Below are positions 1 through 64,000 of a stretch of DNA of 64,000 bases, piece after piece. How positions within the stretch are numbered: position 1 is the first letter of the stretch; every line of letters starts with the position of its first letter. Under the pieces are notes generated by a model, which was not told where the DNA came from, made no database searches, and was given only the letters and a program-made list of their open reading frames with translations. A program made the translations under genes and the position numbers. The stretch is from Actinocatenispora comari (lineage in GTDB: Bacteria > Actinomycetota > Actinomycetes > Mycobacteriales > Micromonosporaceae), in assembly GCF_017312725.1 (NCBI RefSeq), contig NZ_BOPO01000125.1:39789-103788 (forward strand), in the 5' to 3' direction.

Positions 1-515
1 GCCAGCTCGCCGACCAGCATCACCCGGGTGGTGACGGCGGTCAGCTTGATGCCGAAGAAGTTCACCGTGGTGTTGAACGCCAGGAAGATCAGCAGCCACG
101 CCCACACCGGCACCCCCGGTACGAACGTGGTCATGGCGCTGCCGGCGACCAGGTAGAGCAGGCTCGGTACCAGGATGTAGTCGAGCAGCACCATCCAGCC
201 GGCGACGAAGCCGACCGGCGGCGCGATGCCGCGACCGGCGTACGTGTAGACGGAGCCGGCCATCGGGAACGCCTTGACCATCTGGGCGTAGGAGGCCGCG
301 GTGAAGACCATGGCGACCATGCCGATCCCGTACGCCAGCGTGACCATGCCGCCGGAGGCCTGGTAGACGCTGCCGAAGATGCCGAACGGCGCGATCGGCA
401 CCATGAAGATCAGCCCGTAGAAGAGCAGATCGGGGAAGCTCAGGGATCGCCTGAGCTCCTGCTTGTACCCGAATCGGCGGAGATTGTCCTGCTCGAAGAC
501 CACGGCGCCGAACAC
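1..515 (-). CDS. APC-family amino acid permease, C-terminus cut by window edge
   Basis: About 171 residues are visible, starting with VFGAVVFEQDNLRRFGYKQE and followed by hydrophobic helices with YGLIFMVPIAPFGIFG, QMVKAFPMAGSVYTYAGR and a helix with NTTVNFFGIK. This is the N-terminal core of amino acid/polyamine/organocation permeases, where the first helix carries the unwound substrate-binding glycine-rich segment. The gene runs off the left edge, so only about a third is present. The GTG at 515 is the best start seen: there is no ATG nearby and the frame stays open upstream. The substrate cannot be told. It is divergent from the panE-like gene across a 305-bp gap. Confidence 0.8.
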   Translation of the reverse strand, partial: MFGAVVFEQDNLRRFGYKQELRRSLSFPDLLFYGLIFMVPIAPFGIFGSVYQASGGMVTLAYGIGMVAMVFTAASYAQMVKAFPMAGSVYTYAGRGIAPPVGFVAGWMVLLDYILVPSLLYLVAGSAMTTFVPGVPVWAWLLIFLAFNTTVNFFGIKLTAVTTRVMLVGEL

Positions 516-820
516 TAGATCACCGTGTCGAGCTGTCGGGATACGTACCGCGATCGGTGCCTTGCCGCCTTCTCGCTCTGGTCAGAATTGTCACCATCTG
601 TGAAGGTGATTCGAGCCTATTGCCAGCATTAATCGGTTGTTCCGCCAGAATCTACTGCATACCGTAAACGGTGTGATTCGTGACACACGATCACGAGGCG
701 GTCTCACCAAGATCACCCAGCGTGGCAGTGCCCGTTCATGGTGTCAGGTGCGGTGCGGGCCATGCCATTCCCGCGACCACCCGCCGGTACGCGCCGGTGT
801 CCCCGTGGCAACCTGCGACC
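516..820. promoter_or_regulatory. Divergent intergenic region with three inverted repeats
   Basis: This 305-bp gap between two divergent genes is richer in A+T than its neighbours. It holds TCACC-N9-GGTGA at 591-609, ACCGT-AA-ACGGT at 661-672 and CGTGA-N7-TCACG at 679-695. Each is a short perfect dyad of the kind bound by dimeric repressors. I see no clear -35/-10 pair and no gene in the gap. Function is inferred from position only. Confidence 0.35.
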
Positions 821-1792
821 ATGCGGTTCATCGTGTACGGCGCCGGCGCGATCGGCGGGGTCCTGGGCGGCCGGCTGCACCAGGCCGGACAGGACGTGGT
901 GCTGATCGCCCGCGGCGAGCACCTGCACCGGATCCAGCGCGACGGGCTCCGGATCGAGGACCCGGAGACGACCGCGACGCTGCGGATCCCCGCCGTCGCC
1001 TCGCCCGCCGAGATCGACTGGCGGGACGGCGACGTGGTCCTGCTGGCCATCAAGACCAACGGCACCGCCGCCGCCCTCACCGACCTGGTCGCCGCCGCCG
1101 GCCCGGACGTCCCGGTCTGCTGCGTGCAGAACGGCGTGGCGAACGAACGGCTCGCGCTGCGCCACTTCGACACCGTGTACGGCGTCTGCGTGATGATGCC
1201 CGCCGGCCACCTGGAACCCGGTGTGGTGCAGGCGTACTCGGTGCCCACCACCGGCATCCTCGACCTCGGCCGGTACCCGACCGGCACCGACGCGGGCGCC
1301 ACCGCACTCGCCGACCGGCTGGGTACCGCCACGTTCGTCGCGCAGCCACGGCCGGACATCATGCGCTGGAAGTACCGCAAGCTGGTGATGAACCTGGCCA
1401 ACGCGGTCGGTGCGCTCGTCGCCGACGACGACAGCGACGAGGCGGTGGCGCTGATCGACGCGGCCCGCGCCGAGGGCGAGGCGGTACTCGCCGCCGCCGG
1501 CATCGGCGTGGTCCCGATGGCGGAGGACCAGGCACGGCGCGGCGACATCCTGCGCATCACCCGGTTCGGTGCCACGCCGGCCGGCTCGTCGTCGTGGCAG
1601 AGCCTGTACCGGGGGACCGGCAGCGTGGAGACCGACTACCTCAACGGCGAGATCGTGCTGCTGGGCCGGCTCCACGGGGTGCCGACGCCGGTCAACGAGT
1701 TGCTGCGCCGCCGCAGCAACGACCTCGCCCGTACCGGCGGCGCCCCCGCCTCGCTCCGCGCCGCCGACCTGCACGCCGCCCTGCGCCCCTGA
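821..1792 (+). CDS. Ketopantoate reductase-like (ApbA/PanE family) dehydrogenase
   Basis: The 323-residue protein begins MRFIVYGAGAIGGVLGGRL, a textbook GxGxxG NAD(P)-binding Rossmann start, followed by LLAIKTNGTAAAL and the VCCVQNGVANE segment (residues ~105) typical of ApbA/PanE. The C-terminal helical domain carries the RWKYRKLVMNLANAVGAL catalytic-lysine region. The family reduces 2-dehydropantoate to pantoate with NADPH in coenzyme A synthesis, but many actinobacterial paralogues have unknown substrates. The ATG at 821 is chosen because the Rossmann motif starts right there; the 47 upstream in-frame codons are low-quality sequence. No pantothenate genes are nearby, so I leave the symbol blank. 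Confidence 0.85.
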   Translation: MRFIVYGAGAIGGVLGGRLHQAGQDVVLIARGEHLHRIQRDGLRIEDPETTATLRIPAVASPAEIDWRDGDVVLLAIKTNGTAAALTDLVAAAGPDVPVCCVQNGVANERLALRHFDTVYGVCVMMPAGHLEPGVVQAYSVPTTGILDLGRYPTGTDAGATALADRLGTATFVAQPRPDIMRWKYRKLVMNLANAVGALVADDDSDEAVALIDAARAEGEAVLAAAGIGVVPMAEDQARRGDILRITRFGATPAGSSSWQSLYRGTGSVETDYLNGEIVLLGRLHGVPTPVNELLRRRSNDLARTGGAPASLRAADLHAALRP

Positions 1793-2152
1793 CCACCGTT
1801 CGGCCGACGCGGCTCGGGCGCGTGGTCGGGGCGGCTCGGGCCACATTCTGTCCATAGTGGACGGTCAGGCTAACCGGCCGCCCGATCGACGACCGGACGG
1901 CCCAGGCAGGCTGCCGGCACCGGAGGTTCACGCGGTCAGCGCAGGGTGGCGAACCAGCGGGCGATCGCGGCGGTACCGGCGACCGCGGAACCGAGATGGC
2001 GCGAGTGCTCGTGGTCCGGGGTCCCGAGATCGACGCTGGCCGGTCGCGCGCCGTGCGCGGCGAACGAGCCGAGACACGGTAGGCGCGCCGGCCGCCGCGC
2101 CGCCGCCGCGCGTCGGGGCGCGACGGCGGCCGGGCGGGCTTTCGCGCACCCG
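1793..2152. other. Convergent intergenic region with an imperfect GC hairpin
   Basis: This 360-bp gap lies between two convergent genes. A hairpin with arms CCGCCGCGCG (2103-2112) and CGCGACGGCGG (2119-2129), one bulged base, could be a bidirectional terminator. No open frame here looks like a protein and nothing else is recognisable. Confidence 0.3.
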
Positions 2153-2932
2153 TCAGCGCTGCCCGTGGTACCACCTGCCGACCGTGACCCCACCGGTACT
2201 CGACACCGGTCCACCGGCGATCGACACGGCCCCGCCGGACTGCGTGACGAGGTGCAGCCCCGGGTAGGTCCGCTCCGGCCCGGCGCTGGGTTCGGAGACC
2301 GTACCGACGTCGAACAGCACCGTCTCGTGCGGCCGGACGGTCCCGCCGTACACCTTCGCCGGGCCACCGTCGAAGTAGGTGCCGTGGCCGACCGGAAGCC
2401 GGCAGTACCGCGGATCCGCCTGCGCGCTCCCGCCGCAGCGGTAGGTCAGCTCCGGGTACTTCTCCGGCAGCGTGCAGGGCGTCGCGCCGGTGTAGGTCAT
2501 CGACACCGTGGACAGCGCATGCCCACCGCCGGCACCGCCACCGTCGATCGTCACGGCCGCCATCGCATCCAGATCGCACTCGGGGGCGGCGCCGTCGCTC
2601 GACCCACCGTCCCGCCGCGCGGACGGCGAGCTCGTCGGGGACGGCGTACCGGTCCGGGACGGGCTGGGGCGATGCGACGGGCCGGGCGACGACGCCACCG
2701 ACCGGGTCGGCGCCACCGCCGGGTGGTGGCTCGGCGCCGCGGCCCACCCCGCGGCGTACGCGGTGCCGCCGAGGCCGGCGACCGCGAGCGTGACGGCGGA
2801 CGCGAGCACGGCGATGCGGCGCCGGCGCCGCCGTTCGGCACCGGCCCGGATCTCGCCCGGGTGCTTCAGGTTCGTGTTCATCGCGAGTCGTGCGGATCCG
2901 GCGCGCAGTGCCCGTTCGAAGCGGTCAGCCAT
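2153..2932 (-). CDS. Membrane-anchored partner of ECF sigma factor with DUF4232-like outer domain
   Basis: This 259-residue protein has a short cytoplasmic N-terminus ending in a run of arginines, one membrane helix (IAVLASAVTLAVAGLGGTAYA, residues ~40-60), a Ser/Pro/Thr-rich stalk and an extracytoplasmic domain with paired cysteines (TPCTLPEKYPELTYRC). The outer domain resembles DUF4232. The ATG has GGAGG upstream and overlaps the sigma-factor stop by 8 bp, so translation is probably coupled. Topology and coupling suggest an anti-sigma or sensor role, but the zinc-binding HxxxCxxC of classic anti-sigma factors is absent. The regulatory role is inference. Confidence 0.65.
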   Translation of the reverse strand: MADRFERALRAGSARLAMNTNLKHPGEIRAGAERRRRRRIAVLASAVTLAVAGLGGTAYAAGWAAAPSHHPAVAPTRSVASSPGPSHRPSPSRTGTPSPTSSPSARRDGGSSDGAAPECDLDAMAAVTIDGGGAGGGHALSTVSMTYTGATPCTLPEKYPELTYRCGGSAQADPRYCRLPVGHGTYFDGGPAKVYGGTVRPHETVLFDVGTVSEPSAGPERTYPGLHLVTQSGGAVSIAGGPVSSTGGVTVGRWYHGQR

Positions 2933-3446
2933 GGTTGGCCACCTCCGAGACTCCGGCGGTCAGTTCGGCAGCGAACTCGGACAGGTGCGGGGCCAGCGCC
3001 TGCCGGCCGCGCGTCAACCGGGCCCGCACGGTACCGACGGCGACGCCGGTCTCGGCGGCGATCTCCGGCACCGACAGCCCGACCAGGTGGTACAGCACGA
3101 CCGCGCGGCGCTGGTCCGGCGCGATCCGGCGCAGCGCCGCGACGATCGCGACGTAGTCCGGGTCGGCGCCGGGCAGATCCTCCGGTACGCCGTGCCGCCG
3201 GTGCGCGGTGAGCCGGTTCCGCGCCTTGCGCCAGGTGCTCACCGCGATGCGGAAGGCGATGGTACGAACCCACGCCTCCGGGCTGTCGTACCTGGCCACC
3301 TTGTCCCAGTGCTGCCACGCCCGCGCGTACGCCTCCTGCGTGACGTCCTCGGCGTCCGCCCGGTTACCGACCATCGCGTGTACGTGACTGGTGACGCGCG
3401 GCGCGGTGCCCAGGTAGAAGGAGTCGAAGTCGCGCGAATCGCGCAC
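2925..3446 (-). CDS. ECF-type RNA polymerase sigma factor (SigE-like)
   Basis: The 173-residue protein has the sigma2 region (FDSFYLGTAPRVTSHVHAMVGNRADAEDVTQEAYARAWQHW, residues ~7-50) and sigma4 helix-turn-helix (LSVPEIAAETGVAVGTVRARLTRGRQAL, residues ~125-152). This is the two-domain layout of extracytoplasmic-function sigma factors, which direct RNA polymerase to stress or signal-specific promoters. The GTG start at 3446 has GAGGGGAG just upstream. It is the first gene of a two-gene unit with its membrane partner. An inverted repeat lies in its leader (3500-3533), a possible control site. Confidence 0.88.
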   Translation of the reverse strand: MRDSRDFDSFYLGTAPRVTSHVHAMVGNRADAEDVTQEAYARAWQHWDKVARYDSPEAWVRTIAFRIAVSTWRKARNRLTAHRRHGVPEDLPGADPDYVAIVAALRRIAPDQRRAVVLYHLVGLSVPEIAAETGVAVGTVRARLTRGRQALAPHLSEFAAELTAGVSEVANHG

Positions 3447-3499
3447 ACGCTCCCCTCTCGGGACATGGGCCGGGTCCTCTGGCCGCCGGCCTCACCCTC

Positions 3500-3533
3500 T
3501 TGTCACGCCCGAGAAGGGCAACTGCTGCGTGAC
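3500..3533. promoter_or_regulatory. Inverted repeat upstream of the ECF sigma gene
   Basis: TGTCACGC (3500-3507) and GCGTGACA (3526-3533) form perfect 8-bp arms 18 bp apart, 54 bp upstream of the sigma start. The spacing is long for a simple hairpin and fits a protein-bound dyad or part of the sigma promoter. No binding protein is identified. Confidence 0.35.
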
Positions 3534-3664
3534 ATCGGGGAAAATTCCCCCCGAAACCGGACCGCCACCGACCGCAGCGGAGCGGCCGTCGGTCGAGCGA
3601 GCCGGAGACCGTTCGGCTGACCGCAAGGGGCCCGACGCGGCCGAGCGGGAGTTCCGGCAGCCGG

Positions 3665-3904
3665 TCAGCCGCCGGCGAACGGGGGGAGCACGTCCACCGT
3701 GCAGCCGGCCCGCAACCTGGCCCCGTGGTCGTGCGCGGCAACCCCGTCGACCAGGAACGACGCCACCCCGAGCACCCGGCCGAGCGGGTCGCCGTGCCGG
3801 TCGGCGAGGCCGGTCAGCAACTCGCCGAGGCTGTCGGCCCGCACCTGCTCGCTCGCCGTACCGGCGGCGGCGCGGGCACCCGCGAAGTAGCGAACGGTGA
3901 TCAC
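3665..3904 (-). CDS. moaD: Molybdopterin synthase small subunit MoaD
   Basis: The 79-residue beta-grasp protein begins VITVRYFAGARAAAG and ends LPPFAGG. The terminal Gly-Gly is adenylated and thiocarboxylated, and it is the sulfur donor for converting cPMP to molybdopterin together with MoaE. The GTG start lies 1 nt after the moaA stop, so the two are surely co-transcribed. The partner MoaE is encoded in a separate operon about 5.5 kb away. Confidence 0.9.
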   Translation of the reverse strand: MITVRYFAGARAAAGTASEQVRADSLGELLTGLADRHGDPLGRVLGVASFLVDGVAAHDHGARLRAGCTVDVLPPFAGG

Positions 3905-3905
3905 G

Positions 3906-4919
3906 TCAGCCGCCGATCGCGGACATCGGCCGGGACGGCTGCAGGAACGACGGGTCGTTGATCGCGTGCCCCGGCGCCTTGCCCCACATCGCCGTGCGCC
4001 ACGCGGTTGCCAACTCCTCGTCGGTGGCGCCGCCGCGCAGCCCGCCACGCAGATCCGCCTCGTCCCGGCTGAACAGGCACGACCGCACCTGCCCGTCGGC
4101 GGTCAACCGGGTCCGGTCGCAGTCGCCGCAGAACGGCCGGGTCACCGACGCCACGATGCCGACCCGGGCCGGCCCGCCGTCCACCAGCCAGGTCTGAGCC
4201 GGGGCGCTGCCGCGCTCCCGGTCGTCCGGTGCCAGCTCGTGCCGGGACGACAGCCAGGCCAGGATCTCGTCCGCGGTGACCATCCGGTCCCGACGCCAAC
4301 CGTGCTGCGCGTCCAGCGGCATCTGCTCGATGAACCGCAGCTCCAGCCCGTGCTCCAGGGCGAAGTCGAGCAGCTCGGGCGCCTCGTCCTCGTTGAGGTC
4401 GCGCAGCAGCACCGTGTTGATCTTCACCGGGGTCATCCCGGCCTCCGCCGCCGCGGTGATCCCGGCCAGCACGTCGGGCAGCCGGCGCCGGTGCGCCAAC
4501 TGCTCGAACCGGTCCGGCCGCAGCGTGTCGAGCGAGACGTTCACCCGGTCGAGCCCGGCCGCGCGCAACGGCCCGGCCAGCCGGGCCAGCCCGATCCCGT
4601 TGGTGGTCAACGCCAGCTCCGGCCGCGGCGACAGCCGGGCCAGCTCGGTCACGATGTCGACCAGCCCCGGCCGCAGCAACGGCTCACCACCGGTCAGCCG
4701 GACCTGCCAGACACCCAGCCGCTCGACCGCGATCCGGCACAGCCGCACCACCTCGGCGTCGGTCAGCAGCTCCTGCCGCGGCAGCCACGGCAGACCCTCT
4801 GCCGGCATGCAGTAGCTGCACCGAAGATTGCACCGATCGGTCAGCGACACCCGCAGATCGGTCGCCACCCGACCAAACCGGTCGACCAGCGTCAGCGCCT
4901 TACGAGCCTCGACGGTCAC
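3906..4919 (-). CDS. moaA: GTP 3',8-cyclase MoaA (radical SAM)
   Basis: The 337-residue protein has the radical SAM cluster motif CNLRCSYC near residue 28, the GGEPLLR motif for SAM binding, and the second iron-sulfur cluster site CGDCDRTRLTADGQVRSC near residue 265. It ends in SAIGG, the conserved C-terminal double glycine that MoaA inserts into its own active site. It catalyses the first step of molybdenum cofactor synthesis, making 3',8-cyclo-7,8-dihydro-GTP that MoaC then converts to cPMP. The GTG at 4919 gives the family's normal length; longer in-frame sequence belongs to the upstream hydrolase. Confidence 0.95.
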   Translation of the reverse strand: MTVEARKALTLVDRFGRVATDLRVSLTDRCNLRCSYCMPAEGLPWLPRQELLTDAEVVRLCRIAVERLGVWQVRLTGGEPLLRPGLVDIVTELARLSPRPELALTTNGIGLARLAGPLRAAGLDRVNVSLDTLRPDRFEQLAHRRRLPDVLAGITAAAEAGMTPVKINTVLLRDLNEDEAPELLDFALEHGLELRFIEQMPLDAQHGWRRDRMVTADEILAWLSSRHELAPDDRERGSAPAQTWLVDGGPARVGIVASVTRPFCGDCDRTRLTADGQVRSCLFSRDEADLRGGLRGGATDEELATAWRTAMWGKAPGHAINDPSFLQPSRPMSAIGG

Positions 4920-4939
4920 CCCACGACCGTATCGCGAAC

Positions 4940-5935
4940 CTACGACGGAAGGTACGCGTCGAGCCAGCGCGCGGTCTCCGCATAGACCCGTTCGCGCACC
5001 GGTTTGGCCGAGAGCACCAGATCGTGCATGCCGCCCTCGATCCGCAGCAGCGTGACGTGCCGGCCGAGCTTCGGCGACCAGCGCGCGATCTGGTCGGCGT
5101 CCAGCACCGTGTCGAACCGCTGCGCCTCCTCGCTCCAGCTGCGCGGGAACCGGCTGCCGGTCGAGCACATCACCAGCACCGGGCAGCGGATGTCGAGCCC
5201 GTAGTGCACCCACCGGTGCGCCCGGCGCACCGCGCGAAACCAGCCGGCCCGCACCGGGAACCCGCCGAGCGGCTTCCAGACGGTGTCGAAGTCCCACTCG
5301 CCGTGCTGCTCGTGGTGCAGGCTGTACCCGTACACCCCGGCCTCGTTGGCCCGCACCACCGCGCTGGGCTTGAGCTTGCCGATCACGTCCAGCGCCTCGG
5401 TGCCGGGGGTGCGCACCAGCCAGGAACCCTGCATGTCCAGCCACGGGCTGTTCAGCACGACCGCGTCGACCAGGCCGCGCTCGCGCACCCAGTGCGCCCA
5501 GATCGCGGCGATCAGGCCCCCGGTGGAGTGCGCGTTCAGCATCACCCGCCGGGCGCCGTACTCGGCCCGGATGATCCGCACCGCCTCGTCCAGCTCGGCG
5601 AAGTAGTCGCGCAGGTCGGTGATGTAGCCGGGGGTCTGGTGTTCGCGCAGCGAGCGACCGTACTTGCGGAGGTCAAGCGCGAAGAAGTCGCTGCCCCGGG
5701 CGGTGTGGAAGTCGGCCAGCTCGGTCTGGAAGAAGTAGTCGGAGAACCCGTGCAGGTAGAGCACCGCGTCACCGGACGGCGTGCCGGTGGGGCGGTGGTG
5801 CACCAGGGTGGCGACGACCTCGCCCTCGTCGTCGTCGGGCAGCGGGATGGTCCGTGCGGTGTAGCCGGTGCCGAGCACGTCGTCGGCCAGCTCGTCCGGG
5901 ACCAGCTGGGCACGCTCGGTCACCTCGTCGCTCAC
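4940..5935 (-). CDS. Alpha/beta hydrolase, lysophospholipase-like
   Basis: The 331-residue protein shows the oxyanion-hole motif LYLHGFSDYFF (~residue 60), the nucleophile elbow NAHSTGGLIAA (Ser near 135), and a C-terminal GGMHDLVLS that supplies the catalytic histidine. This is the serine hydrolase fold of monoglyceride lipase/lysophospholipase relatives; the substrate is unknown. No signal peptide is visible. The GTG start at 5935 follows GGGGGAAG. It lies 20 nt upstream of moaA on the same strand and may share its transcript, but no functional link to molybdenum is evident. Confidence 0.82.
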   Translation of the reverse strand: MSDEVTERAQLVPDELADDVLGTGYTARTIPLPDDDEGEVVATLVHHRPTGTPSGDAVLYLHGFSDYFFQTELADFHTARGSDFFALDLRKYGRSLREHQTPGYITDLRDYFAELDEAVRIIRAEYGARRVMLNAHSTGGLIAAIWAHWVRERGLVDAVVLNSPWLDMQGSWLVRTPGTEALDVIGKLKPSAVVRANEAGVYGYSLHHEQHGEWDFDTVWKPLGGFPVRAGWFRAVRRAHRWVHYGLDIRCPVLVMCSTGSRFPRSWSEEAQRFDTVLDADQIARWSPKLGRHVTLLRIEGGMHDLVLSAKPVRERVYAETARWLDAYLPS

Positions 5936-6080
5936 GAGAGCTTCCCCCTCGTCGGAACGCCCACGACTCGCACGCTGCCCCGTACTCATGGGGCACAGTG
6001 TGCCATCGGAGAGCACGTACCCCGTGGGCATGTTGCGGCGGATCACAGCGGCCGAGAACGCGCTGCCCGGACCGAACCGG

Positions 6081-6335
6081 TCAGTGCACGGCGGCGAGAC
6101 GGAGGCGGCTCCACAGCGGCAACCGGGTGCGCTGCGCCTTCTTCTCGGACAGCTCGCGTTGCACGTCGGCCTTGGCCTTCTTGCCGGCCCAGCTGCGGGC
6201 GTCGGCGAAGTATCCCTTGGGGTCCTTGAGCAGGCGAGATGCGCGATCACGCGGACTCTGGTCGGCGTCTCGCGCCTCGTCGTGCGCGGCCGAGCCGAGG
6301 AACGGCGCGCCGCATGCTTCGATCAAGCTCGACAC
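6081..6335 (-). CDS. Small conserved-looking charged protein, function unknown
   Basis: This 84-residue protein starts VSSLIEACGAPFLGS and has a charged amphipathic second half with LLKDPKGYFADARSWAGKK and many Lys/Arg/Glu. A GGGGGTC ribosome binding site precedes the GTG. The DPKGYFADAR segment resembles small actinobacterial proteins of unknown role, as far as I can recall. No membrane segment or known catalytic motif is present. Confidence 0.55.
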   Translation of the reverse strand: MSSLIEACGAPFLGSAAHDEARDADQSPRDRASRLLKDPKGYFADARSWAGKKAKADVQRELSEKKAQRTRLPLWSRLRLAAVH

Positions 6336-6582
6336 CGGAGACCCCCATCCAGAACCGATCGGGTCCAGCCTGCCATGACCTTGCCTAGGTCGCCAACGCA
6401 ACGACGTTCGTCCGAACGTTGCTACGCACACTAATGCGCACTTGTCGAGCGGACTGTCCTAGATCCGTCAGCTCACGGCCTTGAAATCCGCCCGTTCGTG
6501 TGAGCGGCGGCAAGGTCGCGTCGCCCGACAGCGCGGAGGCGTCGAGGTGGGCGACAGCGGCGCGGCAGGCCAGGGCGGACGG

Positions 6583-7344
6583 TCACCGGTTCAGCCCAGC
6601 CGCCAGCAGCTCGCCCAGCAGCCGGACCAGCTCGCGGTCCTGGTCGTGCAGCGCGCCGCACTCCTCGGTGTCCACCGTCAGCAGGCCGAACTGGCGCCGC
6701 GCGGTCACCACCGGTACGACGATCAGCGACCGGTGCTTGTGGTCGTCGGTGACCCAGCCCGGCGGCGCCTGCACGGTCAGGTCCGGGTAGAAGCCGTCGG
6801 TGTCGGTGTCGATCAGGTGGAACGCGGCGTCGCCCAGCGGGGTACCGGCGACGAACTCGACGGTGCCCGGCTCGGCCCGGCCGTAGTAGCCGACCAGCTC
6901 CAGCCGCCGGCTGCGGCCGCCGACCGCGCGGAAGTAGCAGGCCCGGGCGCCTTCCGGGGCGACCAGCTCGCAGGCGGCGGCCAGGACGATCTGGCGGGCC
7001 TGGCCCTGCAACTGGTCCAGGTCGCCGCCGCGCGGTCGGGCGTCGCTGATCTCGCCCAGCAGGTACGCGAGCGGGGTCAGGACCCGGCCGACCACGATGC
7101 GCATCTGCTGGGTGGCGCGTTCGGCGATCTGCCGGGCGTCGGTGGCCCGCACCGATGCGGCGCGCTCCGCGTACATCGGCAGGCCGACGGAGACGGCGGT
7201 GAACGCCGCCGCGCCGGCGAACAGAAGCCAGAACGGCCAGCCGGTCGTCTGGCTCGCCACCGAGCCCAGCGCGAACGCGCCCACCGCCGAGCAGATCGCG
7301 ATCGGACGGTAATCGCGGACAACCCCGGACGAAAGGCGCGACAT
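6583..7344 (-). CDS. Membrane-anchored GAF-domain protein
   Basis: The 253-residue protein has two N-terminal hydrophobic stretches (IAICSAVGAFALGSVASQ and FWLLFAGAAAFTAVSVGL, residues ~15-55), a helical linker and a GAF-like domain (residues ~100-253) with YFRAVGG...LELVGYYGRA and RSLIVVPVVTARRQFGLLTVDTEE. GAF domains bind small ligands or mediate signalling. No kinase or output domain follows, so it may be a stand-alone sensor or scaffold. ATG at 7344 was chosen; the ribosome binding site is weak. Confidence 0.72.
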   Translation of the reverse strand: MSRLSSGVVRDYRPIAICSAVGAFALGSVASQTTGWPFWLLFAGAAAFTAVSVGLPMYAERAASVRATDARQIAERATQQMRIVVGRVLTPLAYLLGEISDARPRGGDLDQLQGQARQIVLAAACELVAPEGARACYFRAVGGRSRRLELVGYYGRAEPGTVEFVAGTPLGDAAFHLIDTDTDGFYPDLTVQAPPGWVTDDHKHRSLIVVPVVTARRQFGLLTVDTEECGALHDQDRELVRLLGELLAAGLNR

Positions 7345-7458
7345 GATGCCACTTACCGTAGCCGCACGGTACGACAAGAGTCACTCCCCGGGAGTTGCGA
7401 CACGGGTCACGGGCCGGCGAATCGTACATTGTCTGATTGATCCGAGCCGATCGGCGGT

Positions 7459-7977
7459 ATGAAAACAGGTATGAAGCCGGTACGGAGCCTCGCCCACGCC
7501 ATGCTCGCCTCGGTGTTCGTGTCGGGCGGGATACACACCCTGCTGCACCCCGAACACGCGGCGAAACAGGCCGAGCCGGTCAGCCAACGGCTCGCCGCCG
7601 CCACCGAGAACACCGCGCCGTGGCTGCCCACCGGGCCGGTCGCCGTCGTACGCGCGAACGCGGCGATCCAGGTGGGCGGCGCGGCGCTGCTCGCCAGCGG
7701 CAGACTGCCCCGGTTGGCGGCGCTCGCGCTGGCCGCCTCGCTGGTGCCGACCACCCTCGTCGGGCACGCCTGGTGGCGCTACCAGGACCCGGCGCAGCGG
7801 TCCAACCACCGCAACCACTTCCTCAAGAACGTGGCGATCCTCGGCGGCCTGGCGCTGACCGCGGTGGACACCCAGGGCCGCCCCGGACTCGGCTGGCGCG
7901 CCTCGCACGCCACCGAGGTCGCCGCGAAGCGGGTCGGCCGGCTGCGCCGCCGCGCGGTCGAACGCGTCACGCCCTGA
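7459..7977 (+). CDS. DoxX-family membrane protein
   Basis: The 172-residue protein has four hydrophobic segments, with the DoxX signatures LASVFVSGGIHTLLHPEHAA near the start, VRANAAIQVGGAALLASGRLPRLAALALAASLVPTTLVGHAWW in the middle and NHFLKNVAILGGLALTA late. DoxX proteins are small membrane subunits linked to quinol oxidation or redox stress; the role here is unknown. A second possible start lies at 7471. It is divergent from the GAF gene across a 114-bp gap. Confidence 0.85.
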   Translation: MKTGMKPVRSLAHAMLASVFVSGGIHTLLHPEHAAKQAEPVSQRLAAATENTAPWLPTGPVAVVRANAAIQVGGAALLASGRLPRLAALALAASLVPTTLVGHAWWRYQDPAQRSNHRNHFLKNVAILGGLALTAVDTQGRPGLGWRASHATEVAAKRVGRLRRRAVERVTP

Positions 7978-7996
7978 CCGCTCGCCCCGCCCGTCA

Positions 7997-8104
7997 CGAG
8001 CCGGGCGGCGCAGTCGCGACCCGGCGGGTAGCGCCCGGTACGAGCCGGGCGGCGCGGCCGCGACCCGGCAGGTAGCGCCCGGTAGGAGCCGGGTGGCGCG
8101 GCGG
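7997..8104 (+). repeat. 44-bp direct tandem repeat, about 2.5 copies
   Basis: Copies lie at 7997-8040, 8041-8084 and partly at 8085-8104. The first two differ at only a few positions; each begins with CGAGCCGGGCGGCGC and ends GTAGCGCCCGGTA. The repeat sits between doxX and the Nudix gene and does not keep a convincing reading frame. It looks like a local slippage duplication. Confidence 0.8.
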
Positions 8105-8185
8105 GTGACGCACGGCGTCGCCGCGCGGTGGGCGGTGCGCGGCGAGACTCGGTTTCCGGCAACCGATCGGCTACGCTTCGCTGGC

Positions 8186-8635
8186 ATGGCGCCCATCGGA
8201 CACCGCATCGCGTTGATGGTTGTCGTCGGCCGTGGCGGGGCGCTGCTGATGCAGCTGCGCGACGCCGACGCCCGGGTCGACCCGAGCCGGTGGTCACCGC
8301 CCGGCGGCCACGTGGAACCCGGTGAGACCGCGGAACAGGCGGCCCGCCGCGAGCTGACCGAGGAGACCGCGCTGACCGCGACCGGGCCGGTGCATCCGGT
8401 CGCCGAGGGCACCATGCCCGACCGGGTCAGCCCCGGCCGGCTGGTCGCCTGGCAGGTCTTCGCCACCGCGCTGCCCGTCACCCGCGACGACGTACGGCTG
8501 GGTGAGGGGCAGGCGCTGGAGTTCGTCGCGGCGGACAAGGTGCCACAGTTGGACCTGACCGACATCGCCCGCCAGGTGTTGCCGTCGTTCCTCGACTCGG
8601 ACGCCTACCGCCGACTGGCCGCGGCGACCGAGTGA
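8186..8635 (+). CDS. Nudix hydrolase
   Basis: The 149-residue protein contains the Nudix box GGHVEPGETAEQAARRELTEETAL (residues ~36-59), with the metal-binding RELxEE core. The usual glycine after EEx is replaced by Thr-Ala, a tolerated variant. Such enzymes hydrolyse nucleoside diphosphates linked to another moiety; the substrate cannot be predicted. ATG at 8186 immediately precedes the conserved core, so upstream in-frame codons are excluded. Confidence 0.85.
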   Translation: MAPIGHRIALMVVVGRGGALLMQLRDADARVDPSRWSPPGGHVEPGETAEQAARRELTEETALTATGPVHPVAEGTMPDRVSPGRLVAWQVFATALPVTRDDVRLGEGQALEFVAADKVPQLDLTDIARQVLPSFLDSDAYRRLAAATE

Positions 8636-8657
8636 CCGTCCGGACGAACCCGGCGAG

Positions 8658-8966
8658 TCAGCGCTGGGCGATCGGTGGCTCCGGGGTCGGCCACAGCGGC
8701 GGGAACGCCTTGTCCTCGGCCAGGTAGTCGGCCACCGGGCGGTTCGAGCTGCGCAGCATCGCCGCGTAGTCGAGCCGCGCGTTGCGCTCCTCGTCGAGGA
8801 TCTGACCGACCTCCTCGGTCGACCCGCTGCCCAGCTCCAGCATGCTGTGCACCTGCTGGACCGACTGCCACCAACGCCGGTAGGCATCCATCAGCCCACG
8901 GGCGACCAGCGGCGGATCATCCTGGACTGCCGTTTCGGCGGCAGCCTGCGTCGCAACCATGCTCAT
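8658..8966 (-). CDS. Hypothetical protein, 102 residues
   Basis: The protein begins MSMVATQAAAETAVQDD and is helical and acidic, with YRRWWQSVQQVHSMLELG and an STEEVGQILDEERNARLDYAAMLRSS region that could form a coiled coil. A strong GGGGGAG lies ahead of the ATG. I do not recognise a family. It is convergent with the Nudix gene, separated by 22 bp. Confidence 0.55.
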   Translation of the reverse strand: MSMVATQAAAETAVQDDPPLVARGLMDAYRRWWQSVQQVHSMLELGSGSTEEVGQILDEERNARLDYAAMLRSSNRPVADYLAEDKAFPPLWPTPEPPIAQR

Positions 8967-9364
8967 CTGCACTCCCCCCACATGCATTCCACCATCGGCC
9001 GGCGATGGCGCCGGTTGCGGACTCCGCCCCCGGAGTCACCTCAACCCGAAACGCCGCCCAACGGGCGCTCGCCGTTCCAACACCGAACCATGTGCACTGT
9101 CTGGTCGACACCCGAGCCGAGCCGGGCGGCAAGCCGCATAGTACGACGTGCCAACCAGCGACACCATAGGCCGCTGGACGGCGCGATGGGTAACACAATG
9201 GCCCCGTTGGAGGGAAGCGGAGGTCAAGTGTCGGGTTTCTGACCCAACGGCGCGAATCGGTGCGCTAACGCGTTAGAGCATCGTTACCGACCGAAGCGAC
9301 CGAAAGCTGTCGGCCGCCACGATAACCCGGCACCGCGCAACCGTCCATTCCGGACAGAGGCGGG
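8967..9364. other. Intergenic region with a perfect 12-bp palindrome
   Basis: This 398-bp gap separates moaE from the hypothetical gene. CTAACGCGTTAG at 9265-9276 is a perfect palindrome in locally A+T-richer DNA, a plausible operator for a TetR-like dimer. No convincing open frame or terminator is seen. A promoter for the hypothetical gene should lie at its left end. Confidence 0.35.
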
Positions 9365-9790
9365 TCAGGGACAGTTGACCCACTCGTCGGTACCGTCGGC
9401 GAACAGCTGGTGCTTCCACACCGGCAGCTGGGCCTTCACCTCGTCCACCAGCTGCCGGCAGGCGTCGAACGCGGCACCCCGGTGCGCGCAGGCGACCGCC
9501 ACCACCAGCGCCGCGTCGCCGATCGCGAGCGGCCCGACCCGGTGCCCCACCGCGACCGCCTGCAGCTCCGGGCAGTGCGCCACCACGTCGGCGACCACCT
9601 TGCCGAGCACGTCGGGCGCGCTCGGATGCCCCTCGTACGTCAGCTCCCGGACGGTGCGGCCGTGGTCGTGATCGCGCACCACGCCCGCGAACGAGACCAC
9701 CGCACCCGCGGCGCTGCGGGACACCGCCGCCTCGAACTCCGCCGGTACCAACGGTTTCTCGGTCACCTCGACCCGGACCAGCTCGGTCAC
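9365..9790 (-). CDS. moaE: Molybdopterin synthase catalytic subunit MoaE
   Basis: The 141-residue protein carries MoaE hallmarks: GAVVSFAGVVRDHDHGRTV near the N-terminus, LTYEGHPSAPDVLGKVV, VGHRVGPLAIGDAALVVAVACAHRGAAFDACRQLVDEVK and WKHQLFADGTDEWVNCP at the C-terminus. It forms the heterotetramer with MoaD that inserts two sulfurs into cPMP. The GTG start at 9790 has GGAGG seven bases ahead. It lies 31 bp downstream of moaB-moeA, as the last gene of the moaC operon. Confidence 0.93.
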   Translation of the reverse strand: MTELVRVEVTEKPLVPAEFEAAVSRSAAGAVVSFAGVVRDHDHGRTVRELTYEGHPSAPDVLGKVVADVVAHCPELQAVAVGHRVGPLAIGDAALVVAVACAHRGAAFDACRQLVDEVKAQLPVWKHQLFADGTDEWVNCP

Positions 9791-9821
9791 TGCGACACCT
9801 CCGTCGGCGCTTGCGGTGCGG

Positions 9822-11867
9822 TCATGGCCGTTCCCCGGCACTGAGCGGGAACGGCAGGAACTCGGCCGGCTCGCCGACCCGGCCGGTGGCGCCCGGCGGT
9901 ACCAGTACGAAGCCGTCCGCCCAGGCGAGACCGCGCAGCATCGCCGATCCGTTGTGCGGCAACGGGTAGGCCAGGCCGTCCGGTTCCAGCCGGGCGAGCG
10001 CGAGGTGGGTGTCGTCGCCGCGACCGGCGATCTCGGCGCCGAGCCGGACCCGGCTCAACCGCGGCACCGACCGCCCGGTGAGCCCGGCGACCAGCGGCCA
10101 CACCAGCGTCAGCAGGCCGATCACCGCGGACTGCGGGTTGCCCGGCAGGCCCGCCACGAACCGGCCGCCGGGCAGCTTGGCCAGCACCATCGGGAAGCCC
10201 GGCCGGACCGCGACGGTGTCCACCACGTACTCGGCGCCGAGCTGCGCGAGCGCCGGATGCAGGTGGTCGACCGGGCCGTGCATGGTGCCGCCGGTGGTGC
10301 ACACCAGGTCCGCCGCGCCGGCGGCGGTCGCGATCGCCTCGACGTGCGCGTCGAGGGTGTCGCCGACCGGCGCCACCGGGGCGGAAACCGTTGGCAGCGC
10401 GCCGATCCGGGCCAGCCAGCCGGGCAGTTGCGGGCCGAGCGAGTCGCGCACCAGGCCGCGGCCCGGCAGGCCCTCGGTGAGCAGCTCGTCACCGAACACC
10501 AGCACCGTGGCCCGGGGCGGGCGGCGCACCAGCAGCTCGTCGTACCCGCACTGGGCGGCGACGCCGACCGCACCGGGTGTCACCGGGGTACCGGCCGGGA
10601 GCAGTTCCTCGCCCTTGACCGCCTCCTCGCCCGGGACCCGCCACTCCGGCGTCGGCCGGCGGGGCTGCCCGGAGACCAGGCCCTCGGCGTCCCGGGTCGA
10701 GTCCTCGACCCGGATGATCTGGTCGGCGCCCGGCGGCACCATCGCGCCGGTCGCGATCTCGACCGCCGTACCGTCGGCCAGCGCGACCGCGACCTGGCCG
10801 GCGAGCACCCGGCCGGACACCCGCCACGGGCCGGCGCCGCGCACCGCGTAGCCGTCCACGCTGGCGGTGGTGAACGCGGGCAGCGGGGTACGGGCCCGGA
10901 CCGGCTCGGCGAGCGTCGCGCCGGCGGCGTCGGGCAGCGCGAGCCGGACCGGCTCCGGCGGTGCGGCCGCCCCGGCGGCGTGCGCGGCGATTCGGGCCGC
11001 CGCCCAGCCGATCGAGCCGCCACCCGCATCGTGCCCGCGGGCGCCCGCGGCTCCCGGCCCGGTCACCTGTCCGTGGGCACCGTCGGCTCCCGGCGCGGCT
11101 GCGCCGTGGCTGTGGCCACCTACGGCTCCCGGCCCGGCTCCGACGTGGCTGTGGGTACCCGCGGCTCCCGGCGCGGCTGCGCCGTGGCTGTGGGCGCCCG
11201 CGGGTCCTGGCCCGGCCACGGCGGGGCCGGCGGCGGCGCGCGGGCCGGCGCTGGAGCCGGTCGCGGGGAGCACGGTGGTCTGCTCGGCGCCCCCCGGCGG
11301 TGCGGCGACCGCGGACGGGCTGCCGGCGGGCGCGGACGAGTCGGCTGCGGCGACCGCGGGCGGGACGCCGGCGGTCGCGTCCACCGGGCGCGGATGGTCA
11401 CCGCCGCGCAGCTGGTCGACCGCGTGGGCCAGGATCGGGCCGAGCACGGCGAGTCCGTCGGCGACGGCGCCCCGCGAGCCGGCCAGGTTGACCACCAGGG
11501 TGCGGCCGGCGACACCGGCGATGCCACGGGACAGCGCCGCGGTCGGCACCGTGCCCACGCCGTACGCCCGGACCGCCTCGGCGATGCCGGGGATCTGGTA
11601 GTCGAGCACCCGGGCGGTCGCCTCCGGGGTGCGGTCGGTGGGCGAGACACCGGTACCGCCGGTGGTGACGACGACGTCGACCCGGGCCGCGACCGCCTCG
11701 CGCAACGCCCGCTCGACCGGGTCACCGTCCGGTACGACCACGGGCTCGGTCACCGTGGCGCCCAGCCGGCGCAGACCGTCGACGAGCACCGGCCCGGTGG
11801 TGTCGGCGTACCCGCCGGAGGAGGCACGGTTGGAGGCCACGATGACCCGGGCCTGGAAGTCGGTCAC
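9822..11867 (-). CDS. MoaB/MogA-MoeA fusion with His/Gly/Ala-rich linker
   Basis: The 681-residue protein joins a MogA/MoaB-type domain (residues 1-~155, with VVVTTGGTGVSPTDRTPEAT) to a MoeA domain (residues ~285-681, with FTTASVDGYAVRG, GAMVPPGADQIIRVED, CTTGGTMHGPVDHLHPAL and LPGNPQSAV). MogA-type domains adenylate molybdopterin; MoeA inserts molybdate. The order (G then E) is that of animal gephyrin, opposite to plant Cnx1. The linker (~155-285) is low-complexity and contains HSH and related histidine clusters in repeated GAAAPGA-type units. The GTG start follows GGGAGG and overlaps the moaC stop (GTGA). Bacteria usually encode these as separate proteins. Confidence 0.88.
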   Translation of the reverse strand: MTDFQARVIVASNRASSGGYADTTGPVLVDGLRRLGATVTEPVVVPDGDPVERALREAVAARVDVVVTTGGTGVSPTDRTPEATARVLDYQIPGIAEAVRAYGVGTVPTAALSRGIAGVAGRTLVVNLAGSRGAVADGLAVLGPILAHAVDQLRGGDHPRPVDATAGVPPAVAAADSSAPAGSPSAVAAPPGGAEQTTVLPATGSSAGPRAAAGPAVAGPGPAGAHSHGAAAPGAAGTHSHVGAGPGAVGGHSHGAAAPGADGAHGQVTGPGAAGARGHDAGGGSIGWAAARIAAHAAGAAAPPEPVRLALPDAAGATLAEPVRARTPLPAFTTASVDGYAVRGAGPWRVSGRVLAGQVAVALADGTAVEIATGAMVPPGADQIIRVEDSTRDAEGLVSGQPRRPTPEWRVPGEEAVKGEELLPAGTPVTPGAVGVAAQCGYDELLVRRPPRATVLVFGDELLTEGLPGRGLVRDSLGPQLPGWLARIGALPTVSAPVAPVGDTLDAHVEAIATAAGAADLVCTTGGTMHGPVDHLHPALAQLGAEYVVDTVAVRPGFPMVLAKLPGGRFVAGLPGNPQSAVIGLLTLVWPLVAGLTGRSVPRLSRVRLGAEIAGRGDDTHLALARLEPDGLAYPLPHNGSAMLRGLAWADGFVLVPPGATGRVGEPAEFLPFPLSAGERP
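11041..11215 (-). repeat. Repeats encoding the His-rich linker of MoaB-MoeA
   Basis: Degenerate in-frame repeats share the + strand core GGCTCCCGGCGCGGCTG followed by CGCCGTGGCTGTG. On the coding strand they encode units such as AHSHGAAAPGA. The reading frame stays open across the repeats. Histidine clusters could bind metal, but this is inference. Confidence 0.6.
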
Positions 11868-12364
11868 GGTTGCCTCCCGTCGTCGGCCGGACGGATCCAG
11901 GTACCGGTCTTGCCGCCGTCCTTGCGCAGCACCCGGACCGCGTCGATGCCGGCCGCCGGGTCGACCGCCTTGATCATGTCGATCAGCGCGAGGCCGGCGG
12001 CGAGCACCGAGGTCAGCGCCTCCATCTCGACCCCGGTGCGGTCGGCGGTGCGCACCGTGGCTCGTATGTCCACTGTGGACTCGTGCGGTTCGAGGTCGAC
12101 GACCACGCCGTGGATGGCGATCGGATGGCACAGCGGAACGAGGTCGGGGGTGCGCTTCGCGGCCATGATGCCGGCGATCCGCGCCACCCCCAGCGCGTCG
12201 CCCTTGGCCAGTCCGTTGGTTCGGATCAGGTCGAGCACCTCGGTGGTGGTACGCACCACGCCGGCGGCGACGGCACTGCGGACGGTGACGTCCTTGCCGG
12301 AGACGTCCACCATCCGGGCCGCGCCCGTCTCGTCCACATGGGTCAGGCCGCTGGACTCGGTCAC
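11864..12364 (-). CDS. moaC: Cyclic pyranopterin monophosphate synthase MoaC
   Basis: The 166-residue protein has the MoaC signatures THVDETGAARMVDVSGKDVTVR, GLAKGDALGVARIAGIMAAKRTPDLVPLCHPI (active-site lysine and histidine) and VEMEALTSVLAAGLALIDMIKAVD. MoaC converts the MoaA product to cPMP. It is the first gene of the moaC-moaB/moeA-moaE operon and its TGA overlaps the next GTG. The start is GTG at 12364. Confidence 0.95.
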   Translation of the reverse strand: MTESSGLTHVDETGAARMVDVSGKDVTVRSAVAAGVVRTTTEVLDLIRTNGLAKGDALGVARIAGIMAAKRTPDLVPLCHPIAIHGVVVDLEPHESTVDIRATVRTADRTGVEMEALTSVLAAGLALIDMIKAVDPAAGIDAVRVLRKDGGKTGTWIRPADDGRQP

Positions 12365-12759
12365 ACGACGAGCCTACGCAGCCCGGCCGGCCCGGACCGA
12401 CACGGCGGGCGAATCGGTACGGCCGTCCGCACCGCCGGCGGGCCCACCCGCACGGCAATGATCCGTTTCGTACCGCCGAGTGATCACCTGTCATCCTTTT
12501 CGCACATGGCCCTGTCATAGACGGCTATCTATGCTGACGGTGTTCCTCCTGCCGGAGATGGCGGTGCCCCGGCCCGCCCCGCGACGCAACGGGCCGCACG
12601 CACCGGCCACGACGCGCGCGACGTTGGGGGGCGGTCGTGACGACGCCGCGAAACGGGCATGCACCGCGCGCTCCTCGTACCGCGCCGCCCTCCTGCCGCC
12701 GAACCGCGGCCGCCGACCCACCGGCACCCACTCCCGAGACGTACCGAAGGGGGTCCGCC
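12365..12759. promoter_or_regulatory. Region between moaC and the mini-ORF array
   Basis: This 395-bp stretch must hold the leftward promoter of the moaC operon and the rightward promoter of the mini-ORF array. TATCTA at 12526-12531, in a short A+T-richer patch, is the best rightward -10 candidate, but I see no good -35. Long open frames crossing it continue out of frame through the array and are not credible. A 5' leader of about 200 bp before the first unit is implied if that -10 is used. Confidence 0.3.
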
Positions 12760-12783
12760 GTGCGCGAACACAACTGGTCCTGA
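12760..12783 (+). CDS. Heptapeptide ORF unit 1, MREHNWS
   Basis: GTG start, GAAGGGGG at 12746-12753 (6-nt spacing), Ser codon TCC, stop TGA. Its upstream spacer is unlike the others, as expected for the first unit. Confidence 0.7.
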   Translation: MREHNWS

Positions 12784-12825
12784 CGACTTGTCGCAGCCGA
12801 CACCACACGGAGAGGGGATGCCGCC

Positions 12826-12849
12826 ATGCGCGAGCACAACTGGAGCTGA
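12826..12849 (+). CDS. Heptapeptide ORF unit 2, MREHNWS
   Basis: ATG start, GGAGAGGGG ending 8 nt upstream, Ser codon AGC, stop TGA. Preceded by an A-type spacer. Confidence 0.7.
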   Translation: MREHNWS

Positions 12850-12890
12850 CCGCCGCCGACACCTTCCTGACCAGCGGAAAGGAGACCGCG

Positions 12891-12914
12891 ATGCGCGAGC
12901 ACAACTGGAGCTGA
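12891..12914 (+). CDS. Heptapeptide ORF unit 3, MREHNWS
   Basis: ATG start, AAAGGAGA with 5-nt spacing, Ser codon AGC, stop TGA. Preceded by a B-type spacer. Confidence 0.7.
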   Translation: MREHNWS

Positions 12915-12959
12915 GCGAACCCCGTCGCGACCGACACCACGAAGAGAGGAGGCGCCGCC

Positions 12960-12983
12960 ATGCGCGAGCACAACTGGTCCTGA
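12960..12983 (+). CDS. Heptapeptide ORF unit 4, MREHNWS
   Basis: ATG start, GAGAGGAGG with 7-nt spacing, Glu GAG but Ser TCC, stop TGA. This codon combination differs from both units 1 and 2. A-type spacer. Confidence 0.7.
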   Translation: MREHNWS

Positions 12984-13024
12984 GAGCTGTCGCAGCCGAC
13001 ACCACGAAGAAAGGAGGCAGCGCG

Positions 13025-13048
13025 ATGCGCGAGCACAACTGGAGCTGA
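13025..13048 (+). CDS. Heptapeptide ORF unit 5, MREHNWS
   Basis: ATG start, AAAGGAGG with 7-nt spacing, Ser AGC, stop TGA. A-type spacer. Confidence 0.7.
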   Translation: MREHNWS

Positions 13049-13089
13049 ACGACCGGACGCCGCCCCGACAAGCGGGAAGGACACACGCC

Positions 13090-13113
13090 GTGCGCGAACA
13101 CAACTGGTCCTGA
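13090..13113 (+). CDS. Heptapeptide ORF unit 6, MREHNWS
   Basis: GTG start, GGGAAGGA with 8-nt spacing, Glu GAA, Ser TCC, stop TGA. The core is identical to unit 1. C-type spacer. Confidence 0.7.
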   Translation: MREHNWS

Positions 13114-13155
13114 GGAGCGGTCGCAGCCGACACCACGAAGAAAGGAGGCGCCGCC

Positions 13156-13179
13156 ATGCGCGAGCACAACTGGAGCTGA
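13156..13179 (+). CDS. Heptapeptide ORF unit 7, MREHNWS
   Basis: ATG start, AAAGGAGG with 7-nt spacing, Ser AGC, stop TGA. A-type spacer nearly identical to that of unit 5. Confidence 0.7.
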   Translation: MREHNWS

Positions 13180-13220
13180 ACACCGCCGACAACGTCCCGA
13201 CCAGCCGGAAGGAGACCGCG

Positions 13221-13244
13221 ATGCGCGAGCACAACTGGAGCTGA
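13221..13244 (+). CDS. Heptapeptide ORF unit 8, MREHNWS
   Basis: ATG start, GGAAGGAGA with 5-nt spacing, Ser AGC, stop TGA. B-type spacer. Confidence 0.7.
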   Translation: MREHNWS

Positions 13245-13286
13245 GCCCCCGTCGCGACCGACACCACGAAGAGAGGGGACGCCGAC

Positions 13287-13310
13287 ATGCGCGAGCACAA
13301 CTGGAGCTGA
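13287..13310 (+). CDS. Heptapeptide ORF unit 9, MREHNWS
   Basis: ATG start, GAGAGGGGA with 7-nt spacing, Ser AGC, stop TGA. A-type spacer. Confidence 0.7.
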   Translation: MREHNWS

Positions 13311-13347
13311 ACGAGCCGACACGATCCGACAACAGGAAGGACACGCC

Positions 13348-13371
13348 ATGCGCGAGCACAACTGGAGTTGA
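13348..13371 (+). CDS. Heptapeptide ORF unit 10, MREHNWS
   Basis: ATG start, AGGAAGGA with 6-nt spacing, Ser AGT (unique in the array), stop TGA. C-type spacer. Confidence 0.7.
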   Translation: MREHNWS

Positions 13372-13413
13372 TCGGACGACGCCGTCACATCGAGCCGAGG
13401 AGGGAGGCGCGCC

Positions 13414-13437
13414 GTGCGCGAGCACAACTGGAGCTGA
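13414..13437 (+). CDS. Heptapeptide ORF unit 11, MREHNWS
   Basis: GTG start with Glu GAG and Ser AGC, GAGGAGGGAGG with 6-nt spacing, stop TGA. Its spacer belongs to no other family. Confidence 0.7.
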   Translation: MREHNWS

Positions 13438-13478
13438 ACCCCGCCGACAACGTCCTGACCAGCGGAAAGGAGACCGCG

Positions 13479-13502
13479 ATGCGCGAGCACAACTGGAGCT
13501 GA
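13479..13502 (+). CDS. Heptapeptide ORF unit 12, MREHNWS
   Basis: ATG start, AAAGGAGA with 5-nt spacing, Ser AGC, stop TGA. B-type spacer almost identical to that of unit 3. Confidence 0.7.
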   Translation: MREHNWS

Positions 13503-13540
13503 ACGGCACCCGTCGGCCATGTCGTACGAAAGGAGACGCC

Positions 13541-13564
13541 GTGCGTGAACGCCACTGGACCTGA
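13541..13564 (+). CDS. Divergent terminal heptapeptide ORF unit 13, MRERHWT
   Basis: GTG start, AAAGGAG with 5-nt spacing, stop TGA. Relative to the others it has His4 to Arg, Asn5 to His and Ser7 to Thr, while Met-Arg-Glu and Trp6 are kept. Codons for Arg2 (CGT) and Glu3 (GAA) also differ. It is the end of the array. Confidence 0.6.
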   Translation: MRERHWT

Positions 13565-13594
13565 CGACGATCTGTGGTGTTGTCGAACACTCAC

Positions 13595-13623
13595 TTACGT
13601 CGATCCGCGCATCCGCGTAGGAT
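13595..13623 (+). promoter_or_regulatory. Candidate promoter of the GGDEF-EAL gene
   Basis: TAGGAT at 13618-13623 matches the common actinobacterial -10, with TTACGT at 13595-13600 as a weak -35 at 17-bp spacing. It lies between the last mini-ORF and the GTG at 13665, suggesting the downstream gene has its own promoter. Confidence 0.35.
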
Positions 13624-13664
13624 CGCCGCATCCGTCACCCGATTCGCCCCGGGGACCTGCCACC

Positions 13665-16148
13665 GTGAGTACTGCCGACGCTTCCACGGCCCGCAACGCC
13701 ACCCTGCGCCGCTACATCTTCGGACACGCCGCGCTGGCGCTGGGCGTGCTCCTTGTCGCCACCGCCAAGCTGCCCGGGCCGACCGGCGCGCTGTGGCTCG
13801 CGGTGGGCATGCTCGCGCTGTACACGGTGGCCGGGTTGGCCCCGGTGCAGCTGCGGTTGCGCAGCCAGGGCGTGCAGTTCGCCTGGGGCGAGGCAGCCGT
13901 CATCATCGGGCTGGTCGTGCTGCCACCGAGCACGATGATCTGGGCGGCGGCGTTGGGGCGCCTCGCCGCCGAGCTGATCGGTCGCCGCCCCGCGGACAAG
14001 CTCACCCTCAACGTCGCGAAACAGGTCGTCGCAGTCACCGGGGCCGCCACCCTCAGCTACCTGGTGGCCGGCGCCCGGGTGGATCCGTTCACCGTCCGGG
14101 GCGCGGTCGCACTGATCGCCGCGACGGGGGTGTACGCGCTGTTCGCCGCGCTGTCGGTGAGCATCGCGATCAGCCTCGCGAACGGCACCCGGCTGCGGCT
14201 GATGCCGCTGCACCGGGTCGAGCTGATCGCGATCAGCGGCAACATCGCCATCGCGTTCCTGATCCTCGGCGTGCTGCGGTTCGATCCGCGGCTGCTGTTC
14301 GCGATCCCACCGATGATCGTCTTCCTGCGGCTCGCCTACGCCTACCGGCTGCGCACGCACACCGAGCGCGAGGCGTGGCAGCGGCTGGCCGCGGCGACCG
14401 ACCGGTTCAGCGAGGTCGACCTGGCGCAGGTGCTGGGTACCGCGGTGACCGGCGCCGCCGAGCTGTTCGGCGCCGACGAGGTCGAGGTGCTGGTCCGGCT
14501 GGGCACCGAACCGGACGGCCTGGTCCGCGGCGACGCGCAGGGCGTGTCCTGGGCCGGCGCCGCCGCCGACGCACCGGTCGCGGGCGAGGCCGAGACGATC
14601 GAGACGCCGCTCGGCAGCACCGACACCGACGCCGGCCCGGGGGAGCTGCGGCTGCGGTTCGCGGGCACCGTGCGGCTGAGCGACAGCGAGCGGTACGCGC
14701 TGCGTACCTTCGCCGCCGCACTGGGCACCGCGCTGCGCAACGCGTACGCGTACGCCGAGGCGCAGCGGCGGGCGGCCCGGCACGCCTACGACGCGGCGCA
14801 CGATCCGCTCACCGGCCTGGCCAACCGCCGGTACCTGCTGGACGTGGGCGAGCAGGTGCTGTCCGAGCGGCCGGCGCGCGGCACCCAGGCGATGGTGCTG
14901 ATCGACCTGGACCACTTCAAGGAGGTCAACGACACCCTCGGGCACTCCGCCGGTGACGAGGTGTTGACCGCGATCGGCCGGCGGCTGGCCACCGCGGCCG
15001 GCGACGACGACATCGTGGTACGGCTGGGGGGCGACGAGTTCGCGGTGCTGTTCGTGGCGCTGCCGGCGCCGGCGCTCGCGGTGCACCGGGCCCGGCAGAT
15101 GCTCGCCACCCTGGACCCGCCGATCGAGGTCGACGGCATCCGGATCACCGTCGGCGGCAGCGCCGGCGTCGCGCTCGCCCCGGTCCAGGGCGGGGTCGGC
15201 GAGCTGCTGCGCCGCACCGATGTGGCGATGTACCAGGCGAAACGGGAGGGCAGCCGGCTCGCCGAGTACCAGCGGCAGCGGGACACCGCCGACGTCGGCC
15301 GGCTCGCCCTCGGCGGCGAGCTGCGCGCCGCGCTGCACGGCAACCAGTTCGCCCTGCGGTACCTGCCGATCGTCGAGCTGAACTCGGGCCGGATCAGCGC
15401 GGCGGAGGCGCTCGCCCGGTGGGAACACCCGTACCGGGGGGAGATGGCGCCGCGGCAGTTCCTCACCGCGATCGAGCGGTCCGACCTGCTGCCGGAGTTC
15501 ACCGAGCTGGTGCTGGACACCGCGCTGGCGGCGGCGTACCGGTGGGCCGACGCCGGGCACCCGATCGGCGTCGCGGTGAACCTCTCCCCGCGCAGCCTGC
15601 TCGACCCGGACTTCCTGCGCGTGGTGCAGCGGCGCGTCACGTCCAGCGGGGTACCGCCCGAGCAGCTCACCCTGGAGCTGACCGAGACCCGCAACCTGAG
15701 CCGGCTGGACGTCGTCGACGAGACCCTGCGCGGGCTGCGCGAGCTGGGGGTGCGCATCGCCCTGGACGACTTCGGTACCGGCAGCTCCTCGCTCGGCATG
15801 CTGGCCCGGGTGCCGGTGGACGAGCTGAAGATCGACCGCAGCTTCGTCGCCGGCCTGGTCACCTCGCCGGAGCCGGCGGCGGTGGTCCGCGCCGCGATCG
15901 ACCTGGGCCGCAGCCTCGACCTGTCGGTGGTGGCGGAGGGGGTGGAGAGCCAGCGGCAGCGGGCGATGCTGTTCGAGCTGGGCTGCCCGTGCGGTTCCGG
16001 CTACCTGTTCTCCCGGCCGGTGACCGACACCAAGATCGCCGACCTGCTCGCGGCGGAGACCCCGCTGGCGCCGCCGATGTCGGCGGACGCGCAGGTCATC
16101 CGCATCCCACCGGGCCGGCTGACCCGCAGCACCCGGCACCGCCTGTAA
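13665..16148 (+). CDS. Membrane GGDEF-EAL cyclic-di-GMP protein
   Basis: The 827-residue protein has about seven hydrophobic helices (residues ~13-230), a degenerate GAF-like stretch (~240-365), a GGDEF domain starting DPLTGLANRRYLLD (~380) with intact GGDEF at ~455, and an EAL domain with AAEALARWEHP (~580), NLSPRSLLDPDF, LDDFGTGSSSLGML and VVAEGVES. Both motifs are intact, so it may make and degrade cyclic di-GMP. The GTG at 13665 (VSTADASTARN) is preferred: the 40 upstream codons overlap the last mini-ORF and look non-coding. It lies 100 bp downstream of the heptapeptide array on the same strand. Confidence 0.9.
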   Translation: MSTADASTARNATLRRYIFGHAALALGVLLVATAKLPGPTGALWLAVGMLALYTVAGLAPVQLRLRSQGVQFAWGEAAVIIGLVVLPPSTMIWAAALGRLAAELIGRRPADKLTLNVAKQVVAVTGAATLSYLVAGARVDPFTVRGAVALIAATGVYALFAALSVSIAISLANGTRLRLMPLHRVELIAISGNIAIAFLILGVLRFDPRLLFAIPPMIVFLRLAYAYRLRTHTEREAWQRLAAATDRFSEVDLAQVLGTAVTGAAELFGADEVEVLVRLGTEPDGLVRGDAQGVSWAGAAADAPVAGEAETIETPLGSTDTDAGPGELRLRFAGTVRLSDSERYALRTFAAALGTALRNAYAYAEAQRRAARHAYDAAHDPLTGLANRRYLLDVGEQVLSERPARGTQAMVLIDLDHFKEVNDTLGHSAGDEVLTAIGRRLATAAGDDDIVVRLGGDEFAVLFVALPAPALAVHRARQMLATLDPPIEVDGIRITVGGSAGVALAPVQGGVGELLRRTDVAMYQAKREGSRLAEYQRQRDTADVGRLALGGELRAALHGNQFALRYLPIVELNSGRISAAEALARWEHPYRGEMAPRQFLTAIERSDLLPEFTELVLDTALAAAYRWADAGHPIGVAVNLSPRSLLDPDFLRVVQRRVTSSGVPPEQLTLELTETRNLSRLDVVDETLRGLRELGVRIALDDFGTGSSSLGMLARVPVDELKIDRSFVAGLVTSPEPAAVVRAAIDLGRSLDLSVVAEGVESQRQRAMLFELGCPCGSGYLFSRPVTDTKIADLLAAETPLAPPMSADAQVIRIPPGRLTRSTRHRL

Positions 16149-16162
16149 CCCGCGGCCCGGCC

Positions 16163-16186
16163 GCCGCCGAGCTGGTGATCGGCGGC
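16163..16186 (+). terminator. Hairpin downstream of the GGDEF-EAL gene
   Basis: GCCGCCGA (16163-16170) pairs with TCGGCGGC (16179-16186) across an 8-nt loop, 15 bp after the stop. No U-tract follows, as is usual in these genomes. Confidence 0.4.
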
Positions 16187-16247
16187 GCGGCGGGACGGGC
16201 CGTACCGGGAGTGCGGGGTCGGCGGGGGCGATGCCAGACTGACCGGC

Positions 16248-17564
16248 GTGACGCTGACCGGAATCGCCCGCGCGACGCACCGGGCCGGCCGAGGCACCGT
16301 GGTCGACATCGTGCTGTACGCGGCATCCGCCGTCTATGCCGGAATCATCGCGTTCAACACCGGGATGCCGGCGCACGCGCAGTGGGGCCGGATCGCGGTG
16401 TTCGGCTACCTGGCGCTGACCGTGCTCGCCGTCGTCCAGCGGTTCGTCGGGCGCGGGCTGGCCCGGCCGGCCACCCGGATGGTGCTGGTGTTCGCCGGCT
16501 GGGCGGCCACCACGCTGCTGCCGCTGCTGATCGAGGCCGCCCAGCGGGCCACCGGCGCCAGCGGCCGAGCCCAGGACGAGGTGACCGTCGTCGAGATGGC
16601 CGGCGCGCGGCTCGTCGACACCGGCAGCCCGTACCTGTCGCACGACGGCATCGTCGGCGCGCTGCCCTCGCTCGGCTACCTCGCCTACGTGCCGTACAAC
16701 CCGGGCATCGCGGTGTTCGGCCTGCCCCGGCGGTACGCGGGGGACCAGTGGTGGACCGACGCCCGGGTCGGCTTCGCCGTCGTGACCGCCGCCGCGATCG
16801 TCGCCGCCCTGGTACTGCTGCGCCGGCTCGCCCCCGCCGCGGTGCTGGTCCGGGCGGCGCAGGTGGCGACCGTGTTCCCGGTCTGCGCGCTGACCCTGGC
16901 CACCGGCGGCGACGACCTGCCGGTCCTCGCGCTGTGCCTGCTCGGGCTCGCCTTCGCGGTACGGGCACGGGTGGACGAGGGCGGCGGCGCTCTCTGGTGG
17001 CTACTGTCCGGCCTGGTCATCGGCGACGCCGCCGCGATGAAGCTGTTCGCCCTGCCGGTGCTGGTGGTGTTGGCGGTGTTCGTCGGGTTCCGGGCCGGCG
17101 GCCGGTCGCTCGGCTGGTACCTGACACCGGCGCTGGCCCTGCCGGTCGTCACGCTCGGCCCGATCGCGCTGCGCGACCCGGACGGCGTGCTGGAGAACCT
17201 GGTCCGCTACCCGCTCGGGCGCGGGCTGGCCGAGAGCCCCGCCGCGAGCAACCTGCCCGGGCACCTGATCGCGGTGCTGCTGCCAGGTGGGAAGGTCGTC
17301 GCGGCGAGCCTGCTGGTGGCGGCCGGCCTGGCGTTCGTGCTCCACCTGCTGGTCCGGCCGCCGGCCGACGTCGCCGCGGTGACCTGGCGGGTCACCGCGG
17401 CGATGCTGCTCGCGATCTGCCTGGCGCCGGCGACCCGGTTCGGCTACCTGCTCTACCCCGCCGCGTACGCGGTCTGGGCGGTGGCGCTGCGCATACCGCG
17501 CGAACCGGCCGAGCCGGCACGACATCCCGGCGTTCGAGTCGCGACCGCCGGGGATCGGGCGTAG
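16248..17564 (+). CDS. Multi-pass membrane protein, GT-C glycosyltransferase-like
   Basis: The 438-residue protein has about eleven hydrophobic helices and loops such as DTGSPYLSHDGIV...LGYLAYVPYNPGIAVFGLPRR and GDAAAMKLFALPVLVV. This layout resembles polyprenol-phosphate mannosyltransferase relatives (DUF2029/GT87). The catalytic acidic residue typical of GT-C enzymes would lie in the first outer loop; I cannot pinpoint it. Start is GTG at 16248 with a weak ribosome site. It is followed 9 bp later by the phosphoribosyltransferase gene. Confidence 0.65.
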   Translation: MTLTGIARATHRAGRGTVVDIVLYAASAVYAGIIAFNTGMPAHAQWGRIAVFGYLALTVLAVVQRFVGRGLARPATRMVLVFAGWAATTLLPLLIEAAQRATGASGRAQDEVTVVEMAGARLVDTGSPYLSHDGIVGALPSLGYLAYVPYNPGIAVFGLPRRYAGDQWWTDARVGFAVVTAAAIVAALVLLRRLAPAAVLVRAAQVATVFPVCALTLATGGDDLPVLALCLLGLAFAVRARVDEGGGALWWLLSGLVIGDAAAMKLFALPVLVVLAVFVGFRAGGRSLGWYLTPALALPVVTLGPIALRDPDGVLENLVRYPLGRGLAESPAASNLPGHLIAVLLPGGKVVAASLLVAAGLAFVLHLLVRPPADVAAVTWRVTAAMLLAICLAPATRFGYLLYPAAYAVWAVALRIPREPAEPARHPGVRVATAGDRA

Positions 17565-17573
17565 ACAGGAAAC

Positions 17574-18236
17574 ATGCGGTCGCGACCCCGACATCGGCTT
17601 GCCGGCCCGGTCGTCGACCGGACATACCGGGACCGGCGCGAGGCGGGTGCCGCGCTCGCGGCGCTGCTCGGCTGCCACGCCGGCAGCACCGACGTCGTCG
17701 TACTGGGGCTGGCCCGGGGCGGCATGCCGGTCGCCGCCGAGGTCGCCGGCCGGCTCGGCACCCCGCTCGACGTGCTGGTGGTCCGCAAGCTCGGCGTGCC
17801 CTGGGCGCCGGAGGTGGCGTTCGGCGCGATCGGGCCGGACGAGGTCGTCGCGTTCACCGCGTTCGCCGACCGGCTGTCCGCCGACGAGATCGACACCGCG
17901 GTGGCCACCGAACGCGCCGAACTGGCCCGGCAGGACGCCCGGTACCACGCCGACCACCCGGCGACCGACCTGTCCGGCCGCATCGCCGTACTGATCGACG
18001 ACGGGCTGGCCACCGGCGCCACGGCCCGCGCCGCGGTCGAGGTGGCTCGGCGCCGCGGCGCCGAGCGCACCGTGCTCGGCGTGCCGGTCGCCGCACCGGG
18101 CGCGGCCGACGCCCTGGCAGCGGTCGCGGACGAGCTGGTCTGCCCGTACCGGCCGGCCAACTTCGACGCCGTCGGCCGGTTCTACCAGGACTTTCGGCAG
18201 ATCTCCGACGGCGAGGTGCACGGCCTGCTGAGCTGA
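17574..18236 (+). CDS. Phosphoribosyltransferase-family protein
   Basis: The 220-residue protein has the PRPP-binding motif VLIDDGLATGATARAAVE (~residue 140) and an N-terminal VVVLGLARGGMPVAAEVAGRLGTPLDVLVVRKLGVPWAPEVAFGAIG, the arrangement of stand-alone PRTase domain proteins often found as uncharacterised enzymes in actinobacteria. The ATG follows CAGGAAAC. Substrate base unknown. Confidence 0.85.
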   Translation: MRSRPRHRLAGPVVDRTYRDRREAGAALAALLGCHAGSTDVVVLGLARGGMPVAAEVAGRLGTPLDVLVVRKLGVPWAPEVAFGAIGPDEVVAFTAFADRLSADEIDTAVATERAELARQDARYHADHPATDLSGRIAVLIDDGLATGATARAAVEVARRRGAERTVLGVPVAAPGAADALAAVADELVCPYRPANFDAVGRFYQDFRQISDGEVHGLLS

Positions 18237-18329
18237 TCCGCCGGTACCGCCGGGGCTGCCGGCGCGCCTCCTCAACGGCGCCTTAACGAGTCTTGGTCGA
18301 TCGCCGGATCGCTCGGCTACCGTTGCCCG

Positions 18330-18608
18330 ATGGACCTGATCTGCCCGAAGTGCCAAGGACAGATGCGTCAGTACGAACGCAACGGAGTCACCGTCGACCA
18401 GTGCACCGAGTGCCGCGGGTTGTTCCTCGACCGCGGCGAGCTGGAGCACCTGATCAACGCCGAGCAGGGGTGGTACGGCCCGGGTGACCATCAACGGCCG
18501 CACGACGAGCGCGGCCGGCACGACACCCGCCGGTACGATGAGCGACGCCACCCGGACCATGGGCAGCGCCGGAAGCGCCGCAGCTTCCTCGAAGACCTGT
18601 TCGACTAG
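18330..18608 (+). CDS. TFIIB-type zinc-finger (zf-TFIIB) protein
   Basis: The 92-residue protein starts MDLICPKCQGQMRQYERNGVTVDQCTECRGLFLDRGELEHL, two CxxC knuckles 19 residues apart as in the zf-TFIIB family, followed by a His/Arg/Asp-rich tail (PHDERGRHDTRRYDERRHPDHGQRRK). The family binds one zinc; biological role is unknown. The tail could bind metal or nucleic acid, which is inference. Confidence 0.85.
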   Translation: MDLICPKCQGQMRQYERNGVTVDQCTECRGLFLDRGELEHLINAEQGWYGPGDHQRPHDERGRHDTRRYDERRHPDHGQRRKRRSFLEDLFD

Positions 18609-18749
18609 ACGAGCCATCGCCGTCTCGACCCGCCGCGGCGCGACCAGGTGCCGCGGCGCCCACCGGGTGCGCCGACCAACCGCACCGCGCGCGGTCGTGC
18701 AGACAGGGGCCCGGCTGCCGCGGGCACCGCCCGGCAGTGGGAGGGCTGG

Positions 18750-19448
18750 ATGGCGCTGACCGACGAGGCGATCAACCGGATCAAGAACATGATCACGTCC
18801 GGTGAGCTGCGTCCCGGTGACCGGCTGCCCAAGGAGGCCGACCTCGCCGACCGGCTCGGCCTGTCCCGCAACTCGTTGCGGGAGGCGGTCCGCGCGCTGT
18901 CCCTGATCCACGTGCTCGACGTGCGGCAGGGCGACGGCACCTACGTCACCAGCCTGGAACCGCAGCTGCTGCTGGAGACGATGAGCTTCGTCGTCGACTT
19001 CCACCGGGACGACAGCATCCGCCAGTTCCTGGAGATCCGGCACATCCTCGAACCGGCCGCCACCGAGCTCGCCGCCCGGCGGATGACCGACCAGCAGCTC
19101 GACGCGCTCGGCGCCATCCTGGCCGAGCTGCCGGACGACCCCAGCGTCGACGAGCTGGTCGCCAACGACCTGCGGTTCCACCGCGAGATCGCTGTCGGCG
19201 CCGGCAATCCGTCCCTCGCCAGCCTGCTGGAGAGCCTCTCCGCCCCGACCGTACGGGCCAGGGTCTGGCGCGGCCTCACCCAGGAGGGCGCCGTGCAGCG
19301 CACCCGGGAACAGCACGCCGCGATCCACGCCGCCATGGTCAGCCGCAACCCCGACGTGGCCCGCGCCTGGGCGACCGTACACGTGGCCGGGGTGGAGGAC
19401 TGGCTGCACCAGACCCTCACCGAACCCCAGGCCACCGCCGCCGACTGA
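18750..19448 (+). CDS. FadR-type GntR transcription regulator (FCD domain)
   Basis: The 232-residue protein has an N-terminal winged helix (ALTDEAINRIKNMITSGELRPGDRLPKEADLADRLGLSRNSLREAVRALSLIHVLDVRQGDGTYVTS) and a C-terminal all-helical FCD domain (IRQFLEIRHILEPAATELAARR..., DLRFHREIAVGAGNPSLASLLE) with the acidic/His residues that hold a metal-bound organic acid. It is a ligand-responsive repressor or activator; the effector is unknown. The ATG at 18750 follows GGGAGGG; longer upstream frame is excluded. Confidence 0.88.
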   Translation: MALTDEAINRIKNMITSGELRPGDRLPKEADLADRLGLSRNSLREAVRALSLIHVLDVRQGDGTYVTSLEPQLLLETMSFVVDFHRDDSIRQFLEIRHILEPAATELAARRMTDQQLDALGAILAELPDDPSVDELVANDLRFHREIAVGAGNPSLASLLESLSAPTVRARVWRGLTQEGAVQRTREQHAAIHAAMVSRNPDVARAWATVHVAGVEDWLHQTLTEPQATAAD

Positions 19449-19542
19449 CCGCGGAACCCCGTCGCATCGGCGACCGCATCCCGGCCGGCGTCGGGAGGCG
19501 GGACGCGGTGGGCAGCGGAGCGCGGCCGGGTGCCGGCGGTGG

Positions 19543-20203
19543 TCAGCCGACCGCGGCCGGGGTCGCCTCGCGGGCGATCGTGTCCAGCACCCGCTGGGAC
19601 GCCTCGTCGGCCGCCCGGTACAGCACGACGCGCAGGTCCGGTTCCGACATCGGCAGCAGCACCTCGAAGTCGACCGTCAGCGGGCCGAACTCCGGATGCA
19701 GCATCGGCTTGCGGCCCCGCCCGTTCACCCGCACCGCGTGCTGCTCCCACAACCGGGCGAACTCCGGACTGCCCGACACCAGGTCGTCCAGCAGCGCCGC
19801 CAGCTCCGCGTCGTCCGGGTGCGCCGCCCAGGCGGCCCGCAGGTCGGCGATGCCCTCCCGGATCACCCGCTCCCGCTCCACGTAGAAGTGCTCGAACCTG
19901 CCATCCATCAGGCACAACCGCATCGTGTTCAGCGACTGCGCCGGCAGCGTGTCCAGCCCGAGCATCACCCGGCTCATCTCGGCGTTCCAGGCCAGCACGT
20001 CGAAGCGGTGGTCGATGAGCATCGCCGGCAGCGGTGACAGGTCGTGCACCAGCCGGGCCGCCGCCGCCGGGAACACCGGACGATCTCCCGGGGGTACGCC
20101 GGCGACCCGTCACCGGCAGCCCCACCTCGGCCGGCGTCAACCGCTCCCGCCTGGTCCGCAGGAACGCCGCCAACTCCGCACTGACGTCCACCGTCTCCGT
20201 CAT
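19543..20203 (-). pseudogene. Broken XRE/MmyB-type regulator (internal deletion and frameshift)
   Basis: From the ATG at 20203 the frame reads MTETVDVSAELAAFLRTRRERLTPAEVGLPVTGRRRTPG, the start of the common actinobacterial HTH-MmyB regulators. It should continue LRREEVAxLAGVS... but instead shifts. From about 20076 a second frame encodes ARLVHDLSPLPAMLIDHRFDVLAWNAEMSRVM... and the rest of the MmyB ligand-binding domain to 19543. The helix-turn-helix recognition region (roughly 60 residues) is missing and the halves are out of frame. The intact family is often divergent from an oxidoreductase, as here. Confidence 0.8.
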
Positions 20204-20382
20204 GCACCCAGCGTACGAGCAGCCGGCGGCGCCGCCGACCGACCGCGCTGGCGCCGTCCCGACACCGGCCCCACCGCGCAGCCTGGGACCCGCTTTCCCA
20301 GGAAACACCGTCCCTGAACAGCGACCGCCCGCTCGACGAACCTGGGTGTCAGGAAGCCAGCGAACGCATCAGGAGCGACACC

Positions 20383-21456
20383 ATGGCACACACCACACCG
20401 TCCCTCGACCGGTACCGGCTGCTCGGCCGCTCCGGCCTGCGCGTCTCGCCGCTCGCGCTCGGCGCGATGACCTTCGGTACCGACTGGGGTTGGGGCGCCG
20501 ACCGGGACGAGACCCGGCGCATCGTCGACGCGTACGTCGACCGCGGGGGCAACTTCATCGACACCGCCGACGTGTACACGAACGGGACGTCCGAGCAGCT
20601 CGTCGGGGAGATGGCCGCGGGCCGGCGCGACCAGCTCGTGATCGCCACCAAGTACACCAGCAGCACCGACCCGGACAACCCGAACGCCGGGGGCAACCAC
20701 CGGCGCAACCTGGTCCGCTCGGTGGAGGACAGCCTGCGCCGGCTCGGCACCGACTACATCGACCTGCTCTACCTGCACGCCTGGGACTCGACCACCCCGG
20801 TCGAGGAGGTCCTGCGCGGGATGGACGACCTGGTCCGCAGCGGCAAGGTGGTCTACGTCGGCATCTCCGACACGCCGGCCTGGCAGGTGTCCCGGATGCA
20901 GGCCATCGCCGACCTGCGCGGCTGGTCCCCGCTGATCGCCCTGCAGATCGAGTACAGCCTGGTCGAACGCACCGTGGAACGCGACCTGATCCCGATGGCC
21001 GCCGAACTGGGGCTCGGCGTCGTACCGTGGTCGCCGCTCGCCTCCGGCGTCCTCACCGGCAAGTACGACCGGAGCGACCTGGCCACCGACTCGACCGGCT
21101 CACCGAACGGCAGCCGGCGCGACATCGCCGCCGGCAACGGCGCCCTGACCGAACGCGCGCTCGACATCGCCGACACCGTCACGAAGGTCGCCGCCGAACT
21201 CGACACCACCCCGTCCCGGGTCGCGATCGCCTGGGACCTGCAGAACCCGGCCGTCACCGCACCGATCCTCGGCGTACGCACCCTGGCCCAGCTGGAGGAC
21301 AACCTGGGGGCGCTGGACGTCGAGTTCACCGCCGACCAGCTCGCCGCCCTCGACGCGGCCAGCGCGGTCCCGCTCGGTTTCCCGCACGAGTTCCTGCAGC
21401 GGCCGATGACCCGCACCGTGATGGGCGGCAACACCGTCGTCGAACCCCGTCGCTGA
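20383..21456 (+). CDS. Aldo/keto reductase
   Basis: The 357-residue TIM-barrel enzyme has YRLLGRSGLRVSPLALGAMTFG at the start, FIDTADVYTNGTSEQLVGE (catalytic Asp/Tyr), VIATKYTS with catalytic Lys, LLYLHAWD with catalytic His, and a C-terminal NADPH-binding ILGVRTLAQLEDNLGALDVEFT. It reduces carbonyl compounds with NADPH; the physiological substrate is unknown. The ATG follows AGGAGCGACACC. Its likely divergent regulator is broken. Confidence 0.92.
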   Translation: MAHTTPSLDRYRLLGRSGLRVSPLALGAMTFGTDWGWGADRDETRRIVDAYVDRGGNFIDTADVYTNGTSEQLVGEMAAGRRDQLVIATKYTSSTDPDNPNAGGNHRRNLVRSVEDSLRRLGTDYIDLLYLHAWDSTTPVEEVLRGMDDLVRSGKVVYVGISDTPAWQVSRMQAIADLRGWSPLIALQIEYSLVERTVERDLIPMAAELGLGVVPWSPLASGVLTGKYDRSDLATDSTGSPNGSRRDIAAGNGALTERALDIADTVTKVAAELDTTPSRVAIAWDLQNPAVTAPILGVRTLAQLEDNLGALDVEFTADQLAALDAASAVPLGFPHEFLQRPMTRTVMGGNTVVEPRR

Positions 21457-21467
21457 CCCGACACCGT

Positions 21468-21500
21468 GGCGCGCGCTCCCGAGCTGCGGGGGCGCGCGCC
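21468..21500. terminator. Bidirectional hairpin between convergent genes
   Basis: GGCGCGCGC (21468-21476) pairs with GCGCGCGCC (21492-21500), and an inner CCCG/CGGG pair closes a 5-nt loop with one mismatch between. It sits between the aldo/keto reductase stop and the SPW gene stop. Confidence 0.65.
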
Positions 21501-21523
21501 GTCGTCGGCGCCGGTACCGCGGA

Positions 21524-21877
21524 TCACCGGTGCGGCATCATCCGCCGGGTACCCACCGACATCGCGGCCAACCCGAGCAGCACGCACACCGCGCCGACGA
21601 TGATGTTGTTGATCATCGTGGTGGTGGTACTCGCGTCCACCCCACGGATCACCCACGGCGACACGATCACCCAGACGCCCATGATCGGCGCCGTCCACGC
21701 GATCCCGTGCGTACGGCCGAACGCGGCGACGAATCCCATCGCCACCACGCAGTACGCCAGGCCGACGATCAGGTTGCTCGCCGCCAGCGCGTGCAGGCCG
21801 TTGAAGCCCAGCACCCACGGCGAGATCGCCAGGTACAGCCCGGCCAGCACGGTCAGCCCGTCCAGCACCTGCACCAT
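21524..21877 (-). CDS. SPW-repeat membrane protein
   Basis: The 117-residue protein has four membrane segments and two SPW motifs, LAISPWVLGF (~residue 18) and VIVSPWVIRG (~residue 75), the signature of the SPW family. The two halves look like an internal duplication. Function is unknown. The ATG at 21877 matches the family start. Confidence 0.85.
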   Translation of the reverse strand: MVQVLDGLTVLAGLYLAISPWVLGFNGLHALAASNLIVGLAYCVVAMGFVAAFGRTHGIAWTAPIMGVWVIVSPWVIRGVDASTTTTMINNIIVGAVCVLLGLAAMSVGTRRMMPHR

Positions 21878-22284
21878 CGGCCGTGCCGCGGCGCGGTCGT
21901 ACTTGTCCCCAGCTCGACGAGGTCTGGATGCTGTTCGATCCCCGGAGCGCTCGCCATCGCGCCCTCATCTCCCCTACCGATGCGATCCTCGGCGGCCCGT
22001 TGCGGGCCGCCCTGTTGCGAGGCTGTCGGGGCGTCATCGAACCAGCGAGGCGCCACGACAGCTCGGAGCCCTTCCCGGTGTGCAGGACCCGCTGCCCCGG
22101 CTCGGGTGGCTCGGCGTGTGGCGAAGGATCGTCGGCGCGTCGGGTCCCACGACGGGACACGCGGCTAACGCATCAAGTTGACCACGCCGGCCGCGTTCTG
22201 CCCACTACCTGATCGGCCACCCTCGCCCATCCGGTTTCCCCATCGACGGGGACCGCGGGCCGGCGACGGCCTCCCGGCGAGCGG
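21878..22284. other. Intergenic region with one perfect hairpin
   Basis: In this 407-bp gap between the SPW gene and the end of dnaB, GGCGGCCCG (21991-21999) and CGGGCCGCC (22003-22011) form a perfect 9-bp stem with a 3-nt loop. A single TTGTCCCCA DnaA-box-like word lies near 21904. Open frames here look like chance and I do not call a gene. Confidence 0.4.
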
Positions 22285-25218
22285 TCAGCTGACCGCCATG
22301 TCGACGAACCGGGACAGGTGCAGCTGCGCCGCGACCGTGATGGTGTCGGTCGGCCCGTTTCGATGCTTGGCGACGATGAAGTCCGCCTCCCCGGCCCGGG
22401 GAGTCTCCTTGTCGTAGTAGTCCTCACGATGCAGCAGCAGCACCACGTCGGCATCTTGTTCGATGCTTCCCGATTCACGCAGATCGGATAGCTGTGGCCG
22501 CTTGTCGGTGCGCTGCTCGGGGCCGCGGTTGAGCTGGCAGGCCGCGATCACCGGGCAGTCGACCTCCTTGGCCAGCAGCTTCAGGCCACGGGACAGCTCG
22601 GCGACCTCCTGCTGCCGGCTCTCCGCCCGCTTCGGCCCGCTCATCAGCTGCAGGTAGTCGACCACGATCAGCTTGATGTCGTGCCGCTGTTTCAGCCGCC
22701 GGGCCTTGGACCGGACCTCCATCAGGTTCATGTTCGGGGTGTCGTCGCAGAACAGCGGCGCCTCGGAGATCTCGCCCATCCGCCTGGCCAGCTTGGTCCA
22801 GTCGTCGTCGGACAGCTGCCCGGACCGCAACGTGTGCAGCGGCACCCGCGCCTCCGCCGACAGCAACCGCATCACGATCTCGACCTTGCTCATCTCCAGG
22901 CTGAAGATGACGCTGGCCATGTTGTTCTTGATCGAGCACGCCCGGGCGAAATCCATCGCCACGGTGGAGTTGTGGGTGGGGATCCACGACTCGCTGGCCA
23001 GGTACATGTGGTCGGCGGCGTCGACCTGCACGCAGCGCACCGGCACGCTCGCGACCGGCCGAACGGCCACGATGTACCGCCGGCGGGTCGTCACCCGTGC
23101 CGCACCGCGCTGCCGAGCCAGCTTGCGCCGGAGCCGGAACACCGGCTCGGCCGGCGTGAACGTCAGCGTGTAGCAGGTCGAGCTCTCCTCGCGGTGGCCG
23201 TCGACCCGCCTGGTCGACATCGAGACCTGATAGCCGAGGCTCAGCACCAGCTCGCGAACGTCGTACGCGAGCCGGCGGCAGGTCACCGCGAACTGCACGG
23301 TGCCGGACGGCATCACGTACCCGTCGGAGTCGAGCAGGCCGGCGAGCAGCGCGCGCCGCTGCCGCTCGGAGGCCCGCAGGTAGTCGCGCGGAACGTGCTT
23401 GTCGCCGTACACCCCGAGCGATCGGAGCCGCGCGGTGAACGAGCCGCTGCGGGCGCGGCAGGTGCGGCACTGCCGCCGACCGGATCCGGCACCGGTCGCC
23501 GGTCCGCCACAGTCGGGACAGGTCGGCGCAGGCTCGGGGGCGGACACGAACCGGGCCCGGCCGCCGCAGCGTCGACCGCAGGTACCCACGTTGCTCGCCT
23601 TGGGCTGGAACGCGCGGCCACAGACCACGCAGGCGCGACCGGGGACCGGGTCAGGCGCCGGCAGCTTGATCGAGTACCGGAGCCCGCCGAGGGGAGCGAC
23701 CGCCAACCCCTCCGCCCGGATGTACTCGGCGATCTCCGGGTCGGCGGACGTGTACCGGTTCCCGGCGGCGTCCCCGTCGCCGAGCCAGATCCCGAGCGCG
23801 TAGGGCGGAACGGGCAGCTCGCGGTCGGGCAGGTCGGCCGCAGCCGCGACCGCGACCGCATGATTGGGTCGGCCGTCGCGACACGCCACCGAGGCGGCGA
23901 TCTCCTCGGTGGTGACGACATCCCGGTGCGTCGCCGCCTGGCCGTCGTTGATCGGGACACCGGCCCGGTCGTGCAGCGCGGTCAGCAGCGCCTGGCGCGA
24001 GTACGCCGGGACGGTGCGCGACCAGGGGCGGCCGTCGCGCTGGTAGGTCTGGGTGACGGTGCCGGCGCTGCCCACCGCTCCGGCGACCGTGTGCAGGACG
24101 TGCCGGAACTCGGCGCCGACCGCACCGGCCACCTGGGCCAGCGGCACCAGCTGATCGGGCCGTCGATCGGCGGCCTGCCGCGCCTGCCGCGACCTGTGCA
24201 CGGCATCCATCGACCAGTGCGGCCGCCGGCGCCGCTCGGCACCCTGCCGACGGCTGGCCCGGGTGCTGGTCCGCCACTGGTGCTGGGCGTCGGCGACGAT
24301 GACCGTGCCGTCCGAGAACTCGACCTCGTAGCAGGGGCGGTCGGGCATCACCTCGGTCGCGGCGACCACCGTGGTCGGGCGACCGTCGGAGCCGATCAGC
24401 CGGTCACCGACCCGGACCTCGCCCATGGTGGTCCAGCCGTCGGGCGTGGGCAGCGGGGTGTCCAGCGCCAGCGCCTTGCCCAGGCCGGGGCGGCCGGCGA
24501 CGATGATCAGCTGGCCGGGGTGGAGGCCGTTGAGGAGGTTGTCGAGGTCGGTGAAGCCGGTCGGGACGCCGGTCATCACGCCGCCGTTGGCGCCGATCGC
24601 CTCGATCTCGTCCAGGGTGGGCTGGAGCAGCTCGTTCAGCGGGGCGAAGTCTTCCGAGACGCGGCGCTCGGTCACGTCGTACACGGCCTGCTGGGCCATG
24701 TCGATCACGTCGTCGATGTCCCGGCCGGCGCCGGCCGCGGCGCCGTAGCCGAGCTGGGTGACCCTCGTTCCGGCCTCGATCAGCCGGCGCAGCATGGCGC
24801 GGTCGGCGACGATGCGCGCGTAGTACGCGGCGTTGGCGGCGGTGGGCACGGCGGAGACGAGGGTGTGCAGGTAGCCGGCGCCGCCGACCCGACCGATGTC
24901 ACCGGAGTCGACCAGCGCGGACGCCACGGTGATCAAGTCGGCCGGCTCGCCCCGCCCGTACAGGTCGAGGATGGCGTCGAAGACGATGCCGTGCTTGGGC
25001 TGGTAGAAGTCGTTGGTCTTGAGGATCTCGACGACGTCGGCGATGGCGTCCTTGCTCAGCAGCATGCCGCCGAGGACGCACTGTTCGGCGGCGACGTCCT
25101 GCGGCGGGGTGCGCTCGAAGTCGGCGGCGCTCGGCTCGTGCTGTTGCCGGGGTGGCCGTGGACGTGGCTCGTCGTCCGGCTCGTCGCCGGCCGGTCGGAC
25201 GTCCTCCGAGATCGACAT
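22285..25218 (-). CDS. dnaB: Replicative DNA helicase DnaB with inserted intein
   Basis: The 977-residue precursor begins MSISEDVRPAGDEPD; the N-terminal DnaB domain starts near RTPPQDVAAEQCVLGGML. The Walker A motif GRPGLGK is split after Lys248 by a 502-residue intein, then resumes STVAMDFARACSIKNN. The C-extein has VIFSLEMSKVEIVMRLLSAEA, LIVVDYLQLMSG (Walker B) and the SDLRESGSIEQDADVVLLLHRE arginine-finger region. After splicing the helicase is 475 residues, normal for DnaB, the ring helicase of the replisome. The ATG follows GGGGGG. Its upstream region carries a DnaA-box-like cluster. Confidence 0.95.
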   Translation of the reverse strand: MSISEDVRPAGDEPDDEPRPRPPRQQHEPSAADFERTPPQDVAAEQCVLGGMLLSKDAIADVVEILKTNDFYQPKHGIVFDAILDLYGRGEPADLITVASALVDSGDIGRVGGAGYLHTLVSAVPTAANAAYYARIVADRAMLRRLIEAGTRVTQLGYGAAAGAGRDIDDVIDMAQQAVYDVTERRVSEDFAPLNELLQPTLDEIEAIGANGGVMTGVPTGFTDLDNLLNGLHPGQLIIVAGRPGLGKALALDTPLPTPDGWTTMGEVRVGDRLIGSDGRPTTVVAATEVMPDRPCYEVEFSDGTVIVADAQHQWRTSTRASRRQGAERRRRPHWSMDAVHRSRQARQAADRRPDQLVPLAQVAGAVGAEFRHVLHTVAGAVGSAGTVTQTYQRDGRPWSRTVPAYSRQALLTALHDRAGVPINDGQAATHRDVVTTEEIAASVACRDGRPNHAVAVAAAADLPDRELPVPPYALGIWLGDGDAAGNRYTSADPEIAEYIRAEGLAVAPLGGLRYSIKLPAPDPVPGRACVVCGRAFQPKASNVGTCGRRCGGRARFVSAPEPAPTCPDCGGPATGAGSGRRQCRTCRARSGSFTARLRSLGVYGDKHVPRDYLRASERQRRALLAGLLDSDGYVMPSGTVQFAVTCRRLAYDVRELVLSLGYQVSMSTRRVDGHREESSTCYTLTFTPAEPVFRLRRKLARQRGAARVTTRRRYIVAVRPVASVPVRCVQVDAADHMYLASESWIPTHNSTVAMDFARACSIKNNMASVIFSLEMSKVEIVMRLLSAEARVPLHTLRSGQLSDDDWTKLARRMGEISEAPLFCDDTPNMNLMEVRSKARRLKQRHDIKLIVVDYLQLMSGPKRAESRQQEVAELSRGLKLLAKEVDCPVIAACQLNRGPEQRTDKRPQLSDLRESGSIEQDADVVLLLHREDYYDKETPRAGEADFIVAKHRNGPTDTITVAAQLHLSRFVDMAVS
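22969..24474 (-). other. DnaB intein, class 3 (WCT) type, with LAGLIDADG endonuclease
   Basis: The intein starts ALALDTPLPTPDGW with Ala1, not Cys or Ser, and ends ESWIPTHN before Ser+1 of the extein. Block B has ADAQHQWRTS (Trp), block F has PVRCVQVDAADHMYLA (Cys), and block G has Thr just before His-Asn. These are the W-C-T residues of class 3 inteins, which splice from the internal block F cysteine. Endonuclease motifs LGIWLGDGDAAG and LLAGLLDSDGYV lie in the middle. Between them are two four-cysteine knuckles (ACVVCGRAF...GTCGRRC and TCPDCGG...QCRTC). Insertion between the Walker A Lys and Ser should block ATPase activity until spliced. Confidence 0.9.
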
Positions 25219-25355
25219 TGCGCCCCCCTGCTGTCGGCACCGCACGCGGCGCCGAGTACCCCCGCAGCGAACCACACGGCACCGACATTCTTGCCGGCGA
25301 CGCGCTGGTCGCCAGGCGAGGTTAGAGAGCGGTACCGGGCGGGATCAAATCGGCC

Positions 25356-25445
25356 GGTGGACAGCGCGGGGGACAACCTGTGGACAACCCGCCGTTGGCT
25401 GTGCACAAGGCTGTGCACAGGGTGGGGATAACTGCTGGGGATAAC
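25356..25445. promoter_or_regulatory. Cluster of DnaA-box-like 9-mers upstream of dnaB
   Basis: All words have the same orientation. TGTGGACAA at 25379-25387 is the exact complement of TTGTCCACA. TGTGCACAA at 25400, TGTGCACAG at 25412 and TGGGGATAA at 25423 and 25436 are near matches; GGTGGACAG (25356) and GGGGGACAA (25368) are weaker. Five lie 11-21 bp apart. The cluster is about 140 bp upstream of the dnaB start, so it could make helicase expression DnaA-responsive or titrate DnaA. Confidence 0.6.
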
Positions 25446-25508
25446 TCACCACACCGTCGTGAGCTGGGGAAACTCCGTGAACAAGGTGTGGAGGAGGAAA
25501 ACTTCCGG

Positions 25509-27329
25509 TTACCTCGGCCGAGTGAGGAACTCCAGCACCCGCTCGTACGGCCAGCAGTTGAGGACCTGGTCGGGAGTGAGCCAGCCGCGTTGCGCGGTGA
25601 GGGTGGCGTACCGGACGAAGTCGAGCTGCGGCACGGCGTGCGCGTCGGAGGAGATGGCGAACGTGACGCCGCGCTCGGCGGCCCACCTGATGTGCTCGTC
25701 GCGCAGGTCCAGCCGGTCCGGCCCGCCGTTGATCTCCAGCGCGGTACCGGTGGCGGCGGCCGCCTCGAACACCGCGGGCAGATCGAGCTCGATCGGCTCC
25801 CGGCGGCCGATGAGCCGGCCGGTGGGGTGCCCGATGATCTGCACGTACGGGTTCTCGCAGGCGCGGATCAGCCGCCGGGTCTGCTCGGCGGCGGGCAGCG
25901 TGAAGTGGCTGTGCACACTCGCCACGCAGAGGTCGAACTCGGCGAGCACGTCCTCCGGCCAGTCGACCGAGCCGTCCGGCGCGATGTTGAGTTCGGTGCC
26001 GTGCAGCAGCCGCATGCCCGGGTACCGGCCGCGCAGCTCGGCGAGCCGTTCGCGCTGGGCGAGCGCCTTCTCCAGGGTCATGCGCTGCATGAACAGCTCG
26101 GGCGCGTGGTCGGTGACGGCGTAGTAGTCGTACCCGCGTTCCGCGGCGGCGGTGAGCATCTCGTCCAGGGTGGCGACGCCGTCGGTGAGGTTGGTGTGGG
26201 TGTGCAGGTCGCCGCGCAGCGCGTCGACGGTGACCAGCTCGGGCAGCTCGTCGTTGCGGGCGGCGGCGACCTCGCCGAGGTCCTCGCGCAGGGTGGGCGG
26301 GACCCACCGCAGGCCGAGTCGCTCGTACACCTCCTGCTCGGTGCCGGCGACGATGAGTTCGTCGGTCTCGGCGTGGAACAGCCCGTACTCGGAGAGCTTG
26401 AGGCCGGCGTGCACGGCCAGCTCGCGGACCCGGACGTTGTGTTCGCGGGAGCCGGTGAAGTACTGCAGGGCGGCGCCCCACACCTCCTGCGGCACGACCC
26501 GCAGGTCGATCTGCAGCCCACCGGCCGACGTACTTCCGGCGGAATCGCCGGCGGCGCCGGCGTGGTCGGCGTCCGGCTGCTTGCCGGCGCCGGTACCGGC
26601 GGCGGGCAGCGCGGCGGCGGGGTGCAGGGCGGTCCGGATGGAGGTCTTGGTCTCGCCGCGCACCAGCACCGTGTCGGCCTCGGGCAGCGCGACGAACGCC
26701 GCCATCAGCGGCCCGGAGTCGGCCGCCGCGGCGAGGATGTCGATGTCACCGACCGTCTCCCTGCCGCGCCGCAGCGACCCGGCGTAGGTGCAGCGGTCGG
26801 CGAGCGGGGCGAGCCGCTCGACGATGGATTCGGCGAGGTCGAGCGCGGTGGCCATGAGGACCCGGCCGGCGCCGCCGCGGACGAGCTCGATGCCGGTGCG
26901 GATCACCTGCTCGGTGCGCGGCCCGAACCCCTTGAGCTGGCGGAGGTCGCCGTTCTCGACGGCGGCGAGCAGCGCGTCGATGTCGGCGATGCCCAGCTCG
27001 CGGTAGACGGCGAGGGCCTTGGCCGGACCGAGGTTGGGGATGCGCATCAGCGTCAGCACGCCGGCCGGTATCTGCCCGCGCAGCTCTTCCAGCTGCGGGA
27101 ACGTGCCGGTCTGGACGGCCTGGTGCACCTTGCCGGCGATGGACGCGCCGACGTTGGGGATCTTGCGGATGTCGGTCTCGTCGAGGGTGGCCAGGTCGGT
27201 GGCGTACCCACCGACGCCGCGGGCAGCCTTCTCGTACGACCGGATCTTGAACCGGTCGCCACCGGTCATGGCCAGCAGTTCGGCGTACTCCGCGAGGAGG
27301 CCGGCGACCCGCTCGTTCGCCCGCGCCAT
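25509..27329 (-). CDS. polX: Bacterial DNA polymerase X with PHP domain
   Basis: The 606-residue protein starts MARANERVAGLLAEYAELLAM and has the Pol X 8-kDa-like region, helix-hairpin-helix segments (IPNVGASIAGKVHQAV; RIPNLGPAKALAVY), the nucleotidyltransferase core YAGSLRRGRETVGDIDIL with the catalytic Asp pair, and a later LQIDLRVV. From residue ~373 a PHP domain has DLHTHTNLTDG, VTDHAP, HGTELNI, SVHSHF, IGHPTGR and SSDAHA metal-binding motifs, expected to give 3'-5' exonuclease activity. It acts in gap-filling repair. A 30-residue Gly/Ala-rich insert sits inside the palm. The region upstream of the ATG at 27329 is excluded. Confidence 0.92.
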   Translation of the reverse strand: MARANERVAGLLAEYAELLAMTGGDRFKIRSYEKAARGVGGYATDLATLDETDIRKIPNVGASIAGKVHQAVQTGTFPQLEELRGQIPAGVLTLMRIPNLGPAKALAVYRELGIADIDALLAAVENGDLRQLKGFGPRTEQVIRTGIELVRGGAGRVLMATALDLAESIVERLAPLADRCTYAGSLRRGRETVGDIDILAAAADSGPLMAAFVALPEADTVLVRGETKTSIRTALHPAAALPAAGTGAGKQPDADHAGAAGDSAGSTSAGGLQIDLRVVPQEVWGAALQYFTGSREHNVRVRELAVHAGLKLSEYGLFHAETDELIVAGTEQEVYERLGLRWVPPTLREDLGEVAAARNDELPELVTVDALRGDLHTHTNLTDGVATLDEMLTAAAERGYDYYAVTDHAPELFMQRMTLEKALAQRERLAELRGRYPGMRLLHGTELNIAPDGSVDWPEDVLAEFDLCVASVHSHFTLPAAEQTRRLIRACENPYVQIIGHPTGRLIGRREPIELDLPAVFEAAAATGTALEINGGPDRLDLRDEHIRWAAERGVTFAISSDAHAVPQLDFVRYATLTAQRGWLTPDQVLNCWPYERVLEFLTRPR

Positions 27330-27520
27330 GCGCTCAACTCTACGGGTTGGGTCGGACACCGGCGCGCCGTGAAACCGATCTTGGCACGCGTCGCGGCGCC
27401 CCAACCGGTGACCGTCCGTGCCGGCACGGCCCCGACACGGTGCGGACACGACTCGGACACGCCCGGATCCGGGGCCCGATCCCGCGCGTCTGACGGTCAA
27501 TCGACGTGAGGGAGGTTCCG

Positions 27521-29005
27521 ATGCGAATCGTACGTAGCGTCACGGTCGTGGCGGCGCTGGCGGGGCTGGCGCTGGTCGCCGGGTGCAGCGGTCCCGGCGG
27601 AAACCGGTCGTCGGCGGGTGCCGACTCGGCGCCGCGGAAGGTCACCGGCGCGACACCGGGGGCGACGGGTACCGCGCGGCCGGGTGCGGCGCCGCCGGTG
27701 GACGCGCGTACCACGCCGAAGTCGACGTTCGCGCTGGACGTGGACACGGCGTCGTACTCGTACGCGCGGCGGCAGTTGACGGCGGGCAGCCTGCCGGATC
27801 CGTCGACGGTGCGGCCTGAGGAGTTCGTGAACGCGTTCCGGCAGGACTACGCGCAGCCGGCCGGGTCGGGGTTCTCGATGACGACGGACGGGGCGAAGCT
27901 GCCGGAGTCGGGTACCCGGATCATGCGGGTGGGGTTGCAGACCCGCGGCGAGGATGCGGCGTCGCGCCGGGACGTGGCGTTGACGTTCGCGATCGACACG
28001 TCCGGATCGATGGACTACGACGGGAAGCTGGGGCTGGTCAAGGACGCGCTGCACACGCTGATCCGGCAGCTGCGACCGTCGGACCGGGTGGCGATCGTGG
28101 CGTACGCGGACGAGCCACGGGTGCTGCGCGAGCTGACCGCGGTCTCCGACCGGAACGCGCTCGACGAGGCGATCGACGAGCTGTCCGCCTCCGGCAGCAC
28201 CGACCTGGGCAGCGGGGTGGAGACGGCGTACCGGGTGGCGCGGGACGGGTACCGGAAGGGCGCGACGAACCGGGTGATCCTGCTGTCCGACGGGCTGGCG
28301 AACCAGGGCGACACCGACTCGAAGACGATCCTGGACAAGGTGTCGGACCAGGCCGGTCGCGGCATCACGCTGCTGTGCGTCGGGGTGGGCGGCGACTACG
28401 GTGACGCGTTGATGGAGCAGCTCGCCGACCACGGGCACGGCATGGCGGTGTACGTGGGGGACCAGGCCGAGGCGCGCCGGACGTTCACCACCCAGCTGAC
28501 GGCGAACCTGACGGTGCGGGCGCGCGCGGCGAAGGCGCAGGTCGAGTTCGATCCGAAGCGGGTGCGCAGCTACCGGCTGATCGGGTTCGACGACCGGCGG
28601 CTGGCCGCGGACGACTTCCGGAACGATGCGGTGGACGGCGGCTGGGTGGGTCCCGGCCACAGCGTGACGGCGCTGTACGAGGTGACGTTGCGGCCGAAGG
28701 CGTCCGGCCGGGTGGCGACGGCGCGGGTGCGCTGGCAGGACCCGGAGTCGGACGAGGCGAAGGAGGCGGCCCGTACCGTGTCGGTGTCCGATCTGGACGG
28801 TGCGCTGGCGGACGCGGCGCCGCGGTTGCGGGCGGACCGGGCGGTGGCGGCGTTCGCCGAGTGGCTGCGCGGCGACCGGTACGCGCCGGACGTGCGGCCG
28901 GAGTCGCTGGCCTCGACGGCGGACGCCGCGGCGGACGCGACCGAGGACGCCCAGCTGCGCGAGCTGGCGACGCTGATCCGGACCGCGGCGAAGCTGAAGG
29001 ACTGA
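27521..29005 (+). CDS. YfbK-like VWA-domain lipoprotein
   Basis: The 494-residue protein begins MRIVRSVTVVAALAGLALVAGC, a lipoprotein signal with lipobox LVAGC. Then come the YfbK-type segment STFALDVDTASYSYARRQLTAGSLPDPSTVRPEEFVNAF and a von Willebrand A domain with MIDAS motif DTSGSMDYDGKLGLVKDAL (~residue 155) and conserved STDLGSGVETAY. A DUF3520-like C-terminus follows. It sits on the outer face of the membrane; function is unknown. ATG at 27521 follows GGGAGG. Confidence 0.88.
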   Translation: MRIVRSVTVVAALAGLALVAGCSGPGGNRSSAGADSAPRKVTGATPGATGTARPGAAPPVDARTTPKSTFALDVDTASYSYARRQLTAGSLPDPSTVRPEEFVNAFRQDYAQPAGSGFSMTTDGAKLPESGTRIMRVGLQTRGEDAASRRDVALTFAIDTSGSMDYDGKLGLVKDALHTLIRQLRPSDRVAIVAYADEPRVLRELTAVSDRNALDEAIDELSASGSTDLGSGVETAYRVARDGYRKGATNRVILLSDGLANQGDTDSKTILDKVSDQAGRGITLLCVGVGGDYGDALMEQLADHGHGMAVYVGDQAEARRTFTTQLTANLTVRARAAKAQVEFDPKRVRSYRLIGFDDRRLAADDFRNDAVDGGWVGPGHSVTALYEVTLRPKASGRVATARVRWQDPESDEAKEAARTVSVSDLDGALADAAPRLRADRAVAAFAEWLRGDRYAPDVRPESLASTADAAADATEDAQLRELATLIRTAAKLKD

Positions 29006-29009
29006 CCGC

Positions 29010-29045
29010 GCGGCCGCTCGGGGCTGATCCGCTCCGAGCGGCCGC
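29010..29045 (+). terminator. Hairpin downstream of the VWA gene
   Basis: A perfect 12-bp stem, GCGGCCGCTCGG (29010-29021) with CCGAGCGGCCGC (29034-29045), begins 5 bp after the stop codon and ends 11 bp before the palindromic promoter of the next operon. Confidence 0.7.
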
Positions 29046-29056
29046 CAGTTCGGCCT

Positions 29057-29074
29057 TAGGATGCTAGCATCCTA
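29057..29074 (+). promoter_or_regulatory. 18-bp perfect palindrome and candidate leaderless promoter of the RHH operon
   Basis: TAGGATGCTAGCATCCTA is a perfect 18-bp palindrome that ends 3 bp before the ATG at 29078. It contains two -10-like words, TAGGAT and TAGCAT; transcription from TAGCAT (29065-29070) would start at about the A of the ATG, giving a leaderless mRNA. No Shine-Dalgarno is present. An RHH dimer bound here would block transcription, so autoregulation is likely. Confidence 0.6.
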
Positions 29075-29077
29075 GGC

Positions 29078-29482
29078 ATGGTTGCGACCGGCCGCGAGAA
29101 GGTGCAGTTCAACGTCTACCTGCCGGCCGAGCTGGTCCGGCAGGTCAAGCACGCCGCCATCGACCAGGGCGTCAGCCTGTCCGCCCTGGTCGAGTCGGTA
29201 CTCCGGGCGCACGTCGGCGCACCCGACGAGAGCGTCGACGCGCCCGGCGGACTGGCCGGCAGCGCATCCGGCGGAGCGGCCCGTGCCGCATCCGGCGAAG
29301 CGCCTCGTGGCGCATCCGGCGGAGCGGCCCGTGGCGCATCCGGCGGAGCGGCCGACGAGGCAGCTGCCGGCCCGCCCGCGGGAGGTGCCGGCACGCCTGG
29401 AGAGAGGGCCGGCACGCCCGCGGAAGGTGCCGGCGCGACCGGCGGTGCGCCGGAGAACGCCGCGGAGGAGGGACGACGATGA
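29078..29482 (+). CDS. Ribbon-helix-helix DNA-binding protein with repeat tail
   Basis: The 134-residue protein has an N-terminal RHH/CopG fold ([39 protein letters not shown], residues ~8-46) and a long disordered tail of Gly/Ala/Ser repeats (ASGGAARG units) and GTPAEGAG units. RHH dimers bind palindromes such as the one at 29057-29074. Its TGA overlaps the ATG of the VOC-GNAT gene (ATGA). RHH plus GNAT is the arrangement of type II toxin-antitoxin pairs such as TacA-TacT, though the fused domains next door are different. Confidence 0.82.
29264..29359 (+). repeat. 24-bp in-frame tandem repeat, four copies
   Basis: Four units beginning GCATCCGGCG encode the [12 protein letters not shown] tail of the RHH protein. 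Units 1 and 3 are nearly identical; units 2 and 4 carry several substitutions. Confidence 0.85.
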
Positions 29483-30882
29483 CCGAGGTACAGGTGCGGC
29501 CGGTGCGGTTCACCGGCCGGGTAGACCGGATGCGCGAGTTCCTCACGGTGCTCGGCCTGGCGCCGCGGGTGGAGTCCGAGCGGGGCGGCTGGGTCGACCT
29601 GGCGGCGGGCAGCGGCCTGGTCGCACTGCACGACGCGGCGACCAGCGACACCGGCGGCCGGCCCGGCGAGACCCGGCTGTCGTTCGAGGTGGCCGACCTG
29701 CGGGTGGTGGCCGACGCGCTGCGCACCGCCGGGTTCGGCGAGCCGGCGAGCTGGGACGAGTCGTACGGCCGGATGCTCGCGGTGCGCGACCCGCTCGGCG
29801 AGCTGGTGCTGCTGGACGAGCGCTCCGACGACGACTACGGCTACCGGCGGCACCGACCGCGCCCGGACGGTCGGCTGCACGTGCTGCCGCTGCGGTACGC
29901 GCGCGCCACCGACTACGCGCCGTTCCTCGCCGCGCTGGGGCTGACCGCCCGGCCGGGCGGCAGCGACTGGTGGCAGGTGTACGAGGGCCCCGGTGGCCGG
30001 GTCGCGCTGCACCCGCCGGCGCCGAGCGAGGGTACGAGCGAGCACCCGCCCGCGCGGTCCGAGCAGACCGGCAAACACCCGCCGGCGGCCGGGAAGGCCG
30101 GCGAGCACTCGCCGGCGGCGGACGAGAAGGCAGCTGGGTACCGGCCAGCGGCGGCCGAGGCGGCTGGCGCTCGGGGCGGCCCACAGCCGCCGTCCCCAGC
30201 CGGGGTCGGGGTCGGCGGCGAGCCGGGCCAGGCCGGTGCGGAGCTGGTGTTCGAGACGGCGGAGCCGCTGACCGCGCTGGTGTCCCGGCTGCGGGCGGCG
30301 GGGTACCGGGACGCGCGGGTGGCGCAGGAGGAGTCCGGTCCGGTCGCGCTGGTGACCGACCCGGACGGCCAGGTCGTCACCGTCCACCCCGCGCCGTACC
30401 TGGTCCGGCCGGCGGCACCGGCCGACGTGCCGGCGCTGCGGGCGCTCGGCGAGCGCGTCGTCGCCGACACGTACGAGCCGATCGCCGGGCCGGACTACGT
30501 GCGGTACGTGCTGGACCGGTGGTGGCAGCCGCAGCAGCTGGCCGAGTCGATGCGGCGAACCAGCACGTTCGTGGCGGAGGCCGCGGGCCGCGTCGTCGGT
30601 ACCGCGAACCTCGGCCGCACCGCCGACGGGGTACCGGTGATGTGGAAGCTCTACGTCGACCCGGTGATGCACGGCCAGGGCGTCGGCTCGGCGCTGCTCT
30701 CCGCGGTACTGGCGGCGCTGCCGCCGGACGCCGACCGGCTGGCGCTGTCGCACCTGGCGGGCAACGTCCGCGCGGCCGCGTTCTACCAACGGCGCGGCTT
30801 CCTGCCGTGGCGCGTCGAGCCGGACCCGGCCGGCTGGCCGGACCAGGTCTGGCTCACCCTGCCGGCGACCGCCGACCGCTGA
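29479..30882 (+). CDS. Fusion of two VOC/glyoxalase-like domains with a GNAT acetyltransferase
   Basis: The 467-residue protein has a first VOC-like module (residues ~1-115, [23 protein letters not shown]...[20 protein letters not shown]), a second split VOC-like module (~130-305) interrupted by a ~70-residue Pro/Ala/Glu repeat insert, and a C-terminal GNAT domain (~312-467) with [40 protein letters not shown] (acetyl-CoA P-loop) and [10 protein letters not shown]. It should acetylate an unknown target using acetyl-CoA, with VOC domains perhaps binding a small ligand. Start overlaps the RHH stop, so the two are translationally coupled. It could be a toxin of GNAT type, a resistance enzyme or a housekeeping fusion. 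Confidence 0.82.
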
Positions 30883-30966
30883 GCCCCCGCGGCCCTCAGC
30901 CCGCCGACCGCTGAGCCCCCGCGGCCTTCACCCCGCCGACCGCTCAGCCCCTGCGGCCCTCAGCTC
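30871..30966 (+). repeat. 32-bp tandem repeat, three copies
   Basis: Units lie at 30871-30902, 30903-30934 and 30935-30966, each starting GCCGACCGCT and containing GCGGCC. The first unit begins inside the last codons of the GNAT gene and includes its stop, so the coding end was duplicated outward. Confidence 0.85.
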
Positions 30967-31004
30967 GCCGAACGGCCGGCCGGCCACGGCAGGCCGGCTG
31001 CCGG

Positions 31005-31751
31005 TCAGTCCTGGGGGGTGAAGACGGCGAGCGCCTCGGCGTCGGACGGGACGGTGCGGACGTTCTCGGCGACGAACTCGTCGATATCGGGGTAGTCGGG
31101 GGCCGCGGCGCGCAGCGCGTCGGCCGCCGCGGCCAGGTCGTACCGGGTGTGCCGGAGCGTGACGTGCGGCCCGAGCAGCGCCCAGTACGCGCCGGGCTCG
31201 CCGTACGGCATGCCGACGCTGCCCGGGTTGACGAACCGGCGGCGGTCGGCGAGCCGGTCGAACGGCATGTGCGTGTGGCCGAGCACGACGGTGCGTTCGG
31301 CGCTGTTGGCAAACGCTTGCCGGTACCGGTCGACCGGCGAGTCGACGAGCACCATCTCGGTGTCGCTGCGGCTGCTGGCGTGGCAGAACAGGGTCGGGCC
31401 GAGCCCGTCCACGTCGAGCGTGACGGTCAGCGGCAGCCCGGCGAGCAGGTCGCGGTGCGCTCGGGTGAGCCGGCTCGCGGCGTACCGGGTGGGCAGCGTG
31501 ACGAGGTCCGGCAGGTCGGTGGGCAGCCGGCCGTCGCACTCCTCGACGAGTTCGCGGTCGGCGTTGCCGCCGACCCAGATCGCCCGGTCGCCGAGCGCGA
31601 GCAGGCGGTCGAGTGTCTCGGCCGGCATCGGGCCGGTGGCGATGTCGCCGTTGAGGACGAGGGCGTCGACGCCGGCGGCCTCGACGTCGGCGAGGACCGC
31701 GTCGAGCGCGGGAAGGTGGCCGTGGATGTCGGCCAGTACGGCGAGCTTCAT
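31005..31751 (-). CDS. Calcineurin-like metallophosphoesterase
   Basis: The 248-residue-class protein begins MKLAVLADIHGHLPALDAVL (DxH) and has LNGDIATG (GD), VGGNADREL (GNxD), LFCHASS and VLGHTHMPFDR (GHxH), the full two-metal set of the YfcE/MJ0936-like phosphoesterases. It hydrolyses phosphodiesters or phosphomonoesters; substrate unknown. ATG at 31751 places the DIH motif at the very N-terminus as expected. Confidence 0.88.
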   Translation of the reverse strand: MKLAVLADIHGHLPALDAVLADVEAAGVDALVLNGDIATGPMPAETLDRLLALGDRAIWVGGNADRELVEECDGRLPTDLPDLVTLPTRYAASRLTRAHRDLLAGLPLTVTLDVDGLGPTLFCHASSRSDTEMVLVDSPVDRYRQAFANSAERTVVLGHTHMPFDRLADRRRFVNPGSVGMPYGEPGAYWALLGPHVTLRHTRYDLAAAADALRAAAPDYPDIDEFVAENVRTVPSDAEALAVFTPQD

Positions 31752-31843
31752 ATCAGAAACGCTATGGCGTCCCGTGCCTGAGCAGCAACGAGCTTCGCTG
31801 TCGGCAGAAGGCGGTGTCGGATGCCCCATATGTTCTGGGGTTG

Positions 31844-31871
31844 TTTACAGTCTTCTATGTTAAGTTAACAT
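31844..31871 (+). promoter_or_regulatory. Promoter and palindromic operator of the sugar-kinase operon
   Basis: TTTACA (31844-31849) and TAACAT (31866-31871) are spaced 16 bp, a fair housekeeping promoter in unusually A+T-rich DNA. The -10 lies inside the perfect 15-bp dyad ATGTTAA-G-TTAACAT (31857-31871). A DeoR-type repressor is encoded in the same operon and is the natural candidate to bind it. Confidence 0.55.
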
Positions 31872-31911
31872 CGGTAATCGCACCGTAGGTCGAGCCAGAA
31901 GGCACCAACTG

Positions 31912-33558
31912 ATGGCGGAAACTCAGCCGAGCCCGAACGAGCTCTGGGCCGGCGTCGATGTCGGTACGCAGAGCGTCCGCGTCACGATCGTCGACGAGAC
32001 CGGCGCGACCCGGGCCACCGGCAGCGCGCCACTGACCTCGACCCGCACCGGCGGCCGGCACGAGCAGGACCCGGACCAGTGGTGGCAGGCGTTCCGCCGA
32101 GCCAGCCGGGAGGCCGTCGGCGCGCTCCCGACCGGCGCCGCCGCCGGCATCCGTGGCCTCGCCATCGACGCCACCTCCGGCACCTTCCTGCTCGCCGACC
32201 GCGACGGCACCCCGCGCACCCCCGGCCTGATGTACGACGACGGCCGCGCCGGCGCCGAGGTCGCGGACGTGCTCGCCGCCGGCGCCGGCCTCTGGGACCG
32301 GCTCGGTTACGCGATGCAGCGCAGCTGGGCGCTCCCCAAGCTGGTCTGGCTGCTGCGGCACGACGCCACGCTGCGCGCCGACGCCACCGCCGGCCGGCTC
32401 CGGCTGGTACACCAGGCCGACCACCTCGCCGCCCGGCTCACCGGCGGCCCGGTCGCCACCGACCACAGCCACGCCCTCAAGACCGGGTACGACCTGGACG
32501 CCGAGCGCTGGCCCACCGACGTCCTCGCCCGGCTCGACGTGCCCGCCGACCTGCTGCCCGCGGTGGTACGCCCGGGCAGCACGCTCGGCGCCGTCGACCG
32601 CGCCGCGGCCGAGCAGACCGGCCTGCCCGCCGGTCTGCCGGTCCGCGCCGGGATGACCGACGGCTGTGCCGCGCAGCTCGCCGCCGGTGCGCTCACCGAG
32701 GGCTCCTGGAACGCGATCCTCGGCACCACGCTGGTCCTCAAGGGCGTCACCGCGCAGCGGCTCACCGACCCGGGCGGCGCGGTCTACTCGCACCGGCACC
32801 CGGACGGCGGCTGGCTGCCCGGCGGCGCGTCGAGTTCCGGCGCCGGCGCGATCGCCGCCGCGTACCCGGGGCTCGGCGCCACCGAGCTGGACGCGCTGGC
32901 GGAGCGGGCCGCCGGGTACGAGCCGGCCGGCGCGCTGCGCTACCCCGTCGCCACCCTGGGAGAACGCTTCCCGTTCGTCGATCCGACCGCCGAACCGTTC
33001 CTGGTCGGCAGCCTCGCCGACGACGCCGACGGGTACGCCGCGCTGCTGCAGGGCGTCGGCTACGTCGAACGGCTCTGCTACGCCTACCTGCGCAGCCTCG
33101 GCGCCCGCACCGACGGGCCGGTCACCCTGACCGGCGGCGGCGCGCGCAGCCGGTACTGGTGCCAGCTGCGCGCGGACATCCTCGGCCGGCCGCTGCGGGT
33201 ACCGCGGGACGCCGAACCGGCCGTCGGGATGGCCGTGCTGGCCGCCGCCGGTACCGGGTCGGTCGCCGCGACCGCCGCCCGGATGGCCCGGCCGTACGTC
33301 GAGGTCGAGCCGCGGGCGGGCGGGCCGGAACGGTTCGCCGAGCCGTACCGGGAGTTCGTCGCCGAACTGCACCGCCGCGGCTCGATCGGTGCCGACCTGC
33401 TCGCCGCCGCCGACAGCGCCGACCTGCCCGCCGCCGCCAACGGCGCCGAGCTGCTCGCCGCCGGGGGTGCGACGGCCGCCGGCGACCGGGCCCCCGTCGC
33501 TGCCACGGCGGGGCAGCCCGGCGCCGGCACCACGCCGTCCACGGAGGACCGGGCATGA
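31912..33558 (+). CDS. FGGY-family carbohydrate kinase
   Basis: The 548-residue protein has LWAGVDVGTQSVRVTIVDETG (phosphate 1), GIRGLAIDATSGTFLL, GMTDGCAAQLAAGALTEGSWNAILGTTLVLKG (catalytic Asp in GMTDG) and LTGGGARSRYWCQLRADILGRPLRVP (adenosine). It phosphorylates a sugar or polyol such as xylulose; exact substrate unknown. The last ~60 residues are an Ala-rich tail. It is the first gene of an operon with a phosphatase, a DeoR regulator and a hydroxyacid dehydrogenase. The ATG has GAAGG upstream. Confidence 0.88.
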   Translation: MAETQPSPNELWAGVDVGTQSVRVTIVDETGATRATGSAPLTSTRTGGRHEQDPDQWWQAFRRASREAVGALPTGAAAGIRGLAIDATSGTFLLADRDGTPRTPGLMYDDGRAGAEVADVLAAGAGLWDRLGYAMQRSWALPKLVWLLRHDATLRADATAGRLRLVHQADHLAARLTGGPVATDHSHALKTGYDLDAERWPTDVLARLDVPADLLPAVVRPGSTLGAVDRAAAEQTGLPAGLPVRAGMTDGCAAQLAAGALTEGSWNAILGTTLVLKGVTAQRLTDPGGAVYSHRHPDGGWLPGGASSSGAGAIAAAYPGLGATELDALAERAAGYEPAGALRYPVATLGERFPFVDPTAEPFLVGSLADDADGYAALLQGVGYVERLCYAYLRSLGARTDGPVTLTGGGARSRYWCQLRADILGRPLRVPRDAEPAVGMAVLAAAGTGSVAATAARMARPYVEVEPRAGGPERFAEPYREFVAELHRRGSIGADLLAAADSADLPAAANGAELLAAGGATAAGDRAPVAATAGQPGAGTTPSTEDRA

Positions 33559-34187
33559 GCGCGACGACGGTGATCCTGGCCCGGCACGGGCGGACCCCGT
33601 GGCACTCGCCGAACCGGTACTGCGGGAGCAGCGACATCGGCATCGACGAGGTCGGGGTGCGGCAGGCGGCGCGGCTCGGCGAGTGGGCCCGTACCGCCGG
33701 GCTGACCTCCCTGTACTGCACCGATCTGCGCCGCACCCAGCTGACCGCGGCGCCGGTCACCGCGGCGACCGGGCTGGCCCCGACGATCGAGCCGCGGTTG
33801 CGCGAGCTCGACTTCGGCATCGCCGAGGGGCGCACGCTGGCCGAGCTGCGGGACAGCCATCCGGACGCGGTCGAGAAGTTCCAGCAGGACCCGGTCGAGC
33901 ACCACTTCCCGGACGGCGAGCACCCCGCCGACGCGGTACGCCGGGCGCACGCCGGGCTGGCCGACCTCGTCGCCGCCGACCCGGGTGGCCGGATCCTCGT
34001 CGTCGCCCACTCGACGCTGATCCGGCTGCTGGTCACCGACCTGATGGGCGGCTCGCTGGCGCGCTACCGGGCGCTCCTGCCGGATCTCGTACCCACCTCG
34101 CTGACGACGTTTCTGGTACGGCCGGGAAATATGGCTCTGGCGGCGTTCAACGTGCCGCCGACACCCGAACCGCCCACCACCCGGTAG
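33555..34187 (+). CDS. Histidine phosphatase (phosphoglycerate-mutase-like)
   Basis: The 210-residue protein begins TTVILARHGRTPWHSPNRYCGSSD with the RHG catalytic motif, followed by LYCTDLRRTQLTAAPV, LRELDFGIAEGRTLAEL and ILVVAHSTLIRLLVTDL (second His). Such enzymes dephosphorylate sugar phosphates. Start overlaps the kinase stop (ATGA). It may dephosphorylate an overflow product of the kinase, which is inference. Confidence 0.88.
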   Translation: MSATTVILARHGRTPWHSPNRYCGSSDIGIDEVGVRQAARLGEWARTAGLTSLYCTDLRRTQLTAAPVTAATGLAPTIEPRLRELDFGIAEGRTLAELRDSHPDAVEKFQQDPVEHHFPDGEHPADAVRRAHAGLADLVAADPGGRILVVAHSTLIRLLVTDLMGGSLARYRALLPDLVPTSLTTFLVRPGNMALAAFNVPPTPEPPTTR

Positions 34188-34197
34188 TGAGGCATCC

Positions 34198-34278
34198 ATG
34201 AGCGAGCGCCAGCGAGCGAATCAGAGGTACTGCGCGTCGTGCCTCATCGGACTTCCGACGAAGGAGGAAGCCCGATGA
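34198..34278 (+). CDS. 26-codon mini-ORF 1 upstream of the DeoR gene
   Basis: It reads MSERQRANQRYCASC... ending LPTKEEAR, with a CxxC. It starts 10 bp after the phosphatase stop and its TGA overlaps the ATG of mini-ORF 2. It may be a translated coupling peptide or only a consequence of an intergenic repeat. I recall repeats of similar GAGCGAGCG...GAGCGAATCA sequence in Micromonosporaceae but cannot verify it here. Confidence 0.4.
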   Translation: MSERQRANQRYCASCLIGLPTKEEAR

Positions 34279-34354
34279 GCAGGCGCCAGCGAGCGAATCA
34301 GAGGTACTGCGCGTCGTGCCTCATCGGACTTCCGACGCAGGAGGAAGCCCGATG
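34198..34354 (+). repeat. 77-bp tandem duplication including ribosome site and start codon
   Basis: Copy 1 (34198-34274) and copy 2 (34275-34351) differ at three positions. Each carries GCCAGCGAGCGAATCAGAGG, a strong GGAGGAAGCCCG ribosome site at its end, and the next ATGA. The duplication produced two consecutive mini-ORFs before the DeoR gene. Confidence 0.9.
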
Positions 34355-34355
34355 A
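34275..34355 (+). CDS. 26-codon mini-ORF 2, duplicate of mini-ORF 1
   Basis: It differs from mini-ORF 1 by Glu3 to Arg and Lys22 to Gln. AAGGAGGAAG precedes its ATG and its TGA overlaps the DeoR ATG at 34352 (ATGA), so its translation would deliver ribosomes to the regulator. Same caveat as copy 1. Confidence 0.45.
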   Translation: MSRRQRANQRYCASCLIGLPTQEEAR

Positions 34356-35137
34356 GCGACGCACCGACCGAGCGGAACCGGCCCGCGCAGCGGCAGACGG
34401 AGATCGCCGAGCACGTGCTCCAGCACGGCTCCGTCGCCGCCGCCGACCTGGCCGAGATGTTCCACGTCAGCCTGATGACCATCCACCGCGACCTGGACGA
34501 GCTGGAACGCCAGGGCGTGGTCCGCAAGTACCGCGGCGGGGTCAGCTCCCAGCCGTCCAGCGTCTTCGAGTCGAACGTGGCGTACCGGATGCGCTCGTCC
34601 ACGGCGGAGAAGCAGGCCATCGCCCGGCGGGCGCGGGAGCTGATCGAACCCGGCATGGCGATCATGCTGGACGACTCCACCACCACGCTGGAGTTGGCGA
34701 AGCTGCTCACCGACATCACGCCGCTGACCGTGGTGACCAACTTCCTGGAGACCATCAAGCTGCTGTCCGCGGTGCCGGGGATACGGCTGATGGCGCTCGG
34801 CGGTGAGTACTACCCGACGCACGACTCGTTTCTCGGGGTGCCGTGCATCGAGGCCATCGAGGCGATCCGGGTCGATCTGCTGTTCACCTCCACCTCGGCC
34901 GTCTCCGGGGAGTTCGCGTACCACCAGGAGCAGGAGATCGTGCTGGTCAAGCGGGCCATGATGCGTTCCGCCCAGCGCAGCATCCTGATGGTCGACCACA
35001 CCAAGCTGCGCCGGGTCGCGCTGCACCGGCACGCGCACGTCACCGATTTCGACCGCATCATCACCGATGCCCAGGCCACCGAGAGCGAACTCGCCGATCT
35101 CACCGAGCACGGCGCCCGCTACGAGCTGGCCGACTGA
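34352..35137 (+). CDS. DeoR-family transcription regulator
   Basis: The 261-residue protein has a DeoR winged helix (RQTEIAEHVLQHGSVAAADLAEMFHVSLMTIHRDLDELERQGVVRKYRGGV, residues ~10-60) and a sugar-phosphate sensor domain with MLDDSTTTLELAKLL, TVVTNFLETIKLL, LGGEYYPTHDSFLG and the C-terminal MVDHTKLRRVALHRHAHVTDFDRIITD. These repressors release DNA on binding a phosphorylated sugar. It probably controls its own operon through the dyad at 31857-31871. Confidence 0.92.
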   Translation: MSDAPTERNRPAQRQTEIAEHVLQHGSVAAADLAEMFHVSLMTIHRDLDELERQGVVRKYRGGVSSQPSSVFESNVAYRMRSSTAEKQAIARRARELIEPGMAIMLDDSTTTLELAKLLTDITPLTVVTNFLETIKLLSAVPGIRLMALGGEYYPTHDSFLGVPCIEAIEAIRVDLLFTSTSAVSGEFAYHQEQEIVLVKRAMMRSAQRSILMVDHTKLRRVALHRHAHVTDFDRIITDAQATESELADLTEHGARYELAD

Positions 35138-35170
35138 CCGCTGCGCGGCGCGCAGCCGAGAGGAGCACCC

Positions 35171-36208
35171 GTGCCCCGGACCCAGGTCCTCGTCGCCGGC
35201 GACCACTTCGTCACCGACGCGCTGATCCGCGCGGCGTTGGACGCGGAGCTGGGCGCCGACGCGCTGTCGGCGACGACGCTGACGCTGCCCTGGCCGTACA
35301 CCCCGTACGGGCGGGTCGCCGAGGTCGACGAGGCGTCCGGGGACGAGGACTCGCTGATCGCCGCGCTCGCCGGCGCCCAGGTCGCGGTGACCCAGATGGC
35401 CCCGTTCACCGAGCGGGTACTGGCGGCGTCGGACGCGCTGAAGCTCATCGTGTGCTGCCGCGGCGGCCCGGTGAACATCAACGTCCCGGCCGCCACCGAA
35501 CGCGGCATCGCGGTGTGCACCACCCCCGGCCGCAACGCGGTCGCGGCGGCCGAGCACACCGTCGCGCTGCTGCTGTCCGCGCTCCGGCAGATCCCGCAGC
35601 GGCACGTGTCGGTACAGGCGGGGGAGTGGCGCAGCGACCTCTACGCGCTGACCGAGTGCGGCAGCGAGCTCGCCGGCGCCACCGTGGGCCTGGTCGGGTA
35701 CGGCGCGATCGGCCGCCGGGTCGCCCGCATCCTCACCGCGTTCGACGCCGAGGTCCTGGTGCACGACCCGTACCTGCCGACCGACGCCGAGGTCACCTCC
35801 ACCCCGCTGCCCGAGCTGCTGTCCCGGTCGACCGTGGTCAGCCTGCACGCGCGGCTCAGCGACGAGACCCGCGGCATGATCGGCGCCGCCGAACTGGCCG
35901 CGATGCCGCGCGGCGCGACGCTGGTCAACACCGCCCGCGGCGGTCTCGTCGACTACCCGGCGGTGGTGGCCGCGCTCGACTCCGGGCAGCTCGGCGCGGC
36001 CGCCTTCGACGTGTACGAGACCGAGCCGGTGGACCCGGCGTCCCCGCTGCTGACCGCGCCGCACACGGCGCTCACCCCGCACCTCGCCGGCGCCACCGTA
36101 CAGACGGCGCAGCGTGCGGCGCGGCTCGCGGCGACCGCGGTCGGCGCGTACCTGCGGGGCGAGACGCCGCCGGCGCTGGCCAACCCGGACGCTCTGGCGG
36201 TGAGCTGA
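35171..36208 (+). CDS. D-isomer-specific 2-hydroxyacid dehydrogenase
   Basis: The 345-residue protein has the NAD-binding GLVGYGAIGRRVARIL motif (~residue 175) and the catalytic set RGGPVNINVPAATERGI, VVSLHARLSDETRGMI, NTARGGLVDYPAVVAAL (Arg), DVYETEPV (Glu) and LTPHLAGAT (His). It oxidises or reduces a D-2-hydroxyacid with NAD(H). Start is GTG at 35171 with GAGAGGAG. As the last gene of the operon it suggests a pathway that handles a sugar acid; the substrate is unknown. Confidence 0.88.
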   Translation: MPRTQVLVAGDHFVTDALIRAALDAELGADALSATTLTLPWPYTPYGRVAEVDEASGDEDSLIAALAGAQVAVTQMAPFTERVLAASDALKLIVCCRGGPVNINVPAATERGIAVCTTPGRNAVAAAEHTVALLLSALRQIPQRHVSVQAGEWRSDLYALTECGSELAGATVGLVGYGAIGRRVARILTAFDAEVLVHDPYLPTDAEVTSTPLPELLSRSTVVSLHARLSDETRGMIGAAELAAMPRGATLVNTARGGLVDYPAVVAALDSGQLGAAAFDVYETEPVDPASPLLTAPHTALTPHLAGATVQTAQRAARLAATAVGAYLRGETPPALANPDALAVS

Positions 36209-36299
36209 CGGCCTTCGCGGCACGAGCCGGACCCGCGGTGCGCTGACGGCTTCGGCGGGGCGCGGCCGGACTCGCGGGCCGGGTGGCCGCGACGCGCGG

Positions 36300-37133
36300 T
36301 CAGTCGTCGGCGGCCGGGCTGGCGCTGCCGCCGGTCGCGCTCGCCGACGGGGTCGGGTTCGGCGCGAGCACCGTGTAGAGCTGCTGCGGCGCCTCCCGGA
36401 CCTGCGCGGCCGGCGGTGCGGCGACCCGTACCGGCGTGCCGAAGTCGCGGTACCGGGTGGTCACCGTGGACTGCGCCGAACTGTCCGACCGCAGCACGCT
36501 GATCGCCAGCTCGGTGAGCCGGCCGGACCGGTCCACCGACGCCTCGAACGTGACCCGCCGCGGCGACGGCCCGAGCAGCGTGGTCAGCTGCTGCGCGGTA
36601 CGGTCGCCGGCCGCGCGGGCGCGCAGCTCGGCCAGGTCGATCCGGCCCTGGTAGTGGCCGGGCGAGGTCTCCGCGGCCGACTCGATCGTGTCCAGGTAGC
36701 GGGTGCTCAGCGTCGGGTCGATCGCCTGCGCCAGCACGTTGCCGGGCGCCAGCCGGGTGGTGCGGATCCGCAGCCACACGTCCGGGTCCTTGTCCACACC
36801 CTTGACGTACAGGTCGGTCCCGACCAGCACGGCGTCCATCGCGCCGATCCCGAACGAGCCGTCCAACCGCCCGAGCTTCCGCTTCGGCTGGTACGAGCCG
36901 CTGACCCGGGCGATGCCGGTCCCGCCGTCGAACGCGAAGCTGGTCGCCTCCAGCTTGCGTACCGCCCGGGTCAGTTCGGCGGTGGCGTGCCGGGTCTGGG
37001 CCGGGCCGGCGCTCGGCGTGGCGGAGGTGGCACCGACGTCGGACGGCTGCGCCGACGGGGCAGCGGAGTCGCGGCACCCGGCGAGCAGCAGGCCGGCGGC
37101 GCAGACGGCGACCGCCGCGATCATCCGTCGCAT
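36300..37133 (-). CDS. LppX/LprG-like lipoprotein
   Basis: The 277-residue protein begins MRRMIAAVAVCAAGLLLAGC with a lipobox Cys20, followed by a Ser/Pro/Ala linker and a beta-rich domain (ATAELTRAVRKLEATSFAFDGG..., VLVGTDLYVKGVDKDPDVWLRI, RVTFEASVDRSGRLTELAI). The pattern resembles the LolA-like fold of actinobacterial LppX/LprAFG lipoproteins, which carry lipids. Function here is inferred. The ATG at 37133 follows GGAGGAG. Confidence 0.72.
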   Translation of the reverse strand: MRRMIAAVAVCAAGLLLAGCRDSAAPSAQPSDVGATSATPSAGPAQTRHATAELTRAVRKLEATSFAFDGGTGIARVSGSYQPKRKLGRLDGSFGIGAMDAVLVGTDLYVKGVDKDPDVWLRIRTTRLAPGNVLAQAIDPTLSTRYLDTIESAAETSPGHYQGRIDLAELRARAAGDRTAQQLTTLLGPSPRRVTFEASVDRSGRLTELAISVLRSDSSAQSTVTTRYRDFGTPVRVAAPPAAQVREAPQQLYTVLAPNPTPSASATGGSASPAADD

Positions 37134-37279
37134 CGGGGGTCTCCTCCTGCCCGAGTCACCTGCCCGGGGGCGATACCCGGACCAACTGGCCATCCCGTCA
37201 GCATAGGTCCCCACCTGCGGGTACCGACAGTCTCGGCCTGCCGACTGGTAGGAGTCGCGAACGGCCGGGGCCGGAGACA

Positions 37280-37316
37280 CCGGTGCCCGGGCGGTCGCGG
37301 ACCGCCCGGGCACCGG
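37280..37316 (-). terminator. Strong hairpin after rplI
   Basis: A perfect 17-bp stem (37280-37296 with 37300-37316) closes a GCG loop, 16 bp downstream of the rplI stop on the minus strand. It ends the rpsF-ssb-rpsR-rplI operon. Confidence 0.75.
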
Positions 37317-37332
37317 GATGGAACTCGTGAAC

Positions 37333-37782
37333 CTACTTCGACGCGACCACGTCGAGGTTGACGGTCGCCACGACCTCCGGGTGCAACCGCACCGGGATCT
37401 GGTAGCTGCCGACCGTCTTGATCGGCGAGGTGACCTGCAGCCGGCGCCGGTCGAGGGCCGGGCCACCGGCCGCCTGCACCGCAGACACGACCTCGGCCGG
37501 GGTGACCGAACCGAACAGCCGGCCACCGTCGCCGGCGCGCTCGGTCAGCGTGACCTTCAGCGTGTCGAGCTGGGCCTTGACCTCCTGCGCCTGGTCGATG
37601 TTGCGGATCTCGCGGATCGAGCGGGCCCGCTTGATCTGCGACACCTGCTTCTCCGCGCCCCGGCTCCAGGTGATCGCGAAGCCCTGCGGGAGCAGGTAGT
37701 TGCGGCCGTAGCCGTTCTTCACCTCGACGATGTCACCGGGCTCACCGAGGTTGGAAACCTCCTGAGTGAGGATGATCTTCAT
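37333..37782 (-). CDS. rplI: 50S ribosomal protein L9
   Basis: The 149-residue protein begins [36 protein letters not shown], the highly conserved L9 N-terminal rRNA-binding domain, followed by the long central helix and the C-terminal domain with [14 protein letters not shown] and [16 protein letters not shown]. It is the last gene of the operon, 11 bp after rpsR. Confidence 0.98.
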
Positions 37783-37793
37783 GTCGGTCCCCC

Positions 37794-38033
37794 TCAGCGG
37801 TTCTGCGCGGTGTACGGCAGCAGGGCCATCTCGCGGGCGTTCTTGATGGCGCGCGCGATCTGCCGCTGCTGCTGCGAGTTGACACCGGTGACCCGGCGGG
37901 CCCGGATCTTGCCGCGGTCGGAGATGAACTTCCGAAGCAGCGCGGTGTCCTTGTAGTCGACGTAGATGATCTTCTCTTTGTCGAGAGGATTCACCTTTTT
38001 CTTGGGCTTCCGCAAAGACGGAGGCTTAGCCAT
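37794..38033 (-). CDS. rpsR: 30S ribosomal protein S18, C-minus (zinc-free) form
   Basis: The 79-residue protein begins [51 protein letters not shown]. Many actinobacterial S18 proteins have CxFC where this has NPLD and GNC where this has GVN, so the zinc-binding cysteines are lost. S18 pairs with S6 on the 30S platform. ATG at 38033 is chosen over an upstream in-frame Met. Confidence 0.97.
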
Positions 38034-38087
38034 TTCAGTGTTGCCTTTCACGTACGGATGCCGGTGCCGCGCGGGGCGGCACGCCGG

Positions 38088-38600
38088 CTAGAACGGGGGC
38101 TCGTCGTCGAAACCGCTGTTACCGCCGCCGGAGCGGCTCGCGGCCGGAGTGGCCGACGCCCACGGGTCGTCGCCGCCGGAGTTCCCACCACCGGAACCAC
38201 CGGACGAACCGAACCCGCCACCGCCGCCACCGCTGCGCGACATCTTCTGCACCTTGGCCGTCGCGTACCGCAGGGAGGGGCCGATCTCGTCGACCTCCAG
38301 CTCGATGACGGTGCGCTTCTCGCCCTCGCGGGTCTCGTACGACCGCTGCTTGAGCCGGCCCTGCACGATGACCCGGCTGCCGCGCTGCAGCGACTCGGCG
38401 ACGTTCTCCGCCGCCTGCCGCCACACCGAACAGCTCAGGAACAGCGCCTCGCCGTCCTTCCACTCGCCGGACTGGCGGTCGAAGGTGCGGGGCGTCGACG
38501 CGATGCGGAAGCTCGCCACCGCCGCGCCGGAATTGGTGAACCGCAGCTCAGGGTCGTTGACCAGGTTGCCAACGACCGTGATGACGGTCTCTCCTGCCAT
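38088..38600 (-). CDS. ssb: Single-stranded DNA-binding protein
   Basis: The 170-residue protein begins [36 protein letters not shown], the OB fold of SSB, then a Gly/Ser-rich linker (~115-150) and the acidic tip DDEPPF that binds replication and repair partners. It coats ssDNA at the fork. The ATG has GGAGTGAG upstream. Confidence 0.98.
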
Positions 38601-38669
38601 GACTCACTCCTCACACTCGGACCCCGAGGGTCGCACCGACGTACGACACAACGAGTGACCGATCGGATA

Positions 38670-38960
38670 TCAGTGAATTTCGGGCCGGAGGACCTTGGTC
38701 CGCAGCACCGACTCGTTGAGTCGCAGCTGGCGGTCCAGCTCGGCCACCGCGGCGGGCTCGGCCGACAGGTCGATGACGGCGTAGATGCCCTCGGTCTTCT
38801 TGTTGATCTCGTACGCGAGGCGGCGACGGCCCCACACGTCGGTCTTCTCGACCGATCCGCCCGAATTGCGGATCACGTTCAGGTACTGGTCGAGCGACGG
38901 TGCGACGGTGCGCTCCTCGAGATCGGAATCGAGGATCACCATGACTTCGTAGTGACGCAA
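38670..38960 (-). CDS. rpsF: 30S ribosomal protein S6
   Basis: The 96-residue protein begins [27 protein letters not shown] (from a TTG codon) and ends [11 protein letters not shown], standard S6. The TTG start is set by GGGGGTGAG about 6-7 nt upstream. It is the first gene of the rpsF-ssb-rpsR-rplI operon. Confidence 0.97.
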
Positions 38961-39337
38961 GACGTTCTCACCCCCTGTGGACTAGGCGGCCACGGACTTT
39001 CCGTGGCAGGAGGTCTGTGCGTCGTTCGGCACCGAAACGCCGCGGGGACGACCCCGCGGCGCGGACCGAACCGTAGAACGATATCAGCCGGTGGTCAGCC
39101 GACCCCAACCCGGCGTCCCCGCTCACAGCCCCTGACGAGTGCCGTGAGTCGAGGCCCCGCCCGGTCGGAGCCTTACCAGGTGCGACCAGAACGATCACGA
39201 CCGTGAGTGGAGGGCCGCGGGGCGCCCGGTCCGAGCCTTACAGGGTGGGACCTGGGGAGGAACGACCACACCGATGAGGTGGGAGCCGGCCGCCCCGCGG
39301 AGACTATGTGCGCCGTGTCCTGTCGGCCACGACGTTG
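38961..39337. other. rpsF leader region and degenerate direct repeat
   Basis: A hairpin with 8-bp arms GCCACGGA (38989-38996) and TCCGTGGC (39000-39007) lies in the rpsF 5' leader and could contribute to S6:S18 autoregulation; I cannot match the full known motif. Further upstream, two copies of a ~50-bp direct repeat start at 39142 and 39201 (both CCGTGAGT then GAGG, sharing GAGCCTTAC). No gene is seen in this stretch. Confidence 0.45.
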
Positions 39338-40225
39338 TCAACTGTGTGCCGCGCCGCCCCGACTGCGCTGGGACAGCACCGTTCGTACCGCGGCGGCACC
39401 GACGCCGACCAGGCAGATCGCCGCGATCAGGGCGAGCACGCTGGTGGCGCTGTTCGGACCGATGCTGGCGACCGGGTGCGCGGCCACCGAACCTGGCGCC
39501 TTGGCGATCGAGGTACCGGAGACCTCACCGCCACCGCCGCTGGTGCCCGAGCCGGCACCCGGCTCGGCCGCCGAGGACGGCACCGCACCGCGGGCGACCG
39601 GGTCGTGCACCTTCGGTGCCGCGCCGCCGTTCGGCTGGTGCCCGGGCACCTGCTGCGCCGAGCTCGCGTCGCCGGTCGGGTGCTTCGCGGCACCGTCGGA
39701 GTCGGCGGAGCCGCCGGACGGCTGGTGCGTGCTGCCGGACGTGGACGAGCCGCCACCGGAGGTCTTCTTCCCGCCGGTGGTGCTGCTCTCCGCCGGCGTG
39801 ACGGTGACCGTCGCTGCCTTGTAGTTGCCGTCGCTGCCGCTGGCCAGGCACTCCGGCTTCATCGTCGGATGCACGGTGCCCTGGTCCATCGCCACCGTCT
39901 TGCTGTCGCCGGCGGCGATGTCCTTGTAGGTCTGCGAACCGATGGTCAGGGTCGCCTTGACCTTCATCTTGTTGACGAACACCACCGAACTGCCCGCCGG
40001 CACCGAGACCGGCTGATCGGTGTCCGGTGCCGACTTGCCGAACAGCCCGATGCCGAGACCGCAGTCGCCGGTGTAGTTGATCGTCGCCGCGGGCGACGGG
40101 TTCGCCGCGACCGGCGCCGTCGCGAACATCAGTGCGGCACCACCGCCCACCAGGCCGGCGACCACCATCGAGGTCGCGGCCACGGTGCGAGCGCGGGGGC
40201 GAAGATGTCTTGGCTGATAACGCAT
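39338..40225 (-). CDS. Secreted, membrane-anchored repeat-rich protein
   Basis: The 295-residue protein has an N-terminal signal (RARTVAATSMVVAGLVGGGAALMFATAPVAANP), an outer domain with two cysteines (GDCGLGIGLFGKS, KPECLASG) and VPAGSSVVFVNKMKVKATLTIG, a long Ser/Gly/Pro/Ala-rich stalk, and a C-terminal hydrophobic helix (ATSVLALIAAICLVGVGAAAV) followed by RTVLSQRSRGG. This looks like a cell-surface protein held by a C-terminal helix. ATG at 40225 follows GGGGAGA. Confidence 0.7.
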   Translation of the reverse strand: MRYQPRHLRPRARTVAATSMVVAGLVGGGAALMFATAPVAANPSPAATINYTGDCGLGIGLFGKSAPDTDQPVSVPAGSSVVFVNKMKVKATLTIGSQTYKDIAAGDSKTVAMDQGTVHPTMKPECLASGSDGNYKAATVTVTPAESSTTGGKKTSGGGSSTSGSTHQPSGGSADSDGAAKHPTGDASSAQQVPGHQPNGGAAPKVHDPVARGAVPSSAAEPGAGSGTSGGGGEVSGTSIAKAPGSVAAHPVASIGPNSATSVLALIAAICLVGVGAAAVRTVLSQRSRGGAAHS

Positions 40226-40569
40226 TCCCGGTCTCCCCAGGTCATTGCGGCAACCCGCGAGCGGCGGATCTACCGTGTCAACGAGATGCATCACGGTCAG
40301 TGACGCGCGTTGCCGCGTTTTCCTGTCGACGTCGTACGGCCGGTGCCCGGTGGCGGCGGCGGGCCCGCGGCAGGCAGCGGCCGAGATGTGAAAGCCCTAT
40401 CTTGCTACCGATCGGTAGACCGCACAACCCGAACGTTTTCCGGATTTGCACCACGTGCCGCACGCCGGTCGCCCTGCGCGACCACACCCCGACCGTACGG
40501 ACATGCCGGGCCCGGCCGCCCGCCGGGACGGAGCGCGGGACGTCGGTGCGACGCCGTAGGCTCGGCGGC
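40226..40569. promoter_or_regulatory. Divergent region with 14-bp perfect palindrome
   Basis: CTACCGATCGGTAG at 40405-40418 is a perfect palindrome about 150 bp upstream of the endonuclease IV gene, in a locally A+T-richer patch. It resembles TetR-family operators in form. No other gene is evident in the 344-bp gap. Confidence 0.4.
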
Positions 40570-41361
40570 ATGCGTATCGGGGCACATGTGGACAGCGACG
40601 ACCCACTCACCGGCGCACGCGAGCGCGGCGCGGACGCGGTGCAGTTCTTCCTCGCCGATCCGCAGGGATGGAAGGCGCCGACCGAGCATCCGCACGCCGC
40701 GGAGCTGCGGGAGGCCGCCGCGTCCGGCGAGTTCGAACTGTACGTGCACGCGCCGTACGTGCTGAATCTCGCCTCCACGAACAACCGCATCCGGATTCCG
40801 AGCCGCAAGCTGGTCGCGCAGCACGCCGAGGCGGCCGCGGCGATCGGCGCCAAGGGGCTGATCGTGCACGGTGGCCACGTGACCGCCGCGGACGACATCC
40901 AGGTCGGTTTCGACAACTGGCGCAAGGCGTTCGAGGGCGCCGCGAAGACCGGCGGGTACCCGCTGCCGATCCTGATCGAGAACACCGCCGGTGGCGACCA
41001 CGCCTGCGCCCGGCGGTTCGACAACCTGGCCCGGCTGTGGGACGCGATCGGCGACTTCGGCCCCGGGCTGTGCCTGGACACCTGCCACGCGTTCTGCGGC
41101 GGGGAGGAGCTCGGCGCCGCGGTCGACCGGCTGCGCGGCATCACCGGCCGGGTCGATCTGGTGCACGCCAACGGCTCCCGGGACGGCTTCGACTCCGGCC
41201 GGGACCGGCACGCGAACCTCGCCGACAGCCCCGACCTGGCGGCCGAGCAGGTCGTCGAGGTGATCCGCGCCGCGGGCTGCACCGCGGTGGTGGAGACGCC
41301 GAACGCCGACGGCGGCCAGGCCACCGACATCGCCTACCTCCGAGAGCGACTGGCCTCGTGA
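40570..41361 (+). CDS. nfo: Endonuclease IV (AP endonuclease)
   Basis: The 263-residue TIM-barrel protein begins MRIGAHVDSDDPL and shows the zinc-ligand motifs YVHAPYVLNLAS, LIVHGGH, ILIENTAGGDHACARRFDNL, LCLDTCHAFCGG and VHANGSRDGFDSGRDRHAN. It cleaves DNA at abasic sites in base excision repair. It is a little shorter than E. coli Nfo, as usual in actinobacteria. ATG at 40570 directly precedes the conserved start. Confidence 0.88.
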   Translation: MRIGAHVDSDDPLTGARERGADAVQFFLADPQGWKAPTEHPHAAELREAAASGEFELYVHAPYVLNLASTNNRIRIPSRKLVAQHAEAAAAIGAKGLIVHGGHVTAADDIQVGFDNWRKAFEGAAKTGGYPLPILIENTAGGDHACARRFDNLARLWDAIGDFGPGLCLDTCHAFCGGEELGAAVDRLRGITGRVDLVHANGSRDGFDSGRDRHANLADSPDLAAEQVVEVIRAAGCTAVVETPNADGGQATDIAYLRERLAS

Positions 41362-41428
41362 CCCGGCGACCCGCGCGGCGTGCCGCGATCCGGCACCGTA
41401 CCTGCGTCTCGACGAAGGAGGGCCGCTC

Positions 41429-43792
41429 GTGAGCGGCGAGGAGACGCCGGAGTCACGGCGGGGTGGTGCGCTGGCGAGCAGCGGTGCGGCCAGCGAGCCG
41501 TCGGTGGCCAACCTGACCCTGCGGCAGTCGGCACCCGAACAGCGCGACGACGCCGACGGACCGTCCACCGAGCCCGGCGCCGGCGGTACCGGCTCGGGCC
41601 AGCAGGCGACCGCGGCGGCGCCGAAGCCGACCGGATCGGCGGCCGGCTCGGCGTCGGAGACCGCCGGGGCAGCGACCGGGGCGCCCGGAGTGGCGACGGC
41701 GGCGCCCGCGACGGCGGAGAAGACGGCTGGGGCGGCGGAGAAGACGGCTGGGGCGGCGGAGAAGACGGCTGGGGCGGCGGAGAAGACGGCTGGGGCGGCG
41801 GAGAAGACGGCTGGGGCGGCGGAGAAGACGGCTGGGGCGGCGGAGAAGACGGCTGGGGCGGCGGAGAAGACGGCTGGGGCGGCGGAGAAGACTGCTGGGG
41901 CGGCGGAGAAGACGGCCGACCGCGCTGGCGCCGGGGACGCCGCCGGCACGAAGAGCGAGAGCGACAGCGGCGGCAAGGGCGACGAGGCGGGGTGGTCCCG
42001 GTTCGCGCCGGTCGAGCCGAACCCGCCGGGGCTGTTGCGCCGGATCGGCGGTGGTGTCGGCCGGTTCTGCAGCCACGAGTGGACGGTGGCGAGCGTCGCC
42101 GGGCTGCTGCTCGCGGTGCTGATGACCTGGCCGACCGTGCTGCATCCGGCGAGCACGATCCCGCAGGACATCTACGACCCGCTGTTGCAGACCTGGCAGA
42201 TCGCCTGGGACGGGCACGCGCTGCTGACCGACCCGCTGCACCTGTGGGACAGCAACACGTTCTTCCCGGACCACGACACGCTCGCGTTCTCCGACAGCCT
42301 GCTCGGGTACGCGCCGCTGGGCATGATCGGCTCCGGCCCGGTCGCCGCGCTGGTGCGCTACAACATCCTCTACGTGCTGGCGTACGCGCTGGCCTTCGTC
42401 GGGATGTACGCGCTGTGCCGGCAGCTCGGCACCCGCAAGCCCGGTGCGGCGATGGCCGCCGCGGCGTTCGCGTACGCGCCGTGGCGGTTGGCGCACGGCG
42501 GTCACCTGAACATCCTGTCCACCGGCGGCATCGCGCTCGCGCTGGCGATGCTGGCCCGCGGGCACGGGTTCAGCTTCCGGCGGGACGGCAAGCCGGGCCG
42601 GGTCCGCTGGGGCTGGGCGCTCGGCGGCTGGCTGGTCGCCGCCTGGCAGGTCACCCTCGGCTGGGGGCTGGGGCTGCCGTTCTGCTACCTGCTCGGGGTG
42701 CTGGTCGCCGTCGGCTGCGTGGTCTGGCTGGTACGCAGGATCCGCCGGCGGCTGCGCAAGGACACCGGGCGGGCCGGCCGGTTCCACCTGTCGCTGCTGC
42801 TCGGCAACCTGGTCGGGCTGGCCGTGTTCGGCGCGACCTGCCTCTACCTGGGGCTGCCGTACCTGCGGGCGGTGCACGAGCATCCGGAGGCGCGCCGGAC
42901 GGTCGCCGAGCTGAAGCTGTTCTCGCCGCCGTGGCAGGGGTTCTTCATCGCGCCCGAGCAGTCCTGGCTGTGGGGTGACACGCACGCGCAGGCGCGCCAG
43001 GCGCTGCCGTTCCAGCCGGAGATGACGCTGCTGGTCGGGATGGTGCTGGTGGCGTTCGCGGTGCTGGGGCTGTTCCTGTCCAGCTGGCGGATCCGGACCC
43101 GGCTGCTGCTGCTCGCCGGGGTCGCGGTCAGCGTGGTGCTGGCGATGGGCACCGCCTTCCCGGGCGGCGGCCGGTACACCTACCTGGTGCTCTACGACCA
43201 CCTGCCGGCCTGGGACGCGATCCGTACCCCGGGGCGGCTGGTGCTGTGGACGACGCTGCTGCTGGCCCTGCTCGCGGCCGGCGCGGTGAACGCGCTGAGC
43301 CAGCGGGCGGACGAGTTCGCGGTGTCCCGGGGGCGCAACCCGCGCCGGGTCGGGCCGGCGCTGCGGCTGCTCGTCGCGGTGCCGCTGGTGCTGGTGCTGA
43401 TCGAGGGGTGGGCCCGCACGCCGCACCCGCAGGTACCGACCGAGCCGCGGGAGATGCACGCGCTCGCCGGCCCGGTGCTGATCCTGCCGACCGACACGCT
43501 CACCGACCAGCGCTACATGTACTGGTCGACGGACGGGTTCCCGCAGCTGGTCAACGGCGGCAGCGGGGTGCAGCCGGCGAAGCAGGACCAGATCCGGCAG
43601 GCGGCCACCGACTTCCCCAGCCAGCGCAGCGTCGACTACCTGCGCCAGCTCGGGGTGCGCACCGTCGTGGTGTTCCGCGACGGCCTGGCCGGCACGCCGT
43701 ACCAGAACGTGATCTCGAAGTCGACCATCGGGCTCGGCGTCAAGCTCCACGACACCGGCCCGGCGGTCGTCTACGTCCTCGACCCGGCGTAG
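41429..43792 (+). CDS. Multi-pass membrane protein, GT-C-like, with EKTAGAA repeat N-terminus
   Basis: The 787-residue protein has a ~200-residue low-complexity cytoplasmic N-terminus, including ten AEKTAGA repeats, then about a dozen membrane helices. The first outer loop has TIPQDIYDPLLQTWQIAWDGHALLTDPLHLWDSNTFFPDHDTLAFSD, typical of a large actinobacterial family resembling GT-C or YfhO-like glycosyltransferases. The C-terminus is an outer domain with LRQLGVRTVVVFRDG. Start is GTG at 41429 after GAAGGAGGG. Substrate unknown. Confidence 0.75.
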   Translation: MSGEETPESRRGGALASSGAASEPSVANLTLRQSAPEQRDDADGPSTEPGAGGTGSGQQATAAAPKPTGSAAGSASETAGAATGAPGVATAAPATAEKTAGAAEKTAGAAEKTAGAAEKTAGAAEKTAGAAEKTAGAAEKTAGAAEKTAGAAEKTAGAAEKTADRAGAGDAAGTKSESDSGGKGDEAGWSRFAPVEPNPPGLLRRIGGGVGRFCSHEWTVASVAGLLLAVLMTWPTVLHPASTIPQDIYDPLLQTWQIAWDGHALLTDPLHLWDSNTFFPDHDTLAFSDSLLGYAPLGMIGSGPVAALVRYNILYVLAYALAFVGMYALCRQLGTRKPGAAMAAAAFAYAPWRLAHGGHLNILSTGGIALALAMLARGHGFSFRRDGKPGRVRWGWALGGWLVAAWQVTLGWGLGLPFCYLLGVLVAVGCVVWLVRRIRRRLRKDTGRAGRFHLSLLLGNLVGLAVFGATCLYLGLPYLRAVHEHPEARRTVAELKLFSPPWQGFFIAPEQSWLWGDTHAQARQALPFQPEMTLLVGMVLVAFAVLGLFLSSWRIRTRLLLLAGVAVSVVLAMGTAFPGGGRYTYLVLYDHLPAWDAIRTPGRLVLWTTLLLALLAAGAVNALSQRADEFAVSRGRNPRRVGPALRLLVAVPLVLVLIEGWARTPHPQVPTEPREMHALAGPVLILPTDTLTDQRYMYWSTDGFPQLVNGGSGVQPAKQDQIRQAATDFPSQRSVDYLRQLGVRTVVVFRDGLAGTPYQNVISKSTIGLGVKLHDTGPAVVYVLDPA
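41714..41923 (+). repeat. 21-bp in-frame tandem repeat, ten copies
   Basis: Unit GCGGAGAAGACGGCTGGGGC plus G encodes AEKTAGA. Copies 1-8 are identical, copy 9 has one change and copy 10 is degenerate at its end. Near-perfect identity indicates recent expansion; copy number is likely to vary between strains. Confidence 0.92.
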
Positions 43793-43794
43793 TG

Positions 43795-43826
43795 GCCGTT
43801 CCCGGACCGTTCGGTCCGGGAACGGC
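43795..43826. terminator. Bidirectional hairpin between convergent genes
   Basis: A perfect 14-bp stem, GCCGTTCCCGGACC (43795-43808) with GGTCCGGGAACGGC (43813-43826), closes a GTTC loop between two convergent stops. Confidence 0.75.
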
Positions 43827-43832
43827 GCGGGG

Positions 43833-44870
43833 TCAGCTCGCGGCCAGCGCGGCGGCGCCGGCGAGGTACGGCGCGGCCTGGCCGGCCGGTACCGCCCAGG
43901 TCAGGTTCTCCACCGTGCGGATCAGCGCCCAGCCGCGGACCCGGGCCCGGTCGACGGCGAGGCCGCCCGCGATCCGGTCGACGAGCCGGGCGGCCCGGGC
44001 CGGGGTCGGCTCGTACCGGAGCAGGTCCCAGAGCAGGTGGCCGGCGTCGAACGCGGCGTCGCCGACGACCGGCTTCGGGTCGATCAGCAGCCAGGCGGAG
44101 CCGCCCCGGCCGGACAGCACGTTGCCGGTGTGCGCGTCCCGGTTGACGAGCACGTCCGGCCCGTCCGGCTCGGCCAGCGCGACGCACAGCTCGGTCGCCT
44201 CGTCGAACAGCGCCCTCGGCAGTTCCACCGCCGGCGGGTCGCCGCCCGTCCGCGGGGTGGCCGCCGGGTCGCCGGCGGTCGGTGCGGTCAGCTCCCGGTA
44301 CGCCCGGGGCAGCCTCCGGGACCACCGCAGCGCCAGGTCCCGGACCAGCGGGAACGGCTCGGTCGTGGCGACCGGCGGACCGTCCGGCGGGTCGAGGCCC
44401 GGCCGCGGCGCCGGGTGGCTCAGATCGCCGGCCGGCACCCGGCGGAGCCGGCGCAACAGCCCGGTGACCACCTCGACGACCTCGTCCAGCGTCAGCGCAC
44501 CCCGCTCGTACTCGGTGAGCAGCGCGGTACCCGGGTCGGCGCGCTCCAGCAGCAGCGCACCGGAGTCGAGGTCGACGTCGTACAGCCGGACCGCGTCGAC
44601 ACCGCCGTAGCACCGCAGCGCCGCGCACTCGCCGACGTTCTCGTCGTCCAGCACGGGTACCTTCAGCACCAGCTCGCGGTCGCCACGGCGTACCGGCACC
44701 ACGTACGAGTGGGTGCCGCCGGGCAGCACCGGCCCGGTGATGCGTACCCCGAAGCGCCGGCAGGTCGCGTCGACCAGCGCGGGCAGGTCGGCGAGCCAGC
44801 GCCGCCCGCGCGGCCCGAACTCGGTCCCGATGAACTCGGCCATCCCGGCCGGCAACTCGTGTTCCAACAC
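43833..44870 (-). CDS. Aminoglycoside/hydroxyurea phosphotransferase-like kinase
   Basis: The 345-residue protein resembles APH(6)/hydroxyurea phosphotransferases: YVVPVRRGDRELVLKVPVLDDENVGECAALRCYGG (ATP-binding Lys), ALLLERADPGTALL, LVNRDAHTGNVLSG (catalytic Asp, usually HGDLHxxN; here NRDAHTGN) and WLLIDPKPVVGDAAFDAGHLLWDLLR (Mg-binding DPK). It may inactivate an antibiotic or phosphorylate a metabolite. GTG at 44870 after GAGAGGGAAAG is preferred; an ATG at 44843 is an alternative. Confidence 0.82.
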   Translation of the reverse strand: MLEHELPAGMAEFIGTEFGPRGRRWLADLPALVDATCRRFGVRITGPVLPGGTHSYVVPVRRGDRELVLKVPVLDDENVGECAALRCYGGVDAVRLYDVDLDSGALLLERADPGTALLTEYERGALTLDEVVEVVTGLLRRLRRVPAGDLSHPAPRPGLDPPDGPPVATTEPFPLVRDLALRWSRRLPRAYRELTAPTAGDPAATPRTGGDPPAVELPRALFDEATELCVALAEPDGPDVLVNRDAHTGNVLSGRGGSAWLLIDPKPVVGDAAFDAGHLLWDLLRYEPTPARAARLVDRIAGGLAVDRARVRGWALIRTVENLTWAVPAGQAAPYLAGAAALAAS

Positions 44871-45042
44871 GTCTTTCCCTCTCGCCGTGAGCCTTCGGTG
44901 TCTCGTGGATGCCGAAGGATGACGGCGGTGCCCGCGCTCGTCTCCGCCCCGCTGCGGCGCGGATCGGGCCGGCGCGGCGCGGGCGGGCGGTGCTCGGGCG
45001 GTCCTGATGCCGGCGAAGGAGCCGCGCCGGCTCGGCCGAGCG

Positions 45043-46521
45043 TCAAGAAGGCGCCGGGATCGGCGCGGCCGGCCGGGCCGCGCCGGGTAGCCACGACACG
45101 TCCGGGGCGTGGTCGAACACACCACCGTCCGGGTCGTCGCTGCCGTCCGCGCGGACCGCGTCGCGGGCCGGCACCAGGATGTCGCGCACCACGTACCCGA
45201 CGAGCACGACCAGCGTGACCAGCCGGCACAGCGAGAAGAACACGAACACCCACTCCGGTACGACGGTGGTACCGGACGCGGCCATCAGCTCGGCGTAGAA
45301 CGCGAGGAAGTAGCCGACCTCGGCGAGCTGCCAGGCGAGGAACGCACCCCAGCGCGGTCTGGCCAGCACCGCCAGCGGGATCAGCCACAGCACGTACTGC
45401 TGCGACCAGACCTTGCCGGTGATCAGGAAGCACGCCACGACCAGGAACGCCAGCTGCGCCAGCCGCGGGCGGCGCGGCGCGAACATCGCCAGCGCACCGA
45501 TGGCGAGGCAGCAGAGCGCGAAGAGCACCCCGTACAGCAGGTTGAGGGTGGTGATGTGGGTGCTCAGGTAGCCGAACCCGGGCAGGCCGGCGTTCTTCCC
45601 GCCGGTGGGGAAGTGCGCCCCGACGTACCAGACGGTGCCCCAGTCGACGCCGCGGGTGGAGTTGAGCCGGAAGAACTGCAGCCACGAGTCGGTGTAGAGC
45701 ATCGCGATCGGCGCGTTGATGACCACCCAGGTGGCGGCGGCGGTGAGCACCGTGGTGCCGGCCTGCCGCAGCTTCCCGCTGCGCAGCGCGAGCACCAGCA
45801 GCGGCCCGAGGATCAGCAGCGGGTAGAACTTGGCCGCCACGCCGAGCCCGAACAGCAGCCCGGCCAGCGCCGGTCGTCGTCTGGACCAGGCCAGCAGCGC
45901 GCCGACGGTGGGCGCGATCGCCAGCAGGTCCCAGTTGACGGTGGCGGTGACCAGCATCGCCGGTGCGATTGCGAGCAGCAACGCGTCGAACGGTCGTCGG
46001 CGTCTCAGTGCGAGCACCATCGCGACCGTGCCGACGCCGAGCAGCGACAGCACGATCGCGTTCGCGTCGTAGAACCACTTGCCCTGGTTGATGTCGAAGT
46101 GCTGGGCGATCGCGTGCACCGGCAGCCCCAGCGCGCCCATGAACAGGCCGGTGAGCACCGGGTACTCGACCGCGTGGTCGGCGTACGGCACCCTGCCGTC
46201 ACCGAGCCCCTCGGCGTAGTACAGCGCGAGCACGTCGGTGTAGCAGTGGTCCTTGTACTGCTTGAGCTCACCCCACGCGCCGTCCCGGCAGGGTGACTTC
46301 TGCACCCAGTGCAGCGCGAACAGCAGGCAGGCCAGCGCCAGCACGATCCGGACCGGCGTGAGGTAGCGCCGGACCGGTGGCCGCACGGCATGGTCGCCCA
46401 ACGGCCCACCGATCGCCTCGGACAGGCCGCCGGCGAACCAGTCCTCCCGGGCCGGTTCGTCCGGCAGCCGCAGGCGCGACCCACCGAGCCGCGACGGGAC
46501 GTTTCGGGTCTCGCCACTCAT
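45043..46521 (-). CDS. GT87-like (DUF2029) membrane mannosyltransferase
   Basis: The 492-residue protein has about ten membrane helices; the first outer loop has SPCRDGAWGELKQYKDHCYTDVLALYYAEGLGDGRVPYADHAVEYPVLTG, with the acidic residues and VEYPV motif seen in actinobacterial polyprenol-phosphate-mannose-dependent transferases. LFGLGVAAKFYPLLILGPLLVLA is also typical. The gene sits beside the class A PBP gene, where Mycobacterium has Rv0051, so the position is conserved. ATG at 46521. Confidence 0.82.
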   Translation of the reverse strand: MSGETRNVPSRLGGSRLRLPDEPAREDWFAGGLSEAIGGPLGDHAVRPPVRRYLTPVRIVLALACLLFALHWVQKSPCRDGAWGELKQYKDHCYTDVLALYYAEGLGDGRVPYADHAVEYPVLTGLFMGALGLPVHAIAQHFDINQGKWFYDANAIVLSLLGVGTVAMVLALRRRRPFDALLLAIAPAMLVTATVNWDLLAIAPTVGALLAWSRRRPALAGLLFGLGVAAKFYPLLILGPLLVLALRSGKLRQAGTTVLTAAATWVVINAPIAMLYTDSWLQFFRLNSTRGVDWGTVWYVGAHFPTGGKNAGLPGFGYLSTHITTLNLLYGVLFALCCLAIGALAMFAPRRPRLAQLAFLVVACFLITGKVWSQQYVLWLIPLAVLARPRWGAFLAWQLAEVGYFLAFYAELMAASGTTVVPEWVFVFFSLCRLVTLVVLVGYVVRDILVPARDAVRADGSDDPDGGVFDHAPDVSWLPGAARPAAPIPAPS

Positions 46522-46563
46522 GCCGCCCATCCTGCCCGACGCCCTCGGTGGGTGCGCACCCCG

Positions 46564-49500
46564 CTACCCGGCGCCGTCGGGAGCGACGTTGTTTCCGCCG
46601 GGGCCGTTGCCGTTGCCTGGGCCACCGGTGTTGCAGTTCGGATCCCAGATGTTGCAGGTCGGCGAGGACGGGCCGTCCGACGGTGTCCCGGTGCCCGGCG
46701 GCCAGCCCGGTGGGGTCACGCTGTTGGTCGGCCGCCCGGTCGGGTGCGGGTCGTCGCTGTGGGTCGGTTTCGGCGACGGCGACGAGGACGCAACCTGGCC
46801 GGCCGTCTTGCTGCCCCCGAACACCGGCGGCGGGAAGTTCTGCGCCGGCATGTGCAGGTCCTGCACCGCCTTCGACATGTACTCCTTCCAAATGAAGGAC
46901 GGGTACTCCGAGCCGTACATCGGGGCGCCCCACATGTTGTAGATCGGGCCGTCGCCCTTCTTGCGGCCGATCCAGACCACCGTGGCGAGCTGCGGCACGT
47001 ACCCGCACATCCAGGCGTGCGAGTTCGCGTTCTTGCCCTCCGGGTTCGCCCACTCCCAGGTACCGGTCTTGTTCGCCTGGTCGCGCGGCGGGTCGATCTT
47101 CTGCTTCTCGTTGCTGGCGACCTGCTTCAGCACCCAGTCGAGGTCGGCCGAGGTGTCCTCGCTGAACAGCTGGCGGTGCTTCACCTTCGGCAGCTGCACC
47201 TGAACGCCGTGCGAGTCGGTGACCTTGGTGACGAAGTGCTCGGTGCTGTACTTGCCACCGGCGGCCAGCGTGGCGTACCCGTTCGCGTGATCCAGCGGCG
47301 TCACCGGGTACTGGCCGAAGCCGAGCTCGTTGCCCAGGCCGCCCTGCGCGACGGCGTCCTGCGCGCTGGTCGTGGTCAGGTCGAACTTGTGCGCCGGCTT
47401 GCCGTTGGAACCGTCCGAGACGATGGTGTCGATGCCGGCCTGGTGCGCGAATTCCAGCACCTTGTCCTTCCCCAGCTTCTGCGTCAGGGCGTAGAACACG
47501 GTGTTCAGCGACATCACCGTCGCCTTGGTCAGCGTGCAGAGTTTGTGGCCCTCGGCGTCCATGCCGCCGTCGCTGCACGCCTCGCCGTCGGAGTTGTGCA
47601 CCTTGCCGTCGCCGCCGCGGTCGTCGAACTTCTCGGCCGCGTCGCCGTTCCACAGCGACTTGACCGAGATGCCGTTCTTGATCGCGAGCGCCAGCGAGTA
47701 CACCTTGAACGAGGAACCCGGCTGGTGCGGGTTGGCCGCCATGTCGAACCCGGTGCCGTCGTCGCCGCCGTAGTAGGCGATCACCTTGCCGGTGCCCGGC
47801 TGCACCGAGACCAGCGCGGTGGCGAGCCGGTGCTTGTTCTGTTTCTGGGCGTCGTGGTCTTCCTGGCTCCCGTTCATCACGTCGTGAGCAGAGGCGATCG
47901 CGTCGTCCTCGGCCTTCTTGTTGATCGTGGTGACGATCTTGTACCCGCCGGTCTCCAGCTTCTGCTTCGTCTCCTCCCGCGCCTTGTGGTAGGTCGAGGC
48001 GTCGGAGAGGGTGCGGTCGCGGGCGAGTTCGTTGATCACCTGGGTGACCACGAAGCCGGTCGGCTTGTCGAGTCCGAAGCTCGCGCCGGTGTTGGCCTTC
48101 GGCTTGTCCGGCATCGGGTAGTTCTTCAGCGAGATCGGCTTGTGGTACTTGCCCAGCTTGGTCATCTGCTTGAGCGTGTACTCCCAGCGCGCCTGGGCGA
48201 GGTTCTTGTCGACCGCCGGGTCGTCCATCGACGGGTCCTTGATCACCGAGGCCAGCACGGCCGCCTCCTCGGTGGTCAGCTTGCTGATGTCCTTGTGGTA
48301 GTAGACCTGCGCCGCCGCCTGGATCCCGTACGCGCCGCGGCCGAAGTAGACCGCGTTGAGGTAGAACCCGAGGATCTGCTTCTTGGAGTACTTCTGGTCG
48401 AGCTTGACCGCGACGACGGCTTCCTTCAGCTTCTGCGTGTAGGTACGGTCCGCCGCGGTGTTCGCGTCCTCGGACAGCTTCGCGTACTGCTGGGTGATGG
48501 TCGAGGCGCCCTGCGTGCTGCCGCCGGTCACGTTGTTCCACAACGCCCGGATGGTGCCCTTGACGTCGACGCCGGAGTTGGTGAAGAACGTGTTGTCCTC
48601 CGCCGCCACCACCGCGTACTGCACCCGCTCGGGCACCTGGTCGATGTCGACGACGTGCCGGTTGGAGTCGCTCGCGCCGAGCCTCGCCATCGCGGTCTTG
48701 CCGTCGTCGTAGTAGAAGGTCGACGCCTGCGGGGTGGGCAGCTGCTCGGGCAGCGTCACGTTGGTGAAGTAGAACGCACCGCCGATGGTGCCGATGCCGG
48801 TGAGCAGCAGCAACACCGCGACGCCGGCGATGATGCGGCGCCGCCGGCGGCGCTTCTTCTGCGCCTTCGGCGTCTCCCGGTACCGGCGGCGTTCCTCGGC
48901 CCGGCTGAGCGGGCTGCCGTCGCCGAAGAAGTCGCCCGGGCCGTCCGGACCGGCGGGTCGCACGGTGGCGCGACCCATCCCGGCGCCGCCGACCGAGGCG
49001 CTACCGACCGAGGCCGAACCCACCGAAGCCGAACCGACCGAAGCCGAGCCGACCGAGGCGGAACCCACCGAGGCGGAGCCGACGGAGGCCGAGCCCACCG
49101 ACGCGGAGCCGGTCGCGCCGCTGCCGAACGCGCTGCGCCGGGTGGCGCCGCCGACGGAGGCGGAGCCGGTCGGCGGGTCGGACGAGTGCCGACCACCACC
49201 GGCCGAGTGCCGGCCGCTCGGCGGCTCGTCGTCGGCGCCGTGCCGGGCCGGCCGCCCGTACGCGGTACCCGGCTCGCGCGGGGCCGACCCGGTGCTGCCG
49301 GTCGGCCGTGCGGGGCCGCCGTAGGTACCGGCGCCGGGGCGCTCGGCCGGGGCCCGACCACCACCGCCGGCGAGCCCCCGCCGGTACGGCTGGTCGGCGC
49401 CGGCCGCACCGTGTCGCGCGGTGCCGTAGTCGCCGCCGGACACTCCGTGGTTGCCGGCTGAGCTGTGGTTGCCCGGGACGCTGTGCCGCCCGGGCTGGCC

Positions 49501-49584
49501 CGCGTCGCGGGCACCGCCGGGACCGTCGGGATCCGGCCCGGGGACCCGGGCCGAGCCACGCGGGCGGTTCGGGGGGCTCGTCAT
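46564..49584 (-). CDS. Class A penicillin-binding protein (transglycosylase/transpeptidase)
   Basis: The 1006-residue protein has a ~240-residue disordered cytoplasmic tail with eight GSASV repeats, a membrane helix (IIAGVAVLLLLTGIGTIGGAFYF), a GT51 domain (VVAAEDNTFFTNSGVDVKGTIRAL, GGSTQGASTITQQYAK, YLNAVYFGRGAYGIQAAAQVYY) and a transpeptidase domain (QPGSSFKV SxxK, MSLNTVF SxN, ANKTGTWEW KTG). It polymerises and cross-links peptidoglycan outside the membrane. A Pro/Ser-rich C-terminal tail follows. Position matches mycobacterial ponA1. Confidence 0.94.
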   Translation of the reverse strand: MTSPPNRPRGSARVPGPDPDGPGGARDAGQPGRHSVPGNHSSAGNHGVSGGDYGTARHGAAGADQPYRRGLAGGGGRAPAERPGAGTYGGPARPTGSTGSAPREPGTAYGRPARHGADDEPPSGRHSAGGGRHSSDPPTGSASVGGATRRSAFGSGATGSASVGSASVGSASVGSASVGSASVGSASVGSASVGSASVGGAGMGRATVRPAGPDGPGDFFGDGSPLSRAEERRRYRETPKAQKKRRRRRRIIAGVAVLLLLTGIGTIGGAFYFTNVTLPEQLPTPQASTFYYDDGKTAMARLGASDSNRHVVDIDQVPERVQYAVVAAEDNTFFTNSGVDVKGTIRALWNNVTGGSTQGASTITQQYAKLSEDANTAADRTYTQKLKEAVVAVKLDQKYSKKQILGFYLNAVYFGRGAYGIQAAAQVYYHKDISKLTTEEAAVLASVIKDPSMDDPAVDKNLAQARWEYTLKQMTKLGKYHKPISLKNYPMPDKPKANTGASFGLDKPTGFVVTQVINELARDRTLSDASTYHKAREETKQKLETGGYKIVTTINKKAEDDAIASAHDVMNGSQEDHDAQKQNKHRLATALVSVQPGTGKVIAYYGGDDGTGFDMAANPHQPGSSFKVYSLALAIKNGISVKSLWNGDAAEKFDDRGGDGKVHNSDGEACSDGGMDAEGHKLCTLTKATVMSLNTVFYALTQKLGKDKVLEFAHQAGIDTIVSDGSNGKPAHKFDLTTTSAQDAVAQGGLGNELGFGQYPVTPLDHANGYATLAAGGKYSTEHFVTKVTDSHGVQVQLPKVKHRQLFSEDTSADLDWVLKQVASNEKQKIDPPRDQANKTGTWEWANPEGKNANSHAWMCGYVPQLATVVWIGRKKGDGPIYNMWGAPMYGSEYPSFIWKEYMSKAVQDLHMPAQNFPPPVFGGSKTAGQVASSSPSPKPTHSDDPHPTGRPTNSVTPPGWPPGTGTPSDGPSSPTCNIWDPNCNTGGPGNGNGPGGNNVAPDGAG
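48992..49111 (-). repeat. 15-bp in-frame tandem repeat, eight copies, encoding GSASV
   Basis: Units vary at silent positions (GAA/GAG/GCC/GCG changes on the + strand) while the peptide GSASV is kept in all eight. This suggests either selection on the peptide or older age than the 21-bp repeat at 41714. Confidence 0.9.
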
Positions 49585-49706
49585 TCGTCACACCATGCCG
49601 TCGGGGACGGCGGCTGCCCAGCCGCCGTCCGGTTCGTGTGAGCTACACCGCACCACCGCACACATGCTCCACGCTCCGCCGGACCCGGCGGTGGCGGTGA
49701 GCGTGT

Positions 49707-50105
49707 TCACTCGGCCGCCTCGTGTCGCGTGCCGGGGTCACCGACCCCGCGCCCGAGCAGGAACTGCTCGGCCAGGTGGTTCCAGCCGCAGCCGCGGCAG
49801 ACCTCCACCACGTACACGTTGAACTCGCGGTAGGTCTGCGCCAGGGTCGTCAGCTCGGCCTTGCGCCGGGCCTGGCCGGCGGACTGCTTCAGCTCGTCGC
49901 CGTAGATGTAGTGCACGTGCCAGAGCGGTTCGCGGCGACAGACCGGACAGTGCGTCTCGGTGCGCTCGCCGTGGAACTTGGCCGCGTTGAGCAGGTATGG
50001 CGAGGCGTCACAGGCTTCGTACGTGCCGATCCGCCCAGCGAACAGCGCGCGCAGCGTCGCTCGCTTCTGGAGCGAGTAGTCGACGACCTGCCGCTGCGTG
50101 CGCAT
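49707..50105 (-). CDS. DUF5318 family protein
   Basis: The 132-residue protein begins MRTQRQVVDYSLQKRATLRALFAGRIGTYEACDASPYLLNAAKFHGE and carries two CxxC knuckles, HCPVCRREPLWHVHYIYG and EVCRGCGWNHLAEQFLLG, which likely bind zinc. It matches the small actinobacterial DUF5318 family found in this conserved gene block (Mycobacterium Rv0049 position). Function is unknown. Confidence 0.82.
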   Translation of the reverse strand: MRTQRQVVDYSLQKRATLRALFAGRIGTYEACDASPYLLNAAKFHGERTETHCPVCRREPLWHVHYIYGDELKQSAGQARRKAELTTLAQTYREFNVYVVEVCRGCGWNHLAEQFLLGRGVGDPGTRHEAAE

Positions 50106-50244
50106 GGGCACGAGGGTACGCGCCAACCACGTTCACGCACACCCGCGCAAGGTTAAAACGGGCACTACCCAGCGTAGTTATCGCTGCGCAGGGCGGCCGC
50201 GGGATGCGGCGGGTTCCCCGCAGGTCGCGCGGCTGTTATGGTGT

Positions 50245-50267
50245 CGATGTATCGAGCCGATACATCG
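50245..50267 (+). promoter_or_regulatory. PadR-type operator, perfect 10-bp inverted repeat
   Basis: CGATGTATCG (50245-50254) and CGATACATCG (50258-50267) are perfect arms around AGC, about 60 bp upstream of the PadR start. ATGT...ACAT dyads are typical PadR targets, so autoregulation is likely. Confidence 0.65.
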
Positions 50268-50324
50268 GCGCGACCCACTCGGGTCGCTGGCAGTGACGAC
50301 CTGGCGGGCGGGAGGTGGCAGCCG

Positions 50325-50990
50325 GTGCTGGATCTCGCGGTGCTCGGCCTGCTGCACGAGTCGCCCATGCACGGGTACGAGCTGCGCAAGCGGCTGACCA
50401 CGATGCTCGGACCGTTCCGGGCCGCGATCAGCTACGGCACGCTCTACCCGACGCTGCGCCGGATGCAGCAGGCCGGCTGGATCACCGAGGACTCGGATCC
50501 GGCCGAACCGGCCGCCACCGGCAGCGCCGAGCGTCCACTGCGACGCAAGCCCGGCTTCGGCAAGCGCAGCCGGATCAGTTACAAGCTGACTGCGGAAGGT
50601 AAGGAACGGTTCGGTGATCTGCTCGCGCAGGTCGGCCCGGAGGCGTACGACGACGCCGCGTTCGGCGTGCACTTCGCCTTCTTCGGCCGTACCGACGCGG
50701 CGACCCGGCTGCGGATCCTGGAAGGTCGCCGCCGCCGGGTCGAGGAGCGCCGGGAAGGTCTGCGGGACGCGCTCAACCGCGCCGCGGAACGACTCGACGC
50801 CTACAGCCTGGAACTCCAGCGGCACGGCCTGGAAGCGGCCGACCGCGAGGTCCGCTGGCTGGAGGAGCTGATCGTGCACGAACGGACCGGGCAGCCGCCG
50901 ACAGTCACCACACCGCACCCGAGCCCGGGCGCGGCTGGCCCGAACAACACGGGACCCGATCGGCCCGCCGGCGAACGCCGGCCCGACTAG
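50325..50990 (+). CDS. PadR-family transcription regulator
   Basis: The 221-residue protein starts [53 protein letters not shown], the PadR winged helix, followed by a helical C-terminal domain ([43 protein letters not shown]). The GTG at 50325 follows GGGAGG and matches the family start; the longer upstream frame overlaps the operator. It lies upstream of ino1 in the order and orientation of mycobacterial Rv0047c-Rv0046c, so it may regulate inositol synthesis. Confidence 0.9.
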
Positions 50991-51072
50991 GTCCGTCGCA
51001 CAGCACCACACCGGGCCGTGGCGCAGGCCGCGACTGCGCGCCCGAGGTGGCCGTCTAGAGAAGGAGACAGAG

Positions 51073-52152
51073 ATGGGTTCTGTCCGCGTTGCCATCGTCG
51101 GAGTGGGCAACTGCGCCGCGTCCCTGGTCCAGGGGGTGCACTACTACCGCGACGCCGACCCGTCGGATCGCGTGCCGGGACTCATGCACGTCACGTTCGG
51201 CGACTACCACGTCGGCGACGTCGAGTTCGTGGCCGCCTTCGACGTGGACGCCAAGAAGGTCGGCCGGGACCTGTCCGAGGCGATCGTGGCCAGCGAGAAC
51301 AACACGATCAAGATCTGCGACGTGCCGCCCGCCGGCGTCACCGTCCAGCGTGGACACACCTTCGACGGCCTCGGCGAGTACTACCGGGAGACGATCCAGG
51401 AGTCCGACGACGAGCCGGTCGACGTGGTGGCCGCGCTGCGTGAGGCGAACGTCGACGTGCTCGTCTCGTACCTGCCGGTGGGGTCCGAGGAGGCCGACAA
51501 GTTCTACGCGCAGTGCGCGATCGACGCGGGCGTCGCGTTCGTCAACGCGCTGCCGGTGTTCATCGCCTCGGATCCGGTGTGGGCCAAGAAGTTCACCGAC
51601 GCCGGGGTGCCGATCGTCGGCGACGACATCAAGTCGCAGGTCGGCGCGACCATCACGCACCGGGTGCTGGCGAAGCTGTTCGAGGACCGCGGGGTGCGGC
51701 TGGACCGGACGTACCAGCTGAACTTCGGCGGAAACATGGACTTCATGAACATGCTGGAGCGCAAGCGGCTGAAGTCCAAGAAGATCTCGAAGACGCAGTC
51801 GGTGACCTCGCAGATCCCGCACGAGATGCGCACCGCGGACGTGCACATCGGCCCGTCTGACTACGTGCCGTTCCTGGAGGACCGCAAGTACGCGCTGGTC
51901 CGGCTGGAGGGCTCGGCGTTCGGCGACGTGCCGCTGCAGCTGGAGTACAAGCTGGAGGTGTGGGACTCGCCGAACTCGGCCGGCATCATCATCGACGCGC
52001 TGCGCGCGGCGAAGATCGCCAAGGACCGCGGCATCGGCGGCCCGATCCTGTCGGCCTCGTCCTACTTCATGAAGTCGCCGCCGGAGCAGTACGACGACTC
52101 GACCGCGCGGGACGCGGTGGACAAGTTCATCGCCGGCGAGCTCGAGCGCTGA
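51073..52152 (+). CDS. ino1: Inositol-3-phosphate synthase
   Basis: The 359-residue protein begins [29 protein letters not shown] and has [56 protein letters not shown] and [29 protein letters not shown]. It converts glucose-6-phosphate to inositol-3-phosphate with NAD, feeding phosphatidylinositol and mycothiol synthesis. AGAAGGAGA precedes the ATG. Confidence 0.96.
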
Positions 52153-52163
52153 TCGACGCATCC

Positions 52164-52196
52164 ACGGGCACGTCACCCTCCCGGTGGCGTGCCCGT
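52164..52196 (+). terminator. Hairpin downstream of ino1
   Basis: ACGGGCACG (52164-52172) pairs with CGTGCCCGT (52188-52196); an inner CACC/GGTG pair extends the stem across one T-G position. It begins 12 bp after the ino1 stop. Confidence 0.65.
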
Positions 52197-52235
52197 CGTC
52201 GTCTCCGCCGCGGGCATCCACCGGCCGGCCCCGGC

Positions 52236-52727
52236 TCAGCCGGAGAACAGGCCGCCCGCGGTGAGTTGCACCCGCGCCTCCAGCTCCAGCAGGAACACCT
52301 TGCGCGGCAGGCCACCGCCGTAACCGACCAGCTTGCGGTTGGCGCCCACGACCCGGTGGCAGGGCACGATCACCGGGATCGGGTTGTGGTTGTTCGCGGT
52401 GCCGACCGCGCGGGAGGCACCGACGTCGTCGGCGACCGCCCGCGCCACGTCGCCGTAGCTGCACGTCTCCCCGTAGGGGATGCGGGTCAGCTCGGCCCAC
52501 ACGGCCCGCTCGAACTCGCTGCCGACCAGGTGCAGCGGCAGGTCGAACCCGGTGCGCCGACCCGCGAAGTACTCGTCGAGCTGGGACCTGGTGGCGGCCA
52601 GCACCGGGTCGGCCGGGGACGGCTCGCCGGCCGGAGCCGGACCGCCGAACCGGAGCTGCCGCAACGCGTCGTCGTCCGCGACCGCGATCAGGTCGCCGAT
52701 CGGGGACGGCACACTCAACCACCGCAT
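52236..52727 (-). CDS. ogt: Methylated-DNA-protein cysteine methyltransferase
   Basis: The 163-residue protein has the active-site motif IVPCHRVVGANRKLVGYGGGLPRKVFLLELE, preceded by FERAVWAELTRIPYGETCSYGDVARAV and SRAVGTANNHNP. It transfers alkyl groups from O6-alkylguanine to its own cysteine. It faces ino1 across the hairpin. ATG at 52727 is preferred; an in-frame ATG three codons upstream is possible. Confidence 0.93.
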   Translation of the reverse strand: MRWLSVPSPIGDLIAVADDDALRQLRFGGPAPAGEPSPADPVLAATRSQLDEYFAGRRTGFDLPLHLVGSEFERAVWAELTRIPYGETCSYGDVARAVADDVGASRAVGTANNHNPIPVIVPCHRVVGANRKLVGYGGGLPRKVFLLELEARVQLTAGGLFSG

Positions 52728-52902
52728 GCCACCCATCCTCCCAGCGCCCACCGACACTTTCCGGCGGCCATCGGACATCCTCGTCGCGGTCGCGACCCCG
52801 GGCCGTCCGATCCGGGGCGGTTGCGGTGATTGGTCACCGTACGGTCGTCCGGCACGAGCGGACGGTCGCTACCCTGACGGCGAGGCGGCAGGAGGGGGCG
52901 GC

Positions 52903-53445
52903 ATGGACTGGGTGACCGGCACGTTCCTGGTCGTCGGCGCGATCGGGCTCGTGCTGCTGGCCGTCTCGCTGCTGTTCGGTGAGCTGTTCCAGCTCGGTCA
53001 TGCGGACGTCGACGGGCCGTTCTCGGTGCCGGTGGTGGCCGGGTTCGTCGGCGCCTTCGGGTTCGTCGGCGGGATCGTGGCGGCGCTGGTCCCCGGCGCC
53101 GGCGCACCCTCCGCGCTGCTGGGCGGCGTCGCCGGCCTCGCCACCGCGTTCCCCACCGGCTGGCTGGTGATCCGGTTGACCCGCGCGCTGATGCGGATGC
53201 CGACCGACGCGACACTCACCCGCGACGACCTGATCGGCGCCCTCGGCACGGTCACCACGCCGATCCGCCCCGGCGGGTACGGCGAGGTCAAGCTCACCAT
53301 CTCCGGCCAGGTCCTGAAGTACAACGCGCGATCCGCCCGGGCGCTGCCGCTCGGCACGCCGGTGCTCGTCATCGAGACGCCGAGCGAGACCAGCGTCGTG
53401 GTCGAGGAGACCGACCTGCGGCTGCCGCCGGCCGTCACCGCCTGA
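52903..53445 (+). CDS. NfeD-like membrane protein
   Basis: The 180-residue protein has three or four membrane helices (DWVTGTFLVVGAIGLVLLAVSLLFGELF; VVAGFVGAFGFVGGIVAALV; LLGGVAGLATAFPTGWLVIRL) and a C-terminal OB-like domain (LIGALGTVTTPIRPGGYGEVKLTISGQVLKYNARSARALPLGTPVLVIETPSETSVVVEE). This is the NfeD class partnered with flotillins. The next gene encodes a flotillin 58 bp downstream, forming the classic membrane-microdomain pair. The ATG has GGAGGGGG. Confidence 0.85.
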   Translation: MDWVTGTFLVVGAIGLVLLAVSLLFGELFQLGHADVDGPFSVPVVAGFVGAFGFVGGIVAALVPGAGAPSALLGGVAGLATAFPTGWLVIRLTRALMRMPTDATLTRDDLIGALGTVTTPIRPGGYGEVKLTISGQVLKYNARSARALPLGTPVLVIETPSETSVVVEETDLRLPPAVTA

Positions 53446-53503
53446 ACGGTCCCGGCGCGGTTCCCCGAAGCTCCTGAATCCCCACTATCCACAAAGGACA
53501 GAA

Positions 53504-54997
53504 ATGACCACTCCCATCCTGATCGGGATCGCCGGCATCGTGGTGCTGGTGATCCTGATCGTCATCCTGGTGCTGTCCAGGATCAAGGTCGCCGGATCGA
53601 ACGAGGCGTTCATCGTCACCGGGCGGAAGGGCAAGTCGACGCTCGGCGCGGACGGCCGCCGGCTGACCGACCTTTCCGGCCAGAAGGTCGTGATGGGCGC
53701 CTCGGTGTTCGTGGTGCCGGTCGTGCAGCGGCTGCAGATCCTCGACCTGTCCAGCCGGCGGATCCCGGTCACGGTCACCGGTGCGATCAACAAGCAGGGC
53801 ATCACCTGCAACCTGGACGCGGTCGCGATCGTCAAGGTCGGTGGCACCGAGGACGCGATCCGGGCCGCGGCCCAGCGGTTCCTGGACCAGCAGGACGAGA
53901 TCGAGGGCTTCACCGGTGAGGTGCTCGCCGGTGCGCTGCGCTCCATCGTCGGCCGGCTGACCATCGAGGAGATCATCCGCGACCGCGCGGCGTTCGCCTC
54001 CGAGGTCGCCGAGGAGGCGGAGAACTCGCTGACCAACCAGGGCCTCGTGCTGGACACGTTCCAGCTGCAGGACATCCGCACCGACGGCGACTACCTGAAG
54101 AACCTGGGTCGCCCGGAGGCCGCCCGGGCGGTCAAGGAAGCGGCGATCGCCGAGGCCACCGCGCGCCAGTCGGCCGAGCAGGAGCGGCTGCGCGCCGAGG
54201 AGGTCATCGCCGAGTCGGAGCGGAACCTGGCGCTGAAGCGGGCCGGCATCCAGGCCGAGATCGACGCCGCCACGCAGAAGTCCGAGGCGGCCGGCCCGCT
54301 GGCCAAGGCCGAGCGGGACCAGGCGATCCTCGCCGAGCAGCAGAAGGTGGCCCAGCGCAACGCCGAGCTGAAGGAGCGCCAGCTCGACACCGAGGTGCGC
54401 AAGCCGGCCGACGCCGCCCGGTACAAGGTGGAGCAGGAGGCGGAGGCCGCCAAGAACGCCGCGATCCTGAAGGCGGAGGCGGAGAAGAACGCCGCGATCC
54501 TGCGCGCCCAGGCGCAGCGCACGGCGACCGTCGAGGCCGCGCACGCCGACGCCGACCAGGCCAGGCTGACCGGTGAGGGTGATCTGGCCCGGCGCGCCGC
54601 GCTCGCCCAGGCGGTGCAGCGCGAGGGTGAGGGCGAGGCGGCCGCGGTGCTGGCCCGCGGTCAGGCCGAGGCCGAGGCGATGCGGCTCAAGGCCGAGGCG
54701 TTCAACAAGTACGGCGAGGCCGCCGTGCTGGAGATGCTGGTGAAGATGCTGCCGGAGGTCGTCGAGGCGGCGGCCAAGCCGATGGCCGGGATCGACAAGA
54801 TGACGGTGATCTCCACCGACGGCGCGAGCGCGGTTACCAAGAACGTCGCCGCCACGGTCGCGCAGGGCCTGCAGCTCGGCACCGACCTGACCGGGGTCGA
54901 CTTCTCCGCGCTGCTGGCCCGCATCGCCGGCGGCGGCAACACCAACGGCAGCAAGCCGGACAGCACCGACCTGGTGCCGACCGTCGACGCCGACTGA
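53504..54997 (+). CDS. Flotillin-like SPFH-domain protein
   Basis: The 497-residue protein has an N-terminal membrane helix (ILIGIAGIVVLVILIVILVLS), a PHB/SPFH domain (RIKVAGSNEAFIVTGRKG...KVVMGASVFVVPVVQRLQILDLSSRRIPV...ALRSIVGRLTIEEIIRDRAAFASEV) and a long coiled-coil flotillin region rich in Ala/Glu/Lys repeats (residues ~200-400). Flotillins organise membrane microdomains and affect fluidity. The ATG follows AAAGGACAGAA. Confidence 0.93.
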   Translation: MTTPILIGIAGIVVLVILIVILVLSRIKVAGSNEAFIVTGRKGKSTLGADGRRLTDLSGQKVVMGASVFVVPVVQRLQILDLSSRRIPVTVTGAINKQGITCNLDAVAIVKVGGTEDAIRAAAQRFLDQQDEIEGFTGEVLAGALRSIVGRLTIEEIIRDRAAFASEVAEEAENSLTNQGLVLDTFQLQDIRTDGDYLKNLGRPEAARAVKEAAIAEATARQSAEQERLRAEEVIAESERNLALKRAGIQAEIDAATQKSEAAGPLAKAERDQAILAEQQKVAQRNAELKERQLDTEVRKPADAARYKVEQEAEAAKNAAILKAEAEKNAAILRAQAQRTATVEAAHADADQARLTGEGDLARRAALAQAVQREGEGEAAAVLARGQAEAEAMRLKAEAFNKYGEAAVLEMLVKMLPEVVEAAAKPMAGIDKMTVISTDGASAVTKNVAATVAQGLQLGTDLTGVDFSALLARIAGGGNTNGSKPDSTDLVPTVDAD

Positions 54998-55010
54998 CCA
55001 CGTACCAGCC

Positions 55011-55049
55011 GAACGGGCCCCGACCGCGTCGCGCGGTCGGGGCCCGTTC
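55011..55049. terminator. Bidirectional 18-bp hairpin
   Basis: Perfect 18-bp arms (55011-55028 and 55032-55049) with a TCG loop lie between the flotillin stop and the multicopper oxidase stop. It is one of the longest hairpins in the window. Confidence 0.8.
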
Positions 55050-55052
55050 GCG

Positions 55053-56603
55053 TCAGACCACCTGGAAGTTGGCCATCATCGCCATGTCCTCGTGCTCCAG
55101 GTTGTGGCAGTGCAGCATGTACCGGCCGCGGAAGCCGGTGAAGCGCACCAGCACCTCGACCACCTCGTACGGGCGGAGGTCGACGACGTCCTTCCAGCCG
55201 TGGTCGGTGGAACCGGGCGAGTGCCCGTCCCGGGTCAGTACCTGGAAGTGCGCCAGGTGGGTGTGCACCGGGTGGTGGAAGTCGCTGGTGAAGCGCCACA
55301 GCTCGACCGAGTTGAGGGCCGGCCGGGCGAGCACCGTGGACGGGCTGAAGAACTGCTTGTTGACGGTCCAGCCCTTGCCGCTGAGCCGGAAGTCGAACTG
55401 CCGGGTCACCTTGGCCTGCGACCGCTTCAGCGTCTCCACATCGGACAGTCGGGCCGGCACGTGCGAGTCGTCGCTGGCCCTGCCGCCGATCCGGAACCGC
55501 ATCACCTGGCCGGTGGCGCCGCTGCCCAGCTTGTTGACCAGCGTCACCGTGCTGCCCGGCCGGTACGCGGAGAAGTCGACGACCACGTCGAACCGCTCCG
55601 CCGGCGTCACGACGATGCTGGCCTGGGTGCGCGGCCTGGCCAGCAGCCCCTGGTCGCTGCCCACCTGCACCAGGTGACGGCCGTCGTCCAGGGCCAGCTG
55701 GTAGCGGCGGGCGTTGGAGGCGTTGAGGATCCGGAACCGGTAGCGCACCGGCGCCACCTCCAACTCCGGCCAGGGCGCGCCGTTGACCAGGATCACGTCG
55801 CCCTGCACGCCCTGCATGTACTTCTTCGTGACGCCCGGGGTCATGGTCAGCGACGGGTCGATCGACGGGTAGGCGAACGAACCGTCCGCGGTGAACGACC
55901 GGTCGCAGATCAGCAGCGGCACGTCGCGCTCGCCCTTGGGCAGCGGCAGCGCGTCGTCCTCGTCGTCGCGGACCACGAACATGCCGGCGAGCCCCCGCCA
56001 CACCTGCGGCGCGGAGAAGTCCATCCGGTGGTCGTGGTACCACAGCGTCGCGGCCCGCTGCCCCAACGGATAGCGGTACTCCTTGGTGCCCTGGTGCAGG
56101 GTCCAGTCCTGCGGCCGTACCGTCATCGGCATGTCGCCGGAGTGCTTCATGTGCGTGTCGAAGCTGCCGCCGACGGGCACCACCAGATCGGTCGGGTACC
56201 CGTCGGAGTCCGGCGGCGTGACCCCGCCGTGCAGGTGCGTCGACGTCGGCTGCGGCAGCTCGTTGCGGACCTTCACCCGCAGCTCGTGCCCGGCGCGCGC
56301 CTCGAACGTCGGCCCGGGGAACGTCCCGTCGAAGCCCCACACCTTCGTCGTCCGGCCGGGCAGGATCTCGGCGCTGCCGATCCGCTGCGTCACCTCGTAC
56401 TCGTCGACGCCGTGCACCGTGCGCGCCGGCTTCTTGACCGCCGGGATCGGCAGCGGCACCCGGAACCGCGGTGGCAGCGGTGCGGACGACGGCAGGACGA
56501 TGCCGGCGGTCTCGGTGGTGTCGCCGCAGCCGGCGAGCGTGCCGCCGGCCGCGACGGCGGCACCGGCCGCACCGAACAGTCCCAGTACCCGACGGCGGTT
56601 CAT
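55053..56603 (-). CDS. Multicopper oxidase, Tat-exported
   Basis: The 516-residue protein begins MNRRRVLGLFGAAGAAVAAGGTLAGC, a twin-arginine signal with a lipobox, and has four copper-binding segments: STHLHGGVTPPDSDG, TLWYHDHRMDFSAPQVW, HHPVHTHLAHFQVL and LHCHNLEHEDMAMMANFQVV. These form the type 1 and trinuclear copper sites that couple substrate oxidation to oxygen reduction. It may detoxify copper or oxidise phenols. Its ATG overlaps the stop of the upstream membrane gene (ATGA). Confidence 0.93.
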   Translation of the reverse strand: MNRRRVLGLFGAAGAAVAAGGTLAGCGDTTETAGIVLPSSAPLPPRFRVPLPIPAVKKPARTVHGVDEYEVTQRIGSAEILPGRTTKVWGFDGTFPGPTFEARAGHELRVKVRNELPQPTSTHLHGGVTPPDSDGYPTDLVVPVGGSFDTHMKHSGDMPMTVRPQDWTLHQGTKEYRYPLGQRAATLWYHDHRMDFSAPQVWRGLAGMFVVRDDEDDALPLPKGERDVPLLICDRSFTADGSFAYPSIDPSLTMTPGVTKKYMQGVQGDVILVNGAPWPELEVAPVRYRFRILNASNARRYQLALDDGRHLVQVGSDQGLLARPRTQASIVVTPAERFDVVVDFSAYRPGSTVTLVNKLGSGATGQVMRFRIGGRASDDSHVPARLSDVETLKRSQAKVTRQFDFRLSGKGWTVNKQFFSPSTVLARPALNSVELWRFTSDFHHPVHTHLAHFQVLTRDGHSPGSTDHGWKDVVDLRPYEVVEVLVRFTGFRGRYMLHCHNLEHEDMAMMANFQVV

Positions 56604-56998
56604 GGCTTCCTCCGTGCGAACGCGCGCGCCGTGAATCCCAGCGCCATCCCGAACAACAGGACGCCGAGCGGGAGATGGACGGCGAGCAGGTGGGTGAAGC
56701 CGAGCGCCATCTGCGCACCGACCAGGACCAGCATCGCGACCGCGTGCGGGATCAGCGCCGCGGAACCGCGGCCGGGCCAGCGCAGCAGTACCGCGGCGAC
56801 GACGTCCAGCGCGACCAGCAGCGCGGCGACCCCGGCGCCGATGTCGTGCAAGGTGAGGTACGAGACCCGGCCGGTGGTGAACAGCCCGGCGACGGTGGGC
56901 TGCCACAGCATCGCGGCCATGGTCAGTACCGCCAGCACCCGCAGCAGCAGGACGAACGGCGTGCGTACCGCGGGCGCGGTCGACTCGACGGCGGTCAT
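56600..56998 (-). CDS. Four-helix membrane protein, multicopper oxidase operon
   Basis: The 132-residue protein has four membrane segments, with LLLRVLAVLTMAAMLWQPTVAGLF at the start and GAQMALGFTHLLAVHLPLGVLLFGMALGF at the end. It is a paralogue of the next upstream gene (LLWQPISAG, AVHLPLG in both). Histidines in the helices could bind heme or copper, which is inference. Overlaps of 4 bp at both ends imply one operon with the oxidase. Confidence 0.7.
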   Translation of the reverse strand: MTAVESTAPAVRTPFVLLLRVLAVLTMAAMLWQPTVAGLFTTGRVSYLTLHDIGAGVAALLVALDVVAAVLLRWPGRGSAALIPHAVAMLVLVGAQMALGFTHLLAVHLPLGVLLFGMALGFTARAFARRKP

Positions 56999-57441
56999 CG
57001 CGCCACCCCCGTCGCCGCGCGGGCGCCCCAGCGCCGCTGGCCGGCCCGTTTCGTCCAGGACCACCAGGCGAACGCCATGCCCACGCCGAACAGCGCGGTA
57101 CCCAGCGGGAGGTGCACCGCGAGCACCCGGGTGCTGCCGACCGCCATCTGCGCGATCACCAGCACCAGCAGCAGCGCGGACGCCGCCAGCGGCCACCAGG
57201 TGCCGCCGCCGATCAGCAGCAGCAGTCCGGCCAGCATCATCGGCAGGGTCAGGAACATCGCGAGCGCGGCGCCGACGGCGTGCCAGGTCATCATGCCCGG
57301 CTGGCCGGAGATGTAGGTACCGGCCGAGATCGGTTGCCACAGCAGGGTCGCGGCGAACAGCGTCGTCACGATCCGCAGGAACACCACGAACACCGGCGAC
57401 ACCCGGCGCGGTGGTGGGTCTGAGGGATTCACGCTCGCCAT
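56995..57441 (-). CDS. Four-helix membrane protein, multicopper oxidase operon
   Basis: The 148-residue protein has VVFLRIVTTLFAATLLWQPISAGTYISG, MMTWHAVGAALAMFLTLPMMLAGLLLLIGG, PLAASALLLVLVIAQMAVG and LAVHLPLGTALFGVGMAFAWWSW. It is a paralogue of its downstream neighbour, whose ATG overlaps its TGA. First gene of a three-gene unit ending in the multicopper oxidase, perhaps redox partners. Start ATG at 57441 (MASVNPSDPPPRR). Confidence 0.7.
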   Translation of the reverse strand: MASVNPSDPPPRRVSPVFVVFLRIVTTLFAATLLWQPISAGTYISGQPGMMTWHAVGAALAMFLTLPMMLAGLLLLIGGGTWWPLAASALLLVLVIAQMAVGSTRVLAVHLPLGTALFGVGMAFAWWSWTKRAGQRRWGARAATGVAR

Positions 57442-57596
57442 CCTGCCGGCGCGGTGTTCCGGTGTCTTCGTGCCAGCGGAGAAACCCGGCATACCTCGGG
57501 GGAGGTACGGGTGACCACCCCGATACCCCACCCGGTGTACCGGCCGGCGGCGCGGCCCGGCAGGCGGTCACTCGCCGACCCGTTAGGGTCGCAGGC

Positions 57597-58919
57597 GTGC
57601 CGAGCGAGCGGAACCTGCGCGTCCTGTTGGCCGGTCAGCGGTTTCGGCGGCTCCTGATCGCCCGGCTGACCAGCCAGTTCTCCGACGGCCTGTTCTCCGG
57701 TGCGTTGGCCGGCAGCATCCTGTTCAACCCGAACGAGCACACCGATCCGGTCGCGATCGCGTCCGGCTTCGCCGTACTGCTGCTGCCGTACTCGATCCTC
57801 GGGCCGTTCGTCGGGGTCTTCCTGGACCGGTGGCTGCGCCGCAACGTGATCAGCTACGCGAACGTGCTGCGCTGCGCGCTCGCGCTGCCGGCCGCGGCGC
57901 TGCTGTACACCGGCCACCCGAATGCGGTGTTCATCCTGTTGGCGCTGCTGGTGATCGGGATCAACCGGTTCATCCTGGCCGGGCACTCGGCGGCGATGCC
58001 GCACGTCGTCGATGGGCCACGGCTGATCACCGCGAACGCCGTGTCGCCGACCCTCGGTACGGTCTGCAACTCAGCCGCGCTCGGCGTCTCGGCGCTCGTA
58101 CAGGTGCTCGTCGGCGGCGGTACCGCCGGGTACGGGCTGCTCGCCACTGCGGCCGCCCTCGGCTACCTGGTCGCCGGCGTGCTCGCCGGCCTCTTCTTCC
58201 ACGGCCGGGAACTCGGCCCGGACGCCTCGGCGCCGGCCGGCGGCTCCGTCCCGGCCGAGCTCTACGCGGTGCTGCGCGGCATGGTCGCCGGCGCCCGGCA
58301 CCTGGTCGGCCACGCCGACTCCACCGCCGTGCTGACCGCACAGTCCGCCTACCGCATCCTGTACGGGGTGCTCACGGTCGCCGCGCTCCTGTTGTACCGC
58401 AACTACTTCCCGACCGCCGGCGGACACCTGCCCGCGCCGGACGACTACACGCAGTCGATCGTCGGGCTCGCGGCGGTGGTGATCGCCGGCGGCGTCGGCT
58501 CGTTCCTCGGCGCGGCGATCACGCCCCCGGCGGCCCGCCGGCTCGGCGACCGCAACTGGGTCACGCTGCTGCTGGCGAGCGCCGGCCTGGTCGTCGTGGT
58601 ACTCGGGTCGCCGTTCCAGCAGGTGCTGCTGGTGATCGCGGTGTTCGCGATCAACATCGCCTCGCAGGGCACCAAGATCGTGGTGGACACCACGCTGCAG
58701 CGGGAGAGCGCCGACGAGTTCCGTGGCCGGGTGTTCAGCGTCAACGACACCACGTACAACATCTGCTACGTGCTGGGCCTGTTCCTCGGCGCGGTGCTGC
58801 TGCCGGCGGACGGCCACTCGCTCACCGCGGTACTCGTCGTGGGCATCGGCTACGCGGTCGTCGGCTTCGGCCACCGCCTGGTACCGCGGCTCTATCCCGT
58901 CCACAGTGGAGTGTCATGA
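57597..58919 (+). CDS. MFS transporter
   Basis: The 440-residue protein has about 12 hydrophobic helices with LRVLLAGQRFRRLLIARLTSQFSDGLFSGALAGSILFN, the GPFVGVFLDRWLRRNVI loop between helices 2 and 3, and a second-half motif RGRVFSVNDTTYNICYVLGLF. It resembles MFS efflux proteins of the type found near lipid or cell-wall genes. Start is GTG at 57597. Its stop overlaps the next gene's ATG (ATGA). Confidence 0.85.
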   Translation: MPSERNLRVLLAGQRFRRLLIARLTSQFSDGLFSGALAGSILFNPNEHTDPVAIASGFAVLLLPYSILGPFVGVFLDRWLRRNVISYANVLRCALALPAAALLYTGHPNAVFILLALLVIGINRFILAGHSAAMPHVVDGPRLITANAVSPTLGTVCNSAALGVSALVQVLVGGGTAGYGLLATAAALGYLVAGVLAGLFFHGRELGPDASAPAGGSVPAELYAVLRGMVAGARHLVGHADSTAVLTAQSAYRILYGVLTVAALLLYRNYFPTAGGHLPAPDDYTQSIVGLAAVVIAGGVGSFLGAAITPPAARRLGDRNWVTLLLASAGLVVVVLGSPFQQVLLVIAVFAINIASQGTKIVVDTTLQRESADEFRGRVFSVNDTTYNICYVLGLFLGAVLLPADGHSLTAVLVVGIGYAVVGFGHRLVPRLYPVHSGVS

Positions 58920-59566
58920 GCTTCGTCGAACTGTCCCACCCGATCACCGACGGCATGGTCACCTACCCGGGGCTGCCGGGCCCGGTGATCCGGGAGCACA
59001 CCAGCCGCGCCGAGAGCACCGCGAACCTCGCCGAGAGCGTCTCGTTCGCCATCCACGGCATCGACCTGGTCGCGAACACCGGCACGTACCTGGATTCGCC
59101 GTACCACTACCACGCGGACGGCGCCGACCTCGCCGCGCTGGCACCGGAACGGCTCGTCGACGTGCCGATCACGGTGATCCGCGCGGTCGGCGTACCGAGC
59201 GTCGGCGCGGCCCTGCTCGGTGATCCGGGCCGGCTGTGGGGGCAGGCGGTGCTGATCGAGACCGGCTGGTCCCGGCACTGGGGGACGCCCGCCTACCTGA
59301 CCGGAAGCCCCTACCTGACCGCCGACGCGGCCCGGGTGCTGATCGACGCCAACGTCGCGCTGGTCGGTGTCGACGCGCTCAACGTGGACGACGTCACCGA
59401 CCGGACCCGGCCCGTCCACAATGGACTGCTGGGCGCCGGCATCCCGATCGTCGAGCACCTCACCAACCTCGCCGCGCTGCCGGACCACGGTGCCCGGCTC
59501 ACCGCCGTACCCCCGCCGGTGCAGGGCATGGCCACCTTCCCGGTCCGCGCCCTCGCCCGCCTCTGA
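58916..59566 (+). CDS. Cyclase/kynurenine formamidase-like protein with altered metal motif
   Basis: The 216-residue protein has SHPITDGMVTYPGLPGP at the N-terminus and ANTGTYLDSPYHYHADGADLAAL, the place of the HxGTHxDxPxH metal motif of cyclase-family hydrolases. The first His is Asn and the second is Tyr here, while Asp, Pro and His are kept. IVEHLTNLAALP is also typical. It may still bind metal with a variant set or act on another substrate. It is translationally coupled to the MFS gene, so the two likely share a pathway. Confidence 0.82.
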   Translation: MSFVELSHPITDGMVTYPGLPGPVIREHTSRAESTANLAESVSFAIHGIDLVANTGTYLDSPYHYHADGADLAALAPERLVDVPITVIRAVGVPSVGAALLGDPGRLWGQAVLIETGWSRHWGTPAYLTGSPYLTADAARVLIDANVALVGVDALNVDDVTDRTRPVHNGLLGAGIPIVEHLTNLAALPDHGARLTAVPPPVQGMATFPVRALARL

Positions 59567-59585
59567 CCCCGCCGTACTGCGGGGC

Positions 59586-60068
59586 TCAGTCGTCCGCCGG
59601 TGGCACGGCCGGGCGCACCCCGGGGCCCGGCGCGGCGACGATCGGGCCGCCGCCCGGGTCGGCGGGCGCCGGCGGAACCGGCCGCTCCGCGGACGCCGAC
59701 GGGCGCGTCGGGTGGTTCACCGGGAGGTGGTCCGGTCGCTGGCGGGGAAACAGGGAGAGCAGGAGCAGCACCCAGCCGAGCACCGTCAGCGCGGTGTGCA
59801 GCAACCCCAGCGTGCCGACGTAGACGGCGAGGTCGGGGGTGTCCCAGTCGCTGCCAAGAACCAGTTGCGGTGCGTCGCTCAGCACGGCGACGGGCGCGAA
59901 GATCAGCAGCGCGTCGATCGCCAACACGACCAGCGCGCACCGAACCAGCGTCCGGGCCGCCGCGAGTCGGGTACGCAACGCCACCGTCAGCACCAGGCCC
60001 ACGACGGTCATGACGACCATCGCTCCGGACGGCAGCACCGCGATCGCGATCGCGATCAGGTCGAGCAT
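59586..60068 (-). CDS. Small four-helix membrane protein with Pro-rich tail
   Basis: The 160-residue protein has four hydrophobic helices (LIAIAIAVLPSGAMVVMTVVGLVLTVAL; LVRCALVVLAIDALLIFAPVAVL; LAVYVGTLGLLHTALTVLGWVLLLLSLF) and a Pro/Ala-rich tail. It is similar in layout to the next two genes on the same strand, suggesting a paralogous trio. Family unknown. Confidence 0.6.
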   Translation of the reverse strand: MLDLIAIAIAVLPSGAMVVMTVVGLVLTVALRTRLAAARTLVRCALVVLAIDALLIFAPVAVLSDAPQLVLGSDWDTPDLAVYVGTLGLLHTALTVLGWVLLLLSLFPRQRPDHLPVNHPTRPSASAERPVPPAPADPGGGPIVAAPGPGVRPAVPPADD

Positions 60069-60197
60069 CGCGCCTCATCTCCCGGGTACGGCGGCGCGGC
60101 GCGGCGCGACGCGGGCCGGGAGAAGAGGCTACTGGGCGTGGACGGGCAGGAACGCCCCGCAGGGCGAACCGGATGAGCGCGACATTTCCCTCCCCGG

Positions 60198-60842
60198 TCA
60201 GTACGGCGAGGGGCCGCCGGGGGTCGTCCAGCCGCCGGGCTGCTGCTCACCCGCCGGGGACCCGGGAGCCTCGGCCGCGCCGTACCGCGGGTGGGCCGTA
60301 CCGGGCTGCTGGCCGGTGCCGAACTGCGGCGTGGCCGCACCCGCCTGCTGGCCGGCGCCGAACTGCGGTTGGGCCGTACCCGCCTGCTGGCCCGTGCCGA
60401 ACTGCGGCGTGGCCGTACCGGGCTGCTGGCCCGGCAGCGATGCGGCGGCGCCGTACTGTCCGGCGGCCGGAGGCTGGTTCCAGGTCTGGGTGGCCGGCTT
60501 CGTCGCGGTGTCGCGGCGGCGGAAGATCGCGATCAGCAGCACCACCCAGCCGGCCGTCGAGATCAGCATGTGCACCGCACCGACGCCCCCGAGCGTCAGG
60601 CTCAGGCTGCTGTAACTCCAGTGGTTCCGGACCGTCATCTGGGGGCCGAACACGCCGAAGAGCATCTGTCCGACGCCGACCAGCGCCGCCACCAGCAGCA
60701 CGACGAACGCGATCAGCATCGCTCCGGACGAGGCGCCGAGCCGGCGGCGGTTGGTCATCGACAGCACCAGCCCGATGCCGGCGACCACCACGCCGGGCAG
60801 GCTGAGCGCGATGTTGATGAGCAGGGTGACGAATCCGGGCAT
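60198..60842 (-). CDS. Membrane protein with GQQ-repeat tail ending GPSPY
   Basis: The 214-residue protein has four membrane segments in the first ~115 residues, then a Gly/Gln/Pro-rich tail with about four 13-residue repeats of the form GQQ[PA]G[TA]A..PQFG, ending GGPSPY. The terminal PSPY is shared with the next upstream gene. Function unknown; the ATG is at 60842. Confidence 0.6.
   Translation of the reverse strand: MPGFVTLLINIALSLPGVVVAGIGLVLSMTNRRRLGASSGAMLIAFVVLLVAALVGVGQMLFGVFGPQMTVRNHWSYSSLSLTLGGVGAVHMLISTAGWVVLLIAIFRRRDTATKPATQTWNQPPAAGQYGAAASLPGQQPGTATPQFGTGQQAGTAQPQFGAGQQAGAATPQFGTGQQPGTAHPRYGAAEAPGSPAGEQQPGGWTTPGGPSPY
60298..60414 (-). repeat. 39-bp in-frame tandem repeat, three full copies
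   Basis: Units at 60298-60336, 60337-60375 and 60376-60414, with partial flanking copies, encode the GQQPGTATPQFGT-type tail of the membrane protein. Confidence 0.85.
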
Positions 60843-61015
60843 CGGCGGGGTCCTCTCCGTGCAACTGGGAAGAACGACGCGACTGACCGGACGGCCGGCG
60901 CGAGGCCCCGACGGTAGCGGTACCGGACCACCCGCCGAGCCGGCGGGAAGCGGTCGCCGCATCCCGGGGCGGCCGCCGCGGGGCGGGACGTCAGGACCGG
61001 ACCACCGAACCCGGA

Positions 61016-61681
61016 TCAGTACGGCGACGGGCCGGCGCCGGGCTGGCCCCACTGCGGCGTTCCCGCGTTGCCACCGGCCCCTGGCTGCGGCTGACCGAAC
61101 CCGGGCTGCGGCGGTTGCGGCGCGAACCCGGGCTGCGGCTGACCCGGTACCGGCTGGCCGAACCCGGGTGCGGGCTGTGCCGCCGGCTGGCCCGACACCG
61201 GCCGAGCGACGCCGGGCTGGGCGGTGCCGGGCTGGGCGCTGCCTGGCTGGGCGGTGCCGGGCTGCGCCGGGACCGACGCGGATTGCCCGCCGAGCGCCGG
61301 GCCGGCGGCGGACTGGGTCGGCCAGCCGGCCTGCGTGGCCCCGCCACCCGGTGCGGTGGTGGACTTCGCCGGCTCGGGCTTCGGCTTGACGAACAGCGCC
61401 ACCAGGATCAGCGCCCAGGACGCGAGCGCCACGACGTCGCGTGCGCCTTCCAGTACCCGGTTGACCATGAGCGCAGTGTCCGGGTTGTGGCTGGCGAACC
61501 AGACGACGTAGACGAGTTCGACGGTGCCGATGCCGGCCGCGACGAGCATCGCCAGGAACCCGAACAGCGCGTACAACGAGCCGCGGCGCTTGATCATGAT
61601 CAGCGACAGCACGAGGCCCACGATCGCGGCGACGATGTCCGGCCCGTACGCCAGGGCGAGGCTCAGGATGAAGTTCAGCAC
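61016..61681 (-). CDS. Membrane protein with Gln/Pro-rich tail ending GPSPY
   Basis: The 221-residue protein has about four hydrophobic segments (LNFILSLALAYGPDIVAAIVGLVLSLIMI; LYALFGFLAMLVAAGIGTVELVYVVWF; VVALASWALILVALFV) and a tail of AQPGT and PQPGFG repeats that ends GAGPSPY. GTG at 61681 after GAAGGGAG is chosen over an ATG ten codons upstream. It looks paralogous to the 60198 gene. Confidence 0.6.
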   Translation of the reverse strand: MLNFILSLALAYGPDIVAAIVGLVLSLIMIKRRGSLYALFGFLAMLVAAGIGTVELVYVVWFASHNPDTALMVNRVLEGARDVVALASWALILVALFVKPKPEPAKSTTAPGGGATQAGWPTQSAAGPALGGQSASVPAQPGTAQPGSAQPGTAQPGVARPVSGQPAAQPAPGFGQPVPGQPQPGFAPQPPQPGFGQPQPGAGGNAGTPQWGQPGAGPSPY

Positions 61682-61837
61682 CTTCGGACTCCCTTCGCTG
61701 ACGTACGGCACGGTGCGGCTCCGCAGCCGCTGGCGGTGACGGGGTTCCTGCGATCATGCCGGCGCGAATCCGACAGGGCAATCACAGCACGCCGATGTGC
61801 ACAGATAGCGGGCTTTCGGCTACCGAAAGGTATGGAG

Positions 61838-63322
61838 CTACTCGATGATGCCCTGCTCGCGGGCCCACCGGAACAGCTCGGCCTCCGCCTCGTCCGGCGG
61901 CAACGGGCCGCGCTCCAGCCGCAGCTCCTTCAGGTGCTTCCAGGCCGCGCCGACGGCCGGGCCCGGCGGGATGTCGAGCAGCTTCATGATCGCGTTGCCG
62001 TCCAGGTCGGGCCGTACCCGGGCGAGGTCCTCCTCGGCCTGGATGCGGTCGATCCGGTCCTCCAGCGCCTGGTAGTCGCGGGCCAGCCCGGCGGCCTTCC
62101 GCCGGTTCCGGGTGGTGCAGTCGGACCGCACCAGCTTGTGCAGCCGGGGCAGCAGGTCGGCGGCGTCCGTCACGTACCGCCGGACCGCGGAGTCGGTCCA
62201 CTCGCCCCGCCCGTACCCGTAGAACCGGAGGTGCAGGGCGACCAGCCGGGACACCTGGGCGATGGTGTCCTTGGGGAACTTGAGCGCCTTCATCCGCTGC
62301 CGGGTCATCCGCGCCCCGACCACCTCGTGATGGTGGAACGAGACGCCGCCGTCGGCACCGATCGCCTTGGTGGCGGGCTTGCCGATGTCGTGCATCAGCG
62401 CGGCCATCCGCAGGATGAAGTCGGGACCGTCCGGCCCCTCCAGCCGTACCGCGTTGTTCACCACGGTGAGCGTGTGCTCGTAGACGTCCTTGTGCTGGGC
62501 GTGCTCGTCGATCTGCATCCGCAGCGCGGGCAGCTCGGGCAGGAAGACCTCGGCCAGCCCGGTGTCGACCAGCAGCCGCAACCCGGCCACCGGGTCGGCG
62601 CCGATCAGCAGCTTCGTCAGCTCGTCCCGGATCCGCTCGGCGGTGATCCGGCCGAGGTCGGCGGCCATCTCGACGATCGCCTGCCGTACCGCCGGGTCGA
62701 CGTCGAACCGCAGTTGCGCGACGAACCGGGCGGCCCGCAGCATCCGCAGCGGGTCGTCGCCGAACGAGTCGGCCGGCGCGCCCGGCGTGCGCAGCGTCCG
62801 GCCGGCGAGGTCGACGAGCCCGCCGTACGGGTCGACGAACTCGTGCCCGGGCACCGAGAACGCCATCGCGTTGACGGTGAAGTCGCGCCGGGCCAGATCG
62901 TCGTCGAGGCTCGTGCCGTACCGGACGATCGGGTTGCGGCTGACCCGGTCGTACGCCTCGGCCCGGTACGTGGTGATCTCGATCCGCAGGCCGCGGCGCT
63001 GCGCGCCGATGGTGCCGAACGCGATGCCGGTCGTCCAGGTCGCCTCGGCCCAGCCGGTCAGCAGTTCCAGCGTCTGCTCCGGGTGCGCGCTGGTGGCGAA
63101 GTCGAGGTCCTGCTCGCGCGCGTCGGCAAGGTCGACGCCGGCCGACAGCAGCGCGCCGGGCCGACCCAGCAACGCGTCCCGGACCGACCCGCCGACCAGG
63201 TGGAGCTGGTGCCCGGCGGCGGCGAACCGCTGCCCCAGCTCGTCCGCGACCGGCGGCACCGTGATCAGCTCGGCCGCGGCCCGGCGCTGCGCGTCGGACG
63301 GCTCCCGTCGAGAGATGGTCAT
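61838..63322 (-). CDS. pcnA: CCA tRNA nucleotidyltransferase
   Basis: The 494-residue protein has the class II nucleotidyltransferase core LHLVGGSVRDALLGR, DLDFATSAHPEQTLELL (DxD), RRDFTVNAMAFSVPG and DPLRMLRAARFVAQLRF, plus an HD domain (LMHDIGKPATKAIG). It adds or repairs the 3' CCA of tRNA. ATG at 63322 (MTISRREPSDAQ) is at the family's normal start; extra in-frame codons upstream are excluded. Confidence 0.95.
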   Translation of the reverse strand: MTISRREPSDAQRRAAAELITVPPVADELGQRFAAAGHQLHLVGGSVRDALLGRPGALLSAGVDLADAREQDLDFATSAHPEQTLELLTGWAEATWTTGIAFGTIGAQRRGLRIEITTYRAEAYDRVSRNPIVRYGTSLDDDLARRDFTVNAMAFSVPGHEFVDPYGGLVDLAGRTLRTPGAPADSFGDDPLRMLRAARFVAQLRFDVDPAVRQAIVEMAADLGRITAERIRDELTKLLIGADPVAGLRLLVDTGLAEVFLPELPALRMQIDEHAQHKDVYEHTLTVVNNAVRLEGPDGPDFILRMAALMHDIGKPATKAIGADGGVSFHHHEVVGARMTRQRMKALKFPKDTIAQVSRLVALHLRFYGYGRGEWTDSAVRRYVTDAADLLPRLHKLVRSDCTTRNRRKAAGLARDYQALEDRIDRIQAEEDLARVRPDLDGNAIMKLLDIPPGPAVGAAWKHLKELRLERGPLPPDEAEAELFRWAREQGIIE

Positions 63323-63604
63323 GCCCGCGCCCCGCTGCGCTCCGACCGGGCCGGCGGCGCGGCCACCCGACGCCCGTGGTTCGCCCGCCCACCGGCGCTC
63401 GCGACGAGCCGGCAGGTACGGACGGCGGGGCACCGGTCGGCGGTGCGGATCGGGGTGCGGCGGCAGCGGCCGCCCGGGTGCATGCTCATGGCCCGGCCAG
63501 CGTACCGAGCCGGGTGGTGGGCCCGACCGGTCGGTGCGCGCGCCGGTCCGCCGGCACGTCCGTTCCCGTCAACCGGTCTCGGAAGCGGGCGCTAGGGTCG
63601 TGTC

Positions 63605-64000
63605 ATGCCGAGCCGTGACCGTACACCCGCCGTCGAACAGGGTGCCCCTGCCGACGGGTCGACGACACGGCCGAGCAATGCGACAAACGACGCCAACACC
63701 GCATCCGGTACCGGTGAGACGCCCCGCCGGCGGTCCCGGCGCCGGCGCCGTCCGCGCCACCGCAACGCATCGACGAAACCCACGTCGCCCGAGGTCACGG
63801 CCATCGACGGGGACCGGTCCGGAGCGCCGACCGGCGACACCGCACCGGCCCGGGACGCGGCGGCCGGCAGCGGTGCGTCCACCGGCGACGGCGTGTCCTC
63901 CGGCGACGCCGCCGACGCGAGCGGTGGCGCGGCCGGGCCGGGCAGCGCGAGCGGTGGCGCGGCCGGGCCGGGCAGCGCGAGCGGTGGCGCGGCCGCGTCC
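63605..64000 (+). CDS. Probable Nudix protein, N-terminal part only
   Basis: The visible 132 residues start MPSRDRTPAVEQGAPADG, contain a basic run RRRSRRRRRPRHRN, then low-complexity Gly/Ala/Ser repeats, and run off the right edge. In Mycobacterium the gene divergent from pcnA is the Nudix gene mutT4 with a similar basic N-terminus, so this assignment is by position and composition only. No catalytic motif is visible. Confidence 0.45.
   Translation, partial: MPSRDRTPAVEQGAPADGSTTRPSNATNDANTASGTGETPRRRSRRRRRPRHRNASTKPTSPEVTAIDGDRSGAPTGDTAPARDAAAGSGASTGDGVSSGDAADASGGAAGPGSASGGAAGPGSASGGAAAS
63918..64000 (+). repeat. 30-bp in-frame tandem repeat at right edge
   Basis: Units containing GCGAGCGGTGGCGCGGCCG recur about three times and continue to the window end, encoding SASGGAAGPG-type repeats. 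Confidence 0.85.

Follow-up and report, generated by a model that had tools for sequence, protein, structure and literature searches.

Between a divergent moaC gene and the gene for a membrane GAF-GGDEF-EAL protein of Actinocatenispora comari lies a row of tiny reading frames, which raises the question of what so small a product could do and why it should be encoded so many times over. Within the 64,000-nucleotide stretch of DNA that was analysed (hereafter the window), direct reading and a pattern search both found 13 ORFs of 7 codons on the forward strand (12760-13564; Table 1), encoding MREHNWS in 12 units and MRERHWT in the last, each with its own Shine-Dalgarno (SD) sequence, an ATG or GTG start and a TGA stop, in full agreement with an earlier note on this DNA. 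The ORF pattern was matched 13 times genome-wide, always inside the array, and the reversed-pattern control gave 0 matches. The units are spaced at 61-69 nt, near 65 bp, and are mostly out of frame; since the 12 intervals have mixed modulo 3 values (0,2,0,2,2,0,2,0,1,0,2,2), a single fused frame across the units is impossible. The same note had claimed that the first twelve cores differ synonymously; this was confirmed, all core differences among the twelve MREHNWS units being either synonymous, AGC/TCC included, or ATG/GTG exchanges at the start codon. An Rfam search returned nothing at gathering scores.

Other repeats are present in the window. A tandem pair of near-identical units of 77 bp occupies 34198-34355. 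Each holds a 26-codon ORF (MSERQRANQRYCASCLIGLPTKEEAR and MSRRQRANQRYCASCLIGLPTQEEAR) that has an SD and runs, through ATGA-type overlaps, into the start that comes next and into the gene behind; the pair represents a further duplicated tiny gene. Positions 41712-41916 form a near-perfect tandem repeat (21 bp x 9.8; 98%), and positions 63916-63995 another (30 bp x 2.7; 100%).

Table 1. Features of the array and its surroundings, numbered from the first nucleotide of the window.
Feature	Position	Strand	Basis
moaC, divergent neighbour	11864..12364	-	Pfam MoaC
Possible array promoter block, TATGCT then CTGACGGTGTTCCTCC	12526..12549	+	Conserved in 4/4 genus genomes, by eye
Unit 1, MREHNWS, GTG start	12760..12783	+	Direct reading, pattern
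Unit 2, MREHNWS	12826..12849	+	Direct reading, pattern
Unit 3, MREHNWS	12891..12914	+	Direct reading, pattern
Unit 4, MREHNWS	12960..12983	+	Direct reading, pattern
Unit 5, MREHNWS	13025..13048	+	Direct reading, pattern
Unit 6, MREHNWS, GTG start	13090..13113	+	Direct reading, pattern
Unit 7, MREHNWS	13156..13179	+	Direct reading, pattern
Unit 8, MREHNWS	13221..13244	+	Direct reading, pattern
Unit 9, MREHNWS	13287..13310	+	Direct reading, pattern
Unit 10, MREHNWS	13348..13371	+	Direct reading, pattern
Unit 11, MREHNWS, GTG start	13414..13437	+	Direct reading, pattern
Unit 12, MREHNWS	13479..13502	+	Direct reading, pattern
Unit 13, MRERHWT, GTG start, diverged	13541..13564	+	Direct reading, pattern
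Possible enzyme-gene promoter, TTACGT, 17 nt, TAGGAT	13595..13623	+	By eye
Membrane (S-component-like)-GAF-GGDEF-EAL protein, 827 aa, likely peptide partner	13665..16148	+	Pfam GGDEF, EAL; model and fold matches

The genus Actinocatenispora belongs to the Micromonosporaceae (the family, in what follows, being genome group f1). A search of related genomes for arrays, as the note had proposed, located one at the equivalent place in all four genus genomes, with 13, 13, 10 and 7 units. Among these is A. rupis NBRC 107355, where the same locus is present, 13/13 units read MREHNWS and the adjacent enzyme shares 64% identity in the N-terminal portion. Compilation of the 43 units of the four genomes revealed that (i) 41 encode MREHNWS, (ii) the two exceptions, MRERHWT in the window genome and MREHNWT in another (G002), are both array-terminal, (iii) an SD-like sequence stands ahead of all 43, and (iv) the serine codons are of four kinds (AGC, AGT, TCC and TCG) from both codon boxes, while only 8 of the 63 single changes possible in codons 2-8 are silent. 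Frame-breaking or random nonsynonymous changes were sought in these related arrays, and just the two array-terminal units were altered. A tiny ORF also accompanies the second copy of the enzyme in the genus and encodes MREVSWG (window genome and G002), MREWCWG (A. rupis) or MREGVWG (G003).

Searched against genome contigs, the exact 24-nt pattern was found in A. rupis and, once each, in Dethiosulfatibacter and in a Bacillota MAG. Allowing up to 2 mismatches, 9 of 300 family genomes were matched; those in G099, G006 and G285 were taken to be chance hits or hits within genes. A match in G229 was dropped for an in-frame TAG. A looser pattern, applied to 396 phylum genomes, matched one genome besides that of the window (G433), and this match was also dropped, as by eye it forms the end of a longer reading frame.

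The downstream enzyme served as the anchor for a wider comparison. Both its GGDEF and EAL motifs are intact on reading of the letters, and the predicted fold of its membrane domain appears to resemble the S components of ECF transporters, from which the domain differs in being fused to GAF-GGDEF-EAL and in that a sequence comparison with the PDB gave no significant match. A profile of its N-terminal part matched 72 of 80 family genomes at 1e-20; the family counts cover these matching genomes, 8 being without an enzyme match at this threshold. Upstream DNA was examined for 73 matches with E < 1e-45 (4 arrays and 69 others) and for one more, and at all 70 loci without an array a small ORF ending in Trp-x-stop was present upstream of the enzyme, at roughly 90-340 nt, with M-R-x-x-[DE]-W-x as the usual motif. 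A strict rule (SD, 6-9 codons) was passed at 61 of the 70 loci, whereas the remaining 9 pass only if the SD may be weaker or the length different. Under the strict rule, which is what the shuffles cover, the opposite strand gave 0/70, dinucleotide shuffles gave a mean of 0.11 and a maximum of 2, and any penultimate residue other than Trp was obtained in at most 2 regions. When the peptides were listed one per locus (n = 69; two long ones excluded, MREHNWS entered once), Arg2 was found in 59 and Asp or Glu before the Trp in 57, and the length was 7 residues in 49 and 8 residues in 18; two loci carry longer versions, ending in NDWS and NDWY. The stop codon varies (TGA, TAG or TAA). Weaker family paralogues of the enzyme had an upstream Trp-motif carrier in 0/15 cases.

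The tiny-ORF orthologues across the family retain the frame, Arg2, the Trp and the stop despite changes in their DNA and, together with the near invariance of the peptide in the genus, strongly support selection acting on the peptide rather than the DNA, as the note had suggested. A repeated DNA or RNA element that merely looks coding, such as a set of protein-binding sites or a ribosome sponge, would account for the regular spacing near 65 bp, but changes in the core that obey the genetic code and orthologues that keep their coding features while the DNA changes leave this reading, already unlikely, with hardly any credence. As to the other neighbour, moaC lies upstream at 38 of 43 family loci and at none of 14 non-family loci; the Trp motif therefore tracks the enzyme and not moaC, which is probably outside the system.

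Smaller duplications were also encountered: G037 has two units (MRDDSWH twice), G110 has MRETDWG and MSETDWG, and G884, from a different family, has MNTGVSWG and MNAGVSWG. Unit repetition, to judge from these loci, arose more than once, and such repeated, separate duplications fit a dosage of the product better than a cis-acting leader. The latter reading holds that ribosome pausing on the tiny ORF, through attenuation or Trp-x-stop arrest, sets the expression of the GGDEF-EAL gene, and it has in its favour an ORF that resembles that of a ribosome-mediated attenuator in being short, upstream and on the same strand, with a fixed length and one Trp codon, always second last. At three loci of other families (L119, L122 and L124), moreover, a hairpin lies 3' of the tiny ORF (z -4.4, -4.5 and -1.8), which is the classical attenuator layout; yet by eye no rival antiterminator pairing was seen in the three predicted folds, and no forward-strand terminator was found in 12365-13700 of the window. 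A leader would gain nothing from thirteen copies, the unit closest to the enzyme gene has diverged most in the window, both the stop codon and the serine codon box vary, and relatives have secreted-looking repeat precursors and Trp-tailed subtilases at that place. We consider control in cis improbable on these grounds.

A consensus scan of 12365-13700 found no promoter, including the two candidates noted by eye (Table 1). The TAGGAT of the possible enzyme-gene promoter is present in 4/4 genus genomes, and its first hexamer is absent in A. rupis. At three loci of one genus (L039, L040 and L045; 1300-1420), a strongly conserved block, TTTCGTGAAACGAGCGACAAATC, lies upstream of the tiny ORF, and other genera have a GACATTTA-like counterpart at a similar distance; the block may serve the peptide gene as a promoter or as a site for a regulator.

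Relatives of the enzyme were also found in 40 genomes outside the family (78 matches; 43 of 296 class genomes matched, three of them family members). Three of the 78 loci were excluded as too short, although one of these (L218) does have a tail. By a single rule, an upstream Trp-motif carrier was present at 62 of the remaining 75 relatives, comprising 54 tails and 8 small ORFs; 13 had none by the rule, and two of these have a subtilase whose Trp-rich end is looser. The tiny ORFs outside the family include MRSTSWN, MRDTYWG, MSKDWK, MSKMWA, MNAGVSWG and MSLTEKWG. The commonest carrier, in contrast, is a subtilase with a tandem Trp tail at its C-terminus, built of units such as NSWSA, SSWSG, GANWYG, STWTG or LTWRG: the 54 tail loci consist of 48 subtilases (by tblastn match), 5 small repeat precursors with several Trp motifs, which the tail class includes (L167, L202, L211, L226 and L228), and 1 locus cut by a contig end. 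A hydrophobic N-terminal leader was recognised by eye in L167, L209, L211, L224, L226 and L228, and is absent in L202; subtilases and several precursors look secreted, and the tiny ORFs do not. Applied to the opposite strand, the tail rule gave 0/68. From a control set of 30 loci of GGDEF genes, 14 were used, 2 being clan members and 14 having too little upstream DNA, and these unrelated genes, from five of the genomes and with less upstream DNA in view, had a carrier in 0/14 cases.

Subtilases with long Trp-pentad tails stand beside GGDEF-EAL genes at L128, L143, L154, L170, L186 and others, and this gene pair recurs in several actinobacterial families. The repeat units of the tails vary between neighbours of one genome, as in G775 with four different tails.

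In a tree of 61 enzymes, whose deep branches are weak and which contains three long rows, 7 changes suffice to place the labels tiny, tail and none, as against 18.6 for shuffled labels; two labels were set by hand (L141, tiny, and L153, W-tail, both none by the rule) and L152 was excluded. On supported branches the tiny label changes at least 3 times, and the tiny pair of G884 and G762 is nested in a supported clade of tail types. At no locus of the carrier typing did a tiny ORF and a tail occur together. Tiny and tail carriers, as the tree indicates, interchange beside one enzyme clan. This bears on a rival reading that takes the Trp motif for a handle or a substrate, serving for example to process, anchor or inhibit the subtilase, and the enzyme for a merely co-regulated neighbour. 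Of the 62 carriers found beyond the family, 48 are indeed tailed subtilases, and adjacency alone fits a ligand and a co-regulated neighbour alike; within the family, however, no subtilase lies between the tiny ORF and the enzyme, and the two types swap beside the same clan, so that this reading too seems rather unlikely to us. The pattern, then, appears wider than the array that drew attention to it, extending to a partner enzyme, family-wide orthologues and Trp-repeat equivalents.

MccA, the microcin C precursor, has a Met-Arg start. The likeness of the units to the MccA and BytA genes (7 and 5 codons, often with this start), together with multi-copy bytA and a biarylitide P450 in A. rupis (both below), speaks for a minimal RiPP, or for the precursor of a peptide-nucleotide antibiotic, that an enzyme from another locus would modify; the neighbouring enzyme would then be incidental or regulatory. 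According to one account, mccA has 7, rarely 8, codons, a strong SD, a conserved length and a variable sequence (PMC6495379); here as well, the units have 7 codons with an SD (13/13), and the family peptides 7 (49/69) or 8 (18/69) residues. MccA, however, is defined by a C-terminal Asn and by the neighbouring MccB, of the ThiF family, whereas the array peptides end in Ser or Thr, the Asn required by MccB is last in just 5 of 69 family peptides, the sole ThiF-family match in the genome is on contig C2 and not on C125, the contig of the window, and the second-last Trp is conserved here, unlike in MccA. For bytA, another report states that annotation misses the tiny gene, as it does here, and that one Lysinibacillus strain has up to six copies, which gives a precedent for repeating tiny genes; it also names A. 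rupis as the source of the biarylitide P450 AciB (PMC13417212), so that a second tiny-gene system, unrelated to the array, exists in the genus. BytA itself has five codons and a P450 partner, as opposed to 7-8 codons and a c-di-GMP enzyme here, and none of the 13 P450 matches in the genome is on C125, which bears out the note's remark that no P450 lies nearby. The constant neighbour is a c-di-GMP enzyme and no modifying enzyme. On the defining features tested, the heptapeptide does not qualify as a precursor of microcin C or of a biarylitide, and we give a precursor role little weight.

The yeast alpha-factor is a peptide pheromone made from a precursor with multiple copies. The array resembles such precursors in offering many copies of one short peptide, and L211, L226, L228 and L167 look like precursors of this type, but the copies in the window are separate ORFs with neither leader nor processing sites, and the heptapeptides show no export signal of the kind found in secreted pheromones.

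What the loci have in common is coding conservation, a shared place and interchangeable Trp carriers beside one enzyme clan. With one motif, several carriers and one clan, the simplest account is that the enzyme senses the motif, and because related Trp-centred peptides and tails precede the same kind of enzyme in many actinobacteria, the heptapeptide is likely to be a previously unrecognised signal controlling this c-di-GMP enzyme. Among the four roles that the note had listed as possible, a signal, now paired with the downstream enzyme, is the one favoured, and the minimal RiPP and the stalling leader are disfavoured. Our main reading, to which we assign a probability of roughly 0.6, is that MREHNWS acts in trans as a ligand of the downstream membrane GAF-GGDEF-EAL enzyme and is dosed by gene amplification. 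One message, from the possible promoter block near 12530, would serve for translation of the thirteen short ORFs, and the enzyme gene may be transcribed from its own possible promoter (13595-13623). Binding of the Trp-containing peptide would fall to the S-component-like membrane domain, whose state the GAF domain would relay to the GGDEF and EAL domains. We infer translation and export of the peptide, its binding to the enzyme, an effect on c-di-GMP and the side on which contact is made. Gene amplification would raise the peptide dose, and the repeats of tails, precursors and genes would be three routes to more Trp motif. The hairpin after the tiny ORF at L119, L122 and L124 could similarly yield more peptide message than enzyme message. 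For mccA, a termination mechanism is reported to make its transcript more abundant than that of the genes behind it, and the 7-codon ORF undergoes reiterative translation in vitro (PMC6495379); by analogy, repeated rounds of translation may bear on the fixed length of the tiny ORFs.

At about even odds, the loci together represent a new class of bacterial peptide signal, in which one Trp motif is in each case paired with its own S-component-like membrane c-di-GMP enzyme, the formats are interchangeable and what varies in evolution is the peptide dose, as fixed by copy number; the formats, judged jointly with this class, would be tiny genes without a leader, small secreted precursors that hold multiple copies, and the Trp-repeat tails that secreted subtilases carry. 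Searches of the open-licence PMC literature gave no account of the array, of tiny ORFs with a Trp motif ahead of GGDEF-EAL genes or of pairs of Trp-tailed subtilase and enzyme. Streptomyces RmdB has a comparable domain layout, with a membrane domain plus GGDEF-EAL; its signal is unknown, no peptide gene is mentioned with it in the available portion of the source, and the signals sensed by the membrane or N-terminal domains of Streptomyces c-di-GMP enzymes are there described as mostly unknown (PMC6205966). Against this background, the peptide is a candidate ligand encoded beside the c-di-GMP enzyme, short enough for synthesis and with natural variants available to pair and swap. If the proposal is true, a family of 7-codon genes has been missed by annotation while being conserved through a large antibiotic-producing family, and its dose would be raised by repeating separate genes and not by repeats within one protein.
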